A stretch of DNA of 44,277 nucleotides from NCBI GenBank assembly GCA_021325385.1, contig JAJPHH010000156.1, positions 1-44,277 of the forward strand, written 5' to 3'. The notes beneath the pieces were generated by a model. That model searched no databases, was not told where the DNA came from, and saw nothing but the letters and a program-made list of their open reading frames with translations. The translations under genes were made by a program, and so were the position numbers. Origin of the DNA: Alphaproteobacteria bacterium. GTDB taxonomy: Bacteria; Pseudomonadota; Alphaproteobacteria; Rhizobiales; Beijerinckiaceae. Positions 1 through 44,277 of the stretch are shown one piece after another. The stretch's first letter is position 1, and every line of letters begins with the position of its first letter.

Positions 1-57
1 AAAGATAAAGATAAAGATAAAGATAAAGATAAAGACAAAGAAAAGGACAAGGAGAAG
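1..57 (+). repeat. Hexanucleotide tandem repeat encoding a Lys-Asp tract
   Basis: Five exact AAAGAT units (1-30) are followed by degenerate units AAAGAC, AAAGAA, AAGGAC and AAGGAG. They are in frame and encode alternating Lys and Asp/Glu. Exact units at the left edge grading into degenerate units suggest expansion by slippage. The tract is AT-rich against a GC-rich background, and the full repeat number is cut off by the window edge. Confidence 0.9.
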
Positions 58-381
58 CCCGCGACGGCGGAGCCCGCGCCGCCGGCTTACGAGCCTCAAC
101 TCCTGCGCTTGAGCGAAGTCATGGGCGCGCTGACCTATTTGCGCGGGCTTTGCGGCGATGGCGACACTGAAGCTTACCGCGCCAAAATGGCGGCGCTTCT
201 GGCCGCCGAAGCGACGAGCGACGCGCGCAAGGAGCGGCTCGCGGGGGCTTACAATCACGGTTTCCAAGGCTACGCTTTGACGTACCGGACTTGTACGCCG
301 GCGGCGCGGGTGGTGATCGCGCGATTTCTCGATGAAGCGGCGCGGGTGTCGAAAGATTTGGCGAGTCGGTACGGGGGGTGA
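1..381 (+). CDS. TIGR02301-like family protein, 3' part (5' end outside window)
   Basis: The frame is open from base 1, so the start lies upstream of the window. The visible part begins with a Lys/Asp/Glu tract, passes through a Pro/Ala-rich linker, and enters a compact domain of about 90 residues (LSEVMGALTYLRGLCG, then AYNHGFQGYALTYRTCTP). This domain matches my recollection of the TIGR02301 family, small secreted proteins of unknown function in Rhizobiales. Two Cys residues (in GLCG and RTCTP) could form a disulfide. An ATG at 121 lies inside the conserved domain and is not the real start. The family assignment is from memory; no function can be given. Confidence 0.75.
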   Translation, partial: KDKDKDKDKDKDKEKDKEKPATAEPAPPAYEPQLLRLSEVMGALTYLRGLCGDGDTEAYRAKMAALLAAEATSDARKERLAGAYNHGFQGYALTYRTCTPAARVVIARFLDEAARVSKDLASRYGG

Positions 382-566
382 GGTCTGCGCGGGCTCGACG
401 GCGCGCCGCAATGCCGCCTATTGCTCGGGAGCGCAAGCTTGAGGAGTTCAGGGCCAGATCGGTTCGGCCCTGTCAAACGGCCATAGCCGCCTCCACGTTT
501 TAGGTTACTCCCGAAACAGCGCGGGCGTCGGGGAATTCGCGCCATCCGGAGCGCTAAGTACCTTCC

Positions 567-1655
567 TCAAGCCGCCCGCTCCGGTCGCGGCCCGACATAC
601 CGCGATTGCGGCCGGATCAGCCGTCCCGACTGCGCCTGCTCGCGCGCATGCGCGATCCAGCCGCCGATCCGGCCCATGGCGAAGATCGCGGTGAAGGCGT
701 CGCGCGGAAAACCCAACGCCTCGAGCAGCAGAGCCGTGTAGAACTCGACATTGGTCTTCAGCGACCGGTTCGGCTTCCGCCGCGCCAGAATCCTGAGCGC
801 CGCCGCTTCGACCGCCTCGGCGAGGGCGAGGCGGCCGTCGCGGTCCGAGCCGGCGCGCGCCAGCCGCCGGGCCGCGCCTTTCAGCGCGTCGGCGCGCGGA
901 TCGCGCGCCCGGTAGACGCGATGGCCGAAACCCATCAGGCGCTCGCCGCTGTCGAGCGCCGCTTCGAGCCAGGCTTCGGCGGCTTCCGGCCGGCCGATTG
1001 CATCCAGCATATCGAGCACCGGGCCCGGCGCGCCGCCATGCAGCGGACCTTTCAGCGCGCTGAGCCCGGCGAGCGCCGACGAGGTGAGGCCGGCTCGCGT
1101 CGAGGCGACGATCCGCGCCGCGAAGGTCGAGGCGTTGAGGCCGTGATCCGAAACCGTGACGAGGTACGTATCGAGCGCGGCCCCCTCTTCGGCGCTCGCA
1201 TCCGGCCGCAGCATGCGCAAGGCGTCGGCGGCGTGGCCGCGTGAGGGATCGGGCCTGATCGGCTCTTGGCCGCGCTTGATGCGGACGATCGCCGGCGTAA
1301 ACACGGCGGGCGCGGCGACGAGCCGCAGCGCCGTGTGAAAGTCGTCGCCGTCGGCGAGTTCGGCGATCAAGGCCCGCGCGGCGTCAACGATCGGCAGGCG
1401 CGCGGCGAGGGCTCGCCTGTTCGCAAGCTGCGGAAAAATTTCCGCCCGAGCGCGGCCCAAGGCGCGGCGCAAGCCGGCCGCGTCGAGCGTTTCGTCGAAA
1501 AAGCCCGACCAGAGCAGCGCGAGCGTCTCTTCGTAAGAGGCGATCCCAGCCAGTTCGTCCAGCGAGCGGCCGCGAATGATCAAGGCGCCGCCGCTGGCGT
1601 CGATATCGGAGAGGGTCGTCTCCGCCGCCACGACATCGTCGAGACCGCTGTTCAT
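567..1655 (-). CDS. Citrate synthase family protein with Glu at the catalytic Asp position
   Basis: A 362-residue citrate-synthase-fold protein, the short bacterial citrate/methylcitrate synthase type, expected to condense oxaloacetate with an acyl-CoA. Visible active-site elements are GPLHGG (His206), GFGHRVYRARDPRA (His245 and the oxaloacetate-binding Arg of DPRA), and NVEFY where the family has NVDFY: the catalytic Asp is Glu304. The C-terminal GGWIAHAREQ signature is intact. The ATG start has GGAG about 7 nt upstream. It is divergent from a second citrate-synthase-like gene 85 bp away. Asp-to-Glu normally weakens citrate synthase strongly, so the true substrate or need for a partner is open. 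A housekeeping gltA is usually longer (about 430 residues), so this is probably not the TCA enzyme. Confidence 0.85.
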   Translation of the reverse strand: MNSGLDDVVAAETTLSDIDASGGALIIRGRSLDELAGIASYEETLALLWSGFFDETLDAAGLRRALGRARAEIFPQLANRRALAARLPIVDAARALIAELADGDDFHTALRLVAAPAVFTPAIVRIKRGQEPIRPDPSRGHAADALRMLRPDASAEEGAALDTYLVTVSDHGLNASTFAARIVASTRAGLTSSALAGLSALKGPLHGGAPGPVLDMLDAIGRPEAAEAWLEAALDSGERLMGFGHRVYRARDPRADALKGAARRLARAGSDRDGRLALAEAVEAAALRILARRKPNRSLKTNVEFYTALLLEALGFPRDAFTAIFAMGRIGGWIAHAREQAQSGRLIRPQSRYVGPRPERAA

Positions 1656-1698
1656 TTTTGATCTCCGTGCTGTTTCGCGCCAGGATCGGCGCCGCTAT

Positions 1699-1712
1699 GA
1701 TTGACGTCAATC
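1699..1712. promoter_or_regulatory. 14-bp perfect palindrome, candidate operator
   Basis: GATTGACGTCAATC is a perfect palindrome in the 85-bp gap between the divergent citrate synthase genes. A second inverted repeat follows at once (1713-1729). The neighbouring product carries a helix-turn-helix domain, so autoregulation is a natural inference. Binding is not shown. Confidence 0.5.
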
Positions 1713-1729
1713 TTGATCCCAATGATCAA
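1713..1729. promoter_or_regulatory. Inverted repeat TTGATC-N5-GATCAA, candidate second operator
   Basis: Six-base arms are separated by CCAAT. The repeat abuts the palindrome at 1699-1712 and ends 11 bases before the ATG of the HTH-citrate synthase gene. The arms share the ATTGA/TCAAT core with the neighbouring palindrome, as expected for two half-overlapping sites for one dimeric regulator. Confidence 0.45.
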
Positions 1730-1740
1730 TATGAGGCGGC

Positions 1741-2919
1741 ATGGCCTGGCTGACGGCGACCGAAGCTCTCGCGGCGCTCGGCGTCGAGCGTCAGACGCTG
1801 TACGCAAATGTCAGCCGCGGACGTATCCGCGCCAAGCCCGATCCCAAGGACCCGCGGCGCAGCCTTTATGATTCGAGCGACGTCAAACGCCTGGCCGGCC
1901 GGCGCGGCGGCCGGCGCTCCGCCGCCGCGATCGCCGCCGAAACGATCGGCTGGGGCGATCCGGTTCTTGCCTCCAGCGTTTCGACCGTCGCCCATGGCCG
2001 CTTGATCTATCGCGGCCGCGACGCGGTCGAACTCGCTCGGTCGGCAACGCTGGAGGAGATCGCGCGCCTCCTATGGCAGGCCGGAGAGGTGGATTTCGAC
2101 GCCGCCCCGTCCCCAACCCAGACGCGCGGCGCGCCAGACCATCCGTTGCGGGCGGCGCTGACCATGCTCGCCGCCCGTGCCGCCGCCGATCCGCCTTCGG
2201 CCGGCCGATCGCGCGCCGCACTCGCGGCCGAGGCCGGTGAACTCGTCGGCGCGCTCGCCGCCGCGCTGCTTGGTCCCGTCCGCGGACCGGCGCCGCTGCA
2301 TCGCCGCGTCGCGGGCGCCTGGCGGGCGCCTTGCGCCGAAGACGTGCTGCGCCGCGCCCTTGTCCTTCTCGCCGATCACGAGCTGAACGCGTCGACTTTC
2401 GCCACTCGGGTCGCGATTTCGACCGGCGCGCCATTGGCGGCGGGCTTGCTCGCCGGGCTTGCGACTTTGTCGGGGCCGCTGCATGGCGGCGCGACCGCCT
2501 CAATTCGCGCTCTGATCGCCGGCGCCGCCCACGCCGGCCCGGCCGCGGCGGCGCGCGACTGGCTGGCGCAAGGCCGGCGGCTGCCGGCCTTCGGCCATCC
2601 GCTCTATCCGAACGGCGATCCGCGCGCCGCCGCTCTCCTCGCCTCGTTCCCGGCGAGGCCGCTCTTTATCGAAACCCGCGCCGCGATCGAAACGCTGACC
2701 GGCGAAGCGCCGAATGTCGATTTCGCCCTCGCGGCACTCGCCGACGCCTTTGATCTGCCGGCCTCGGCGCCGCTGACCCTCTTCGCCCTCGCCCGCTCGG
2801 TCGGCTGGATCGCGCACGCGCTCGAACAAGCCGCGAGCGGCGCTCTCATCCGGCCGCGCGCGAAATATGTCGGCCCGCCTATCCTCCCCCGCGAAGCGGG
2901 GGAGGGGGACCGCGCGTAG
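1741..2919 (+). CDS. Helix-turn-helix/citrate synthase fusion protein
   Basis: A 392-residue protein. Residues 1-55 form an excisionase/MerR-like winged helix-turn-helix (MAWLTATEALAALGVERQTL, then YDSSDVKRLAGR). The rest is a citrate synthase fold. Active-site features are GPLHGG (His248), FGHPLYPNGDPRA (His286, with the usual Arg after it replaced by Pro287) and NVDFA (Asp327 kept, the usual following Tyr replaced by Ala). The C-terminal VGWIAHALEQ is intact. It starts 85 bp from the divergent citrate synthase, with two inverted repeats between them. The last 12 or so residues (ILPREAGEGDRA) are encoded by a multi-hairpin repeat that also holds the stop codon. It may be a metabolite-responsive regulator, a catalytic subunit partnering the divergent gene, or both. 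Confidence 0.85.
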   Translation: MAWLTATEALAALGVERQTLYANVSRGRIRAKPDPKDPRRSLYDSSDVKRLAGRRGGRRSAAAIAAETIGWGDPVLASSVSTVAHGRLIYRGRDAVELARSATLEEIARLLWQAGEVDFDAAPSPTQTRGAPDHPLRAALTMLAARAAADPPSAGRSRAALAAEAGELVGALAAALLGPVRGPAPLHRRVAGAWRAPCAEDVLRRALVLLADHELNASTFATRVAISTGAPLAAGLLAGLATLSGPLHGGATASIRALIAGAAHAGPAAAARDWLAQGRRLPAFGHPLYPNGDPRAAALLASFPARPLFIETRAAIETLTGEAPNVDFALAALADAFDLPASAPLTLFALARSVGWIAHALEQAASGALIRPRAKYVGPPILPREAGEGDRA

Positions 2920-3021
2920 CGCGGTGGAGGGGGCCGCTGAGTTTGGGAATTATCCTGAACCGCCGGAGCCCCCTCCACCATGCTTCGCATGGTCCCCCTC
3001 CCCCGTCTTCGACGGGGGAGG
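2883..3021. repeat. 139-bp multi-hairpin intergenic element overlapping a CDS end
   Basis: A chain of perfect stem-loops: CCTCCCCCGC/GCGGGGGAGG (2883-2905), ACCGCGC/GCGCGGT (2909-2925), GGTGGAGGGGGC pairing with GCCCCCTCCACC (2923-2934 with 2968-2979), CATG/CATG (about 2979-2991), and CCTCCCCCGTC/GACGGGGGAGG (2997-3021). The outer arms resemble each other inverted, as in mobile palindromic units. It fills the convergent gap between the HTH-citrate synthase gene and the SDR gene, supplies the former's stop codon (2917-2919), and could act as a two-way terminator. Confidence 0.85.
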
Positions 3022-3030
3022 AAAGTACGT

Positions 3031-3903
3031 TCAGCCCTTCGCCGCCTCTAGGCTCGCCGGCGGCTTCGAATCGTCGGGCACGAAAAAATCGACATGCAGC
3101 TTCTGGCTGGGATCGACGCGGTAGCGATCGAACTCGGTCACGCCGTTCTCGGCGAGGAACGTATCGTCGATCAAGAAATTGCCGGTGAAGCTCTTAGCGT
3201 CTTTCAAGAAGATCAGATAGGCCGCGTCGGCAAGGATTTCCGGCTTGCGCGAAGCGCGCATCAGCGCCTCGCCGCCGAGCAGGTTCTGCACCGCGGCGGT
3301 GGCGATGGTCGTGCGCGGCCACAGCGCGTTGACCGCGACGCCGCGCTTGCGGAATTCGCCGGCGAGGCCGAGGACGACGAGGCTCATGCCGAATTTGGCC
3401 ATCGAATAGCCGGTATGCGGCGCGAACCATTTTTCCTTCATGTCGAGCGGCGGCGACAACATCAATATGTGCGGGTTCTCCGCCTTGAACAGGTACGGCG
3501 CGGCGAGTTTCGAGACCATGAACGTCCCGCGCGCGTTGATCTGGTGCATCAGATCGAAGCGCTTCATCTCAAGCGCCTGACTGTCGGCGAGATTGATCGC
3601 GCTGGCGTTGTTGACGACGATGTCGATCCCGCCGAAGCGCCGCGCCGTCTCCGCCAGCGCGTTGCGCACATTCTCCTCGTCGCGGACGTCGACGACGAGC
3701 GGCAGAGCGTGGCCGCCGGCGGCCTCAATCTCCGCAGCCGCGGTATGGATCGTGCCCGGCAATTTCGGATTGGGCGCGTCGGTCTTGGCGGCGATGGCGA
3801 TATTGGCGCCGTCGCGGGCGGCGCGCAGGGCGATGGCGAGGCCGATGCCGCGCGACGCGCCGGTGATGAATAGGGTTTTGCCTCTCAAGCTTGGCGCGAC
3901 CAT
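3031..3903 (-). CDS. HSDL2-like short-chain dehydrogenase/reductase
   Basis: A 290-residue SDR. The Rossmann cofactor motif is TGASRGIG (14-21), NNAS is at 98-101, and the catalytic residues are Ser150, Tyr166 and Lys170 (YSMAK). The C-terminal half carries the pattern of hydroxysteroid dehydrogenase-like 2 proteins: LWPRTTIATAA, then ILADAAYLI, FTGNFLIDD and a DFFVPDD tail. HSDL2 proteins are linked to fatty-acid metabolism, though the exact substrate is unsettled. GGGGAG lies about 8 nt before the ATG. It is the last gene of a leftward set with an enoyl-CoA isomerase/hydratase and an acyl-CoA dehydrogenase, which suggests oxidation of a 3-hydroxyacyl-CoA or related intermediate. A repeat separates it from the upstream genes, so it may have its own promoter. 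Confidence 0.88.
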   Translation of the reverse strand: MVAPSLRGKTLFITGASRGIGLAIALRAARDGANIAIAAKTDAPNPKLPGTIHTAAAEIEAAGGHALPLVVDVRDEENVRNALAETARRFGGIDIVVNNASAINLADSQALEMKRFDLMHQINARGTFMVSKLAAPYLFKAENPHILMLSPPLDMKEKWFAPHTGYSMAKFGMSLVVLGLAGEFRKRGVAVNALWPRTTIATAAVQNLLGGEALMRASRKPEILADAAYLIFLKDAKSFTGNFLIDDTFLAENGVTEFDRYRVDPSQKLHVDFFVPDDSKPPASLEAAKG

Positions 3904-3921
3904 GTGTCTTCTCCCCTAGCG

Positions 3922-4002
3922 CGTCGTTGCGAGGAGCGAAGCGACGAAGCAATCCAGGAAACGCCGAGGCTCCTGGATTGCTTCGCTCCGCTCGCAATGA
4001 CG
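3922..4002. repeat. REP-like palindromic repeat, copy 1
   Basis: A long imperfect hairpin in the gap between the SDR and enoyl-CoA isomerase genes. The inner arms GAAGCAATCCAGGA and TCCTGGATTGCTTC pair perfectly over 14 bp; the outer parts GCGAGGAGCGAAGCG and CGCTCCGCTCGC pair imperfectly, and the ends read CGTCGTTGC and GCAATGACG. A related copy lies at 30699-30788 and a fragment at 42264-42295, so this is a dispersed family in the genome. Confidence 0.88.
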
Positions 4003-4030
4003 GCGTACCTTTACTGAAGCGGCCTCGGAT

Positions 4031-4801
4031 CTAACATTGCTCACGACGGGCCTTCTTCTGCAGGAAGGCCTGGAATATCGCCCGCGCCTCGGGCGAGCGG
4101 ACCGCCTCGCCGAACGCGACGAGCTCCTCCGCCATCCGCGCTTGCACCGCGCTCGGATCGCCGCGCAGCAATTTCCGCGCCGCGAGCAGAGCGCGGCGCG
4201 GCTTGGCGGCGAGCGCCTTGGCTTTGGCGAGCGCGTGCTCGTAAAGCGCCTCGGTTTCGATCACCGCATTGACCAGCCCCAAACGATGCGCCTCGGTTGC
4301 GTCGAACGGCTCGGCGAGCAGCAGCGCCTCGCTCGCTTTGGCCATGCCGAAGCGTTGCGGGACGAGCAGGGAGGAGGCCGCTTCAGGAACCAGCGCGAGA
4401 TCGACGAAAGGCATTTGGAAACGCGCCGACGGCGCGGCGTAGACGAGGTCGCAGTGAAAGCAGAGCGTCGTCCCGATGCCGATCGCCGGACCCTCGACCG
4501 CGGCGACGAGCGGCTTCTCCAACAGGGGCAGCGCTTGGATGAAGAGGGCGCCGGGCGAGGCGCCCTGGCCCGCCTGAGCGGCGAGGAAGTCGCCGATGTC
4601 GTTGCCGGCGCAGAAGACGCCGCCTTTGCCGCTGATCAGCACGGCCCCGATGGCGTCGTCCCGATTCGCCTCGCCGAGCGCCTCGGTCAGCGCCTGGTAC
4701 ATTGCGCCGGTGATCGCGTTCTTCTTTTCGGGTCGCGCCAAGACGAGATGGAGGATCGCGCCGTCGCGGCGCTTCTCGATAGGTTCGCTCATCGCCGTCA
4801 T
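4031..4801 (-). CDS. Enoyl-CoA hydratase/isomerase family protein, ECI2-type active site
   Basis: A 256-residue crotonase-fold protein acting on unsaturated acyl-CoAs. The oxyanion-hole regions are FCAGNDIGDF (63-72) and EGPAIGIGTT (103-112). The active-site strand reads MPFVDLALVPEAASS (130-144). The first hydratase Glu is replaced by Phe132, while Glu140 sits in the PE position used by delta3,delta2-enoyl-CoA isomerases of the ECI2/PECI type. The sequence therefore favours an isomerase over a hydratase. The start overlaps the stop of the upstream acyl-CoA dehydrogenase by 4 bp (ATGA), showing translational coupling; a second Met at residue 4 is an alternative start. It probably moves double bonds during oxidation of unsaturated acyl chains. 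Confidence 0.88.
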   Translation of the reverse strand: MTAMSEPIEKRRDGAILHLVLARPEKKNAITGAMYQALTEALGEANRDDAIGAVLISGKGGVFCAGNDIGDFLAAQAGQGASPGALFIQALPLLEKPLVAAVEGPAIGIGTTLCFHCDLVYAAPSARFQMPFVDLALVPEAASSLLVPQRFGMAKASEALLLAEPFDATEAHRLGLVNAVIETEALYEHALAKAKALAAKPRRALLAARKLLRGDPSAVQARMAEELVAFGEAVRSPEARAIFQAFLQKKARREQC

Positions 4802-6579
4802 CCCCCGATCGCTTGGTCGAAATCGCCGAGAGCGCCGGCGCCGCTCTCGATCGAAGCAGCGAGGCCCGACGCGGCGGGCAAGAGTTTCTCGGCAAAGAAG
4901 CGCGCCAGGGCGACGCGGCCGAGCTCGCCCGCTTCGCCCTTTGCAGCCTGCGCCTCGGCCGCCAATCCCGCCTTGGCGAGGCAGGCGCCGCCGCGGACCA
5001 GGCCGAACAGGCGAAGGTACGGCGTCGCGCCGGCAAGCGCGTCTTCCGGCTCCGGCGCGGCGCTCATGAAGCGCGTCGCGCGCTCGAACGCGTCGATCGC
5101 CTCGGCGAGCCGCGCCGCGGTCGCGCCGAAGCCGACGCCGTCGCGGGCTGCGACCTGCGCCTGAATCGCCCGCATGTCGGCGATCTCGCGCGCGACCGCC
5201 TGGCCGCCGCCGAGCGGCAATTTGCGCAGGACGAGATCGATCGCCTGGATGCCGTTCGTGCCCTCATAGATCGAAGCGATGCGCGAATCGCGGAAATGCT
5301 GCGCCGCGCCGGTCTCCTCGATATAGCCCATGCCGCCATGGACCTGGATTCCGAGCGAAGCGGCTTCATCGCCGATATCGGTCGAGAACGCCTTGGCGAC
5401 CGGCGTCAGCAAGGCGGCGCGCTGCTCGGCCTGGCGGCGCTGCTCGTCGGTCTTGGCGTGACGGCTCAAATCGATCGCGACCGCGGTCAGATGACATAGG
5501 CCGCGCGCCGCATGGACGAGCGCGCGCATGGTCAACAGCATGCGCTGCACGTCGGGATGCTCGATGATCGGGCTCATGCCGCCATCGCCGCTCTTGCCGC
5601 TGCGGCCCTGCCGCCGCTCGCGGGCGTATGACAGCGCCTGCTGGAGCGCCCGGTCGGCGATGGCGACGCCCTGCAGGCCGACGCCGAGCCGAGCGCTGTT
5701 CATCATCGCAAACATCGCGTTGAGCCCGCGATTCTCTTCGCCGACCAGCCAACCCTTCGCGCCGCCGCCATCGCCATAGATCATCACGCAAGTCGGCGAA
5801 GCGTGAATACCGAGCTTGTGCTCGATCGAGGCGCAGCGCAGATCGTTGCGCTCGCCCGGCGAACCGTCAGGCCGAGGCAGGAATTTCGGCGCGAGGAACA
5901 GCGAGAGGCCGCGCGTGCCGGGCGGAGCGTCGGGCAGGCGGGCGAGGACGAGATGGACGATGTTGTCGGCCATGTCGTGCTCGCCATAGGTGATGAAAAT
6001 CTTCTGGCCGAAAAGGCGGTAGGTCCCGTCGCCGCCCGGCTCGGCCCGCGTCTTCACCGCGTTGAGGTCCGAACCAGCTTGCGGCTCGGTGAGGTTCATC
6101 GTGCCGGTCCATTCGCCGCTGATCAGTTTCGGCAGGTACAAGTCGCGCAAATCCGGCGCGGCGAATTTCGCGATGGCGCTGATCGCGCCTTCACTGAGCA
6201 GCGGGCAGAGCGCGAAGCCGAGCGAGGCGCCGGCCCAGAGTTCGGAGCAGGCGGCGTTGACCGCGTGCGGCAGGCCCATGCCGCCGAATTCCGGCGCGCC
6301 GGTGACGCCGGCCCAGCCGCCGGCCGCCCAGGCGCGATAGGCCTCGCGAAAGCCTTTCGGCGTTGTCACGCCGCCGTTCTCGTATTTTGCGCCTTCGAGG
6401 TCGCCGACGCGATTGAGCGGCGCGATGGCCTCCGTCGCGAAGCGGCCGGCCTCCTCGATCACCGAGGCGGCGTCAGCGGCGTCGAGCTCGCCGAACAGGC
6501 CGGCCGCGATCGCTTCGTTCAGGCCGGCGACGTGGTTGAGCGAGAACAGGATGTCCGAGACGGGCGCGCGGTAGGTCAT
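4798..6579 (-). CDS. Acyl-CoA dehydrogenase, long (about 590-residue) type
   Basis: A 593-residue FAD-dependent acyl-CoA dehydrogenase. The N-terminal extension (MTYRAPVSDILFSLNHVAG) and the C-terminal extra helical domain are typical of the long class that includes FadE5-like and DmdC-like enzymes. Flavin and substrate motifs such as TMNLTEPQAGSDL and GIQVHGGMGYIEETGAAQ are visible, and the catalytic base is Glu439 in YEGTNGIQ. GAGGGAA precedes the ATG. It heads a leftward operon with an enoyl-CoA isomerase/hydratase and an HSDL2-like SDR. Acyl chain length cannot be read from the sequence; DmdC-type 3-methylmercaptopropionyl-CoA activity is possible but has no support from neighbours. Confidence 0.92.
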   Translation of the reverse strand: MTYRAPVSDILFSLNHVAGLNEAIAAGLFGELDAADAASVIEEAGRFATEAIAPLNRVGDLEGAKYENGGVTTPKGFREAYRAWAAGGWAGVTGAPEFGGMGLPHAVNAACSELWAGASLGFALCPLLSEGAISAIAKFAAPDLRDLYLPKLISGEWTGTMNLTEPQAGSDLNAVKTRAEPGGDGTYRLFGQKIFITYGEHDMADNIVHLVLARLPDAPPGTRGLSLFLAPKFLPRPDGSPGERNDLRCASIEHKLGIHASPTCVMIYGDGGGAKGWLVGEENRGLNAMFAMMNSARLGVGLQGVAIADRALQQALSYARERRQGRSGKSGDGGMSPIIEHPDVQRMLLTMRALVHAARGLCHLTAVAIDLSRHAKTDEQRRQAEQRAALLTPVAKAFSTDIGDEAASLGIQVHGGMGYIEETGAAQHFRDSRIASIYEGTNGIQAIDLVLRKLPLGGGQAVAREIADMRAIQAQVAARDGVGFGATAARLAEAIDAFERATRFMSAAPEPEDALAGATPYLRLFGLVRGGACLAKAGLAAEAQAAKGEAGELGRVALARFFAEKLLPAASGLAASIESGAGALGDFDQAIGG

Positions 6580-6641
6580 GGACGTTCCCTCGAAACTTGA
6601 CGGCGACAGTCAGGCCCATACTGTGCCGCCTATGCGATACC

Positions 6642-6655
6642 GTTTATATGTAAAC
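6642..6655. promoter_or_regulatory. Inverted repeat GTTTA-N4-TAAAC, candidate operator
   Basis: GTTTATATGTAAAC is an AT-rich inverted repeat in the 111-bp gap between the acyl-CoA dehydrogenase operon and the divergent tsaC gene. Its spacing and position suit a TetR- or GntR-type fatty-acid regulator, but no such regulator gene is in the window. Confidence 0.35.
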
Positions 6656-6690
6656 TATCTTCGTCGCAAGCCGCCCCGCGGCTTCGGATT

Positions 6691-7689
6691 ATGACCGATT
6701 GGCCGGCGCGGCGCACGCAGACGCTTAAAGCCGACGCGGCCGGGATCGCCGAGGCGGCGGCTTGCCTCAAGGCGGGCCGGCTCGTCGCGATGCCGACCGA
6801 GACCGTCTATGGCCTCGCCGCCGACGCGACTTCGGACCGCGCCGTCGCCTCGATCTACGCCGCCAAGCAGCGGCCGACCTTCAACCCGTTGATCGCGCAT
6901 GTGCTGGACTCGAACGCCGCGGCGCGCGAAGCCTCGTTCGACGCGCATGCTCGACGACTGGCCGAGGCGTTTTGGCCAGGGCCGCTGACCATCGTCGCGC
7001 CGGTCGCGCCGACATGTCAGGTCTGCGTCTTGGCGCGGGCCGGGCTCGACAGCGTCGCCCTGCGCGCGCCGAGCCATCCCGCGGCGCGGGCGTTGATCGA
7101 GGCGGCCGGATTCCCGCTCGCCGCGCCCTCCGCCAATCTCTCCGGCCATGTCAGCCCGACGCGGCCGGAGCATGTGCTGGCCGATCTCGACGGCCGCATC
7201 GAGCTCATCCTCGACGCCGGGCCGACGCGTGCTGGGCTCGAATCGACCATCATCGCTTGCCTCGGCGGAACGCCGCGCCTGTTGCGCCATGGCGCGCTGG
7301 CGCGGGAGGAGATCGAAGCCCGGCTGGGCCTGGCGCTCGCCGCAGACGATCTCGACGACGATCATGCTCCGCGCGGCCCGGGCATGCTCTCCTCCCACTA
7401 CGCGCCGGCGGCGACCTTGCGGCTCAACGCGCGCGAAGCCGCGCCGGACGAAGCCGCGCTCGATTTCGCCGGCGCGTTGGCCTCGGGCGGAGCGGCGAGG
7501 CGGCTCGATCTGTCGCCGCGCGGCGATCTGACCGAAGCCGCCGCCAATCTCTTCGCCCATCTCCGCGCCCTCGACGCTGGCGGCGCCAAGAAAATCGCCG
7601 TCGCGCCAATCCCTGCGCACGGCCTCGGCGCCGCGATCAACGACCGCCTGCGCCGCGCCGCCGCGCCCCGCTCTCCCTCCGCCGCATGA
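6691..7689 (+). CDS. tsaC: L-threonylcarbamoyladenylate synthase (Sua5/YwlC type)
   Basis: A 332-residue protein. It makes threonylcarbamoyl-AMP from Thr, bicarbonate and ATP, the first step of t6A modification at position 37 of ANN-decoding tRNAs, in the cytoplasm. The YrdC domain (about 15-205) shows MPTETVYGLAADATS, KQRPTFNPLI, FWPGPLTIV and SAPSANLSGHVSPT. The rest, with RGPGMLSSHYAPAA at the linker, is the Sua5 C-terminal domain, so this is the long Sua5 form and not the short TsaC. The ATG has no strong Shine-Dalgarno sequence. It is divergent from the acyl-CoA dehydrogenase operon. Confidence 0.93.
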   Translation: MTDWPARRTQTLKADAAGIAEAAACLKAGRLVAMPTETVYGLAADATSDRAVASIYAAKQRPTFNPLIAHVLDSNAAAREASFDAHARRLAEAFWPGPLTIVAPVAPTCQVCVLARAGLDSVALRAPSHPAARALIEAAGFPLAAPSANLSGHVSPTRPEHVLADLDGRIELILDAGPTRAGLESTIIACLGGTPRLLRHGALAREEIEARLGLALAADDLDDDHAPRGPGMLSSHYAPAATLRLNAREAAPDEAALDFAGALASGGAARRLDLSPRGDLTEAAANLFAHLRALDAGGAKKIAVAPIPAHGLGAAINDRLRRAAAPRSPSAA

Positions 7690-7730
7690 GGGCATGCGCG
7701 CTGCGCCCGAACGGACCACGGCGCAAAGCT

Positions 7731-8786
7731 TCAAATCGTCGATCGCAGAATCAGGCTGACGAGCTCCGCCTGGCGCCGCGTCTCGGTTTTGGAAAAAATA
7801 CGCTTGAGGTGCACGCGCGCATTCTCGCGAGTGATGCCGAGCATCGCCGCGGCGTCGGTCAAGGCGACGTCGCGCGCCAGGAGTTCGGCGAGACTCGCTT
7901 CCCGCGCGGTTAGGCCGAGGGCCGCCATGAGCTCGGCTCTCGGAGTATCCGCGCGCCGATCCGGGTCACGCAGAAAGATTGCGACCTCGCATTCCGAGCT
8001 CGCCGGCAACCTCTCCGCCGCCGCGCCGGTTATTGGAATCGAGCGTACAAGCACCGGCCGCTTCGACGGACCTCGCGGGATGGCGTATCGTCTTCCGTCC
8101 GGCCGCCCGACGATCTCGCGCAGGCGCGGCTGCGACGCGCCCGATTCGCGGTCGCTTGCAATTGTTCGAAGTATCTCCTCGGCCGAACGGTTCGCGTACA
8201 ACATTCGTCCTGAGCGACCGGCGATCGCCAAGCCGACGCTGAGTTCGTCCAGCGCCCTTTCCAGGGCCGTGACGCGGGATTCGAGGGCGACGAGCCGCCG
8301 CTTGAGGCGCAGAGCGACTTGCAGGTAAGGCAGGATCGCCTGCAATCGTCCGATGTCCGAACCGGCAAACCGGGGCGCTGTTGGCGGCCGACACACGGCC
8401 AGGATGCCGCCTGCGAACGGCGAGGCCGTGATGCCATAGTGCCCGTCCATGGGTCGAATGACGTTGTTGTAGATCTCGCTCTTGAAGAGCTCGCGGTCGG
8501 GCACGACCTCCGCGGTGTCCATGGCGACGCCGATCGGCATGCCGCCGGCGACCTTGAGCATCGCGCCCGCTTCCCGCCGCAGCGCTTCGAGATGCTCCTT
8601 ATTGACGCGCGCTCCCCAGCAGAGGGGCCTCGCCCCCTGACCGCCGCCGACGGCCGCATTGTCCATGATGATATCAATGTGATGCGCTCGGAGCGGGAGG
8701 CAAAGGCCGTCCAGCCCGCTCTGCCAGAACGCCGTATCCCATAAGCCGTCAAAAAGCCGTTGAATTTCGGCCGGCAGCCCCGCCAT
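7731..8786 (-). CDS. LuxR-family helix-turn-helix transcriptional regulator
   Basis: About 351 residues. The C-terminal 60 form a LuxR-type helix-turn-helix (LGLTAREASLAELLARDVAL, then AAMLGITRENARVHLKRIFS). A middle segment (DELSVGLAIAGRSGRMLYAN) looks PAS-like. The N-terminal 170 residues are an unassigned sensory region. I chose the ATG at 8786 over a TTG at 8801 because GGGAG lies 8 nt before it. It is divergent from the FAD oxidase gene and may control it. The effector is unknown. Confidence 0.82.
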   Translation of the reverse strand: MAGLPAEIQRLFDGLWDTAFWQSGLDGLCLPLRAHHIDIIMDNAAVGGGQGARPLCWGARVNKEHLEALRREAGAMLKVAGGMPIGVAMDTAEVVPDRELFKSEIYNNVIRPMDGHYGITASPFAGGILAVCRPPTAPRFAGSDIGRLQAILPYLQVALRLKRRLVALESRVTALERALDELSVGLAIAGRSGRMLYANRSAEEILRTIASDRESGASQPRLREIVGRPDGRRYAIPRGPSKRPVLVRSIPITGAAAERLPASSECEVAIFLRDPDRRADTPRAELMAALGLTAREASLAELLARDVALTDAAAMLGITRENARVHLKRIFSKTETRRQAELVSLILRSTI

Positions 8787-8794
8787 CTGCAGCA

Positions 8795-8808
8795 CTCCCA
8801 AATGGGAG
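8795..8808. promoter_or_regulatory. Inverted repeat over the regulator's ribosome binding site
   Basis: CTCCCA-AA-TGGGAG is a perfect 6-bp-arm inverted repeat. On the minus strand its GGGAG is the apparent Shine-Dalgarno of the LuxR-type gene. It could be an operator for autoregulation or a small hairpin that limits translation. It may also be chance. Confidence 0.35.
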
Positions 8809-8959
8809 ACGCCGCAAATTTACGCCGCGTTATTGTCCCGCTCAAGGCCGGGTCGCGGTCGCCGCCTTGATTCGTGCCGCCTCGCTCGCTCGCGGTCTGA
8901 CAGACGACGGGGGCTCCCAGCCTCAGAACCATGCCAATCTCGATATGTGAGGAGATGTC

Positions 8960-10399
8960 ATGACCGACATTCAATTCCTGTCGTTGCACGGCGAGGCGAC
9001 TCTCGTTGGAAGCGATTCTATCGCGTCGCTGCGTCATTCTTTGCGGGGAGGAGTGTGCCTGCCTGACGAGCCCGGCTACGACGAAGCGCGTACGGTTTGG
9101 AACGCGATGATAAACCGTCGCCCCGGCGCGGCGGTACGTTGCAAAGGCGCTTCCGACGTCATCCGCGCCGTTCTCTTTGCGCGTAAGCACGGCCTGCTGC
9201 TCGCGGTGCGCGGCGGCGGACACAACATCGCCGGAAACGCGGTTTGCGAAGGGGGGCTGGTCATCGACCTTTCGCCGATGCGTTCCGTCCGGATTGACCC
9301 TGCTCGCCGCATCGCCCGCGTGGAGCCGGGCGTCACGCTCGGCGAGTTCGATAAAGAGGCGCAATCGTTCGGACTTGCCGCTCCGCTCGGCATCAACTCG
9401 ACGACCGGGGTCGCAGGGCTCACGTTGGGCGGCGGATTCGGATGGCTTAGCCGGAAGCTCGGGCTAGCCGCCGACAATCTGATCTCGGCTGATGTCGTGA
9501 CGGCTGAAGGCAAGCTTGTGCACGCCAGCGCCTCCGACAATTCGGACCTGTTCTGGGCGCTTCGAGGCGGCGGCGGCAATTTCGGCGTCGTCAGCTCGTT
9601 CGAGTTTCGCCTGCATCCAGTCGGTCCCATGGTTCTGTCGGGACTGATCGTGCATCCCTTTACGCGGGCGAACGAACTGCTCGCAAGGTACCGCGAGGTC
9701 GCCTCCAGAGCGCCCGATGAGCTCACGGTGTGGGTGGTGCTTAGAAAAGCTCCGCCGCTGCCCTTCCTCCCAACCGAGGTCCACGGAAAGGAAATCCTCG
9801 TCTTCGCCGTCTGCTACACGGGCGATGAGCGCGATGGCGAGCGAGCGTTGGGGCCGCTGCGCGCGCTCGGCGAGCCGATCGCCGACGTGGTCGGCATGCA
9901 GCCCTATGCGGCCTGGCAGACCGCATTCGATCCGCTCCTCACCCCCGGCGCCTACAATTACTGGAAGTCGCACAATTTTGCGGAGCTGAGCGACAGCCTG
10001 ATCGGCGTCGTCACAAGCTACGCCGCGAGACTGCCGACCGCCGAGTGCGAGATTTTCATCGGCCAGCTAGGCGGCGCGACGAGCCGCGTGGCTGTCGAGG
10101 CGACGGCCTACCCCCACCGTCATGCAAACTTTGTCATGAACGTCCATACAAGGTGGCGCGACCCGAGGGACGAGCCGCGGTCCATCGATTGGGCGCGCAG
10201 TCTGTTTGCCGAAGCCGCCCCCTTCGCGACCGGCGGGGTCTATGTGAACTTCATGCCGGAGGACGAGGACGATCGCGTGCCCAGCGCGTACGGCGCGAAT
10301 TACGCGCGCCTTGCGGCGTTGAAGGCCAAATACGATCCAGGCAACCTGTTCCGGTTCAATCAGAACGTCCGGCCGTCGGCTCAGCGACCGGCTGCGTGA
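8960..10399 (+). CDS. FAD-binding oxidoreductase (berberine bridge enzyme-like)
   Basis: A 479-residue vanillyl-alcohol-oxidase-fold flavoprotein. The FAD domain has RGGGHNIAG, where His88 is the usual covalent flavin attachment residue, and GVAGLTLGGGFGWLSRKLGL. The second attachment Cys of bicovalent members is absent (INSTTGVAG at that site), so single covalent linkage is expected. The C-terminal berberine-bridge segment ends RLAALKAKYDPGNLFRFNQN, as is typical. GAGGAG precedes the ATG. Substrates in the family range from sugars to alkaloids and cannot be predicted here. It is divergent from the LuxR-type regulator and 49 bp upstream of the cyclase-ATPase gene. Confidence 0.9.
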   Translation: MTDIQFLSLHGEATLVGSDSIASLRHSLRGGVCLPDEPGYDEARTVWNAMINRRPGAAVRCKGASDVIRAVLFARKHGLLLAVRGGGHNIAGNAVCEGGLVIDLSPMRSVRIDPARRIARVEPGVTLGEFDKEAQSFGLAAPLGINSTTGVAGLTLGGGFGWLSRKLGLAADNLISADVVTAEGKLVHASASDNSDLFWALRGGGGNFGVVSSFEFRLHPVGPMVLSGLIVHPFTRANELLARYREVASRAPDELTVWVVLRKAPPLPFLPTEVHGKEILVFAVCYTGDERDGERALGPLRALGEPIADVVGMQPYAAWQTAFDPLLTPGAYNYWKSHNFAELSDSLIGVVTSYAARLPTAECEIFIGQLGGATSRVAVEATAYPHRHANFVMNVHTRWRDPRDEPRSIDWARSLFAEAAPFATGGVYVNFMPEDEDDRVPSAYGANYARLAALKAKYDPGNLFRFNQNVRPSAQRPAA

Positions 10400-10438
10400 C
10401 TGGAGACAGAGCGGCGTCCGGCAGGCGGAGAGGCCCAC

Positions 10439-10443
10439 GGAGG
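10439..10443 (+). promoter_or_regulatory. Ribosome binding site fixing a TTG start
   Basis: GGAGG lies 5 nt before the TTG at 10449. The SAM domain begins right after this TTG, and no in-frame ATG or GTG fits as well. Confidence 0.75.
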
Positions 10444-10448
10444 CAAGC

Positions 10449-13400
10449 TTGGACATCGGAGATTGGTTGCGCAGTCTCGGATTGCAGCTTTACGAACAGG
10501 CTTTCCGGGAGAATGGGATTGACCTCGAAGTCCTGCCTCAGCTGACCCTCGACGATCTCAAGGAGATCGGCGTGCGGGCTGTCGGCCACCGGCGGAAAAT
10601 TCTGGACGCGATCGGGCTTCTGCCGGCGCAACCGGCGGCGGGGCGCGTTCGGACTTCGCCCGAGCGTCGACAATTGACGTTGATGTTTGTCGATCTCGTG
10701 GGTTCGACGGATATAAGCCGTCGTCTCGACCCCGAAGAACTGCGCGAAGTCATGCGCGCATACCAGAACACGGTGGCGGGCGAAATTGCTCGGCTTGAGG
10801 GCCACGTCGCGAAGTTCCTCGGGGACGGCGTCCTCGCTTACTTTGGCTGGCCGCGGGCGAGCGAAGACGCGGCTGAGCGCGCCGTCCGAGCGGGACTGAG
10901 AGTCGCGAAAGCCGTCGCCGCAATCTCGCCCGACGCCGAGCGCCCGCTCGAGGCGCGCGTCGGCATCGCCACCGGACTGGTCGTGGTGGGCGATCTGCTC
11001 GGCGAAGGCGCCGCCAAAGAGGAGAGCGTGACGGGCGAGACCCCCAATCTTGCCGCCCGGCTGCAACAAGCCGCCGACCCTGGCGCCGTGATCATCGCGG
11101 AAAGCACTCGCCGCCTTATCGGCAATCTGTTCGAACTGGATGGCCTCGGCGCCCTTGCCCTCAAAGGCTTCGCCGAACCGGTCGTGGCTTGGCGGGTCGT
11201 CGGCGAAGGCAGCGCGGAAAGCAGATTCGAGGCGCTGCATGGCGCGCGGGTAACCGCCCTCGTCGGACGCGATGAGGAGCTCCATCTGATGCTGTCACGC
11301 TGGCGGCTTGCCGAGGGACGCGCTGGGCAGGTCGTCCTTATTTCGGGCGAGCCGGGGATCGGAAAATCGAGATTGACGCTAGCGCTGCGCGAAAGAGTAC
11401 AGGCCCAGCCAATCAATGTCGTGAGTTACGCCTGCTCGCCCCAGCACACGAACAGTGCGCTCTTTCCGTTCGTTTCGCAGCTCGAACGAGCGGCGCGATT
11501 CGCAACCGACGATAGTTCGGAGAAGCGCCTCAGGCGTCTCGAAGCGCTCCTCTGCGAGGACGGCCAGCCTGCCGATTCGCTCCCATTGTTCGCAGACCTG
11601 CTCGGCATTCCTTGCCCGACGCCCGGTCCGGCGCTGGATTTGCCCCCGCAGCAAAGAAAGGCGCTTCTCTTCCGAGCGTTCATGGACCGGCTCGATCGAA
11701 TTGCGGCGCGCGGGCCTCTCTTGATGGTGCTCGAAGACGCCCACTGGCTCGATCCGACCTCGCGCGAGCTCTTCGACCAGATCGTCAGTCGCCTCCAGGA
11801 CCTCCCAGTGCTGCTCATCGCGACGTTTCGTCCCGATGTCCCAGCGCCATGGATCGGCTTTCCGCATGTCACGCTGCTGACCCTGAATCGCCTGCCGCAA
11901 GGACAGGTGATTACGTTGGTCGACCGGATCACCGACGGAAAGGCGCTGCCCGAAGAAGTCCTGAGGCAGATATTGGCGCGCACGGAGGGCGTCCCGCTTT
12001 TTACCGAGGAGCTCACCAAAGCGGTGTTGGAAGCCGGCATTCTCCGCGACGCCGGCGACCGGTACGCGCTTGCCGGACCACTCCCGCCTGTGGCGATCCC
12101 CGCGACGCTGCACGACTCGTTGTTGGCGCGGCTTGATCGCCTCGCCCCCGTGAAAGAGATCGCTCAGATCGGAGCCTGTATTGGCCGGGAGTTCGATCAC
12201 GAGTTGCTTGCGACGGTGGTCTCGATGCCTGAGGCGGAGCTCGCAGCAGCCCTTGATCGTCTGCTTTCGGCAGAGCTCGTGTTTCGCCAAGGCTTTCCGC
12301 CTGCCGCCACCTATGTTTTCAAGCACGCCCTCGTGCGCGACGCCGCTTACGAAAGCCTATTGAAGCGACGTCGCCAGGAATTGCACGCGCGAATCGCCGC
12401 ATCGATCGAGGCGCAGTTTCCGCAGCTTCGCGACGCTCAGCCGGAGCTGATCGCCCGGCACTACAGCGAGGCGGGATTGGCGGAGAAAGCTGTGCCATAC
12501 TGGCTCCAGGCGGGCCGCCTCGCCGCCAATCGATCCGCGAACAAGGAGGCGATCGCCCATCTGAATTTCGGGCTTGAATGCGTCCGGGCGATTCCTCCTG
12601 GAGAAGCACGCTCGCGTTTCGAGCTTTCTTTGCAGCTTGGCCTGGGCGGTCCTTTCATTGCGACCAAGGGATTCGCCTCGCGTGAGGCGGAAGCGGCGTA
12701 TCAGCGCGCCGAGGAGCTCAGCCGAGAATTGGGCAGCGACCTCGATCTGTTGCTCGCCTTGAGAGGGCTGAGCTACGTCTATCAGGTGCGCGCCAACCTG
12801 CGGGCGACCGCAAGGCTCACTGAGGAATCGGCTCGACTGGCGAGACGAAGCGGCGACCCGGCTCGTCTGGTCGAGGCTGACCATTCTATAGGCGTGCTCG
12901 CCTTTCACTTCGGCCAATTCCAGTCCGCGCGAGACGCGCTGGAGAGAAGCGCAAAGGCGAGCGCGTACCGCGACCACTATCATTCCGAGGTATACGGAAT
13001 GAACATAGGCGTGTTCTGTCGGGCCTATCTCAGCCATTGCGAGTGGCACCTGGGCTACCCTCTTCGCGCCGTCACCATCGCCGAGGAGGGATTAGCCCTC
13101 GCGCGCCAGCTTTCCCATCCATTCAGCCTCGCGCTCGCGCTCAACTACCTCGCTATGCTGCATCAATTCAGAGGAGACCCCGAAGCTGCGTTCGAAGCGG
13201 CGACGGAATCGGGGAACATCTGCGCCAAGCACGGCTTCGACTATTATGCGGCCTGGAGCAGTCTTATCCGCGCATGGGCGATTGCCGAATCTGGCCAGTT
13301 CGATCAAGGTTTGGCGGCCTATCATTCTGCTCTTGACGACTTTCGGCGCACCCGCGCTGGCCTTCGTCTTCCGCACTATCTGAGACTATTGGCCGCCCTG

Positions 13401-13772
13401 CATCAAAAGGCCGGCGAAATAACCCTCGGGCTTCAGCTCACCGATCAAGCGATCGCGATTTCGGCCGAAACGGCCGAGAGCTGGTGCGACGCGGAGCTGC
13501 ACGCTCAACGCGGGCGCTTGCTGCTGCTTGGAGCAGGCGCCGACGCTCAAAACCAGGCGGACGCCGAGTTTCAGATTGCGATCGAAACCGCGGCGAGCCA
13601 AGGCGCGAAATTGCCGGAGCTTCGCGCCGGCGTCGCGCGCGCCAGACTTCATGCGGCAAAAGGAAAATCGCGAGAGGCGCGCGATATGCTCGCGCCGATC
13701 TATCGTTGGTTTTCCGAGGGTTTCGAAACACGCGACCTTGTCGAGGCCCGCGCCCTACTCACCGAGCTCTAG
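10449..13772 (+). CDS. SAM domain/class III cyclase/AAA ATPase/TPR signalling protein
   Basis: A 1107-residue multidomain protein starting at TTG with a clear GGAGG. Residues 1-58 are a SAM domain (MDIGDWLRSLGLQLYEQAF, then LKEIGVRAVGHRRKIL). About 70-260 form a class III nucleotidyl cyclase: metal-binding Asp in MFVDLVGSTD and KFLGDGVLAYFG, with transition-state Asn and Arg in PNLAARLQ. Around 275-640 is a large ATPase with Walker A GEPGIGKS (about 300) and Walker B LLMVLEDAHWLD (about 423). The rest is helical TPR-like repeats. The architecture is common in Rhizobiales, but its physiological role is poorly known. It should make cAMP under control of the ATPase/TPR region. It probably shares a transcript with the FAD oxidase gene. 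Confidence 0.92.
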   Translation: MDIGDWLRSLGLQLYEQAFRENGIDLEVLPQLTLDDLKEIGVRAVGHRRKILDAIGLLPAQPAAGRVRTSPERRQLTLMFVDLVGSTDISRRLDPEELREVMRAYQNTVAGEIARLEGHVAKFLGDGVLAYFGWPRASEDAAERAVRAGLRVAKAVAAISPDAERPLEARVGIATGLVVVGDLLGEGAAKEESVTGETPNLAARLQQAADPGAVIIAESTRRLIGNLFELDGLGALALKGFAEPVVAWRVVGEGSAESRFEALHGARVTALVGRDEELHLMLSRWRLAEGRAGQVVLISGEPGIGKSRLTLALRERVQAQPINVVSYACSPQHTNSALFPFVSQLERAARFATDDSSEKRLRRLEALLCEDGQPADSLPLFADLLGIPCPTPGPALDLPPQQRKALLFRAFMDRLDRIAARGPLLMVLEDAHWLDPTSRELFDQIVSRLQDLPVLLIATFRPDVPAPWIGFPHVTLLTLNRLPQGQVITLVDRITDGKALPEEVLRQILARTEGVPLFTEELTKAVLEAGILRDAGDRYALAGPLPPVAIPATLHDSLLARLDRLAPVKEIAQIGACIGREFDHELLATVVSMPEAELAAALDRLLSAELVFRQGFPPAATYVFKHALVRDAAYESLLKRRRQELHARIAASIEAQFPQLRDAQPELIARHYSEAGLAEKAVPYWLQAGRLAANRSANKEAIAHLNFGLECVRAIPPGEARSRFELSLQLGLGGPFIATKGFASREAEAAYQRAEELSRELGSDLDLLLALRGLSYVYQVRANLRATARLTEESARLARRSGDPARLVEADHSIGVLAFHFGQFQSARDALERSAKASAYRDHYHSEVYGMNIGVFCRAYLSHCEWHLGYPLRAVTIAEEGLALARQLSHPFSLALALNYLAMLHQFRGDPEAAFEAATESGNICAKHGFDYYAAWSSLIRAWAIAESGQFDQGLAAYHSALDDFRRTRAGLRLPHYLRLLAALHQKAGEITLGLQLTDQAIAISAETAESWCDAELHAQRGRLLLLGAGADAQNQADAEFQIAIETAASQGAKLPELRAGVARARLHAAKGKSREARDMLAPIYRWFSEGFETRDLVEARALLTEL

Positions 13773-13844
13773 GTAAGGACAGGGAGGAGCGGAAGGGCGG
13801 CGGCGCTGCGGGGACCGAAGCGACCGAGAGGCGCGGCGAGTTCG

Positions 13845-14987
13845 CTACCGCGCGGCGCCCATCGCCTCGTCGTCCTCGGCGACGGTCATTTCATTGCCGC
13901 GCCAGGTGAACTCGTTGCTGGTCCAGGCCTGAACGAACAGCGCCGGCAGCGTCAGATCGCGGACGATCCAGGCCAGCGGCGAGGCGAAGCTTAGGCGCCA
14001 GCCGGCGACGAAGGCGAGCATCGCTTCGGCGCCGTACCAGATCAGCGCGGCGCCGAGCGCCGCCAGCCAAGGCGACCAGTCGAGCGCCGGCGCGCCGATG
14101 AAGCAGGCTGCGACCGCAAAGATGCTGGTCGTCAGCAATTCCGGCGCGAAATGCAGCGGGAACGTCGCCCGCCTGAGGCGAGCCCAGCGCACTTGGCGCA
14201 TCCAGACTTCGCGCCATTTGCGTATTCCGAGCGGCTGTTCGAACGAGCCGTCGACCGCATGCGCGGCCAAGCCGACGCGGTGGAGGAGCTTCGTCGCCGC
14301 AGCGTCCTCGGCGATCTCGGCGCCGAGCGCTTCGATGCCGCCGCGCTGATCCAGGATATCCCGCCGCCACAGCATCGTCTTGCCTTGCGCGAAGCCGAAG
14401 CCCAGCGCCTCGCCCATATATTGCCAGCGCGCTTGGTACGTGTTGAGAAACGCGCATTCGATTTCCGCAGCGAATGTCGCCGGGGCCGAGCCGATCGGCG
14501 GCGCGCAGACGACGCCGGTGTTCCGACGCCAGCGCGCCATCAAGCGCTGGATATAGTCTTTCGGCATCATCACATTGGCGTCGGCCAGGATGATCCACTC
14601 GTACGCCGCCGCTTTCCAGCCCTTGGCGCAATTGTTGAGCTTGGGATTGGCGCTCGGCCGATCGTCGCCGATCAGCAATCGCGACGGCGCGTCGGGATGC
14701 GCCGCCATCAGCCGGCGGGCGACCGCCGCGGCCGGATCGTCGGCGTGTGCGAGGCAGAAGATGATCTCATAAGCCGGATAGTCGAGCGCGAAAGTCGAAG
14801 CCAGCGTCTCGGCGAGGAACGGATCGATCCCGCAAAGCGGCCGCACGATGCTGACCGGCGGCGCGTCTTCATGCGCGGGCAGCGCGTTTTTTGGCCGGCG
14901 GCAGCGAAAGGCGGCGACTGTCGCGCTGATCGCCTGCGCCGAGACCATCGCCGCGCCAAAGGCTGCGGCGCATTGGGAAATCGTCAT
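13845..14987 (-). CDS. Family 21 glycosyltransferase (ceramide glucosyltransferase/HpnI-like)
   Basis: 380 residues. A processive-looking GT2/GT21 enzyme at the inner membrane. An N-terminal hydrophobic segment (MTISQCAAAFGAAMVSAQAI) and C-terminal membrane helices (SIFAVAACFIGAPAL, LAALGAALIWYG) flank the catalytic domain. The motifs are IVRPLCGIDP, ILADANVMMP, AEDAAATKLL and RQVRWARLRR, the D,D,D,(Q/R)xxRW signature of glucosylceramide synthase relatives. Candidate acceptors are a ceramide or a hopanoid (HpnI), and no hopanoid genes adjoin to decide. I chose ATG 14987, with AGGA before it, over a longer reading frame to 15332 that would run into gltX. It is divergent from gltX. Confidence 0.85.
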   Translation of the reverse strand: MTISQCAAAFGAAMVSAQAISATVAAFRCRRPKNALPAHEDAPPVSIVRPLCGIDPFLAETLASTFALDYPAYEIIFCLAHADDPAAAVARRLMAAHPDAPSRLLIGDDRPSANPKLNNCAKGWKAAAYEWIILADANVMMPKDYIQRLMARWRRNTGVVCAPPIGSAPATFAAEIECAFLNTYQARWQYMGEALGFGFAQGKTMLWRRDILDQRGGIEALGAEIAEDAAATKLLHRVGLAAHAVDGSFEQPLGIRKWREVWMRQVRWARLRRATFPLHFAPELLTTSIFAVAACFIGAPALDWSPWLAALGAALIWYGAEAMLAFVAGWRLSFASPLAWIVRDLTLPALFVQAWTSNEFTWRGNEMTVAEDDEAMGAAR

Positions 14988-15126
14988 CGCTGATCCTGTC
15001 CCGAACGGGCAAGCGACATGAGGCGGGCTGAACCGCCGCCCGCGCCTGACAAAGCGCGCCCCGGCTCGAGCCGAATCGCCTCGCGGCACGTTGCAGGCGT
15101 TGCGCGACGCTTCTATGAAGGCGGCC

Positions 15127-16470
15127 ATGTCCCAACGCCCGATCGTCCGCTTCGCCCCCTCGCCGACCGGGCGCATCCATATCGGCAACGCCCGCACGGC
15201 CTTGCTCAACTGGCTCTTCGCCCGGCGCGAGGGCGGACGGTTCATCTTGCGTTTCGACGATACGGACCGCGAACGCTCGCGCGAGGAATACGCCCGCTCG
15301 ATCGAGGAGGATCTCGCCTGGCTCGGAATCAAGCCCGACCGGATCGAGCGCCAGTCGCAGCGACTCGACCGCTATGCGGCGGCGGCCGAAAAGCTGAAAA
15401 GCATGGGTCGGCTCTATCCGGCCTACGAGACGGCTGACGAACTCGACCGCCGCCGAAAGCGCCAGCAGGCGCGCGGCCTGCCGCCGATTTACGATCGCGC
15501 CGCGCTCAAGCTGACGGCGGAGGAGCGCGCCGCTCTGGAGGCGCAGGGCCGCAAGCCGCATTGGCGGTTCAAGCTCAAGCCCGAAATCGTCCGCTGGGAC
15601 GACCTCGTCCGGGGCCCGAGCCATATCGACTGCGCTTCGTTGTCCGATCCGATCCTGGCGCGTGAGGACGGCACGTATCTCTATACCCTGCCCTCGGTCG
15701 TCGACGATTTCGAGATGGGCGTCACCCATGTCATCCGCGGCGAGGACCACGTCACCAACACCGCGGTGCAGATCCAGATTTTCGACGCGCTCGCCGGGGG
15801 TGCGCCGCGCTTCGGCCACCACAATCTGTTGACCGACGCGAGCGGCGAAGGGCTCTCGAAGCGGACCGGCTCGCTGTCGATCGCCTCGCTGCGCGAGAGC
15901 GGCGTCGAGGCGCTCGCCGCCGCCGCGCTCGCCGTGCTGACCGGCTCGGCCGATTCGGTGCGGCCGGTCGCCTCATTGGACGACCTCGCCCGGAGCTTCG
16001 ATCTGAAGCATCTGTCGCATGGCGCCGCGCGCTTCGACGAAGCGGAGTTGCGCGCGCTCTCCGCCCGCACGCTGCATATCCTGCCTTATGCGGCGGTCGC
16101 CGAGCGGCTCAAGGGGCTGGGCGTCGAAGGCGGCGAGGCCTTTTGGCTCGCCGTGCGCGGCAACCTTTCGACGCTGGCCGAGACGGCGGAATGGCGTCGC
16201 GTCGTCGACGGCGCGATCGCGCCGATCGTCGAGGAGCCGGCCTTCCTCGCAGAAGCCGCCGCTTTGCTGCCCGAAGAGCCCTGGGATCAGTCGACTTGGG
16301 GCCGCTGGACCGGCAAGCTCAAGGAGGCGACCGGGCGCAAGGGCCGCGCCCTTTATCATCCGCTGCGCTTGGCCCTGACCGGCCGGGAGGCCGGCCCGGA
16401 ACTCGCCAATCTCCTGCCGCTGATCGGCCGCGCTAAAGCGTTGGATCGATTACGCGCACGCGCCGCTTGA
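15127..16470 (+). CDS. gltX: Glutamyl-tRNA synthetase
   Basis: 447 residues. Charges tRNA with glutamate in the cytoplasm. The class I signature is [13 protein letters not shown] (HIGN at 18-21), with the KMSKS-like loop EGLSKRTGS at about 241-249. The family's [13 protein letters not shown] and [12 protein letters not shown] are present. ATG 15127 was chosen because AAGGCGG lies just upstream and the HIGN domain begins at once; 15091 and 15115 are longer options without a good ribosome site. Alphaproteobacteria often carry two gltX genes, and this window cannot tell which it is or whether it also charges tRNA-Gln. Its last 38 bases overlap the convergent DUF2865 gene. Confidence 0.95.
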
Positions 16471-17722
16471 CGCCGTCCGGGCCGGTCACTTCCTCGACCT
16501 GGCCCTGCGCCTTCGAATAATTCGGCCCGCTCGACGCGTCGCCCGAGGCGATGCCGGAATTCTCGCGGCTGACCGGGGTCGGCTGCTCCCCGAGCAAGGC
16601 GTCGGTCGGGTTATTCGGGTCTTGGATGACCGCGTCAGGCGCATTCTTCGCGTCAGGCGCATTCTTCGCATCAGGAGGCGGCGGCGTCGGATTCTTGGCG
16701 GCCTCGGCCGCTTGCGCCTTGCTCGGCTTGGCCTTCGGATCCGGCCGCGCGCGCGCCAGCTCGTCGGACTTCTGCTGCGTTACGATAATATCGGTCTTGC
16801 GCTCGCCAAGCAGCGTCTCGGCGTCGGCCAAGGCTTGCGCCCAGCTCTGGCCGCGGCGCCGGCACGTGCAGGTCGGATCGAGGCTCTTGCGGTATTTGAG
16901 CGCGTTGGGCAGGTCAGCGTAGCGCGTGCCGTCCGCCCCGACCGCTTGGCTGATGTCGCCGGACGGGGAATAGCTGTAGAGCGCCGTCTCCGCATTGGGG
17001 CACAGCGCGCGGCACATTTCCTGGAGATCGCCGGAATGGCCGCCGCTGCCCGAATAGCCGATCGGGAAGAAGTATCCGTCGCAGGTGCGCACGCATACTT
17101 CCTTGGAGCCGGCGTGCGCCTCGACGCCGTCGCCGGGGTTAAGATTGTCGCTCGGCGCATCCGGCTGGGCGCCGGCGTCCGGAACCACCGGCACGTCGGT
17201 CACGCGCTGCGACGGCTCCTGGCGCGGATTGCCGAACAAAGCCTCGAAAAAGCCGCGCGGCCGCGGCTGCTCGGCGCATTCCGACTGATAGCGGGCGGCG
17301 AGTTGCGCGCGAAGATCGCCGCCGCCCGAGCCGCGCGCCTGCAGCTTGCCGAGATTGGCCTGCATGCGGGCGATCTGGGCGTAGATTTCGCCGCATTGCG
17401 CCGGCGGGTCCTTGCCGAAGAACAGGAATTTGCGGTTTTCGCAGCCGATCTGATGCGCGTAGGCGACGGTCTTGTCGATCTCGGCCCGCTGTTTCTGCGC
17501 CGCGGCGTCATAGGCGGCCGACGGGCCGCGCGCCTGGCCCGCCGCCGCGATTTGCGAACGCAGCTGCTGGCAATAATCCGCGTCCTGCGCGCCGGCGCCG
17601 CCGACAATCGCCGCCGCAAGGAGAGTCGCCGCGGCGGCTATGGCGCCCCAGCCCGCCCTTCCGCCTAGGCGCCCCGCTTTTTGCGGCGCATCGCCCCGTT
17701 TCAGCTCGATCATCGGCCCCAA
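16433..17722 (-). CDS. DUF2865-type exported protein
   Basis: 429 residues with a signal-peptide-like N-terminus ([20 protein letters not shown], probable cleavage after AGA). A Cys-rich central domain follows: [43 protein letters not shown], with paired Cys likely forming disulfides in the periplasm. This is the pattern I recall for DUF2865, an uncharacterised alphaproteobacterial family. The C-terminal third is low-complexity, rich in Pro/Ala/Lys, with an 18-bp tandem repeat. The gene ends inside gltX (38-bp tail-to-tail overlap). Met1 or Met4 could start it. Confidence 0.83.
16633..16676. repeat. 18-bp tandem repeat within the DUF2865 gene
   Basis: Two and a half copies of an 18-bp unit (GCGTCAGGCGCATTCTTC on the plus strand) encode DAKNAP repeats in the low-complexity tail. 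In-frame length variation between strains is likely. Confidence 0.85.
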
Positions 17723-17921
17723 CCTGGCGCTCTGGCGATCAAATCGCTATTCCGTTGGTTTCGGTCTCGCCCGACAATCTGGCCGCAACAAGGCGACGGG
17801 CGCCGGCCGGCTATTACCCGCTTTCGCCGCCGCGGGCCAGCGCCCGTCTCAGGTCCGTCTGAACCAGGACAGCAAGCCCTGGCGCTCGCCCGCGCCGCGT
17901 CCGCCTTCTATAAGGCCCGCC

Positions 17922-18770
17922 ATGGCCGCCGACGACCGCCTCAGCCAGGCTTACGCCCATTGCGAGACCTTGGCTCGCGAACACGATCGCGACCGCTGGC
18001 TCGCCGGTCTCTTCGCGCCGGCCGAGGCGCGGCCGCATCTTTTCGCGCTCTACGCCTTCTCGTACGAAATCGCCCGGCTGCCTGACATCGTGCGCGAGGC
18101 CGCGGCCGGCGAGATTCGCCTGCAATGGTGGCGCGAGGCGATCGGCGGCTCCCGCCGCGAAGAGGCGCTCGGCTCGCCGGTCGCCGCCGCGCTCGGCGAC
18201 ACGATCGAGAAATTCCATTTGCCGATCAGCGCGTTCGACGATCTGCTCAAGGCCCGCGCCTTCGATCTCTATCATGACCCGATGCCCGACATGGCCGCCT
18301 ACGAGACCTATTGCGGCGAGACCGCGTCGCTGGTCTTCCGCCTAGCCGGCCTGGTTCTCGGCCGCGGCGATCGCGGCGGCGCCGAGGCCGCCGGCCATGC
18401 CGGCGTCGCCTACGCGACGGTCGGGCTGTTGCGCGCGCTGCCGATCGCCAGCGCGCGCGGCCAGGTGTACCTTCCGCTCGACCTGCTCGAGAGGCGCGGC
18501 GTCTCGCGCGAGGATATGATCGGGCGGCGCGACAGTCCCGCTTTTCGCGCCGCGTTGCGCGAAATGCGCGGGCTCGCCCGTGATCATTTCGACAAAGCTC
18601 TGGCTGCGGGATGGCCGGACGCGATCGCCGCAGCGTTCCTGCCGCTGGCGCTGGTCCCGCTCTATCTCAAGCGAATGGACCGCGCCGATTATCGCCCCTT
18701 CGAATCCGCGGTCGAAGCGCCGCAATGGCGGCGGCAATGGGCGCTGTGGCGCGCATCGCGGCGCTATTGA
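17922..18770 (+). CDS. Squalene/phytoene synthase-fold protein, NDUFAF6-like
   Basis: 282 residues in the trans-isoprenyl synthase fold, but the catalytic Asp-rich motifs are missing. Where real enzymes have a DxxxD after YAF, this has LYAFSYEIARLPDIVREAAA, and the second motif region reads VGLLRALPIASARGQVYLP without Asp pairs. The pattern YEIARLPDIV...EIRLQWWREAI resembles mitochondrial NDUFAF6 (C8orf38), a complex I assembly factor whose prenyl synthase site is degenerate. I infer a structural or assembly role, not squalene or carotenoid synthesis. ATG 17922 was chosen because homology starts there; the open frame extends back to 17640 without support. Confidence 0.8.
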   Translation: MAADDRLSQAYAHCETLAREHDRDRWLAGLFAPAEARPHLFALYAFSYEIARLPDIVREAAAGEIRLQWWREAIGGSRREEALGSPVAAALGDTIEKFHLPISAFDDLLKARAFDLYHDPMPDMAAYETYCGETASLVFRLAGLVLGRGDRGGAEAAGHAGVAYATVGLLRALPIASARGQVYLPLDLLERRGVSREDMIGRRDSPAFRAALREMRGLARDHFDKALAAGWPDAIAAAFLPLALVPLYLKRMDRADYRPFESAVEAPQWRRQWALWRASRRY

Positions 18771-18816
18771 CCCCATGACCTTCGCGTTGCTCTTGGAGGA
18801 TGGCTCAGCCCAGGCG

Positions 18817-19980
18817 CTAGCGATTCATCGCCAGATAAGCCGAGGCGACCATCGCGTCGATATCGCGAGGGACTGGTACGACGCAGTGCTCCTGTCCCAA
18901 TCCGCCGCGCGCCACCCGCTCCAGGCAGCGCGCCTGCAGCGTGAAGCCTAAGTCCATCGATTCGACCGAGTTGCCGAGCGGCCTTGGCCCGGCGAGATTG
19001 GCCATATGGCCGTCGCCGAGAATATGAATCGCGCGCCCGTCGGCGAGGCGGAGGGTTTCGATTCCTTCGCTCGGATAAAGGTCGGCGCCGATCACGGAAG
19101 GATCAGCGCGCAGGCCGGCGACGTCGATCTCGTGCGGCAGGTGGCCGCCATTCATCAAGATCGCGCCGTTCTTGATCAGCGGCAGATCCGCGGCGGTCAG
19201 CACATGCTTCGCGCCAGTGACGGTGACGAGCAGGTCGGCGCTGCGGATCGCCGTCTCGCGAAGCGGCGTCGAAAAGCCGTCGAGATGCGCTTCGAGCGTC
19301 GTCACCGGATCGACGTCGACGACGCTGACCGCGCTGAACGCGTTGCGAAAACAGGCCGCGACGCCGCGCCCGCAGGCGCCGTAGCCGAACACGGTGACGC
19401 GCTTGCCGTTGCTCGACCGATTGGTGAAGCGCATATAGCTTTCGAACAGGCTCTGGCCGACGGCGTGACGGTTCTCGGCGAATTGCTTGATCGGGCTGTC
19501 GTTGATGACGAGGACGGGGACCTTGATCTTGTCGCGCAATGGCTTGAGCCGGGCGCGCCCGGTCGTCGTCTCCTCCGTGCCGCCGCGCAGCTTGGCGTAG
19601 CCGCGCGCGGCGACGCGGGCGAAAAGATCGCCGCCATTGTCGAGCAACAGATCGGGCTCCTCGGCGATGATCGCGTCGAGAAACCGCTCATGCGCATCGG
19701 TTTCGGTGGTTCGTTCGCCGATCACCGCGATTCCGTGCGCGCGAAGGCGCGCGACGGTTTCGGGTTGCGTCGAATTGAGATTGCCGGTCGAGACGACCCG
19801 CGCGCCGCCGGCGGCGAGGGTCAGCAGCAGCGCCGCGGTTTTTGGCTCGAGATGGATCGCCGTGCCGATGGCGAGGCCCTGGAAGGGCCTTTCGCGCTGG
19901 AACTCGGCCATGGTCGCGGCGAGGAGGCGGCAGCTTGCAATGATCCAGTCGATGCGGGCGAGCGCGTCGGGAAGAGGCAT
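18817..19980 (-). CDS. S-adenosylhomocysteine hydrolase-like protein, short form
   Basis: 387 residues, shorter than SahH (420-470). Family motifs persist: AIHLEPKTAALL (His43), GNLNSTQPE, LLLDNGGDLF (114-115 is DN where the family has DD), TEETTTGRARL (Glu136), and NDSPIKQFAENRHAVGQS (Lys165 kept, the catalytic Asp replaced by Glu169, Asn170 kept). The NAD-binding loop is VFGYGACGRGVA rather than GYGDVGKG. The C-terminal Lys/Tyr tail that completes the neighbouring subunit's NAD site is absent. It may hydrolyse a SAH analogue (compare archaeal S-inosylhomocysteine hydrolases) or be a pseudoenzyme. It lies 14 bp downstream of the GFA-type gene, probably on one transcript. Confidence 0.8.
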   Translation of the reverse strand: MPLPDALARIDWIIASCRLLAATMAEFQRERPFQGLAIGTAIHLEPKTAALLLTLAAGGARVVSTGNLNSTQPETVARLRAHGIAVIGERTTETDAHERFLDAIIAEEPDLLLDNGGDLFARVAARGYAKLRGGTEETTTGRARLKPLRDKIKVPVLVINDSPIKQFAENRHAVGQSLFESYMRFTNRSSNGKRVTVFGYGACGRGVAACFRNAFSAVSVVDVDPVTTLEAHLDGFSTPLRETAIRSADLLVTVTGAKHVLTAADLPLIKNGAILMNGGHLPHEIDVAGLRADPSVIGADLYPSEGIETLRLADGRAIHILGDGHMANLAGPRPLGNSVESMDLGFTLQARCLERVARGGLGQEHCVVPVPRDIDAMVASAYLAMNR

Positions 19981-19994
19981 GCGGGGCCTCGCCT

Positions 19995-20408
19995 TTAGGA
20001 GGCGCGCGGCGGCAGCCGCTCAAAAGCCGGCAAGCCGTCAGGAATGTGGTGGAAGGCCTGTTTGTCGATCGTATAGATCGCCATCCGCGGAGCGCCGTAG
20101 TGGCTCGGATCGTCGAGCGTGCCGACTTTCAAGATGACGGCGTCAAGGCCCGGCCGGCGGGTGATCAGATGGGCGCCGCATTCGGCGCAGAATTCCCGCG
20201 TCACGGGGCTGTCGAGATCGCTGCGCGCGAATCGTTTGGGCGTTCCTTTGATATAACGGAAGCCGCCGGTCGGCATGAGCATGAACATGTGAGGAGCGCC
20301 GCCGCTGAAATATTGGCATTCGCGGCAATGGCATTGCGCCTTCAGCATCGGCGCGCCCTCGGCGACATAGCGCACCGCGCCGCAATAGCATCCGCCTTTC
20401 AGCGCCAT
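19995..20408 (-). CDS. GFA-family zinc protein
   Basis: 137 residues. The glutathione-dependent formaldehyde-activating (GFA/CENP-V) fold is marked by three Cys pairs: GGCYCGAVRY, CHCRECQYFSGG and CAECGAHLITRRP, which bind zinc. Despite the family name, most members have no proven reaction with formaldehyde. ATG 20408 was chosen because GAGGTGG lies just upstream and the first zinc motif follows; an upstream extension to 20486 has no support. It is followed after 14 bp by the SAH-hydrolase-like gene, hinting at a shared C1 or thiol-related role. Confidence 0.9.
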   Translation of the reverse strand: MALKGGCYCGAVRYVAEGAPMLKAQCHCRECQYFSGGAPHMFMLMPTGGFRYIKGTPKRFARSDLDSPVTREFCAECGAHLITRRPGLDAVILKVGTLDDPSHYGAPRMAIYTIDKQAFHHIPDGLPAFERLPPRAS

Positions 20409-20512
20409 GGACCACCTCGCAAGCTTTCGGACAAAGTATCCTATGGCGGATGCGCTCGTTACGCGAGAGGATGTCCCGCTCGTCAACCGAGCGCCGGAAA
20501 GAGACCGCTCCT

Positions 20513-21919
20513 TTACTCGGCGGCGGACGACGCGACCGGACGCGTAAGCCAGTCGCGCAGATCTTGTTCCGCCCTTGCCGACAGCGCCCGCTTGCGCGCG
20601 ACGCCGCGCTCCGGTCCGCGCAAGCGTTTGCCGTCCGCGCCGAAGCGCAGCTCTTCGATCGGCGGGAAGAGGCCGAAATTGACGTTCATCGGCTGGAACG
20701 ACCGCGGCCCCGAATCGATCGTCTCGAGATGACCGCCGGTAATGTGGTTCATCAGCGCGCCGATCGCGGTGGTGCGCGGCGGCAGGCTGACCGACGAGCC
20801 GAGCCGCTCGGCGGCGGCCATGCGTCCCGCGACGAGGCCGACCGCCGCGCTCTCGACATAGCCTTCGCAGCCGGTGATCTGGCCGGCGAAGCGCAGCCGC
20901 GGCATGGCCTTCAGGCGCAAGAGCGGATCGAGCACGCGCGGCGAATTCAGGAACGTGTTGCGATGCAGCCCGCCGAGCCGGGCGAATTCGGCCCGCTCCA
21001 GGCCCGGGATCATGCGGAAGATGCGCGTCTGCTCGCCATATTTCAGCTTGGTCTGGAAGCCGACCATGTTGAACAGCGTGCCGAGCGCATTGTCCTGACG
21101 CAATTGTACGACTGCGTAAGGCTTCGCCTTCGGGTTATGCGCGTTGGTCAGGCCGACCGGCTTCATCGGGCCGTGGCGCAAGGTCTCCCGCCCGCGCGCG
21201 GCCATGATTTCGATCGGCAGGCAGCCGTCGAAATAGGGCGTTGATTCGAACTCCTTGAATTCGGTCTTGTCGCCGGCGAGGAGGGCGTCGACGAAGGTCT
21301 CGTACTGGTCGCGATCGAGCGGGCAATTGACGTAATCGGCGCCAGAGCCGCCCGGCCCGGCTTTGTCGTAGCGCGACTGCAGCCAAGCCTTGTCCATGTC
21401 GATCGAGTCGCGATGGACGATCGGCGCGATCGCGTCGAAAAAGGCGAGCTGTTCTTCGCCGGTCAGCGCGCCGATCGCGGCGGCGAGCGAGGGCGACGTC
21501 AGCGGGCCGGTGGCGACGATGACGTTGTCCCACTCGTCCGGCGGAAGGCTGGCGATCTCGCCGCGCTCGATCGTGATTTCCGGCCGAGCTCCGATCGCCT
21601 CCTCCACCGCGGCGGAAAAGCCGTCGCGATCGACCGCCAGCGCGCCGCCGGCCGGCACTTGATGGGCGTCGGCTGCGGCCATGATCAGCGAGCCCATGGC
21701 GCGCATCTCGCGATGGATCACGCCGACGGCGTTGGTCTCGGCATCGTCCGAGCGGAACGAGTTTGAGCAGACGAGCTCGGCGAGGCCGCCGGTCTTGTGC
21801 GCTTCGGTGCCGCGCAGCGGGCGCATCTCGTGCAGGACGACCGAGACGCCGGCTTTGGCGATCTGCCAGGCGGCCTCCGAGCCGGCCAGGCCGCCGCCGA
21901 TGACATGGATAGGCTTCAT
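20513..21919 (-). CDS. trmFO: tRNA (uracil-54,C5)-methyltransferase, folate/FAD-dependent
   Basis: 468 residues. Uses methylenetetrahydrofolate and FADH2 to make ribothymidine at position 54 of tRNAs. The FAD motif is [18 protein letters not shown], followed by the TrmFO signature [20 protein letters not shown] and [11 protein letters not shown]. Further family blocks are [31 protein letters not shown] and [11 protein letters not shown]. The C-terminal block [13 protein letters not shown] is present. Length and motifs fit the family throughout. It stands divergent from the adenine deaminase gene. Confidence 0.97.
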
Positions 21920-22060
21920 GGCGCATCACTTGGGCCTGAAGCCGGGGGCCGTCAATCGGCCGCCCAGTCGAATTCGGCGTCGGCCGCGCCGCGCGGGTTG
22001 CCCCTGCCGGCGATCGGGCGCAGCATGGCGGCTCTTCATTCGATCGGACCGCGCCGCTTC

Positions 22061-23944
22061 ATGGACGATTCCGCTCGCCCCGCCGCCCTGCCGGTCGACG
22101 ATCTCATCGAAGCTGGCAGGGAGGTCCGCATCCGCCAGGATCTGGCGCTGACGGCGCTCGGCAAACGGCCGGCCGACAAAATCCTGCGCGTCGGCCGCTT
22201 GCTGGATGTCCATAGCCGCACCTGGCGGGACGATTGGGAGATCGCGATCAAGGGCCGCCGCATCGCCTTCGTCGGGCCGGCGGGCTCGTATCCGGGCGAG
22301 GCGGCTGAGCGCTTTCGCGAGCCTCGCCTCGCCGCTATTCCCGGCTTCGGCGAAGTTCACAAGCATATCGAAAGCTCGCATCTGACGCCGGAATGGGAGG
22401 CGGCCCTGGTCTTGCCGCGCGGCAACACCTGGACCTGCGAGGCGAGCCACGAATTCTCCAACGTGAACGGGGCGCACAATCTCGAATTCTGGCTGGAGGC
22501 GCGCAAGCGCGGCTCGCCGCTGAAAATTTTCCCGCTGCCCGGCTCGGCGGTGCCGCCGACCGCCTATGAATGGGGCGGCGGCTATTTCGGCTATGACGAG
22601 CAGAAGAGCTTCATGGCCGAAAGCCTGATGGTCCCCGGCCTCGACGAGGTGATGGATTGGCCGGCGGTCTGGAATCCGGACAATCCGTCCTACCAGCGCC
22701 TCTGGGGCATGATCGAGGCGACTTTCGCGGCGCGCGGCGTGGTCGAGGGCCACGCTTCGGGCTTGCGCGACCTTCCCTCGATCAACGCTTTCGCCGCCGC
22801 CGGCCTCGCCTCCGATCACGAAGCGCAGACGCCGGAGGAGACATGGGACAAGCTGACGCGCGGCCTGTTCATCGAGCTGCGCATCTACGCCATGCCCGAG
22901 ATCATCAAGTACTTATTGGAGAAGAACCTCCCCGACTGGTCGCAGATCGCCTTCACCACGGACGATCGCAGCGCCTCGCATACGCTGAAGCTCGGCGCCA
23001 GCGATTATAATGTGCGTCTCGCCGTCGAAAGCGGGCTGCAGCCGGAAATCGCCATCCAATGCGCGACGATCAATCCGGCGCGGCACATGCGGCTGACGCC
23101 GTTCGTCGGCTCGCTGGCGCCCGGCCGCTACGCCGACGTCGTGCTGCTGTCGGATGTCCCTTCTTTGAAGATCGAAAAAGTCTGGGCCGACGGCGCGCAG
23201 GTCTCGGAAGGCGCGAATTATATCGGTCCAGTCCCGCGCATCGCCTGGCCCGGTTGGGCGACGAACACGATCAACGTCAAGCGCAAAGTGACGGCGGCCG
23301 ATTTTGCGCTGAAGGCGGCGCCCGGCCGCGCGACGATGAAGGCCGCGGTGATCCGGCCGTTCCATTGGCATCCCGACTTCTATACGATGGAGCTGCCGGT
23401 CCGCGACGGCGAGGTCCAGCGACTCCCGTCCGAGGCCATCACCAAATTCGCGATCGTCGACCGCTTCTCGGGCGAAGCGAAAATCTCGAAAATGTTCTGG
23501 CGCGGCTGCGGCCCGGCGACGCCGGAGACGGCGCTCGCCTGTTCGGTCGGCCATGACAAGCACAATATCTGGGTCGTCGGCTCATCCGACGAGGCGATGG
23601 CCGCGGCCGTCAATGCGCTCGTCGAGACGCAAGGCGGCTGGGCTCTGGTGCGCGAGGGCAAGCTCGCCGCGACCGTGCGCTTCGAGATCGGCGGCCTGAT
23701 GTCCTGCCGCCCGGCCGAAGAGCTCGACGCCGAGATGCAGCGCCTCTACAAGGAGGCGGAGAAAGTCGAATGGATGTACGAGCCGACCTTCCGCCCGCGC
23801 TGGCATCCCGGCTTCCCGGAACGGCTGATGTTCGCGACCCTGACCTGCGCGCCCTGGACCTGGGTGTTGGTCGCGCCATGCGAGCAGGCCCCGGACGGGT
23901 TCGTCAATGTGCAAACCGGAGAGACGCATCCGGTCGTGTGGTGA
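22061..23944 (+). CDS. Adenine deaminase-like amidohydrolase
   Basis: 627 residues. A metal-dependent amidohydrolase expected to deaminate adenine to hypoxanthine. The metal motif reads PGFGEVHKHIESSHLTP where adenine deaminases usually have PGFIDxHVHIESS, so HxH is kept but Asp is Glu. Other family blocks are GHASGLRDLPSINAFAAAGL with ASDHE, FTTDDRSASHTLKLG, and CATINPARHMRLTP. The C-terminal adenine deaminase domain (about 420-620) is complete. ATG 22061 is preferred because conserved sequence (DDLIEAGREVRIRQDLALT) begins shortly after; 22025 is an alternative and neither has a strong ribosome site. Substrate could differ from adenine given the altered motif. Confidence 0.8.
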   Translation: MDDSARPAALPVDDLIEAGREVRIRQDLALTALGKRPADKILRVGRLLDVHSRTWRDDWEIAIKGRRIAFVGPAGSYPGEAAERFREPRLAAIPGFGEVHKHIESSHLTPEWEAALVLPRGNTWTCEASHEFSNVNGAHNLEFWLEARKRGSPLKIFPLPGSAVPPTAYEWGGGYFGYDEQKSFMAESLMVPGLDEVMDWPAVWNPDNPSYQRLWGMIEATFAARGVVEGHASGLRDLPSINAFAAAGLASDHEAQTPEETWDKLTRGLFIELRIYAMPEIIKYLLEKNLPDWSQIAFTTDDRSASHTLKLGASDYNVRLAVESGLQPEIAIQCATINPARHMRLTPFVGSLAPGRYADVVLLSDVPSLKIEKVWADGAQVSEGANYIGPVPRIAWPGWATNTINVKRKVTAADFALKAAPGRATMKAAVIRPFHWHPDFYTMELPVRDGEVQRLPSEAITKFAIVDRFSGEAKISKMFWRGCGPATPETALACSVGHDKHNIWVVGSSDEAMAAAVNALVETQGGWALVREGKLAATVRFEIGGLMSCRPAEELDAEMQRLYKEAEKVEWMYEPTFRPRWHPGFPERLMFATLTCAPWTWVLVAPCEQAPDGFVNVQTGETHPVVW

Positions 23945-23948
23945 TGAA

Positions 23949-24830
23949 CTAAAACGTCCGCGGCGTCACGTCCACCTCGACATCCAGCGCCTGACCGCCC
24001 GACGAAACGATCACCCCTTCCACCGGCGCGACATCCGCGTAGTCCCGGCCGACCGCAACGACGATATGATCATCGCCGACCGGTATCGCGTTGGTCGGAT
24101 CGAGGCCGAGCCAGCCGAACTCTCTCCCGCACCAGAGCTGCGCCCAGGCGTGCGAGGCGTCGGCGCCGACGAGGCGCGGCTTGCCGGGCGGCGGAATGGT
24201 TCGAATGTAGCCGCTGACATAGAGAGCCGGCAGGCCGAGGCCGCGCAAAGCGGCGATCATGATGTGGGCGAAGTCCTGGCAGACGCCGCCGCGCTTGGCG
24301 AAGGCGACCTCCGGCGGCGTCGCGACTTCGGTCACCGCCTTGTCATAGGCGAAGTCGGCATGGATACGGCGACTAAGGTCGAGACCGGCCTCATAGATCG
24401 GCCGGCCCGGCGGGAAGCTTGACCGCGCATAGTCGGTGATCTCGTCATAGAGGCCGACCAGCCGGCTCTCGAACAGGCCCAGCGCCGGCGAATCCGTCCC
24501 GAGCGAATCCGAATCCGCCGCGGCGGCGGCGACGTTCTCCCAGGCCGGCGTCAAACCCGCCGCCGGCGGCGCCGGCCGCTCGACCTTGACCTGAGCCGTC
24601 GATTCGATGACGAGCTCGCGATGCGGCGCCTCGATCCGCATCCTGATGACTCGGTTGCCGAAAATATCGACCCGCTCGGCCGCGCCGGTCGGCAGCGGCC
24701 TGATATCGATATGGTTCGCGGTCGTCTCCTGACCGTCCGTGGACCGCGGCGTCAGATGCAGCACGCAGGAATTGGTCGCGACCGGCGCTTCGTAGCGATA
24801 GCGCGTCACATGCCTGACGTCGTAGATCAT
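23949..24830 (-). CDS. Transglutaminase-like cysteine protein
   Basis: 293 residues. The N-terminal beta domain starts [17 protein letters not shown], typical of bacterial transglutaminase N-terminal regions. The catalytic triad is readable: Cys in KRGGVCQDFAHIM, His in ASHAWAQLWC and Asp in LGLDPTNAI. Members of this family are thought to cleave or transfer at amide bonds. No signal peptide is seen, so it is probably cytoplasmic. It overlaps the ATP-grasp/Alpha-E gene by 4 bp (ATGA) and is the last gene of a three-gene operon. It converges on the adenine deaminase gene, with 4 bp between the ends. Confidence 0.93.
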   Translation of the reverse strand: MIYDVRHVTRYRYEAPVATNSCVLHLTPRSTDGQETTANHIDIRPLPTGAAERVDIFGNRVIRMRIEAPHRELVIESTAQVKVERPAPPAAGLTPAWENVAAAAADSDSLGTDSPALGLFESRLVGLYDEITDYARSSFPPGRPIYEAGLDLSRRIHADFAYDKAVTEVATPPEVAFAKRGGVCQDFAHIMIAALRGLGLPALYVSGYIRTIPPPGKPRLVGADASHAWAQLWCGREFGWLGLDPTNAIPVGDDHIVVAVGRDYADVAPVEGVIVSSGGQALDVEVDVTPRTF

Positions 24831-27361
24831 GCCAGGCTCATGATCTTCTCGGCGTGTTTCGGCTTGCCGCTTTGCAGGAAGTAGCGCGCGCCGATCGCGT
24901 CGGCGAGATGAGCGAGTCTTTGCTCGATCGCGAGGATCGCGCGCCCATCCATGCGCTCCGCGTCATCCGTCGAGAGTTCGGCGCGAAGCTGGATCGAAAG
25001 GCGGCGCGGCTCCTCGAGCATGCCGTCCTGGCGCAGGACGGGCAAGCCGGCGATATGGTCGTCGATCGTCGCCACCTGAAACCCGACCGAGCGCGGATTG
25101 AACGGATCGAGTAGCGCCATGTCGCGGACCAGCGCCGGCGCGACGCCGGTCAGGTATCGCGAACGGTAGGTGATCTGCGAGTCGATCAGATCGAGCAGGA
25201 CGTCGAGATTGTTGTCGGTCGCAGGCTTGTCGGCGAGCTGCCGGGCGAAGCGGCAAGTGTTGATGCCGCGTTCGACCCGCCGGCCGATATCGTAGAAATA
25301 CCAGCCGGCGCCGCGATTGAAGTTTTCGTCGAACAGGCCGGACAAGGCGGCGATCGTCGTCAAGGCGGCTTCGACCGCGTCGAGAATTTCGGGCTCGGAT
25401 AGCGGCCGGCCGCCGCTGCGCGCGAGCCCCTCTTCGAGGCCGCCGATCAAGCGCCACGTGTCCTGGGTCAAGCGCTCGCGAATGATCGAGGCGGCATGGC
25501 GGGCCGCGCGCGCGATCGACAAGGCCGAGCCATAATTCTCTTCGCTGCGCAACGCCGCGGCGCTCGCCTCGACCGCCGCTTGCTTGCCCGCATCGGCGGG
25601 AATCGCGCCCCAGGCGACGAGCACGGTCTTCAGCTTGTCGATCGATTGCCGCGCGACCGCGGAAGAAGCGTCGGGATCGATCGCGCGATTAGTCAGGCAG
25701 CGCGCCAGGCGCAAGGTCGCTTCGCAGCGTTCGATATAGCGGCCGAACCAGAAGAGATTGTCCGCAGCCCTGCTCGGCAGATTGCCGAGCAGGCGAACGA
25801 TCCGCTGTTCGCTCCGAGCGGGCAACAGCGTCGAGGCCTCGACCGGCTTATCGGCGAGAACCCAGACGTCGGCCGATTCGACCCCCTCGCCCATCGAAAC
25901 GACGCGCGCGTCGGGTTTATCGGAGACGCGGCAGAAGCCGCCCGGCATCACCCGCCAGCCGTCCGGCGTCGCCGCCGCGTAGACGCGCAGCACGAACGGC
26001 CGGGGCGCGAGCTTGCCGTTCTCCCAATGCGGCGTCGTCGACAGCCGCGCCACTTCCTGGCCGACGAAATCGACGCCGCGTTCGGCGAGGCGCTTCTCCA
26101 GGCGACCGCGCTCCTCCGCGCTCAGCTCCGAGCCGAGCACGATCGGCCGCCCGGCGAAGCCCGGCGCGTCGCGCGTGAACGCCCCGGCGATCGCGATCTC
26201 GTCAAGCGAGGCGAGCACGTGATCGCGCGCGCGCGATTGGCCGCACCACCAGGTCGCGATGTTCGGCATGCGCAGGGTTTCGCCGAGCAGCCGCTCGGCG
26301 AGCCGCGGCAGGAAGGCGAGCAGGGCGCGCGATTCGAGAAGGCCGGTCCCCGGCATGTTTTCGACGGCGACGCCGCTGGCGCGGATGGCGTCGATCAGGC
26401 CGGGCGCGCCGAGGCGCGAGGCCGGATTGAGTTCGAGCGGATCGACCCAATCGGAATCGACATGGCGCCACAGCACGTCGGCGCGCTTCAAGCCGGCGAT
26501 GGTGCGCACGAACATTCGCCCCTCGTTCATGACGAGGTCGGCGCCTTCGATCAGGAGGAAGCCGAGATAGCGCGCGAGGTACGCCTGTTCGAAATAGGTC
26601 TGGCTCCATGGTCCGGGCGTCAAGATACAGATGCGCGGATCGGGCCGATCCGCCGCGGCGCGCATGCCGGCGCGCAGTTCGCGGAAGAACGGCGCCAGGC
26701 GCTCGACATTCATCTCGCGGAAAAAGGCCGGGAAAGTCTGCGACAGGACGAGGCGATTCTCGAGCGTGTAGCCTGAGCCCGACGGCGCCTGGGCGCGATC
26801 GCCGAGCACCCACCAGCGGCCGTCCGGGCCGCGGCCGATCTCGGCCGCGTAAAGGCGCAGCCAATGGCCGCCGCGCGGCTTCACCCCGTTCATCTGCGGC
26901 AGATAGTCCTTCGAGCCGGCGATCGCCGCCGCGGGCAGAAAGCCTTCCGCGACGAGTTTGCCCTCCCCATAGAGGTCGGCGAGGATTCGCTCGAGCAATT
27001 CGGCGCGTTGCTCGACGCCGCGGGCGATCTCGCGCCATTCGGCTTCCGCGATGAGCAACGGCATGCGGCCGAGCGGCCAATGGCGCTCCGCCGCCTCGCC
27101 ATGGACGCGATAGGAAACGCCCATATCGCGGATGCGGCGATCGGCGGCGGCGAAGCGCTGCGCGATCTCTTCCGGCGAGAGGGCCGCCAGAGCGTCGAGG
27201 AAGCGCGTCCAGTAGGCGCGCTTCGCGCCGTCGGCGGCGATGAACTCGTCCGGGATGCCCGGCAGCGGCCGATAATCGGCCGTCCAGGCCGCGACGCGAT
27301 CCGGCCCGGGCGGAGACGAGGCTGACCTAGACTCGCTCGCCAAGGGGCCTCCTGAGGTCAA
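24827..27361 (-). CDS. Circularly permuted ATP-grasp and Alpha-E domain fusion
   Basis: 844 residues. The first part (about 80-480) matches circularly permuted ATP-grasp proteins of the DUF404/DUF407 type: [60 protein letters not shown]. The second part (about 525-835) is an Alpha-E (DUF403) helical domain: [49 protein letters not shown]. In many genomes these are separate adjacent genes; here they are fused. Comparative genomics by others predicts amide or peptide bond formation by such ATP-grasp proteins with transglutaminase partners. It overlaps the genes on both sides, indicating coupled expression. Confidence 0.93.
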
Positions 27362-30300
27362 GCGTCAGCGGAAAATCGCCCGACATTTCGTTGCGCGGAA
27401 TCGCCGCCGCCCCCGGCGTATGGCCGTGATCTTGAAAACGCGCAAGCCGGCGCGCTTCGGCCTCGTAGGAATTCACCGGAAAAGTCTCGTAATTGCGGCC
27501 GCCAGGATGCGCGACATGATAAACGCAGCCGCCTAGCGAACGGCCGCTCCAGGCGTCGAGAATATCGAAGGTGAGCGGCGCGTGGACGGGGATGGTCGGG
27601 TGCAGGCCGGAGGCCGGCCGCCAGGCTTTGAAGCGCACGCCCGCGACCGCTTCGCCGGCGCTCCCCGTCGAGGTCATCGGAACTCTGCGGCCGTTGCAGG
27701 CGATCACGTGCCGACCATCGACGAGCCCGGTCGCCCTGACTTGCAGGCGTTCGACGGAGGAATCGACATAGCGCACCGTGCCGCCGATCATGCCCTCTTC
27801 GCCGAGCACGTGCCAGGGCTCGAGCGCCTGGCGCAGCTCCAGCGCGACGCCGCCATGCTCGATGCGGCCATAGACGGGAAAGCGGAATTCGCGCTGCGCC
27901 TCGAACCATTCCGGCGCGAAGCGATAGCCGGCACGGTCGAGATCGGCGAGCACGTCCAGGAAATCGCGCCAGACGAAAAACGGCAGCATGAAGCGGTCGT
28001 GCAGGGACGCGCCCCAGCGCACCAGGCCGCCCTGCTGCGGCTCGCGCCAGAACCAGGCGATCAGCGCGCGCAGCAGCAATTGCTGGGCGAGGCTCATCCG
28101 CGCGTCGGGCGGCATTTCGAAGGAGCGGAACTCGACCAGGCCGAGCCGGCCGGTCGGCCCGTCCGGCGAATAGAGCTTATCGATGCAGATTTCGGCGCGA
28201 TGGGTGTTGCCGGTCACGTCGACGAGGAGATGGCGGAAGAGCCGGTCGACCAGCCAGGGCGGCGGATTTTCAGCGGCGGCCTGAGCGAGAGCGATTTCGA
28301 GTTCGTAAAGCGAATCGTGCCGCGCTTCGTCGATGCGCGGCGCCTGGCTGGTCGGGCCGATGAACAGGCCAGAAAAGAGGTACGACAGCGATGGCCGGCG
28401 CTGCCAGTAGCGGACGAGGCTCGCCAGGAGATCGGGCCGGCGGAGGAAGGGCGAGTCCGACGGATGGGCCGCGCCGATCACGATGTGATTGCCGCCGCCG
28501 GTTCCGGCATGGCGTCCGTCGGTCATGAACTTGTCGGCGCCGAGCCGGGCCTGGCGCGCGTCTTCGTAAAGGCCGCGCGTCGTCTCGACCGCCTGCCGCC
28601 AGGTCGCGGCCGGATGGATGTTGACTTCGATGACGCCGGGATCGGGCGTGACCTTGATGACGTCAATGCGCGGATCGTAAGGCGGGGCATAGCCTTCGAT
28701 ATGGACTGGCAGGCCGAGCTTCGCGGCGGTCTCTTCGACCGCGACGAGCAATTCGAGGTAGTCCTCGATCGTCGAAACCGGCGGCATGAAAACGTGAAGA
28801 ACGCCGTCGCGCGGCTCGACGGTCAGCGCGGTGCGTACCGCCGCCGATTCGCCGACAACTTGCTCGATCGGCTCCTGGCGCCCCGGCGCGGGGGCGTTGG
28901 CGTTGGCGTTGGCGATGATGCGCCAGCGCGACGGGTCAGGCAGGTCGTCGCGCGGCTCCAGCGGGTCTTGCGGATGGATGTAGGGATAAACGGACCGCGG
29001 TACGAAGGGCAGCGAGCCGATCGGCAGGCGAAAGCCGATCGGCGAATCGCCGGGGACGAGGAACAGCTTGCCGCGCCGAAGCGGCCATCTTTCGCTGATC
29101 CAGCGCCGTTCGGCCGGCGCGTTCCAGCGCTGCACCGGCAGCACATACCCGGTCGGCCGGCTCAGGCCGCGATCGAAGACGCGGGCGATACGGGCGCGCT
29201 CCTCGGGGTCTTCGATCTTCGAATCGCTCGGATCGACATTGACCGGCAGGTTCGCCTCTTTGACGATCCAATGCGCCGTGTCCTCGAAGGCGGGAACGAC
29301 ATAGCCGGGATCAAGCCCGAGTACTTGGGCGACGCGCTCGGCGAAATGTCGCGCCTGCCGATCGCCGGGCTCCGCCGCTTCGGCGAAGCCGGCAAGGAGG
29401 CTGGCGTCGCGCCAGATCGGCCGGCCGTCCTTGCGCCAGTAGAGGGCGAAGGCCCAGCGCGGCAGGCTCTCGCCGGGGTACCATTTGCCCTGGCCGTAAT
29501 GCAGCAAGCCGCCAGGCGCAAAGCGCTCGCGCAAGCGCCGGATCAGGGCGTCGGCCCGCGCGCGCTTGGTCGGACCGACGGCTGCGGTGTTCCATTCAGC
29601 CGATTGAAAATCGTCGATCGAGACGAAAGTCGGCTCGCCGCCCATGGTCAGGCGGACGTCCTGAGCCGCGAGGTCGCGGTCGACAGCTTCGCCGAGCTGA
29701 TCGAGCTTGCTCCACGCCTCCTCGGAGAAGGGCAGCGTGATGCGCGGCGTTTCGCGAATGCGCGCGATCTTCATGTCGAAGCTGAAGGCGACGCCGGCGG
29801 CTTCGACTGCGCCGCTGATCGGCGCGGCGGAAGAATAATGCGGCGTCGCGCAAAGCGGCAGATGACCCTCGCCGCACAAGAGGCCAGACGTCGCGTCAAG
29901 GCCGACCCAGCCGGCGCCGGGCAGATAGACCTCGGCCCAGGCGTGCAGATCGGTGAAATCGCGATCGGTCCCGCGCGGTCCCTCGATCGGGTCGATATCG
30001 GCGCGGAGCTGAACCAGGTAGCCGGAGACGAACCGCGCGGCGAGGCCGAGGCGGCGCAGGATCTGCACCATGAGCCAGGCCGAATCGCGGCACGAGCCGG
30101 AGCGCAGAGCAAGCGTCTCGTCCGGCGCCTGCACGCCCGGCTCCAAGCGGATCACGTATTTGATCTCGCGCTGCAGCCTCGCGTTGAGATCGACGACGAA
30201 CTGAACCGCGCCGACGCTCTCTTTCGGCAAGCTCGCCACAAAGTCGAGCAGAAGCGGGCTCGGCGGCTCCGGCGTCAGATAGGCGACGAGCTCAGTTTTG

Positions 30301-30629
30301 AGGTCCTCGTCATAGGCGAAAGGAAATTGTTCGGCGTAAGGCTCGATGAAGAAATCAAACGGATTGACCACCGCCAACTCGGCGGTGAGATCGACCTCGA
30401 ATTTCAGCTCGTCGGATTTCTCCGGAAAGACGAAGCGCGCCAGCCAATTGCCGTGCGGATCCTGCTGCCAATTGACGAAATGCTCGGCCGGCGAGACTTT
30501 CAGCGAATAGCTGGCGATCCGGGTGCGGCAGTGCGGCGCGGGCCGCAGGCGGACGACTTGCGGACCGATCGAGATCGGACGATCGTACTTATAGCGTGTG
30601 ACGTGCTGAAGCCCGACAAGGATCGACAA
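27327..30629 (-). CDS. Transglutaminase-like/DUF2126 giant protein
   Basis: About 1100 residues from a proposed TTG start (reading [20 protein letters not shown], as homologues begin MSI..LxHVTxYxYDRP). The N-terminal 290 residues hold a transglutaminase domain with Cys in [13 protein letters not shown], His in [12 protein letters not shown] and Asp in VGLDATSG. The remaining 800 or so are the DUF2126 region, beginning near [15 protein letters not shown], with [20 protein letters not shown] and [15 protein letters not shown]. The frame runs upstream to 30821, but that extension translates a palindromic repeat (HCERSEAI) and is surely not protein. First gene of the operon with the ATP-grasp/Alpha-E fusion (35-bp overlap) and the second transglutaminase. 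Confidence 0.9.
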
Positions 30630-30930
30630 GAACAGCCCCGAGAAGCGCCAAGCGGCGCGCAGCGCGCATGCGGCGGAGCGGCCTTCGTTGAGGCCCTCCG
30701 TCATTTGCGAGGAGCGGACCGACGAAGCAGTCCGCTCGCAGAGCGCGGCGCTCCAGAAATGGATTGCTTCGCTCCGCTCGCAATGACGGCGCAGGGATTT
30801 CAACTCGGAGCCGCACGCCACGACGCCGGCGCCGATTTGGCCTGACGGCGATGCGCTCTGTCAATCGAGCCGCGACGCGAGCCGGGCGGATGCTCATTTT
30901 CTGATCACTCCGCCCGCTCCATTCGCAGGC
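30630..30930. other. Intergenic region upstream of the transglutaminase/ATP-grasp operon
   Basis: About 300 bp without a gene. It holds REP-like copy 2 (30699-30788), and any promoter for the operon should lie in or near it. I see no clear -35/-10 pair. The MFS gene ends at its right border, so read-through from that gene is possible. Confidence 0.6.
30699..30788. repeat. REP-like palindromic repeat, copy 2
   Basis: Begins CGTCATTTGCGAGGAGCGGA and ends ATTGCTTCGCTCCGCTCG then CAATGACG. It shares its right arm with copy 1 at 3922-4002 almost exactly; the middle has diverged and includes a nested GCGGACC/CCGCTCGC-like part. Translated on the minus strand it gives HCERSEAI. Confidence 0.85.
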
Positions 30931-32334
30931 TCAGCTCGAAATCTGCTCAAGCGCCAAGTTGGTCGTGCGCGGGCCGAAAAGGCCGATCGTCAGGATCACG
31001 ACGAGCATCGCCGCAGCGATAAAGGCGAAAACGCCGGGCGCGCCGCCGCCGCGAAGGATGAACGCGATGACGAACGAATTGAAGATCACCGACAGCCGGC
31101 TCCAGGAATAGACGAAACCGGCGGCGCGCGCCCTTATGCCGGTCGGGAACAGCTCCTGCTGATAGGCGTGAAAGCTGAACGACAGAATGTTGTTCGCCAA
31201 GGTCAGGCAGACGCCCATGGCGATGATGACGAGCGCAATCGTCGTCGCGCCGAACAGCAATCCGCAGATCAGGATCGCCGCGGCGGCCGCGCAGATGATC
31301 AGCTTGCGCTCGACCTTATCGCCGATGAAAAAGCCGAGCAGGGGCCCGAGCGGCGAGGCGATGGCGATAAGGCTCGAATAGAAGAGGCTTTTCGTGATGT
31401 CGATCCCTTGCGCGATGAGCAAGGTCGGCGCCCAATTGTTGAAGCCGTAGAAGCCGACCGTCTGGAACACGTTGAAGACGCAAAGCAGGATGACGCGGCC
31501 GCGCAACGGCGGCGCCCACATATCGGCGAAGCTTCCGGCAAGGGGGAGCGGCGCTGCGGACTCGGGCGGCGGCAGCGGCCGGCCATATTCGGCGGCGACT
31601 TTCGCTTCGATCTTCATCAGAACGCGATTGGCCTCGTCGAGCCGACCATGCTGGGCGAGCCAGCGCGGACTTTCGGGCAAGGCGAGGCGAATGAACCAGA
31701 CGAAGATCGCGGCGGTTGCGCCGATCAGCACGATCCAGCGCCAGCCGTCCAAGCCGAGCGGCGCGATCGGAACCAGAAGGTAAGCGAGAAAGGCGATGAT
31801 CGGCGTGCAGCAAAAGCCGATCGCCTGGTAGCAGGCGAACGCCCGACCGCGTATAGCCTTTGGCGCGAGTTCGGAGAGATAAGCGCCGATCGTGATCATC
31901 TCCAAACCGAGGCCGAGGCCGGAAACGAAACGCCAAAAATTCAGCCAAAACGCGGTGTCCTGAAACGCCAGAATCGTATTGGCGGCGCTGTACCAAAGCA
32001 GCGAATAAGTGAATATGGCGCGGCGGCCGAACCGGTCGGCGAGAAAACCGCAGGCGATCGTGCCGATGAACAGGCCGGCGAACAGCGCCGCGATGAAGCT
32101 GGCGATTCCGGTCGTGCCGAACAGGCCGGGCGTCGTCGGCGTCAAAATGCCCGCCTTGAAGAGGCCCGGCGCCACATAGGCCGAGAACAGCATATCGTAG
32201 AGTTCGAAGAAGAAGCCGAGACCGAGAAGGACGATATAGGTCCAGATCGTGCGCGTCGCCGGGAGACGGTCGATGCGCGCGACGATCGCGCTCGCCGCGT
32301 CGGGTTTGATCGGCGTCGCCGCTTGGTCGTTCAT
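30931..32334 (-). CDS. MFS transporter (sugar/aromatic-acid type)
   Basis: 467 residues with about 12 membrane helices. The inter-helix 2-3 motif is [13 protein letters not shown]; the second half holds a large loop after [20 protein letters not shown], the PESPRWL signature of the sugar-porter/metabolite-H+ symporter branch. [19 protein letters not shown] in helix 1 suits the latter. ATG 32334 was chosen since GGAGG (32340-32344) precedes it; the open frame continuing to 33330 only shadows the EamA gene. The substrate is unknown. It follows the EamA gene after 86 bp in the same direction. Confidence 0.92.
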
Positions 32335-32420
32335 TTCGTCCTCCCTCGGCGCGCTCTTCAGGGCTGCGGCCGCAAGTCGCCATGTTGGGCGCTCGGGTCG
32401 GCCCGGAGCAAGTCCTGGCT

Positions 32421-33266
32421 TCAAAGCAGCCTCATCGCCAGGAGTCCGGCGAGAATCAGCGTCGCCGCGATCGTTCTGATCGGCGTCGCCGGCTCCTTGA
32501 GCATAACGGCCGCAATGAGCACGCCGAACAGCACGCTGGTCTCGCGCAAGGCCGCGACCAGCACGATCGGCGCGACGGTCATCACCCAGATGACGATCCA
32601 ATAGGCGGCGAGCGACATGACGCCGCCGGCAAGGCCCGGCGCGAGAAACTTCAAGGCGGGCTTCATGCCGCCGGGGCCGTAGCGCCATAGGCACAGGATG
32701 AGCATCGGCGGGCCGTCGAGCGTGAACAGAGCGGCGGCGTAGGCGCCGGCGTTTCCGGAGGCGCGCGCGCCGATTCCGTCGATCAGCGTATAGGCGCAGA
32801 TCGTCGTCGCCGTGGCGAGGGCGCAAGCGACGGCGCGAAGGCTGGGCGGGGCGAGCGCGCGCTGTCCTTTGACGGAAATCAGCAGGACGCCGCAGCCGAG
32901 ACAAGCGACGCCCAGCGCGCCGCCGAACGAGATCGGGTCGCGGACAAAGACGATCGACGCCAGCGCGGTCATTAACGGCGCTGCGCCGCGCGCGATCGGA
33001 TAGGCCTGGCTCATATCGGCGAGGCGATAGGCCTGCGCCAAGAAGAGATAGTAGCCGAGATGAACGACGGTCGAGGCGAGGAGCCAAGGCCAAGCGGCCG
33101 AGAGCGGCAAGCCGGTGACGATGAGGAGCGGCGCGGCGATGATAGCGCAGGCCGCCGCGATGAGGGTCATGGCGAGGAACGGATCGAGCCTCACCTTGAC
33201 GAGGGCGTTCCAGCCGGCGTGCAAGGCGGCGGCGAGGAGGACGACGAGAAAGACGGAAAGCGGCAT
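32421..33266 (-). CDS. EamA-family (DMT) transporter
   Basis: 281 residues of ten predicted membrane helices in two homologous halves, the drug/metabolite transporter layout. The first half opens [20 protein letters not shown] with LVK (the AxxWG-like EamA start) and the second closes [20 protein letters not shown] followed by [10 protein letters not shown], typical of helices 9-10. It is probably an exporter of a small metabolite at the inner membrane; the substrate cannot be inferred. It sits between the diguanylate cyclase and MFS genes, all leftward. Confidence 0.9.
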
Positions 33267-33326
33267 CGTCGCGCTCAGAAGAAGCGGCCGCTTCGCGGAG
33301 CCGCGCCGGTCGCATTCGCGCGAGCG

Positions 33327-34829
33327 TCACTCCGCCGCGGCGCTGGCGCGCCGGTCGCGGTGTTCGGCGGAATAGTGCCGGCGCTTGGCGTCGTACATCA
33401 GGATGTCGGCCCGCCGCGCCACGCTTTCGAGTCGCTCGCCGGGACGGCTGGTCGCCGCGCCCATCGAAAAGGAGAGCGGCGCCGCCGTGTAGAACTGATT
33501 GTTGAGCTCGGCGAGCTTGTGGATGTCCTCCATCATCGCTTCGCCGGCCGCCTCGTCCGCGTTCGGCATGAGAATGGCGAACTCGTCGCCGCCGATACGC
33601 GCGGCGCAGCAGGGTTTCTCGGCGACCTTGACGAGCACTTCGCCGGCGCGGCGCAGCAATTCGTCGCCTGCGGCGTGACCATATTGGTCGTTGGCGGTCT
33701 TGAGGCCGTTGAGATCGGCCATGACGATCGTGACCGGCGCGAAGCCCTTGCGCTCCAGGCGATTGATCTCGTCGATGTAAAAGGAACGGTTATAGAGCTT
33801 GGTCAGCACGTCGTGCTTGCCGAGGAATTCGAGATAGGCCTCGGCCTTCTTGCGCGCCGTGATGTCGGTCAAGGCGACCTGAACCAGCGACCAATTGTGC
33901 TCGCGTCCGGGCAGTACGGAAAACTGCATGAGGAAATGCAATTCCGCGCCATCCAGCGAATAGTTGACCACTTCGCGTTGCTGGAACAGCTTGCCGTCCC
34001 AGAGGTCGATCAATTGCTCGCGGAACGGCTGCTCCATTTTGTCGCGAAAGACGTCGCCGAGCCGCTGCAGCAGGACCTGCTTGCTCGGCGCTGCGAAGAG
34101 TTCAAGCGTGCGCCGATTAACGTCGATCACGCGGATTTCGCTCATGCAGCGATGCACGAATTCCGGATGTACGTCGGTGAAGACGCGGAAATCGACGATG
34201 CCGCGCTCGCGCGCCTCGTCGATCAATTGCTTGACCTTGCTGAAATCCTCGACCCAGAGCGAAACCGGCGAATGCTGCAGCAGGCCGCGGGCGTAATCCT
34301 CGCTGATCGTAAGCTTGCGCCGGGCGGTCTCGCGCTCGGTGACGTCTTCGATGGCGATGAGCACGCGCCGCCAACTCTGCTCGTAGCCGGGCAGGATCGC
34401 GCCTCTGAGCTGGATGTCGAGCCGGCGGCCTGACATGGCGTAATTGACCGTCTCGCTGGCGAATTGGGTCTTGCCCTCCCAAAGCTGGACCAATTCTTCG
34501 AGATGGGTGAGCATCATGTCGTCGCGGAAGATGCTGCCGAGATTGGCGACGAGTTCGGCGAGGCTCGCGACTTCAAAGAGCGACAGCGTCTTGGCGTTGA
34601 CCTTGACCACCTTCAATCGGCTCGCGCACCGCCTGACGCGGTCGAGATCTTCTCTCAGATACGCCCGCAAGTCGGTCACGCCGGCGCGCCGCCATTCGTC
34701 GAGCAGCGCTTTCAGCTCGCTATAGTCTTCGAGCCAGAGAGAAACCGGCGCCAGTTCGAACATGCTGGCGTCGTCGCGTTCCGGGCCGCCGGCCGTCAGG
34801 GAAGAAGTCAGGCTGTCCAAGCTGTGCAT
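33327..34829 (-). CDS. Diguanylate cyclase with two tandem PAS-like sensor domains
   Basis: 500 residues. Two repeats of about 140 residues occur in tandem ([20 protein letters not shown] and [20 protein letters not shown]), each ending in a PAS-type C-cap ([24 protein letters not shown]). The last 160 residues are a GGDEF domain: [34 protein letters not shown] and the intact [11 protein letters not shown]. The RxxD inhibitory site normally just before GGDEF is absent, so product inhibition may be lacking. It makes cyclic di-GMP in response to an unknown signal; no membrane helix is seen. ATG 34829 was chosen because upstream codons (to 35042) read AT-rich non-conserved sequence. Confidence 0.92.
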
Positions 34830-34865
34830 AGGGCTCTCGTAACGGAACGCGGGCCGGCTCGCCGA

Positions 34866-34880
34866 TTTGGAAATTCCAAA
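34866..34880. promoter_or_regulatory. AT-rich inverted repeat upstream of the diguanylate cyclase
   Basis: TTTGGAA-A-TTCCAAA lies 37 bp before the cyclase ATG, within about 100 bp of unusually AT-rich DNA that also contains a second TTTGG near 34930. This is the most promoter-like stretch in the window; it could hold an operator, but no consensus promoter is clear. Confidence 0.4.
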
Positions 34881-35103
34881 TTCTAATTTCCGCGAATCGT
34901 GGAATATCAAAGCGTTAAAGTGCAAAAAATTTGGAAAAAATCTCTCGCGCCTTGTCGCTTTGAACGAACAGAGAACATTGTCGCCGCGATCCGCGGCGCC
35001 GTCAATCTTTTGTCCGCGAGCGGGCCCTTGAAGGGGCTGCAAGCGGCGGATTTCAAACGAAATAATCAGGGTTCTGCCGGCGCAGCCGATCGACGTCCAA
35101 AAT

Positions 35104-35472
35104 GACCGCGTTCAGATGCTCGGCCATCGCGGCGCAGGCCGGGGCGACGTCATGCCGGGCGCCGGCGTCGCGGACGGCGGCAATTCCGGAGCGATGATCG
35201 CCTTCGAAAATCGCGCCGGCGCTGGCGACGCGGGCCGCCGCAGGGCCCGCTCGCCTCGCGTCTCGCCCAGGTCGGACTGCGCCGTGCAGATGTCGTCGAA
35301 GGCCCGATCACCATGGTCTGCCGTGATTCCCGCGGCAGCGCAGGGCTGTTCGGGGGCAAGCGCCTCGGTCCAGCGGTTTGGCTTGCTTTCAATACCGCGG
35401 CGCCACGCCGCCCGATCGCCGTCAACCCGCCATGGCGCCTCGAAGGTACGCGCGAAGCGATATCCGCCCATG
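35104..35472 (+). pseudogene. Possible broken gene, unrecognised
   Basis: Coding-like sequence appears to switch frame. Frame from 35104 reads MLGHRGAGRGDVMPGAGVAD and onward; from about 35240 a second frame reads LASRLAQVGLRRADVVEGPI, FGGKRLGPAVWLAFNTAAP and IAVNPPWRLEG, then stops at 35470-35472. The composition looks protein-like but I cannot name a family. It may instead be chance open frame in GC-rich DNA. Confidence 0.3.
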
Positions 35473-35548
35473 AGGCGCCATGACGGGTGCTTCGCTTGCG
35501 CTTCGCCCCTTCCGGGTGACGGCGACCGCTCGCCGCGGCTATTGGCGA

Positions 35549-35608
35549 CCAAGACGTTTTGCTGACCGAAACGGCCGGACGGCCGGTTTCGGCAGCAAAA
35601 CGTCTTGG
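35549..35608. repeat. Long hairpin with CCAAGACGTTTTGCTG arms
   Basis: The outer 16 bp pair perfectly (CCAAGACGTTTTGCTG with CAGCAAAACGTCTTGG). Inside, after a 1-nt bulge, CCGAAAC pairs with GTTTCGG and GGCC with GGCC around a 4-nt loop. No T-run follows, so it is not an ordinary intrinsic terminator. Confidence 0.85.
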
Positions 35609-35619
35609 TTGCAAAAAGG

Positions 35620-35715
35620 CCATCGAGGCGGGCGGGGGCGGGGGTCAAGGCTCGCGAAGCGCAGCGGAGCGACCGGCGAAGCCGGCTCGGCCTTGAGGCG
35701 CGCCCGCCTCGATGG
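35620..35715. repeat. 96-bp nested inverted repeat
   Basis: The outer arms CCATCGAGGCGGGCG and CGCCCGCCTCGATGG (15 bp) pair perfectly. Inside, TCAAGGC pairs with GCCTTGA, and a small CCGG-CGAAG-CCGG hairpin sits near the centre. It begins 12 bp after the previous hairpin, so the two may form one composite element. Confidence 0.85.
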
Positions 35716-35805
35716 CGGCGCAGTGTTTGGGATTTGCGCCTTGAGCGTGCTCGATTCCTGAGTTTCTACAATCAGAAGCCGGCGAAGACTCTCGATACCG
35801 CCTTA

Positions 35806-35855
35806 TTTCGCGCAAGGGCCGCCCCTCATTTTCCCCGGACAGCCCTTGCGCGAAA
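35806..35855. repeat. Inverted repeat TTTCGCGCAAGGGC with 22-nt loop
   Basis: Perfect 14-bp arms (35806-35819 and 35842-35855) surround a 22-nt loop containing CATTTTCCCC. No neighbouring gene ends here, so a terminator role is unlikely. Confidence 0.85.
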
Positions 35856-35897
35856 GCGGAAGTCCAGACTGAGTCCGCTGCGCGCGGCGGTTCTGGT

Positions 35898-35915
35898 TTC
35901 CCGCTTGCGCGGGAA
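35898..35915. repeat. Short palindrome TTCCCGC-TTGC-GCGGGAA
   Basis: Seven-base arms around TTGC, in the context GGTTTCCCGCTTGCGCGGGA then ACGACA. This resembles the common proteobacterial intergenic repeat whose core is a CCCGC/GCGGG hairpin. Confidence 0.7.
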
Positions 35916-36028
35916 CGACACGCAGGTCTTCGATCGGCGTACTCCTGAAGTCCTGTCGCGTGGCTCTTCATCCGGACTGTTTGCCGCCGATCGAACCTGA
36001 AGCGCGCGTCATTGCGCGCCGACTCTAG

Positions 36029-36222
36029 TTCGGCGTCAGCGAGCGCCTCGACGAAGCGAACGCCGATCGTCTCTATGACGCGATCGCCGAGAAGCTGGCC
36101 CAGCCGGATTTCCGGCCGCGCGCGCTCTATAAGCGCTTCGACATCGAGGCGGTCGCGACGACCGACAGTCCGCTCGACGACCTTGCCGCGCATGAGCAAA
36201 TCCGCCATGACGGCGATCTATA
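36029..36222 (+). pseudogene. uxaC: Internal fragment of glucuronate isomerase gene
   Basis: Directly after an in-frame TAG (36026-36028) the sequence reads FGVSERLDEANADRLYDAIA, LAQPDFRPRALYKRFDIEAV, ATTDSPLDDLAAHEQIRHDG. This matches the central part of UxaC (in E. coli numbering about 115-175: the helix before the conserved TTDDP...LxxH). The first hundred or so residues and everything after the fragment are missing. It lies just upstream of, and in the same direction as, the uxuB-like gene, so a hexuronate operon seems to have lost its isomerase. Confidence 0.75.
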
Positions 36223-36313
36223 TGACGGCGGCCCCTGTCTGGCTCGTCGTCGCTCTGCGCTTCGCCGACTCGACTCGGATCGTGGCGCGGGCGCGGCCCG
36301 CCGCCGCGCGCTG

Positions 36314-36320
36314 AAAGGAG
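36314..36320 (+). promoter_or_regulatory. Strong ribosome binding site for a GTG start
   Basis: AAAGGAG lies 6 nt before the GTG at 36327. It confirms the start of the uxuB-like gene despite the non-ATG codon. Confidence 0.85.
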
Positions 36321-36326
36321 AAATTT

Positions 36327-37829
36327 GTGAGCGCCGCCGCCCTGCCCCGCCTTTCCGCCGCGAATGTCGCGCAGCTCGCCGCGACGGTCAGACGGCCCGG
36401 CTATGATCGCGGCGCGCTCGGCGCCGGGATCGTCCATCTCGGCCTCGGCGCTTTTCATCGCGCCCACCAAGCCGCCTATAACGAGGCGGTCCTTGCCGCC
36501 GGCGATTTGCGCTGGGGGACGATCGGCGTCTCGCTGCGCAATCCCGCTATGCGCGACGCGCTCGCGCCGCAGGACAATCTCTATACGCTGGCGCTACGCG
36601 ACGGCGCCGGCGAGTCGCTGCAGGTTATCGGCGGCCTGACTGCGTGCGTCGTCGCGCCGGAAAATCCGGAAAGACTCGCCGCCGCGATGGCGCGGCCCGA
36701 GACGCGCATCGTTTCGCTCACCGTCACCGAAAAGGGCTATTGCCACAATCCCGCGACCGGCGCGCTCGACGAAGCCCATCCGGACATCGTCCATGATCTC
36801 GCCGAGCCGCATCGGCCGCGCTCGGCGATCGGCTTCATCGTCGAAGCGCTGGCGCGGCGGCGCGAGAGCGGGACCGCGCCGTTCACGCTGCTCACCTGCG
36901 ACAATTTGCCGGCCAATGGCGAGACGTTGAAGCGCGTCGTCGCGCGCTACGCCGAATTGCACGACCGCGACCGCGACCTCGCCCGTTTCATCGCCGGGGA
37001 GGTCGAATGTCCCTCGACCATGGTCGATCGCATCGTGCCGGCGACGACCGACGCGGACCGCCAATCCGTCGCCGCCGCGAGCGGGCTTTACGATTCCTGG
37101 CCGGTCGTCGCCGAGCCTTTCGCGCAATGGGTGATCGAGGATCGCTTCCCCGCGGGCCGGCCGGATTGGGATCGCGCCGGCGCGATGTTCGTCAAAGACG
37201 TCGCAGCGTTCGAATTGATGAAGCTGCGCATGCTCAACGGCGCCCATTCGACGCTCGCCTACCTCGGCTACCTCGCCGGCCATGAGACCGTCGCCGAGAC
37301 CATGGCTGCGCCGGGCTTCGCTCGGCTGGTCGAGGACTTGATGGCCTGCGAAGCCGCGCCGACTTTGCCGCCGCTGCCGGGGCTCGATCTCGCCGCGTAC
37401 CGGCGCGATCTGATCGCGCGTTTCCGCAATCCGGCCTTGCGCCATCGCACCTGGCAGATCGCCATGGACGGCTCGCAGAAATTGCCGCAGCGGCTGCTCA
37501 ACACGATCCGGGCCCGGCTCAAGGCGAATGCGCCGTTCGAGCGCCTCGCGCTCGGCGTCGCCGCCTGGATGCGCTATGCGAGCGGCGTCGACGAGAAGGG
37601 CGCGCCGATCGACGTGCGCGATCCGCTGGCTGAGCGAATCCGGCGGATGACGAGCGGCATAATAGATGCGCCGACGCTGGTCTCCGCCTATCTCGGTCTC
37701 GCCGAGGTTTTCGGCGACGATTTGCCCGCTGAGGCGCGATTCCGCGAAGCGTTAGCGAAGGCGCTCTCCGAACTCATGGCGAGAGGCGCTGCGCGAACGG
37801 TTGCGGAATTCGGCCAGGACTCTTTCTAA
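36327..37829 (+). CDS. uxuB: Long-chain mannitol dehydrogenase family, probable fructuronate reductase
   Basis: 500 residues, starting at GTG with AAAGGAG before it. NAD-dependent polyol/aldonate dehydrogenase. The N-terminal Rossmann region has GIVHLGLGAFHRAHQA. The family signature TVTEKGYCHNPATGALD is present. The catalytic Lys299, Asn304 and His307 sit in KLRMLNGAHS. Members interconvert mannitol/fructose, arabinitol/xylulose or D-mannonate/D-fructuronate; the adjacent uxaC fragment favours the last. Because uxaC is broken, the pathway may now be unused or served by an isomerase elsewhere. The stop codon lies in a hairpin loop. Confidence 0.85.
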   Translation: MSAAALPRLSAANVAQLAATVRRPGYDRGALGAGIVHLGLGAFHRAHQAAYNEAVLAAGDLRWGTIGVSLRNPAMRDALAPQDNLYTLALRDGAGESLQVIGGLTACVVAPENPERLAAAMARPETRIVSLTVTEKGYCHNPATGALDEAHPDIVHDLAEPHRPRSAIGFIVEALARRRESGTAPFTLLTCDNLPANGETLKRVVARYAELHDRDRDLARFIAGEVECPSTMVDRIVPATTDADRQSVAAASGLYDSWPVVAEPFAQWVIEDRFPAGRPDWDRAGAMFVKDVAAFELMKLRMLNGAHSTLAYLGYLAGHETVAETMAAPGFARLVEDLMACEAAPTLPPLPGLDLAAYRRDLIARFRNPALRHRTWQIAMDGSQKLPQRLLNTIRARLKANAPFERLALGVAAWMRYASGVDEKGAPIDVRDPLAERIRRMTSGIIDAPTLVSAYLGLAEVFGDDLPAEARFREALAKALSELMARGAARTVAEFGQDSF

Positions 37830-37845
37830 AAGGGTCCGCGCCGAA
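37809..37845. terminator. Hairpin enclosing the uxuB stop codon
   Basis: TTCGGC (37809-37814) pairs with GCCGAA (37840-37845), and inside it GGACTCTTT pairs with AAAGGGTCC (one G-T). The loop is CTA, so the TAA stop begins in the loop and runs into the 3' arm. There is no T-run after it, so it may act as a Rho-independent-like pause or an mRNA-stabilising structure. Confidence 0.6.
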
Positions 37846-38009
37846 CTCGGAAGTACGGGCGGACCAGAAGAGAGAGCGCAATCCGTCATTGTTTGGAACG
37901 CTGGCTCGCACGCGCCGCGCCACCTCTCGTCTGGCCCCGGCGTCGGATCTCGCCGGGCTTTGCATCCGCTCCCGAATGATGCTTGTCTCGCCGCGGTAAA
38001 GGACGCTCC

Positions 38010-39194
38010 ATGGACGCGATGCATCATGACGGAGCTTTGGCGCGGGCCCGCGCCTTGCTCGACAAGGTTCCGCTTTTCGACGGGCATAACGACCTGCCCT
38101 GGGTAATTCGAACCGACAGGGACGCGCGCGGCGACGTCAAGGCTTACGATCTTAACCGCGTCCATCAGCGCGGCGACACCGATATCCCTCGCTTGCGCGA
38201 GGGCATGGTCGGCGCGCAATTCTGGGCGGCGTTTCAGCCGACCAACGCGCCGCATCCGGCCCGAACGGCCTTGGAGCAGATCGACCTCATCCGGCGCCTG
38301 GAGGAGGCGTATCCCGAGACGTTCTTTCCGGCGCGAAAAGCGAGCGACGTCGCGCGGGCGAAGCGGCTCGGCAAGATCGCCTCGTTCATCGCGGTCGAAG
38401 GCGGCGTCGGCCTCGAAGAATCGCTCGCCCCGTTACGCATCTGGCAGGCGGCCGGCGCGCGCCTGATGACGCTTTGCCACAATGAGAGCCTCTCCTGGGT
38501 CGACTCGGCGACGGACCCGCCGCGCGCCGGCGGCCTCAGCGCCTTCGGCCGCGCCGTGATCGGCGAGCTCAATCGGCTCGGCATGGTGGTCGATTGCGCC
38601 CATGTCTCGCATGAGGCGATGCGCCAGGTTCTCGACGTCAGCGAAGCGCCGATCGCGTTGTCGCACTCCAACGCCTTCGCGCTATGCGATCATCCGCGCA
38701 ATGCGCCCGACGACGTCCTGGCGCGGCTCAAGGACAATGGCGGGATCGTCATGGCGACGTTCGTGCCGGGCTTCATCTCGCAAGCCTTGCGCGACTATCT
38801 CGCCGGCTCGCGCGACAAATACGGCAAGGCGCCGGCTGGCGTCGATCCGAAAGAGGCGCTCGCCGCAGTCGAGGCGCAAAAGGGGCCGGCGCCGCGCGCA
38901 ACGCTGGAGGAGCTGGCCGACCATATCGTCTACCTGGTCAAGACCGCCGGACTCGACCATGTCGGCATCGGCTCCGACTTTTTCGGCGGGCCGCAGCCGC
39001 TCGGCCTCGAAAGCGTCGCCTGCTTTCCGGCGCTGTTCGCCGAACTCTTCCGCCGCGGCTTCGACGAGAAGGCGCTGGCGAAGATCGCGTCGGGAAATTT
39101 GCTGCGCGTGCTGCGCGCCGTCGAGAAGGTCGGCAAGCGGCTGAGCAAAGAGCGCCCGCCGCAATTGGGTCGCGCCGAGGATTTTGCGGGGTGA
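38010..39194 (+). CDS. Membrane dipeptidase-like (peptidase M19) protein
   Basis: 394 residues. A zinc dipeptidase of the renal dipeptidase type, cleaving dipeptides including those with D-residues. The metal motifs are FDGHNDLPW (His26, Asp28), the bridging Glu130 in AVEGG, His residues in DCAHVSHEAM and ALSHSNAFAL, and Asp in GIGSDFFGG. AAAGGA precedes ATG 38010, and an upstream start at 37983 lacks one. No signal peptide is evident, so it is probably cytoplasmic. It lies 180 bp after the uxuB-like gene and is probably separately transcribed. Confidence 0.93.
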   Translation: MDAMHHDGALARARALLDKVPLFDGHNDLPWVIRTDRDARGDVKAYDLNRVHQRGDTDIPRLREGMVGAQFWAAFQPTNAPHPARTALEQIDLIRRLEEAYPETFFPARKASDVARAKRLGKIASFIAVEGGVGLEESLAPLRIWQAAGARLMTLCHNESLSWVDSATDPPRAGGLSAFGRAVIGELNRLGMVVDCAHVSHEAMRQVLDVSEAPIALSHSNAFALCDHPRNAPDDVLARLKDNGGIVMATFVPGFISQALRDYLAGSRDKYGKAPAGVDPKEALAAVEAQKGPAPRATLEELADHIVYLVKTAGLDHVGIGSDFFGGPQPLGLESVACFPALFAELFRRGFDEKALAKIASGNLLRVLRAVEKVGKRLSKERPPQLGRAEDFAG

Positions 39195-39339
39195 TCCACG
39201 CTCTGCGCGGCCGGCGCGCCGTCGCGGCCCTGCCCGTCCCGCGCCGATCGCGAGAACGTCCGAGAGCAAGGCTCGACGCTGGAGGCGAAGGCATGCGGGA
39301 GCGGCTCGCTTCCGCGCCCCGACGGCTCTCGGCGGCGCC

Positions 39340-39987
39340 TCACAGCGAGCGGTCAGGCGTCTCCAGCAGGCTCTGCACGAACGCCTCGACGCCTTTTTCG
39401 ACGCGATGCCGTCGCAGCCGCTCCGCCGTGATGATCGCGGTCACCGCCGAATAAGCGTGCTGCAAATCGTCGTTGATCAGCACGTAATCGTATTGCCGCC
39501 AGCGCGCGATCTCTTTGCGCGCGTTCTCCAGCCGTCCGGCGATTTGCGCGGCCGAATCCTCGGCTCTGCGGTCGAGCCGCGCCTTCAATTCGAGCATCGA
39601 CGGCGGCAGGATGAAGATGCTGACGACGTCGGCGCCCATCGCCTCGCGCAATTGCTGGGCGCCTTGCCAATCGATGTCGAACAACATGTCGCGGCCTTCA
39701 TTCAAGACCGCCTCGACCGGCGCGCGCGGCGTGCCGTAGCGATGGCCATGGACCTCGGCCGATTCGAGCAGATCGCCGGCCGCGCGCATCGCTTCGAATT
39801 GCCGCGCGCCGATGAAGTGATAATGGATGCCGTCGGCCTCGGAGGAGCGGCGCTCGCGGGTCGTGACAGACACCGATAGCGTCAAATCGAGCGCCTTGTC
39901 CTGCAGCAGCATGCGCGTCAGCGTGGTCTTACCCGCGCCGGAGGGCGAAGAGAGGATCAGCAAGAGGCCGCGTCGCTTGGTCGCCAT
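39340..39987 (-). CDS. gmk: Guanylate kinase
   Basis: 215 residues. Phosphorylates GMP to GDP with ATP, in the cytoplasm. The P-loop is [10 protein letters not shown] near the N-terminus, and the GMP-binding region includes [18 protein letters not shown] and [14 protein letters not shown]. The lid region [20 protein letters not shown] is normal. It is 8 bp downstream of yicC, a pairing common in alphaproteobacteria, so the two are cotranscribed. Confidence 0.97.
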
Positions 39988-39995
39988 GGCCTAAT

Positions 39996-40883
39996 TCACT
40001 CGACGTTTTGGATCTGCTCGCGCAATTGCTCGATCTGGCTGCGCAAGTCCAGTCCGATCGCGGTCAGCGCAACGTCGTTCGACTTGGCGCAGAGCGTATT
40101 GGCTTCGCGCGCCAATTCCTGGGCGAGGAAGTCGAGCCGCCGGCCGACCGGACCGCCGGTTTCGATCAATTGTCGCGCGGCCGCGACATGCGTGGTCAGC
40201 CGGTCGAGCTCTTCGCGAATGTCGGCTTTGGCCGCGAGCAGCACCGCCTCTTGGTGGAGCCGGTTTTGGTCGAAGCCGCGGCTCGATTCGATGAGCGCCG
40301 CGACCGTTTGCGCCAAGCGCTCGCGGATCGCCTCCGGCCGGCGGCCCGGATTCTCGTCCGCCGCCTTGGTCAGCGCCGCGATCGCGGCGAGGCGCTCGTC
40401 GAGAAAAGCCCGCAGCGCCGCGCCTTCGGCCTGGCGCATGGCGACGAGCGCGGCGATCGCCTCGTCAAGGCTGTTCAGCGCGCCGGCGCAGGCTGCGGCG
40501 AGTCCCTCCTCGTCCTCGCCGACTTCGCCGAGATCGACGACGCCCCGCACGGCGAGGAGACCGTCGATCGTCGGCGGCGCAAGGCCGGCCTGCTGCGCCG
40601 CCTGTTTGGCGGCCTCGGCCAGCGCCGACAAGGCCGCGGCGTTGATCTTGACCTCGCCGGCGGCGCCCTCGCGTTGGGCCGAAAGCGTCGCGAAGCAGGT
40701 CCCGCGCGCCAGCGCCTTGCCGAGCTGCGCGCGCGCCTCGGCTTCGATCCGGTCGAAGCCGGGCGCCAAGCGCAGGCGCAGATCGAAACCCTTGGCGTTG
40801 ACGCTCTTCAATTCGAAGGCCCAACGATAGGCTCCATACGCGCCGGCCGCCCGCGCGAAGCCGGTCATGCTGGATAGAGGCAT
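39996..40883 (-). CDS. yicC: YicC/YloC family endoribonuclease
   Basis: 295 residues. The start MPLSSMTGFARAAGAYG and the following ELKSVNAKGFDLRLRLAPGF are the YicC N-terminal signature. The C-terminal part (HVAAARQLIETGGPVGRRLD, then LAQELAREANTLCAKSNDVA) is the DUF1732 region. Recent work on YicC/YloC relatives shows endoribonuclease activity; the cell role is still under study. First gene before gmk. Confidence 0.95.
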   Translation of the reverse strand: MPLSSMTGFARAAGAYGAYRWAFELKSVNAKGFDLRLRLAPGFDRIEAEARAQLGKALARGTCFATLSAQREGAAGEVKINAAALSALAEAAKQAAQQAGLAPPTIDGLLAVRGVVDLGEVGEDEEGLAAACAGALNSLDEAIAALVAMRQAEGAALRAFLDERLAAIAALTKAADENPGRRPEAIRERLAQTVAALIESSRGFDQNRLHQEAVLLAAKADIREELDRLTTHVAAARQLIETGGPVGRRLDFLAQELAREANTLCAKSNDVALTAIGLDLRSQIEQLREQIQNVE

Positions 40884-41026
40884 GGATTCTAAACGACTCG
40901 CAGTAAGGCGCGACGACAGGCGACCATAGGCGGAGCGGCGGCGGCGCTCAACCTGGCCGCAGGCTTTTCGCTGCGGCTCTGGTTCGGCTATGGAGCGCTG
41001 GCGCGTCGACGCGCGAGAGAGGCGAT

Positions 41027-42253
41027 ATGCAGCATGCGGTCATCATCGGCGCCGGCCATGGCGGCGCCCAGGCGGCGGCGAGCCTGCGCGAAGAGGGCTT
41101 TCAGGGCCGAATCACGCTGATTAGCGACGAGCGCGTCGCGCCTTATCACCGGCCGCCATTGTCCAAGGCCTTTCTGAAGGACGCATCGGCCGGGCCGCAA
41201 TTCCTGCGCGGCCCGAAATTCTTCGCCGAGCATGGCGTCGATCTGCTCCTCGAGACGCGCGCCACGGCGCTCGACCGGGGGGCCGGCCGGGTGGAGCTGT
41301 CGAACGGCGGCGCGCTCGAATTCTCGCATCTCGTGCTCGCGCTGGGCGGGCGGGCGCGGCGTTTGCCCGTCCCGGGCGCTGACCTGCCGGGCGTCCATTC
41401 GTTGCTGTCGCTGGCCGACGCCGAAGCTCTGCGCGCCGCTTTGCAAGAAGGCGGCGACGCCGTGGTGATCGGCGGCGGCTTCATCGGGCTGGAAGTCGCT
41501 TCGACCCTGGTCGGGCTCGGCTTCAAGACGACCGTGATCGAGGCGACGCCGCGCGTGCTCGGCCGCGCCGTCGCGCCGCTCGTCTCGGACCATATGCTGC
41601 GCCGCCATCGCTTTTGGGGCGCCGACATCCTGCTCAACGAGAGCGTGGAGCGGATCGAGGGTGACGCCAAAGGCGCGGCCTCGGTCGTGACCCGATCCGG
41701 CCGGCGCATCGCCGCTTCGCTTGTCGTCATCGGCGTCGGCATGACGCCCAATGTCGCGCTCGCCGAGGCGGCGGGCCTGGCGATCGACAATGGAATTGCG
41801 GTCGACGAGCGCTTACGCACGAGCGATCCGCGCATTTTCGCCATCGGCGATTGCGCTTCGTACCCGCATTGGAGCGCGGCGCGGCGGCTGCGGCTCGAAT
41901 CGGTGCAAAACGCCACTGATCAGGGCCGCGCGGTCGCCAAAGCGATCGTCGGCCGCGCCGAACCGTACCGCGCCGCGCCGTGGTTCTGGTCCGACCAGAA
42001 GGATATCAAATTGCAGATGGTCGGGCTGAGTTTCGAAGCCGACGATTATGTGCTCTCGGGCGATCCGGAAGCAGATCGCTTCTCCGTGTACCATTTCAGC
42101 GGGCCGAGATTGGTCGCCATCGATTCGATCAACAGCCCGGCCGAGCACATGCTCGGGCGCCGAATGCTTGCGGCCGGTTTCAGTCCGACCAAAGAGACGG
42201 CGCGCGGCGGGGCGACGGCGCTGAAATCGAGCTTTATGCAAGGAGCGACCTGA
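41027..42253 (+). CDS. NAD(P)H-dependent ferredoxin reductase-type flavoprotein
   Basis: 408 residues. The FAD site is VIIGAGHGGAQAAASLREEG, the NAD(P) site VVIGGGFIGLEVASTL, and FAIGDCASYP closes the FAD domain. The C-terminal reductase domain (APWFWSDQKDIKLQMVGLSF) is that of rhodocoxin/putidaredoxin reductases. It should pass electrons from NAD(P)H to a [2Fe-2S] ferredoxin serving an oxygenase, but no such partner is adjacent. GAGAGAGG precedes the ATG. It converges on the penicillin-binding protein gene, 54 bp apart. Confidence 0.93.
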   Translation: MQHAVIIGAGHGGAQAAASLREEGFQGRITLISDERVAPYHRPPLSKAFLKDASAGPQFLRGPKFFAEHGVDLLLETRATALDRGAGRVELSNGGALEFSHLVLALGGRARRLPVPGADLPGVHSLLSLADAEALRAALQEGGDAVVIGGGFIGLEVASTLVGLGFKTTVIEATPRVLGRAVAPLVSDHMLRRHRFWGADILLNESVERIEGDAKGAASVVTRSGRRIAASLVVIGVGMTPNVALAEAAGLAIDNGIAVDERLRTSDPRIFAIGDCASYPHWSAARRLRLESVQNATDQGRAVAKAIVGRAEPYRAAPWFWSDQKDIKLQMVGLSFEADDYVLSGDPEADRFSVYHFSGPRLVAIDSINSPAEHMLGRRMLAAGFSPTKETARGGATALKSSFMQGAT

Positions 42254-42263
42254 ACCGAGGAGC

Positions 42264-42295
42264 CGTCATTGCTTCCTCGCTTCGCTCCTCGCAAG
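42264..42295. repeat. REP-like repeat fragment, copy 3
   Basis: CGTCATTGC followed by TTCCTCGCTTCGCTCCTCGC and AA, a shortened form of the family at 3922-4002 and 30699-30788, with the ends joined and the middle deleted. It lies between two convergent genes. Confidence 0.7.
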
Positions 42296-42307
42296 GGGGC
42301 TTTGCGC

Positions 42308-44277
42308 TCACGCGCCGCCGAACAGCTTATCCAGGAAACTCTTCTCCCGGCGCTGCGGGCGCGGCGCGTCGCCGACATTCGGGATCGGCGCGGGCGGCAG
42401 CAAAGCGTTGCTGCGCACGGGGATCGGCGCGCCGGGCGCCGGCGCGGCGGCGGCTTGCGCGGCCTGATGGATGATCATCGGCTGGCCGCCGCGCGGGAAG
42501 TCGGCCGGCGGCGCGGCGGCGATGTCGGCGGGCGGGACGGGCGGCGGCGCGTCGAGCGGCGTCTCCGGCTTCCACACGCCCGAGGGCAGGCCGGCCGGCG
42601 TGATCCCCTGCAGCGCCCCTTTCATGAAGCGGCTCCAGATTTCGACCGGTAGATTGCCGCCCGAGGTCTTCTTCGTCGGGGAACCGTCGTCATTGCCGAG
42701 CCAGACGCCGGCGACGAGCGCGCTCGTATAGCCGACGAACCACGCGTCGCGCCATTCCTGGCTGGTGCCGGTCTTGCCCGCCGCTTGCCAGCCGGGCAGC
42801 TCCGCCTTGCGCGCGGTGCCGGTCAGCAGCGTTTCCTCCATCATCGCGTTCATCATCGAAACGTATTGCGGCTCGATGACGCGCCCGAAATTGGCGTTCT
42901 TGCGGGAATAGAGAAGCTTGCCATTGGCGGTGCGCACTTTCGAGATCACGTGCGGCTGCACGCCGATGCCGCCATTGGCGAAGGCGGCGTAGGCGGCGAC
43001 GAGCTCCAGCGGCGTGACTTCGGAAGTGCCGAGCGCGATCGAGGCGTTGGGCTCGAGATCGGAGTTGACGCCGAGCCGATGCGCGGTCTTGACCACCGTC
43101 TTCGGCCCGACTTCGAGGCCGAGCCGCACCGCGACCGTGTTCAGCGACAGAGCCAGAGCCTTGGTCAGCGTCACCGGCCCGAAATATTCGCGCGAATAAT
43201 TTTCCGGGCTCCAGCCCTTGATCGTGATCGGCGCGTCGTCGCGCACCGTGTCGGGCGTCAGGCCCTTCTCCAGAGCGCTCAGGTAGACGAATGGCTTGAA
43301 GGCGGAGCCGGGCTGGCGCTTGGCCGAGGTCGCCCGGTTGAACTGGCTGTCGGCGTAATTGCGGCCGCCGACCAGGGCCCTGACGCCGCCATTCGGATCG
43401 AGCGCGACCAGCGCGCCCTGGCTGACGCCGAATTTGCCGCCTTTGGCGTCCAATTCCTCGGTCAAGGCGTGTTCGGCCGCGGCCTGCATGCGCTCGTCGA
43501 TGGTCGTGGCGACGACGATGTCCTCGTCGATCGCGCCGACCGTGTCGTCGAGCTGGTCCATGACGTAATCGGCGGCGTAATTGATCGAGCCTGCGCCTTT
43601 CTCCTTGACGACTTGCGCGGGCCGGGCGAGCGCGAGCTTGGCCATCGCCTCGGTGATATAGCCCTGCTCGGCCATCGCGGTGATGACCTGCGCGGCTCTT
43701 GCATTGGCGGCGTCGAGATTGTGATTGGGCGCGAGCCGGGTCGGCGATTTCATCAGGCCGGCGAGCACGGCCGCTTCCGAGAGGCTGACGAATTTGGCGC
43801 TCTTGCCGAAATATTTCTGCGCCGCCGCTTCGACGCCATAGGCGCCGGAGCCGAAATAGACGCGGTTCAGATAGAGTTCTAGAATCTGGTCCTTGGAATA
43901 TTTGCGCTCGAGCCACAGCGCCAGGATCGCCTCCTGAATTTTGCGCGAGATGGTGCGCTCCTGCGTCAGGAACAGATTCTTGGCGAGCTGCTGGGTCAGC
44001 GTCGAGCCGCCCTCCGTGGCGCCGCCGCGATGGAAGACGTCGCGAGCGACCGCGCGCATGACGCCGATCGGATCGATGCCGAAATGCGAATAGAAGCGCC
44101 GGTCCTCGATCGCGACAAAAGCCTTCGGCAGATAAGGGGGCAGCTCGCTCAGGCGCACCGCCGCGCCGCCCGTGTCGCCGCGATTGGCGAGCAACGTCCC
44201 GTCCTCGGCGAGAATGGCGATGTTGGGCGGCCGCTTGGGCACGGCGAGCTGGTCGATCGGCGGCAATTGGCTGGCGT
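42308..44277 (-). CDS. Penicillin-binding protein 1A-type, 5' end outside window
   Basis: At least 655 residues. The frame stays open to the right edge, so the N-terminus and its membrane anchor are not seen (a TTG at 44266 is not a credible start). The transglycosylase domain shows AIEDRRFYSHFGID, EGGSTLTQQLAKNLFL and RKIQEAILALWLERKYSKDQ. The transpeptidase has the active-site Ser in KRQPGSAFKPF, SLN in LALSLNTVAVRLG, and KTGTSQEW. A Pro/Ala-rich tail ends KSFLDKLFGGA. It polymerises and cross-links peptidoglycan on the outer face of the inner membrane. Confidence 0.95.
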   Translation of the reverse strand, partial: ASQLPPIDQLAVPKRPPNIAILAEDGTLLANRGDTGGAAVRLSELPPYLPKAFVAIEDRRFYSHFGIDPIGVMRAVARDVFHRGGATEGGSTLTQQLAKNLFLTQERTISRKIQEAILALWLERKYSKDQILELYLNRVYFGSGAYGVEAAAQKYFGKSAKFVSLSEAAVLAGLMKSPTRLAPNHNLDAANARAAQVITAMAEQGYITEAMAKLALARPAQVVKEKGAGSINYAADYVMDQLDDTVGAIDEDIVVATTIDERMQAAAEHALTEELDAKGGKFGVSQGALVALDPNGGVRALVGGRNYADSQFNRATSAKRQPGSAFKPFVYLSALEKGLTPDTVRDDAPITIKGWSPENYSREYFGPVTLTKALALSLNTVAVRLGLEVGPKTVVKTAHRLGVNSDLEPNASIALGTSEVTPLELVAAYAAFANGGIGVQPHVISKVRTANGKLLYSRKNANFGRVIEPQYVSMMNAMMEETLLTGTARKAELPGWQAAGKTGTSQEWRDAWFVGYTSALVAGVWLGNDDGSPTKKTSGGNLPVEIWSRFMKGALQGITPAGLPSGVWKPETPLDAPPPVPPADIAAAPPADFPRGGQPMIIHQAAQAAAAPAPGAPIPVRSNALLPPAPIPNVGDAPRPQRREKSFLDKLFGGA

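Follow-up and report, generated by a model that had tools for sequence, protein, structure and literature searches.

MocR/GabR-type regulators join a GntR winged helix to an aminotransferase fold. The family described here, in which a winged helix-turn-helix (HTH) precedes a citrate-synthase-fold domain (HTH-CS), would resemble them as a one-component protein combining an HTH with a dimeric metabolic-enzyme fold and its ligand pocket, often encoded divergently to the target gene. The HTH family, enzyme fold and ligand class differ, and the likeness drawn here is one of architecture. MerR proteins carry a dimerising coiled coil C-terminal to the head, and MerR activators act at promoters with a -35/-10 spacer of 19-20. 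PrpR, by comparison, is of Fis type in Salmonella and of GntR type in Pseudomonas aeruginosa, and is presumably of Fis type in X. citri. X. citri PrpR is a repressor of the prp operon, encoded upstream of prpB, that did not respond to 2-methylcitrate (PMC12153269), so that the ligand of HTH-CS cannot be read off the pathway. The operator given there, GTTGCAA-N2-TTGCAAC, is unlike that of HTH-CS, as is the P. aeruginosa operator, ATTGTCGACAAT (PMC9765439); the same paper states that all analysed Xanthomonadales have a Fis-type PrpR for propionate. Among citrate synthases, overexpression of CitA (Rv0889c) gave higher acetate flux to CO2 (PMC3101192), and S. coelicolor citA3 and citA4 (SCO5831/SCO5832) have a common intergenic region (PMC12323332).

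The window, a 44,277-nucleotide stretch of an alphaproteobacterial assembly, contains a PRK12350-type citrate synthase gene and an HTH-CS gene that diverge from a short gap (Table 1). The original prediction had given the coordinates, strands and residue calls of both open reading frames correctly, and both genes are real. Among 199 genomes of the order, HTH-CS was present in 33 (threshold E<1e-50; one genome with a divergent near-full-length match, E 5.4e-25 and 33% identity, was excluded), and all 31 PRK12350 genes adjoined HTH-CS divergently. This pairing is far beyond chance. A larger conserved operon was considered and dropped: across 41 neighbourhoods, and leaving aside the citrate-synthase fold, the most widely shared family reached no more than 8. 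Elsewhere in the genome, its fourth citrate-synthase-fold locus encodes a citryl-CoA lyase-type protein.

Table 1. Features of the divergent locus (positions in the window)
Feature	Position	Strand	Details
PRK12350-type citrate synthase gene	567-1655	-	362 aa; Pfam and NCBIfam profile scores; putative divergent target gene
Divergent intergenic region	1656-1740		85 bp
Candidate citrate synthase promoter	1682-1710	-	-35 TTGACG 1705-1710, 17-bp spacer, -10 GATCCT 1682-1687
Candidate operator core TCAATCTTGATCCCAATGATCAA (TCAA-N2-TTGAT-N7-ATCAA)	1707-1729	+	symmetric context to about 1701-1732
HTH-CS gene (winged-HTH and citrate-synthase-fold protein)	1741-2919	+	392 aa; proposed local transcription regulator
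MerR/HTH_17-like winged helix	1741-1908	+	residues 1-56; motif TLYA(Y/N)VSRG
Citrate-synthase-fold domain	1960-2859	+	residues 74-373; conserved H213, H248, H286, R295, D327, R352, R371, R373

The two proteins of the divergent pair

The leftward protein scored 324.9 bits against Pfam Citrate_synt and 437.5 bits against NCBIfam NF009005/PRK12350, above the curated cut-off of 332, and is therefore a member of that family. It carries E304 at the usual position of the catalytic Asp, with H245-R246 intact. The partner family was invariant at H171, H206, H245, R254, E304, R329 and R348 in 23 aligned rows; in a set of 60 rows, Glu occupied the E304 position in 59 and the remaining row had a gap. The same Glu is found in the solved CitA enzymes 2c6x, from B. 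subtilis, and 8s9d, named M. tuberculosis CitA in the Foldseek listing. By these comparisons Glu304 is what the partner family normally has and no lesion, and the leftward protein is a PRK12350-family citrate synthase with predicted catalysis.

The N-terminus of the window HTH-CS matched HTH_17 at residues 3-52 with 21.1 bits, below the Pfam cut-off of 27. N-terminal segments of the window protein and 19 relatives matched HTH_17 in 20 of 20 cases and MerR_1 in 17 of 20 (E<=0.01), and the AlphaFold2 model showed helix-helix-two strands-helix at residues 6-55, with a pLDDT of 93-96 in the blocks of residues 1-50 and 72 in block 51-60. The matches in all 20 segments and the model together indicate that the HTH is real despite its weak Pfam score. 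A PDB profile search with the head gave nothing significant, and the best match was the MerR family member SoxR (E 0.044). The symmetric, promoter-embedded operator described below is a further likeness to MerR proteins, but in HTH-CS the head is followed by no coiled coil; it is joined to a citrate synthase fold by a linker that is modelled with low pLDDT (55 in block 61-70).

This second domain matched Pfam Citrate_synt (PF00285) at residues 74-373 with 180.9 bits (cut-off 27), and all 50 Foldseek matches listed for the model were citrate or methylcitrate synthases. None of the 20 NCBIfam citrate synthase models listed scored above its cut-off; the best were TIGR01800 (145.4 bits vs 421.3) and NF009005 (140.8 vs 332). 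HTH-CS shares the fold of CitA (2c6x, 8s9d; Foldseek TM about 0.7) but differs from PRK12350/CitA in its extra winged helix, a shorter segment between the conserved Arg and Asp, and its position as a separate clade from PRK12350 in a quick tree, as all trees here were. A predicted DNA-binding head and an effector domain are thus found in one chain, which is the arrangement of a one-component regulator.

A conserved symmetric operator in the gap

We analysed 121 HTH-CS loci, consisting of the window, 40 loci (20 mostly chosen as unpaired or distant, 20 from paired genomes) and the top 80 among at least 596 confirmed candidates; class proportions among them are not population frequencies. The short dyad TCAA-N2-TTGA was found upstream of 111 of the 121 genes, against a mean of 0.4 in five shuffled sets (approximately dinucleotide-preserving, with shuffled sequence up to about 10% shorter). 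By target, it was present at 58/60 loci with PRK12350, 34/34 with a CoA-transferase and 11/11 with prpBC. The full motif had 97 matches in 1.585 Mb of loci, 96 of them within 220 bp upstream of HTH-CS. A relaxed motif had 115, with 112 in that interval; two of the outliers (L144, L152) lay in the gap between PRK12350 and a gene preceding HTH-CS, and the third (L078) lay 2.9 kb from HTH-CS, in front of a gene for a 2-hydroxyacid dehydrogenase. These three displaced sites belong to the ten loci without the dyad within 220 bp upstream. Another (L077) had the dyad with one mismatch, and the six others (L067-L070, L072, L084) had none; in L067-L070 and L072 HTH-CS itself has diverged.

The exact core was present as a single copy in the 5.35-Mb assembly. 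In 38 genomes picked for holding HTH-CS, 28 strict copies were found, 27 at HTH-CS loci and one, in genome G301, away from any such locus; the reversed pattern gave 0. The operator is thus specific by computation, at about one site per genome, and HTH-CS would be the protein that binds it. HTH-CS thus has a conserved symmetric site both at its own promoter and at that of its target, as a one-component regulator should.

The candidate -35 of the citrate synthase promoter lies within the operator. The promoter is weak alone, with 8 of 12 consensus bases, and a promoter scan of 1600-1800 gave nothing above threshold. Matches to TATAAT in at least 3 of 6 positions were found in 69 of 111 cases at a spacer of 17, vs 21 at 16 and 9 at 18, suggesting that the 17-bp spacing is a tendency across the whole HTH-CS family and not of the window alone. 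This spacing differs from that of MerR activators.

The element might instead be a promoter or the site of another regulator, with HTH-CS an enzyme carrying an inert HTH. The half-site TTGA(T/C) does also serve as -35, and the S. coelicolor citA3-citA4 sequence is bound by another regulator, MtrA (PMC12323332). However, the 23-bp pattern has a symmetric form and, at about one copy per genome, is confined to HTH-CS loci in all but one case; it moves with HTH-CS from target to target, marks the displaced targets, and is missing from the five loci where HTH-CS has diverged. We regard this explanation as very improbable.

Target switching and the putative sensor pocket

HTH-CS was unlinked to PRK12350 in 61 of the 121 loci, a set partly chosen for such cases. 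Its other neighbours were class III CoA-transferases, prpBC and transporters, and further cation-efflux, MFS, peptidase and DinB-type genes (labels came from BLAST against one or two reference sequences for each gene type and from manual assignment; L081 was labelled 'other' though placed among prpBC-linked rows). PRK12350, prpBC, a citrate:proton symporter at L114 (TIGR00784, 273.8 bits vs cut-off 259.7) and a TctC receptor at L071 are linked to citrate; for the CoA-transferase, cation-efflux, MFS, peptidase and DinB-type neighbours, control by citrate makes no obvious sense. Linkage to CoA-transferases required at least four changes by starred branches of the tree, and HTH-CS has switched targets. 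In Pseudoxanthomonas, Luteimonas and Stenotrophomonas loci, the HTH-CS gene diverges from prpB(C), where prpR is usually found. The sequence retrieved around 12 HTH-CS/prp-type loci contained no sigma-54-type open reading frame (two motifs) and no TTGCAA-N2-TTGCAA site, and no Fis-type PrpR was seen in the flanks of HTH-CS/prp loci. A search of plasmids for HTH-CS gave 3 records.

The original prediction had offered two readings, a heteromer pooling residues or an enzyme with a dedicated sensor and regulator. In the first, HTH-CS and PRK12350 chains would complete each other's active sites. The constant adjacency of PRK12350 to HTH-CS in the order favours it, as does the C-terminal IRP arginine kept in both proteins, which would reach the active site of the other chain. 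The reverse dependence does not hold: HTH-CS often occurs without PRK12350, and of the 17 genomes tested that carry an unlinked HTH-CS none had a PRK12350 gene (a test on genomes other than those of the 80 best candidates), so that HTH-CS is no obligate heteromer subunit. Moreover, active-site residues were the same in linked and unlinked HTH-CS, and each protein alone has a full residue set. The window HTH-CS keeps D327 and has P287 after H286 and A329 after NVDF, which had been read, with Glu304, as complementary lesions. This was not borne out, as the residues are family norms: Pro after the His occurred in 10/10 PrpC rows of these loci and was variable within HTH-CS (44/81). The heteromer, scarcely credible on this evidence, falls where the genes occur apart with the same residues, while the regulator stands, strongly supported by an operator unique in the genome and kept beside different targets.

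The carboxylate-binding pocket of HTH-CS is retained. R295, R352 and R371 were present in 121 of 121 proteins and R373 in 120, and the same arginines were found in six relatives (L067-L072) without intact catalytic residues. The segment from R295 to D327 spans 31-42 residues in HTH-CS vs 46-57 in 59/60 partner rows, 49 in GltA and 42 in PrpC; because it is shorter, the acyl-CoA side may be altered. Loss of the basic residue equivalent to partner R251 was rejected as proof of no CoA binding, since PrpC is also without it (10/10).

A regulator that also remains an active (methyl)citrate synthase or Claisen enzyme, with turnover or occupancy setting DNA affinity, is unlikely. H248 was kept in 115, H286 in 113 and D327 in 113 of 121 proteins, beside the full carboxylate pocket, and the two His and the Asp in 79-81 of an 81-row set; such retention counts against a pure sensor, which would need none of them. 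On the other side are the segment shorter than in nearly all partner rows and in GltA (though not than in PrpC), the loss of two or three catalytic residues in L067-L072 and the alteration of one or two in L084, L114 and L162, all of which remain linked to the HTH.

A probable citrate-synthase-fold regulator

We consider it likely that HTH-CS is a one-component transcription regulator whose sensor is a citrate-synthase fold and whose operator lies in the gap. Its MerR-like winged helix would bind the symmetric operator overlapping the promoter or promoters of the divergent gap. Citrate synthases are dimers or larger, and the citrate-synthase-fold domain would join the DNA-binding heads as well as act as the sensor. 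Since the carboxylate-binding pocket is kept, the most likely ligand, around which the domain would close, is citrate, 2-methylcitrate or oxaloacetate, each a small tri- or dicarboxylate. The inner TTGA of the operator has the position of a -35 of the target, with 17 bp between it and a -10-like hexamer, and for this reason the ligand-free protein is most likely a repressor; ligand binding would then lead to release. In this genome the sole target would be the neighbouring PRK12350 citrate synthase, in addition to HTH-CS itself. As a family, HTH-CS proteins would be local regulators, probably repressors, with a citrate-like acid or oxaloacetate as their signal.

A bolder proposal, to which we give a low probability, is that HTH-CS is a DNA-bound enzyme that condenses or cleaves a citrate-like compound on its operator. 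Its catalytic cycle (open, oxaloacetate-closed, citrate-bound) would be the switch, the same protein and operator having been placed, in several phyla, before genes for citrate synthase, the methylcitrate cycle, CoA-transferase and citrate transport. If so, pure sensors would have derived from it in the catalysis-dead branch, whose neighbours are cation-efflux, TctC and MipA genes.

Among the literature matches listed, a scope outside which most subscription papers fall, no title or abstract opening dealt with a citrate synthase that carries an HTH and acts as a regulator. A J. Bacteriol. paper of 2012 that compared malonate and propionate regulation reportedly described four new regulators, and the prp-linked HTH-CS branch may already have been described. 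The one annotated record examined, WP_185690305.1 from an Ewingella plasmid, is labelled 'citrate synthase', so annotation may conceal a widespread regulator under an enzyme name. If the regulator reading is true, the citrate synthase fold has been turned into the sensor of a transcription-factor family, and an operator at about one site per genome would be specific enough to name the target in a carrier genome. HTH-CS would then be a ready biosensor for citrate, methylcitrate or oxaloacetate, and would allow a direct test of how the closure of an enzyme domain is converted into gene control.

The divergent pair and its active-site residues

The window, which is contig C102 of a 5.35-Mb genome (G000) in its entirety, carries a leftward PRK12350 citrate synthase gene divergent from that of HTH-CS, a rightward protein with a winged helix-turn-helix head on a citrate-synthase fold. 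Two further citrate-synthase-fold loci are present in the genome, one full-length on contig C173 and one of citryl-CoA lyase type on C69. In an NCBIfam profile search, HTH-CS exceeded the cut-off of no curated citrate synthase model, and the HTH_17 match at its N terminus scored 21.1 bits, below the cut-off of 27. One frame within the first 12 kb of the window (family 19) has relatives in only two other neighbourhoods.

Coordinates of the genes and sites discussed
Feature	Location	Coordinates	Strand	Remarks
DUF2385 protein	Window	1-381		truncated by contig start; run of alternating Lys-Asp/Glu residues precedes DUF2385
PRK12350 citrate synthase, 362 aa	Window	567-1655	-	curated PRK12350 model, 437.5 bits (cut-off 332)
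Predicted operator	Window	1707-1729		only site in this genome
HTH-CS, 392 aa	Window	1741-2919	+	citrate synthase domain at residues 74-373 (180.9 bits); N-terminal HTH_17
Short-chain dehydrogenase, enoyl-CoA hydratase and acyl-CoA dehydrogenase genes	Window	3031-6579	-	beyond HTH-CS
Divergent HTH-CS-like match	G183:C205	39546-40721		near-full-length; 33% identity, 442-aa frame
Stray strict operator copy	G301:C1	1082750-1082772		only strict copy away from an HTH-CS locus
CoA-transferase	L065	6086-7570		tested against PF02515
CoA-transferase	L076	5821-7293		tested against PF02515
CoA-transferase	L080	8558-9994		tested against PF02515
Citrate:proton symporter gene	L114	977-2494		divergent from HTH-CS; Bradyrhizobium sp. 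NAS80.1

We examined 199 genomes of the order, counting HTH-CS when full-length at E<1e-50 and PRK12350 at E<1e-140 (next match at 1.6e-78). HTH-CS was found in 33 genomes and PRK12350 in 31. PRK12350 stood beside HTH-CS in 31 of 31 genomes, whereas HTH-CS adjoins other genes elsewhere. The layout was divergent in 28 of 30 extracted loci, the exceptions (L025 and L028) belonging to the genomes G087 and G093, which lack PRK12350; for G041, G081 and G116 it was read from match coordinates. The very divergent match in G183 was excluded from the counts. A quick tree built from 76 rows placed HTH-CS, PRK12350 and PrpC in clades of their own, and HTH-CS is therefore no recent copy of its neighbour.

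The original prediction named substitutions in both proteins and read them as complementary lesions. The residues were as described; the lesion reading was wrong, as Glu304 is standard in the leftward family and the residue after the active-site His varies in the rightward one. Glu304 was present in 23 of 23 leftward-family rows in one alignment and in 59 of 60 in another, the remaining row being a gap. The same Glu appeared in alignments to Bacillus subtilis CitA (2c6x, NVEFY) and to 8s9d (NVEFW), named in the structure search as Mycobacterium tuberculosis CitA, whereas 6abx, the other alignment shown, has Asp. The Glu variant is evidently functional, because overexpression of CitA (Rv0889c) raised acetate flux to CO2 (PMC3101192). 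The residue after His is variable in HTH-CS (Pro in 44 of 81 rows), while PrpC from HTH-CS loci has Pro there throughout (10 of 10 rows); the one PrpC tested exceeded the methylcitrate synthase equivalog cut-off (724.8 bits against 550). Residues H213, H248, H286, R295, D327, R352 and R373 of HTH-CS were kept in 79-81 of 81 rows, and the active-site residues did not differ between HTH-CS with PRK12350, CoA-transferase or prpBC as neighbour.

A predicted operator and its promoter geometry

The exact dyad TCAA-N2-TTGA was found in 111 of 121 upstream regions (220 bp before HTH-CS), compared with a mean of 0.4 dyads in five shuffled sets. Aligned sites read gTCAATcTTGATtaa..taATCAAtaT, that is TCAA-N2-TTGAT-N7-ATCAA, the second spacer being one base shorter in several copies from other phyla. 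By neighbour, the dyad was present with PRK12350 in 58/60, CoA-transferase in 34/34, prpBC in 11/11, other genes in 8/11 and cation efflux in 0/5. A relaxed motif gave 115 matches in 1,585,321 bases of loci, of which 112 lay upstream of HTH-CS. The three elsewhere all fit a target promoter: at L144 and L152 a PLP-dependent enzyme gene intervenes, with the motif in the gap between this gene and PRK12350, and at L078 it precedes a 2-hydroxyacid dehydrogenase gene, the gene type that directly neighbours HTH-CS at L077.

Whole-genome scans of 38 genomes chosen for holding HTH-CS detected 28 strict sites, spread over 27 genomes; 27 of these sites lay at an HTH-CS locus, and the pattern read backwards gave no match in the same genomes. 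The remaining copy, in G301, whose HTH-CS is of the decayed type described below, may be a chance occurrence or a relic target. Eleven of the 38 genomes had no strict site: five of them had the short dyad (G050, G188, G099, G085 and G215), G431 had it with one mismatch, and no dyad was seen in G468, G216, G480, G328 and G245.

In the orientation of the divergent gene, a -10-like hexamer stands 17 bp after the operator's TTGA. At least three TATAAT matches were present at spacer 17 in 69 of 111 cases, at 16 in 21 and at 18 in 9. The candidate citrate synthase promoter in the window, TTGACG-N17-GATCCT, has 8/12 matches and falls under the promoter-scan threshold. HTH-CS likely represses, the simplest reading of this geometry, because protein on the operator would cover the -35 element. 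MerR activators work at promoters with a spacer of 19-20 bp, which differs from the 17 bp of the candidate HTH-CS target promoters.

Other neighbours and distribution of HTH-CS

The wider sample covered 349 genomes of the phylum, larger regions and a named-genome scan (best 80 of 596 confirmed loci kept), so proportions among the 121 analysed HTH-CS are not population frequencies. HTH-CS occurred in genomes labelled Pseudomonadota, Chloroflexota, Acidobacteriota, Gemmatimonadota and Myxococcota. Its neighbour was PRK12350 in 60 of 121 (one gene intervening in L144, L152 and L168), a class III CoA-transferase (PF02515) in 34, prpB-prpC in 11, a cation-efflux protein in five and other genes in 11, the last including a citrate:proton symporter (L114), a TctC receptor (L071), a 2-hydroxyacid dehydrogenase (L077), a peptidase (L141) and an MFS exporter (L174). 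The only prp pair tested, at L074, comprised the NCBIfam methylisocitrate lyase and methylcitrate synthase. No PRK12350 was found elsewhere in 17 of 17 tested genomes without a linked copy, all from outside the named-genome scan; the best E value, 2.9e-64, falls among those of GltA and PrpC.

A quick tree calculated for all 121 HTH-CS implied, by its starred branches, at least four changes of CoA-transferase linkage, and a CoA-transferase-linked row from Ewingella (L178) fell with the window in one starred nine-row set (99). On an Ewingella plasmid (L186, NZ_CP048244.1), HTH-CS is annotated as citrate synthase and adjoins a CoA transferase; on a Caballeronia megaplasmid (L187, NZ_CP049317.1), it adjoins a divergent DinB-family gene. 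Both have the operator, and HTH-CS with its operator can thus travel as a unit. The linked CoA-transferases have long reading frames, of 463-525 aa. In L065, L076 and L080, about 220-235 residues precede a match covering only approximately profile positions 1-205 of PF02515, and none of the three tested against NCBIfam (L065, L080 and L178) reached a cut-off. They are an atypical, unnamed type.

Fold, ligand pocket and relation to known systems

An AlphaFold2 model of HTH-CS (81 sequences; mean pLDDT 91.2) showed a helix-helix-strand-strand-helix head at residues 6-55 and a citrate synthase body, with a weak linker around residues 61-70 (block pLDDT 55). All 50 Foldseek rows shown were citrate or methylcitrate synthases. 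At E<=0.01, the heads matched HTH_17 in 20/20, MerR_1 in 17/20 and MerR in 15/20; a profile of heads against solved structures gave nothing significant (best SoxR, E 0.044). HTH-CS is no MerR protein in the strict sense.

In citrate synthase chemistry, arginines of the kind found here bind the carboxylate groups of oxaloacetate and citrate. R295, R352 and R371 were present in 121 of 121 HTH-CS and R373 in 120. Since these are kept and several targets make or import citrate-like acids, our best guess for the signal is a tri- or dicarboxylate. 2-Methylcitrate is a recorded signal of other, unrelated PrpR proteins (PMC9765439), but Xanthomonas citri PrpR is unresponsive to it (PMC12153269). The R295-D327 segment spans 31-42 residues in HTH-CS. 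It is longer in 59 of the 60 partner rows (46-57 residues) and in GltA (49), although PrpC has 42; the shortness hints at an altered acyl-CoA side.

The arginines are retained even in L067-L072, where the catalytic His or Asp is replaced and HTH-CS stands beside cation-efflux, TctC or MipA genes. L067-L070 (genomes G301, G468, G216 and G480) and L072 lack the operator, and L071 retains the short dyad. Because the operator is absent and catalytic residues are lost, HTH-CS of L067-L070 and L072 may read another site and signal. At L114, H286 and D327 of HTH-CS are replaced; with its divergent symporter gene, this locus is a good case for identifying the ligand.

MocR-type regulators also combine an HTH with an enzyme fold; HTH-CS would operate in a similar way, although head and fold differ. 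At prp operons it occupies the usual place of PrpR, and the extracted stretches of 12 prp-type loci contained no sigma-54-type ORF and no X. citri PrpR site. A Fis-type PrpR, used by all analysed Xanthomonadales according to PMC9765439, could be encoded elsewhere in those genomes, beyond the stretches examined. The Streptomyces coelicolor pair SCO5831/SCO5832, between whose genes MtrA binds (PMC12323332), may be an actinobacterial version of the HTH-CS/PRK12350 pair. A regulator of the HTH-CS kind was absent among the matches listed in a literature search.

The proposal that a citrate-synthase-fold sensor controls the pair proved right and wider than first put, the dyad also preceding HTH-CS linked to CoA-transferase and prpBC. 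HTH-CS is very likely a local DNA-binding regulator.
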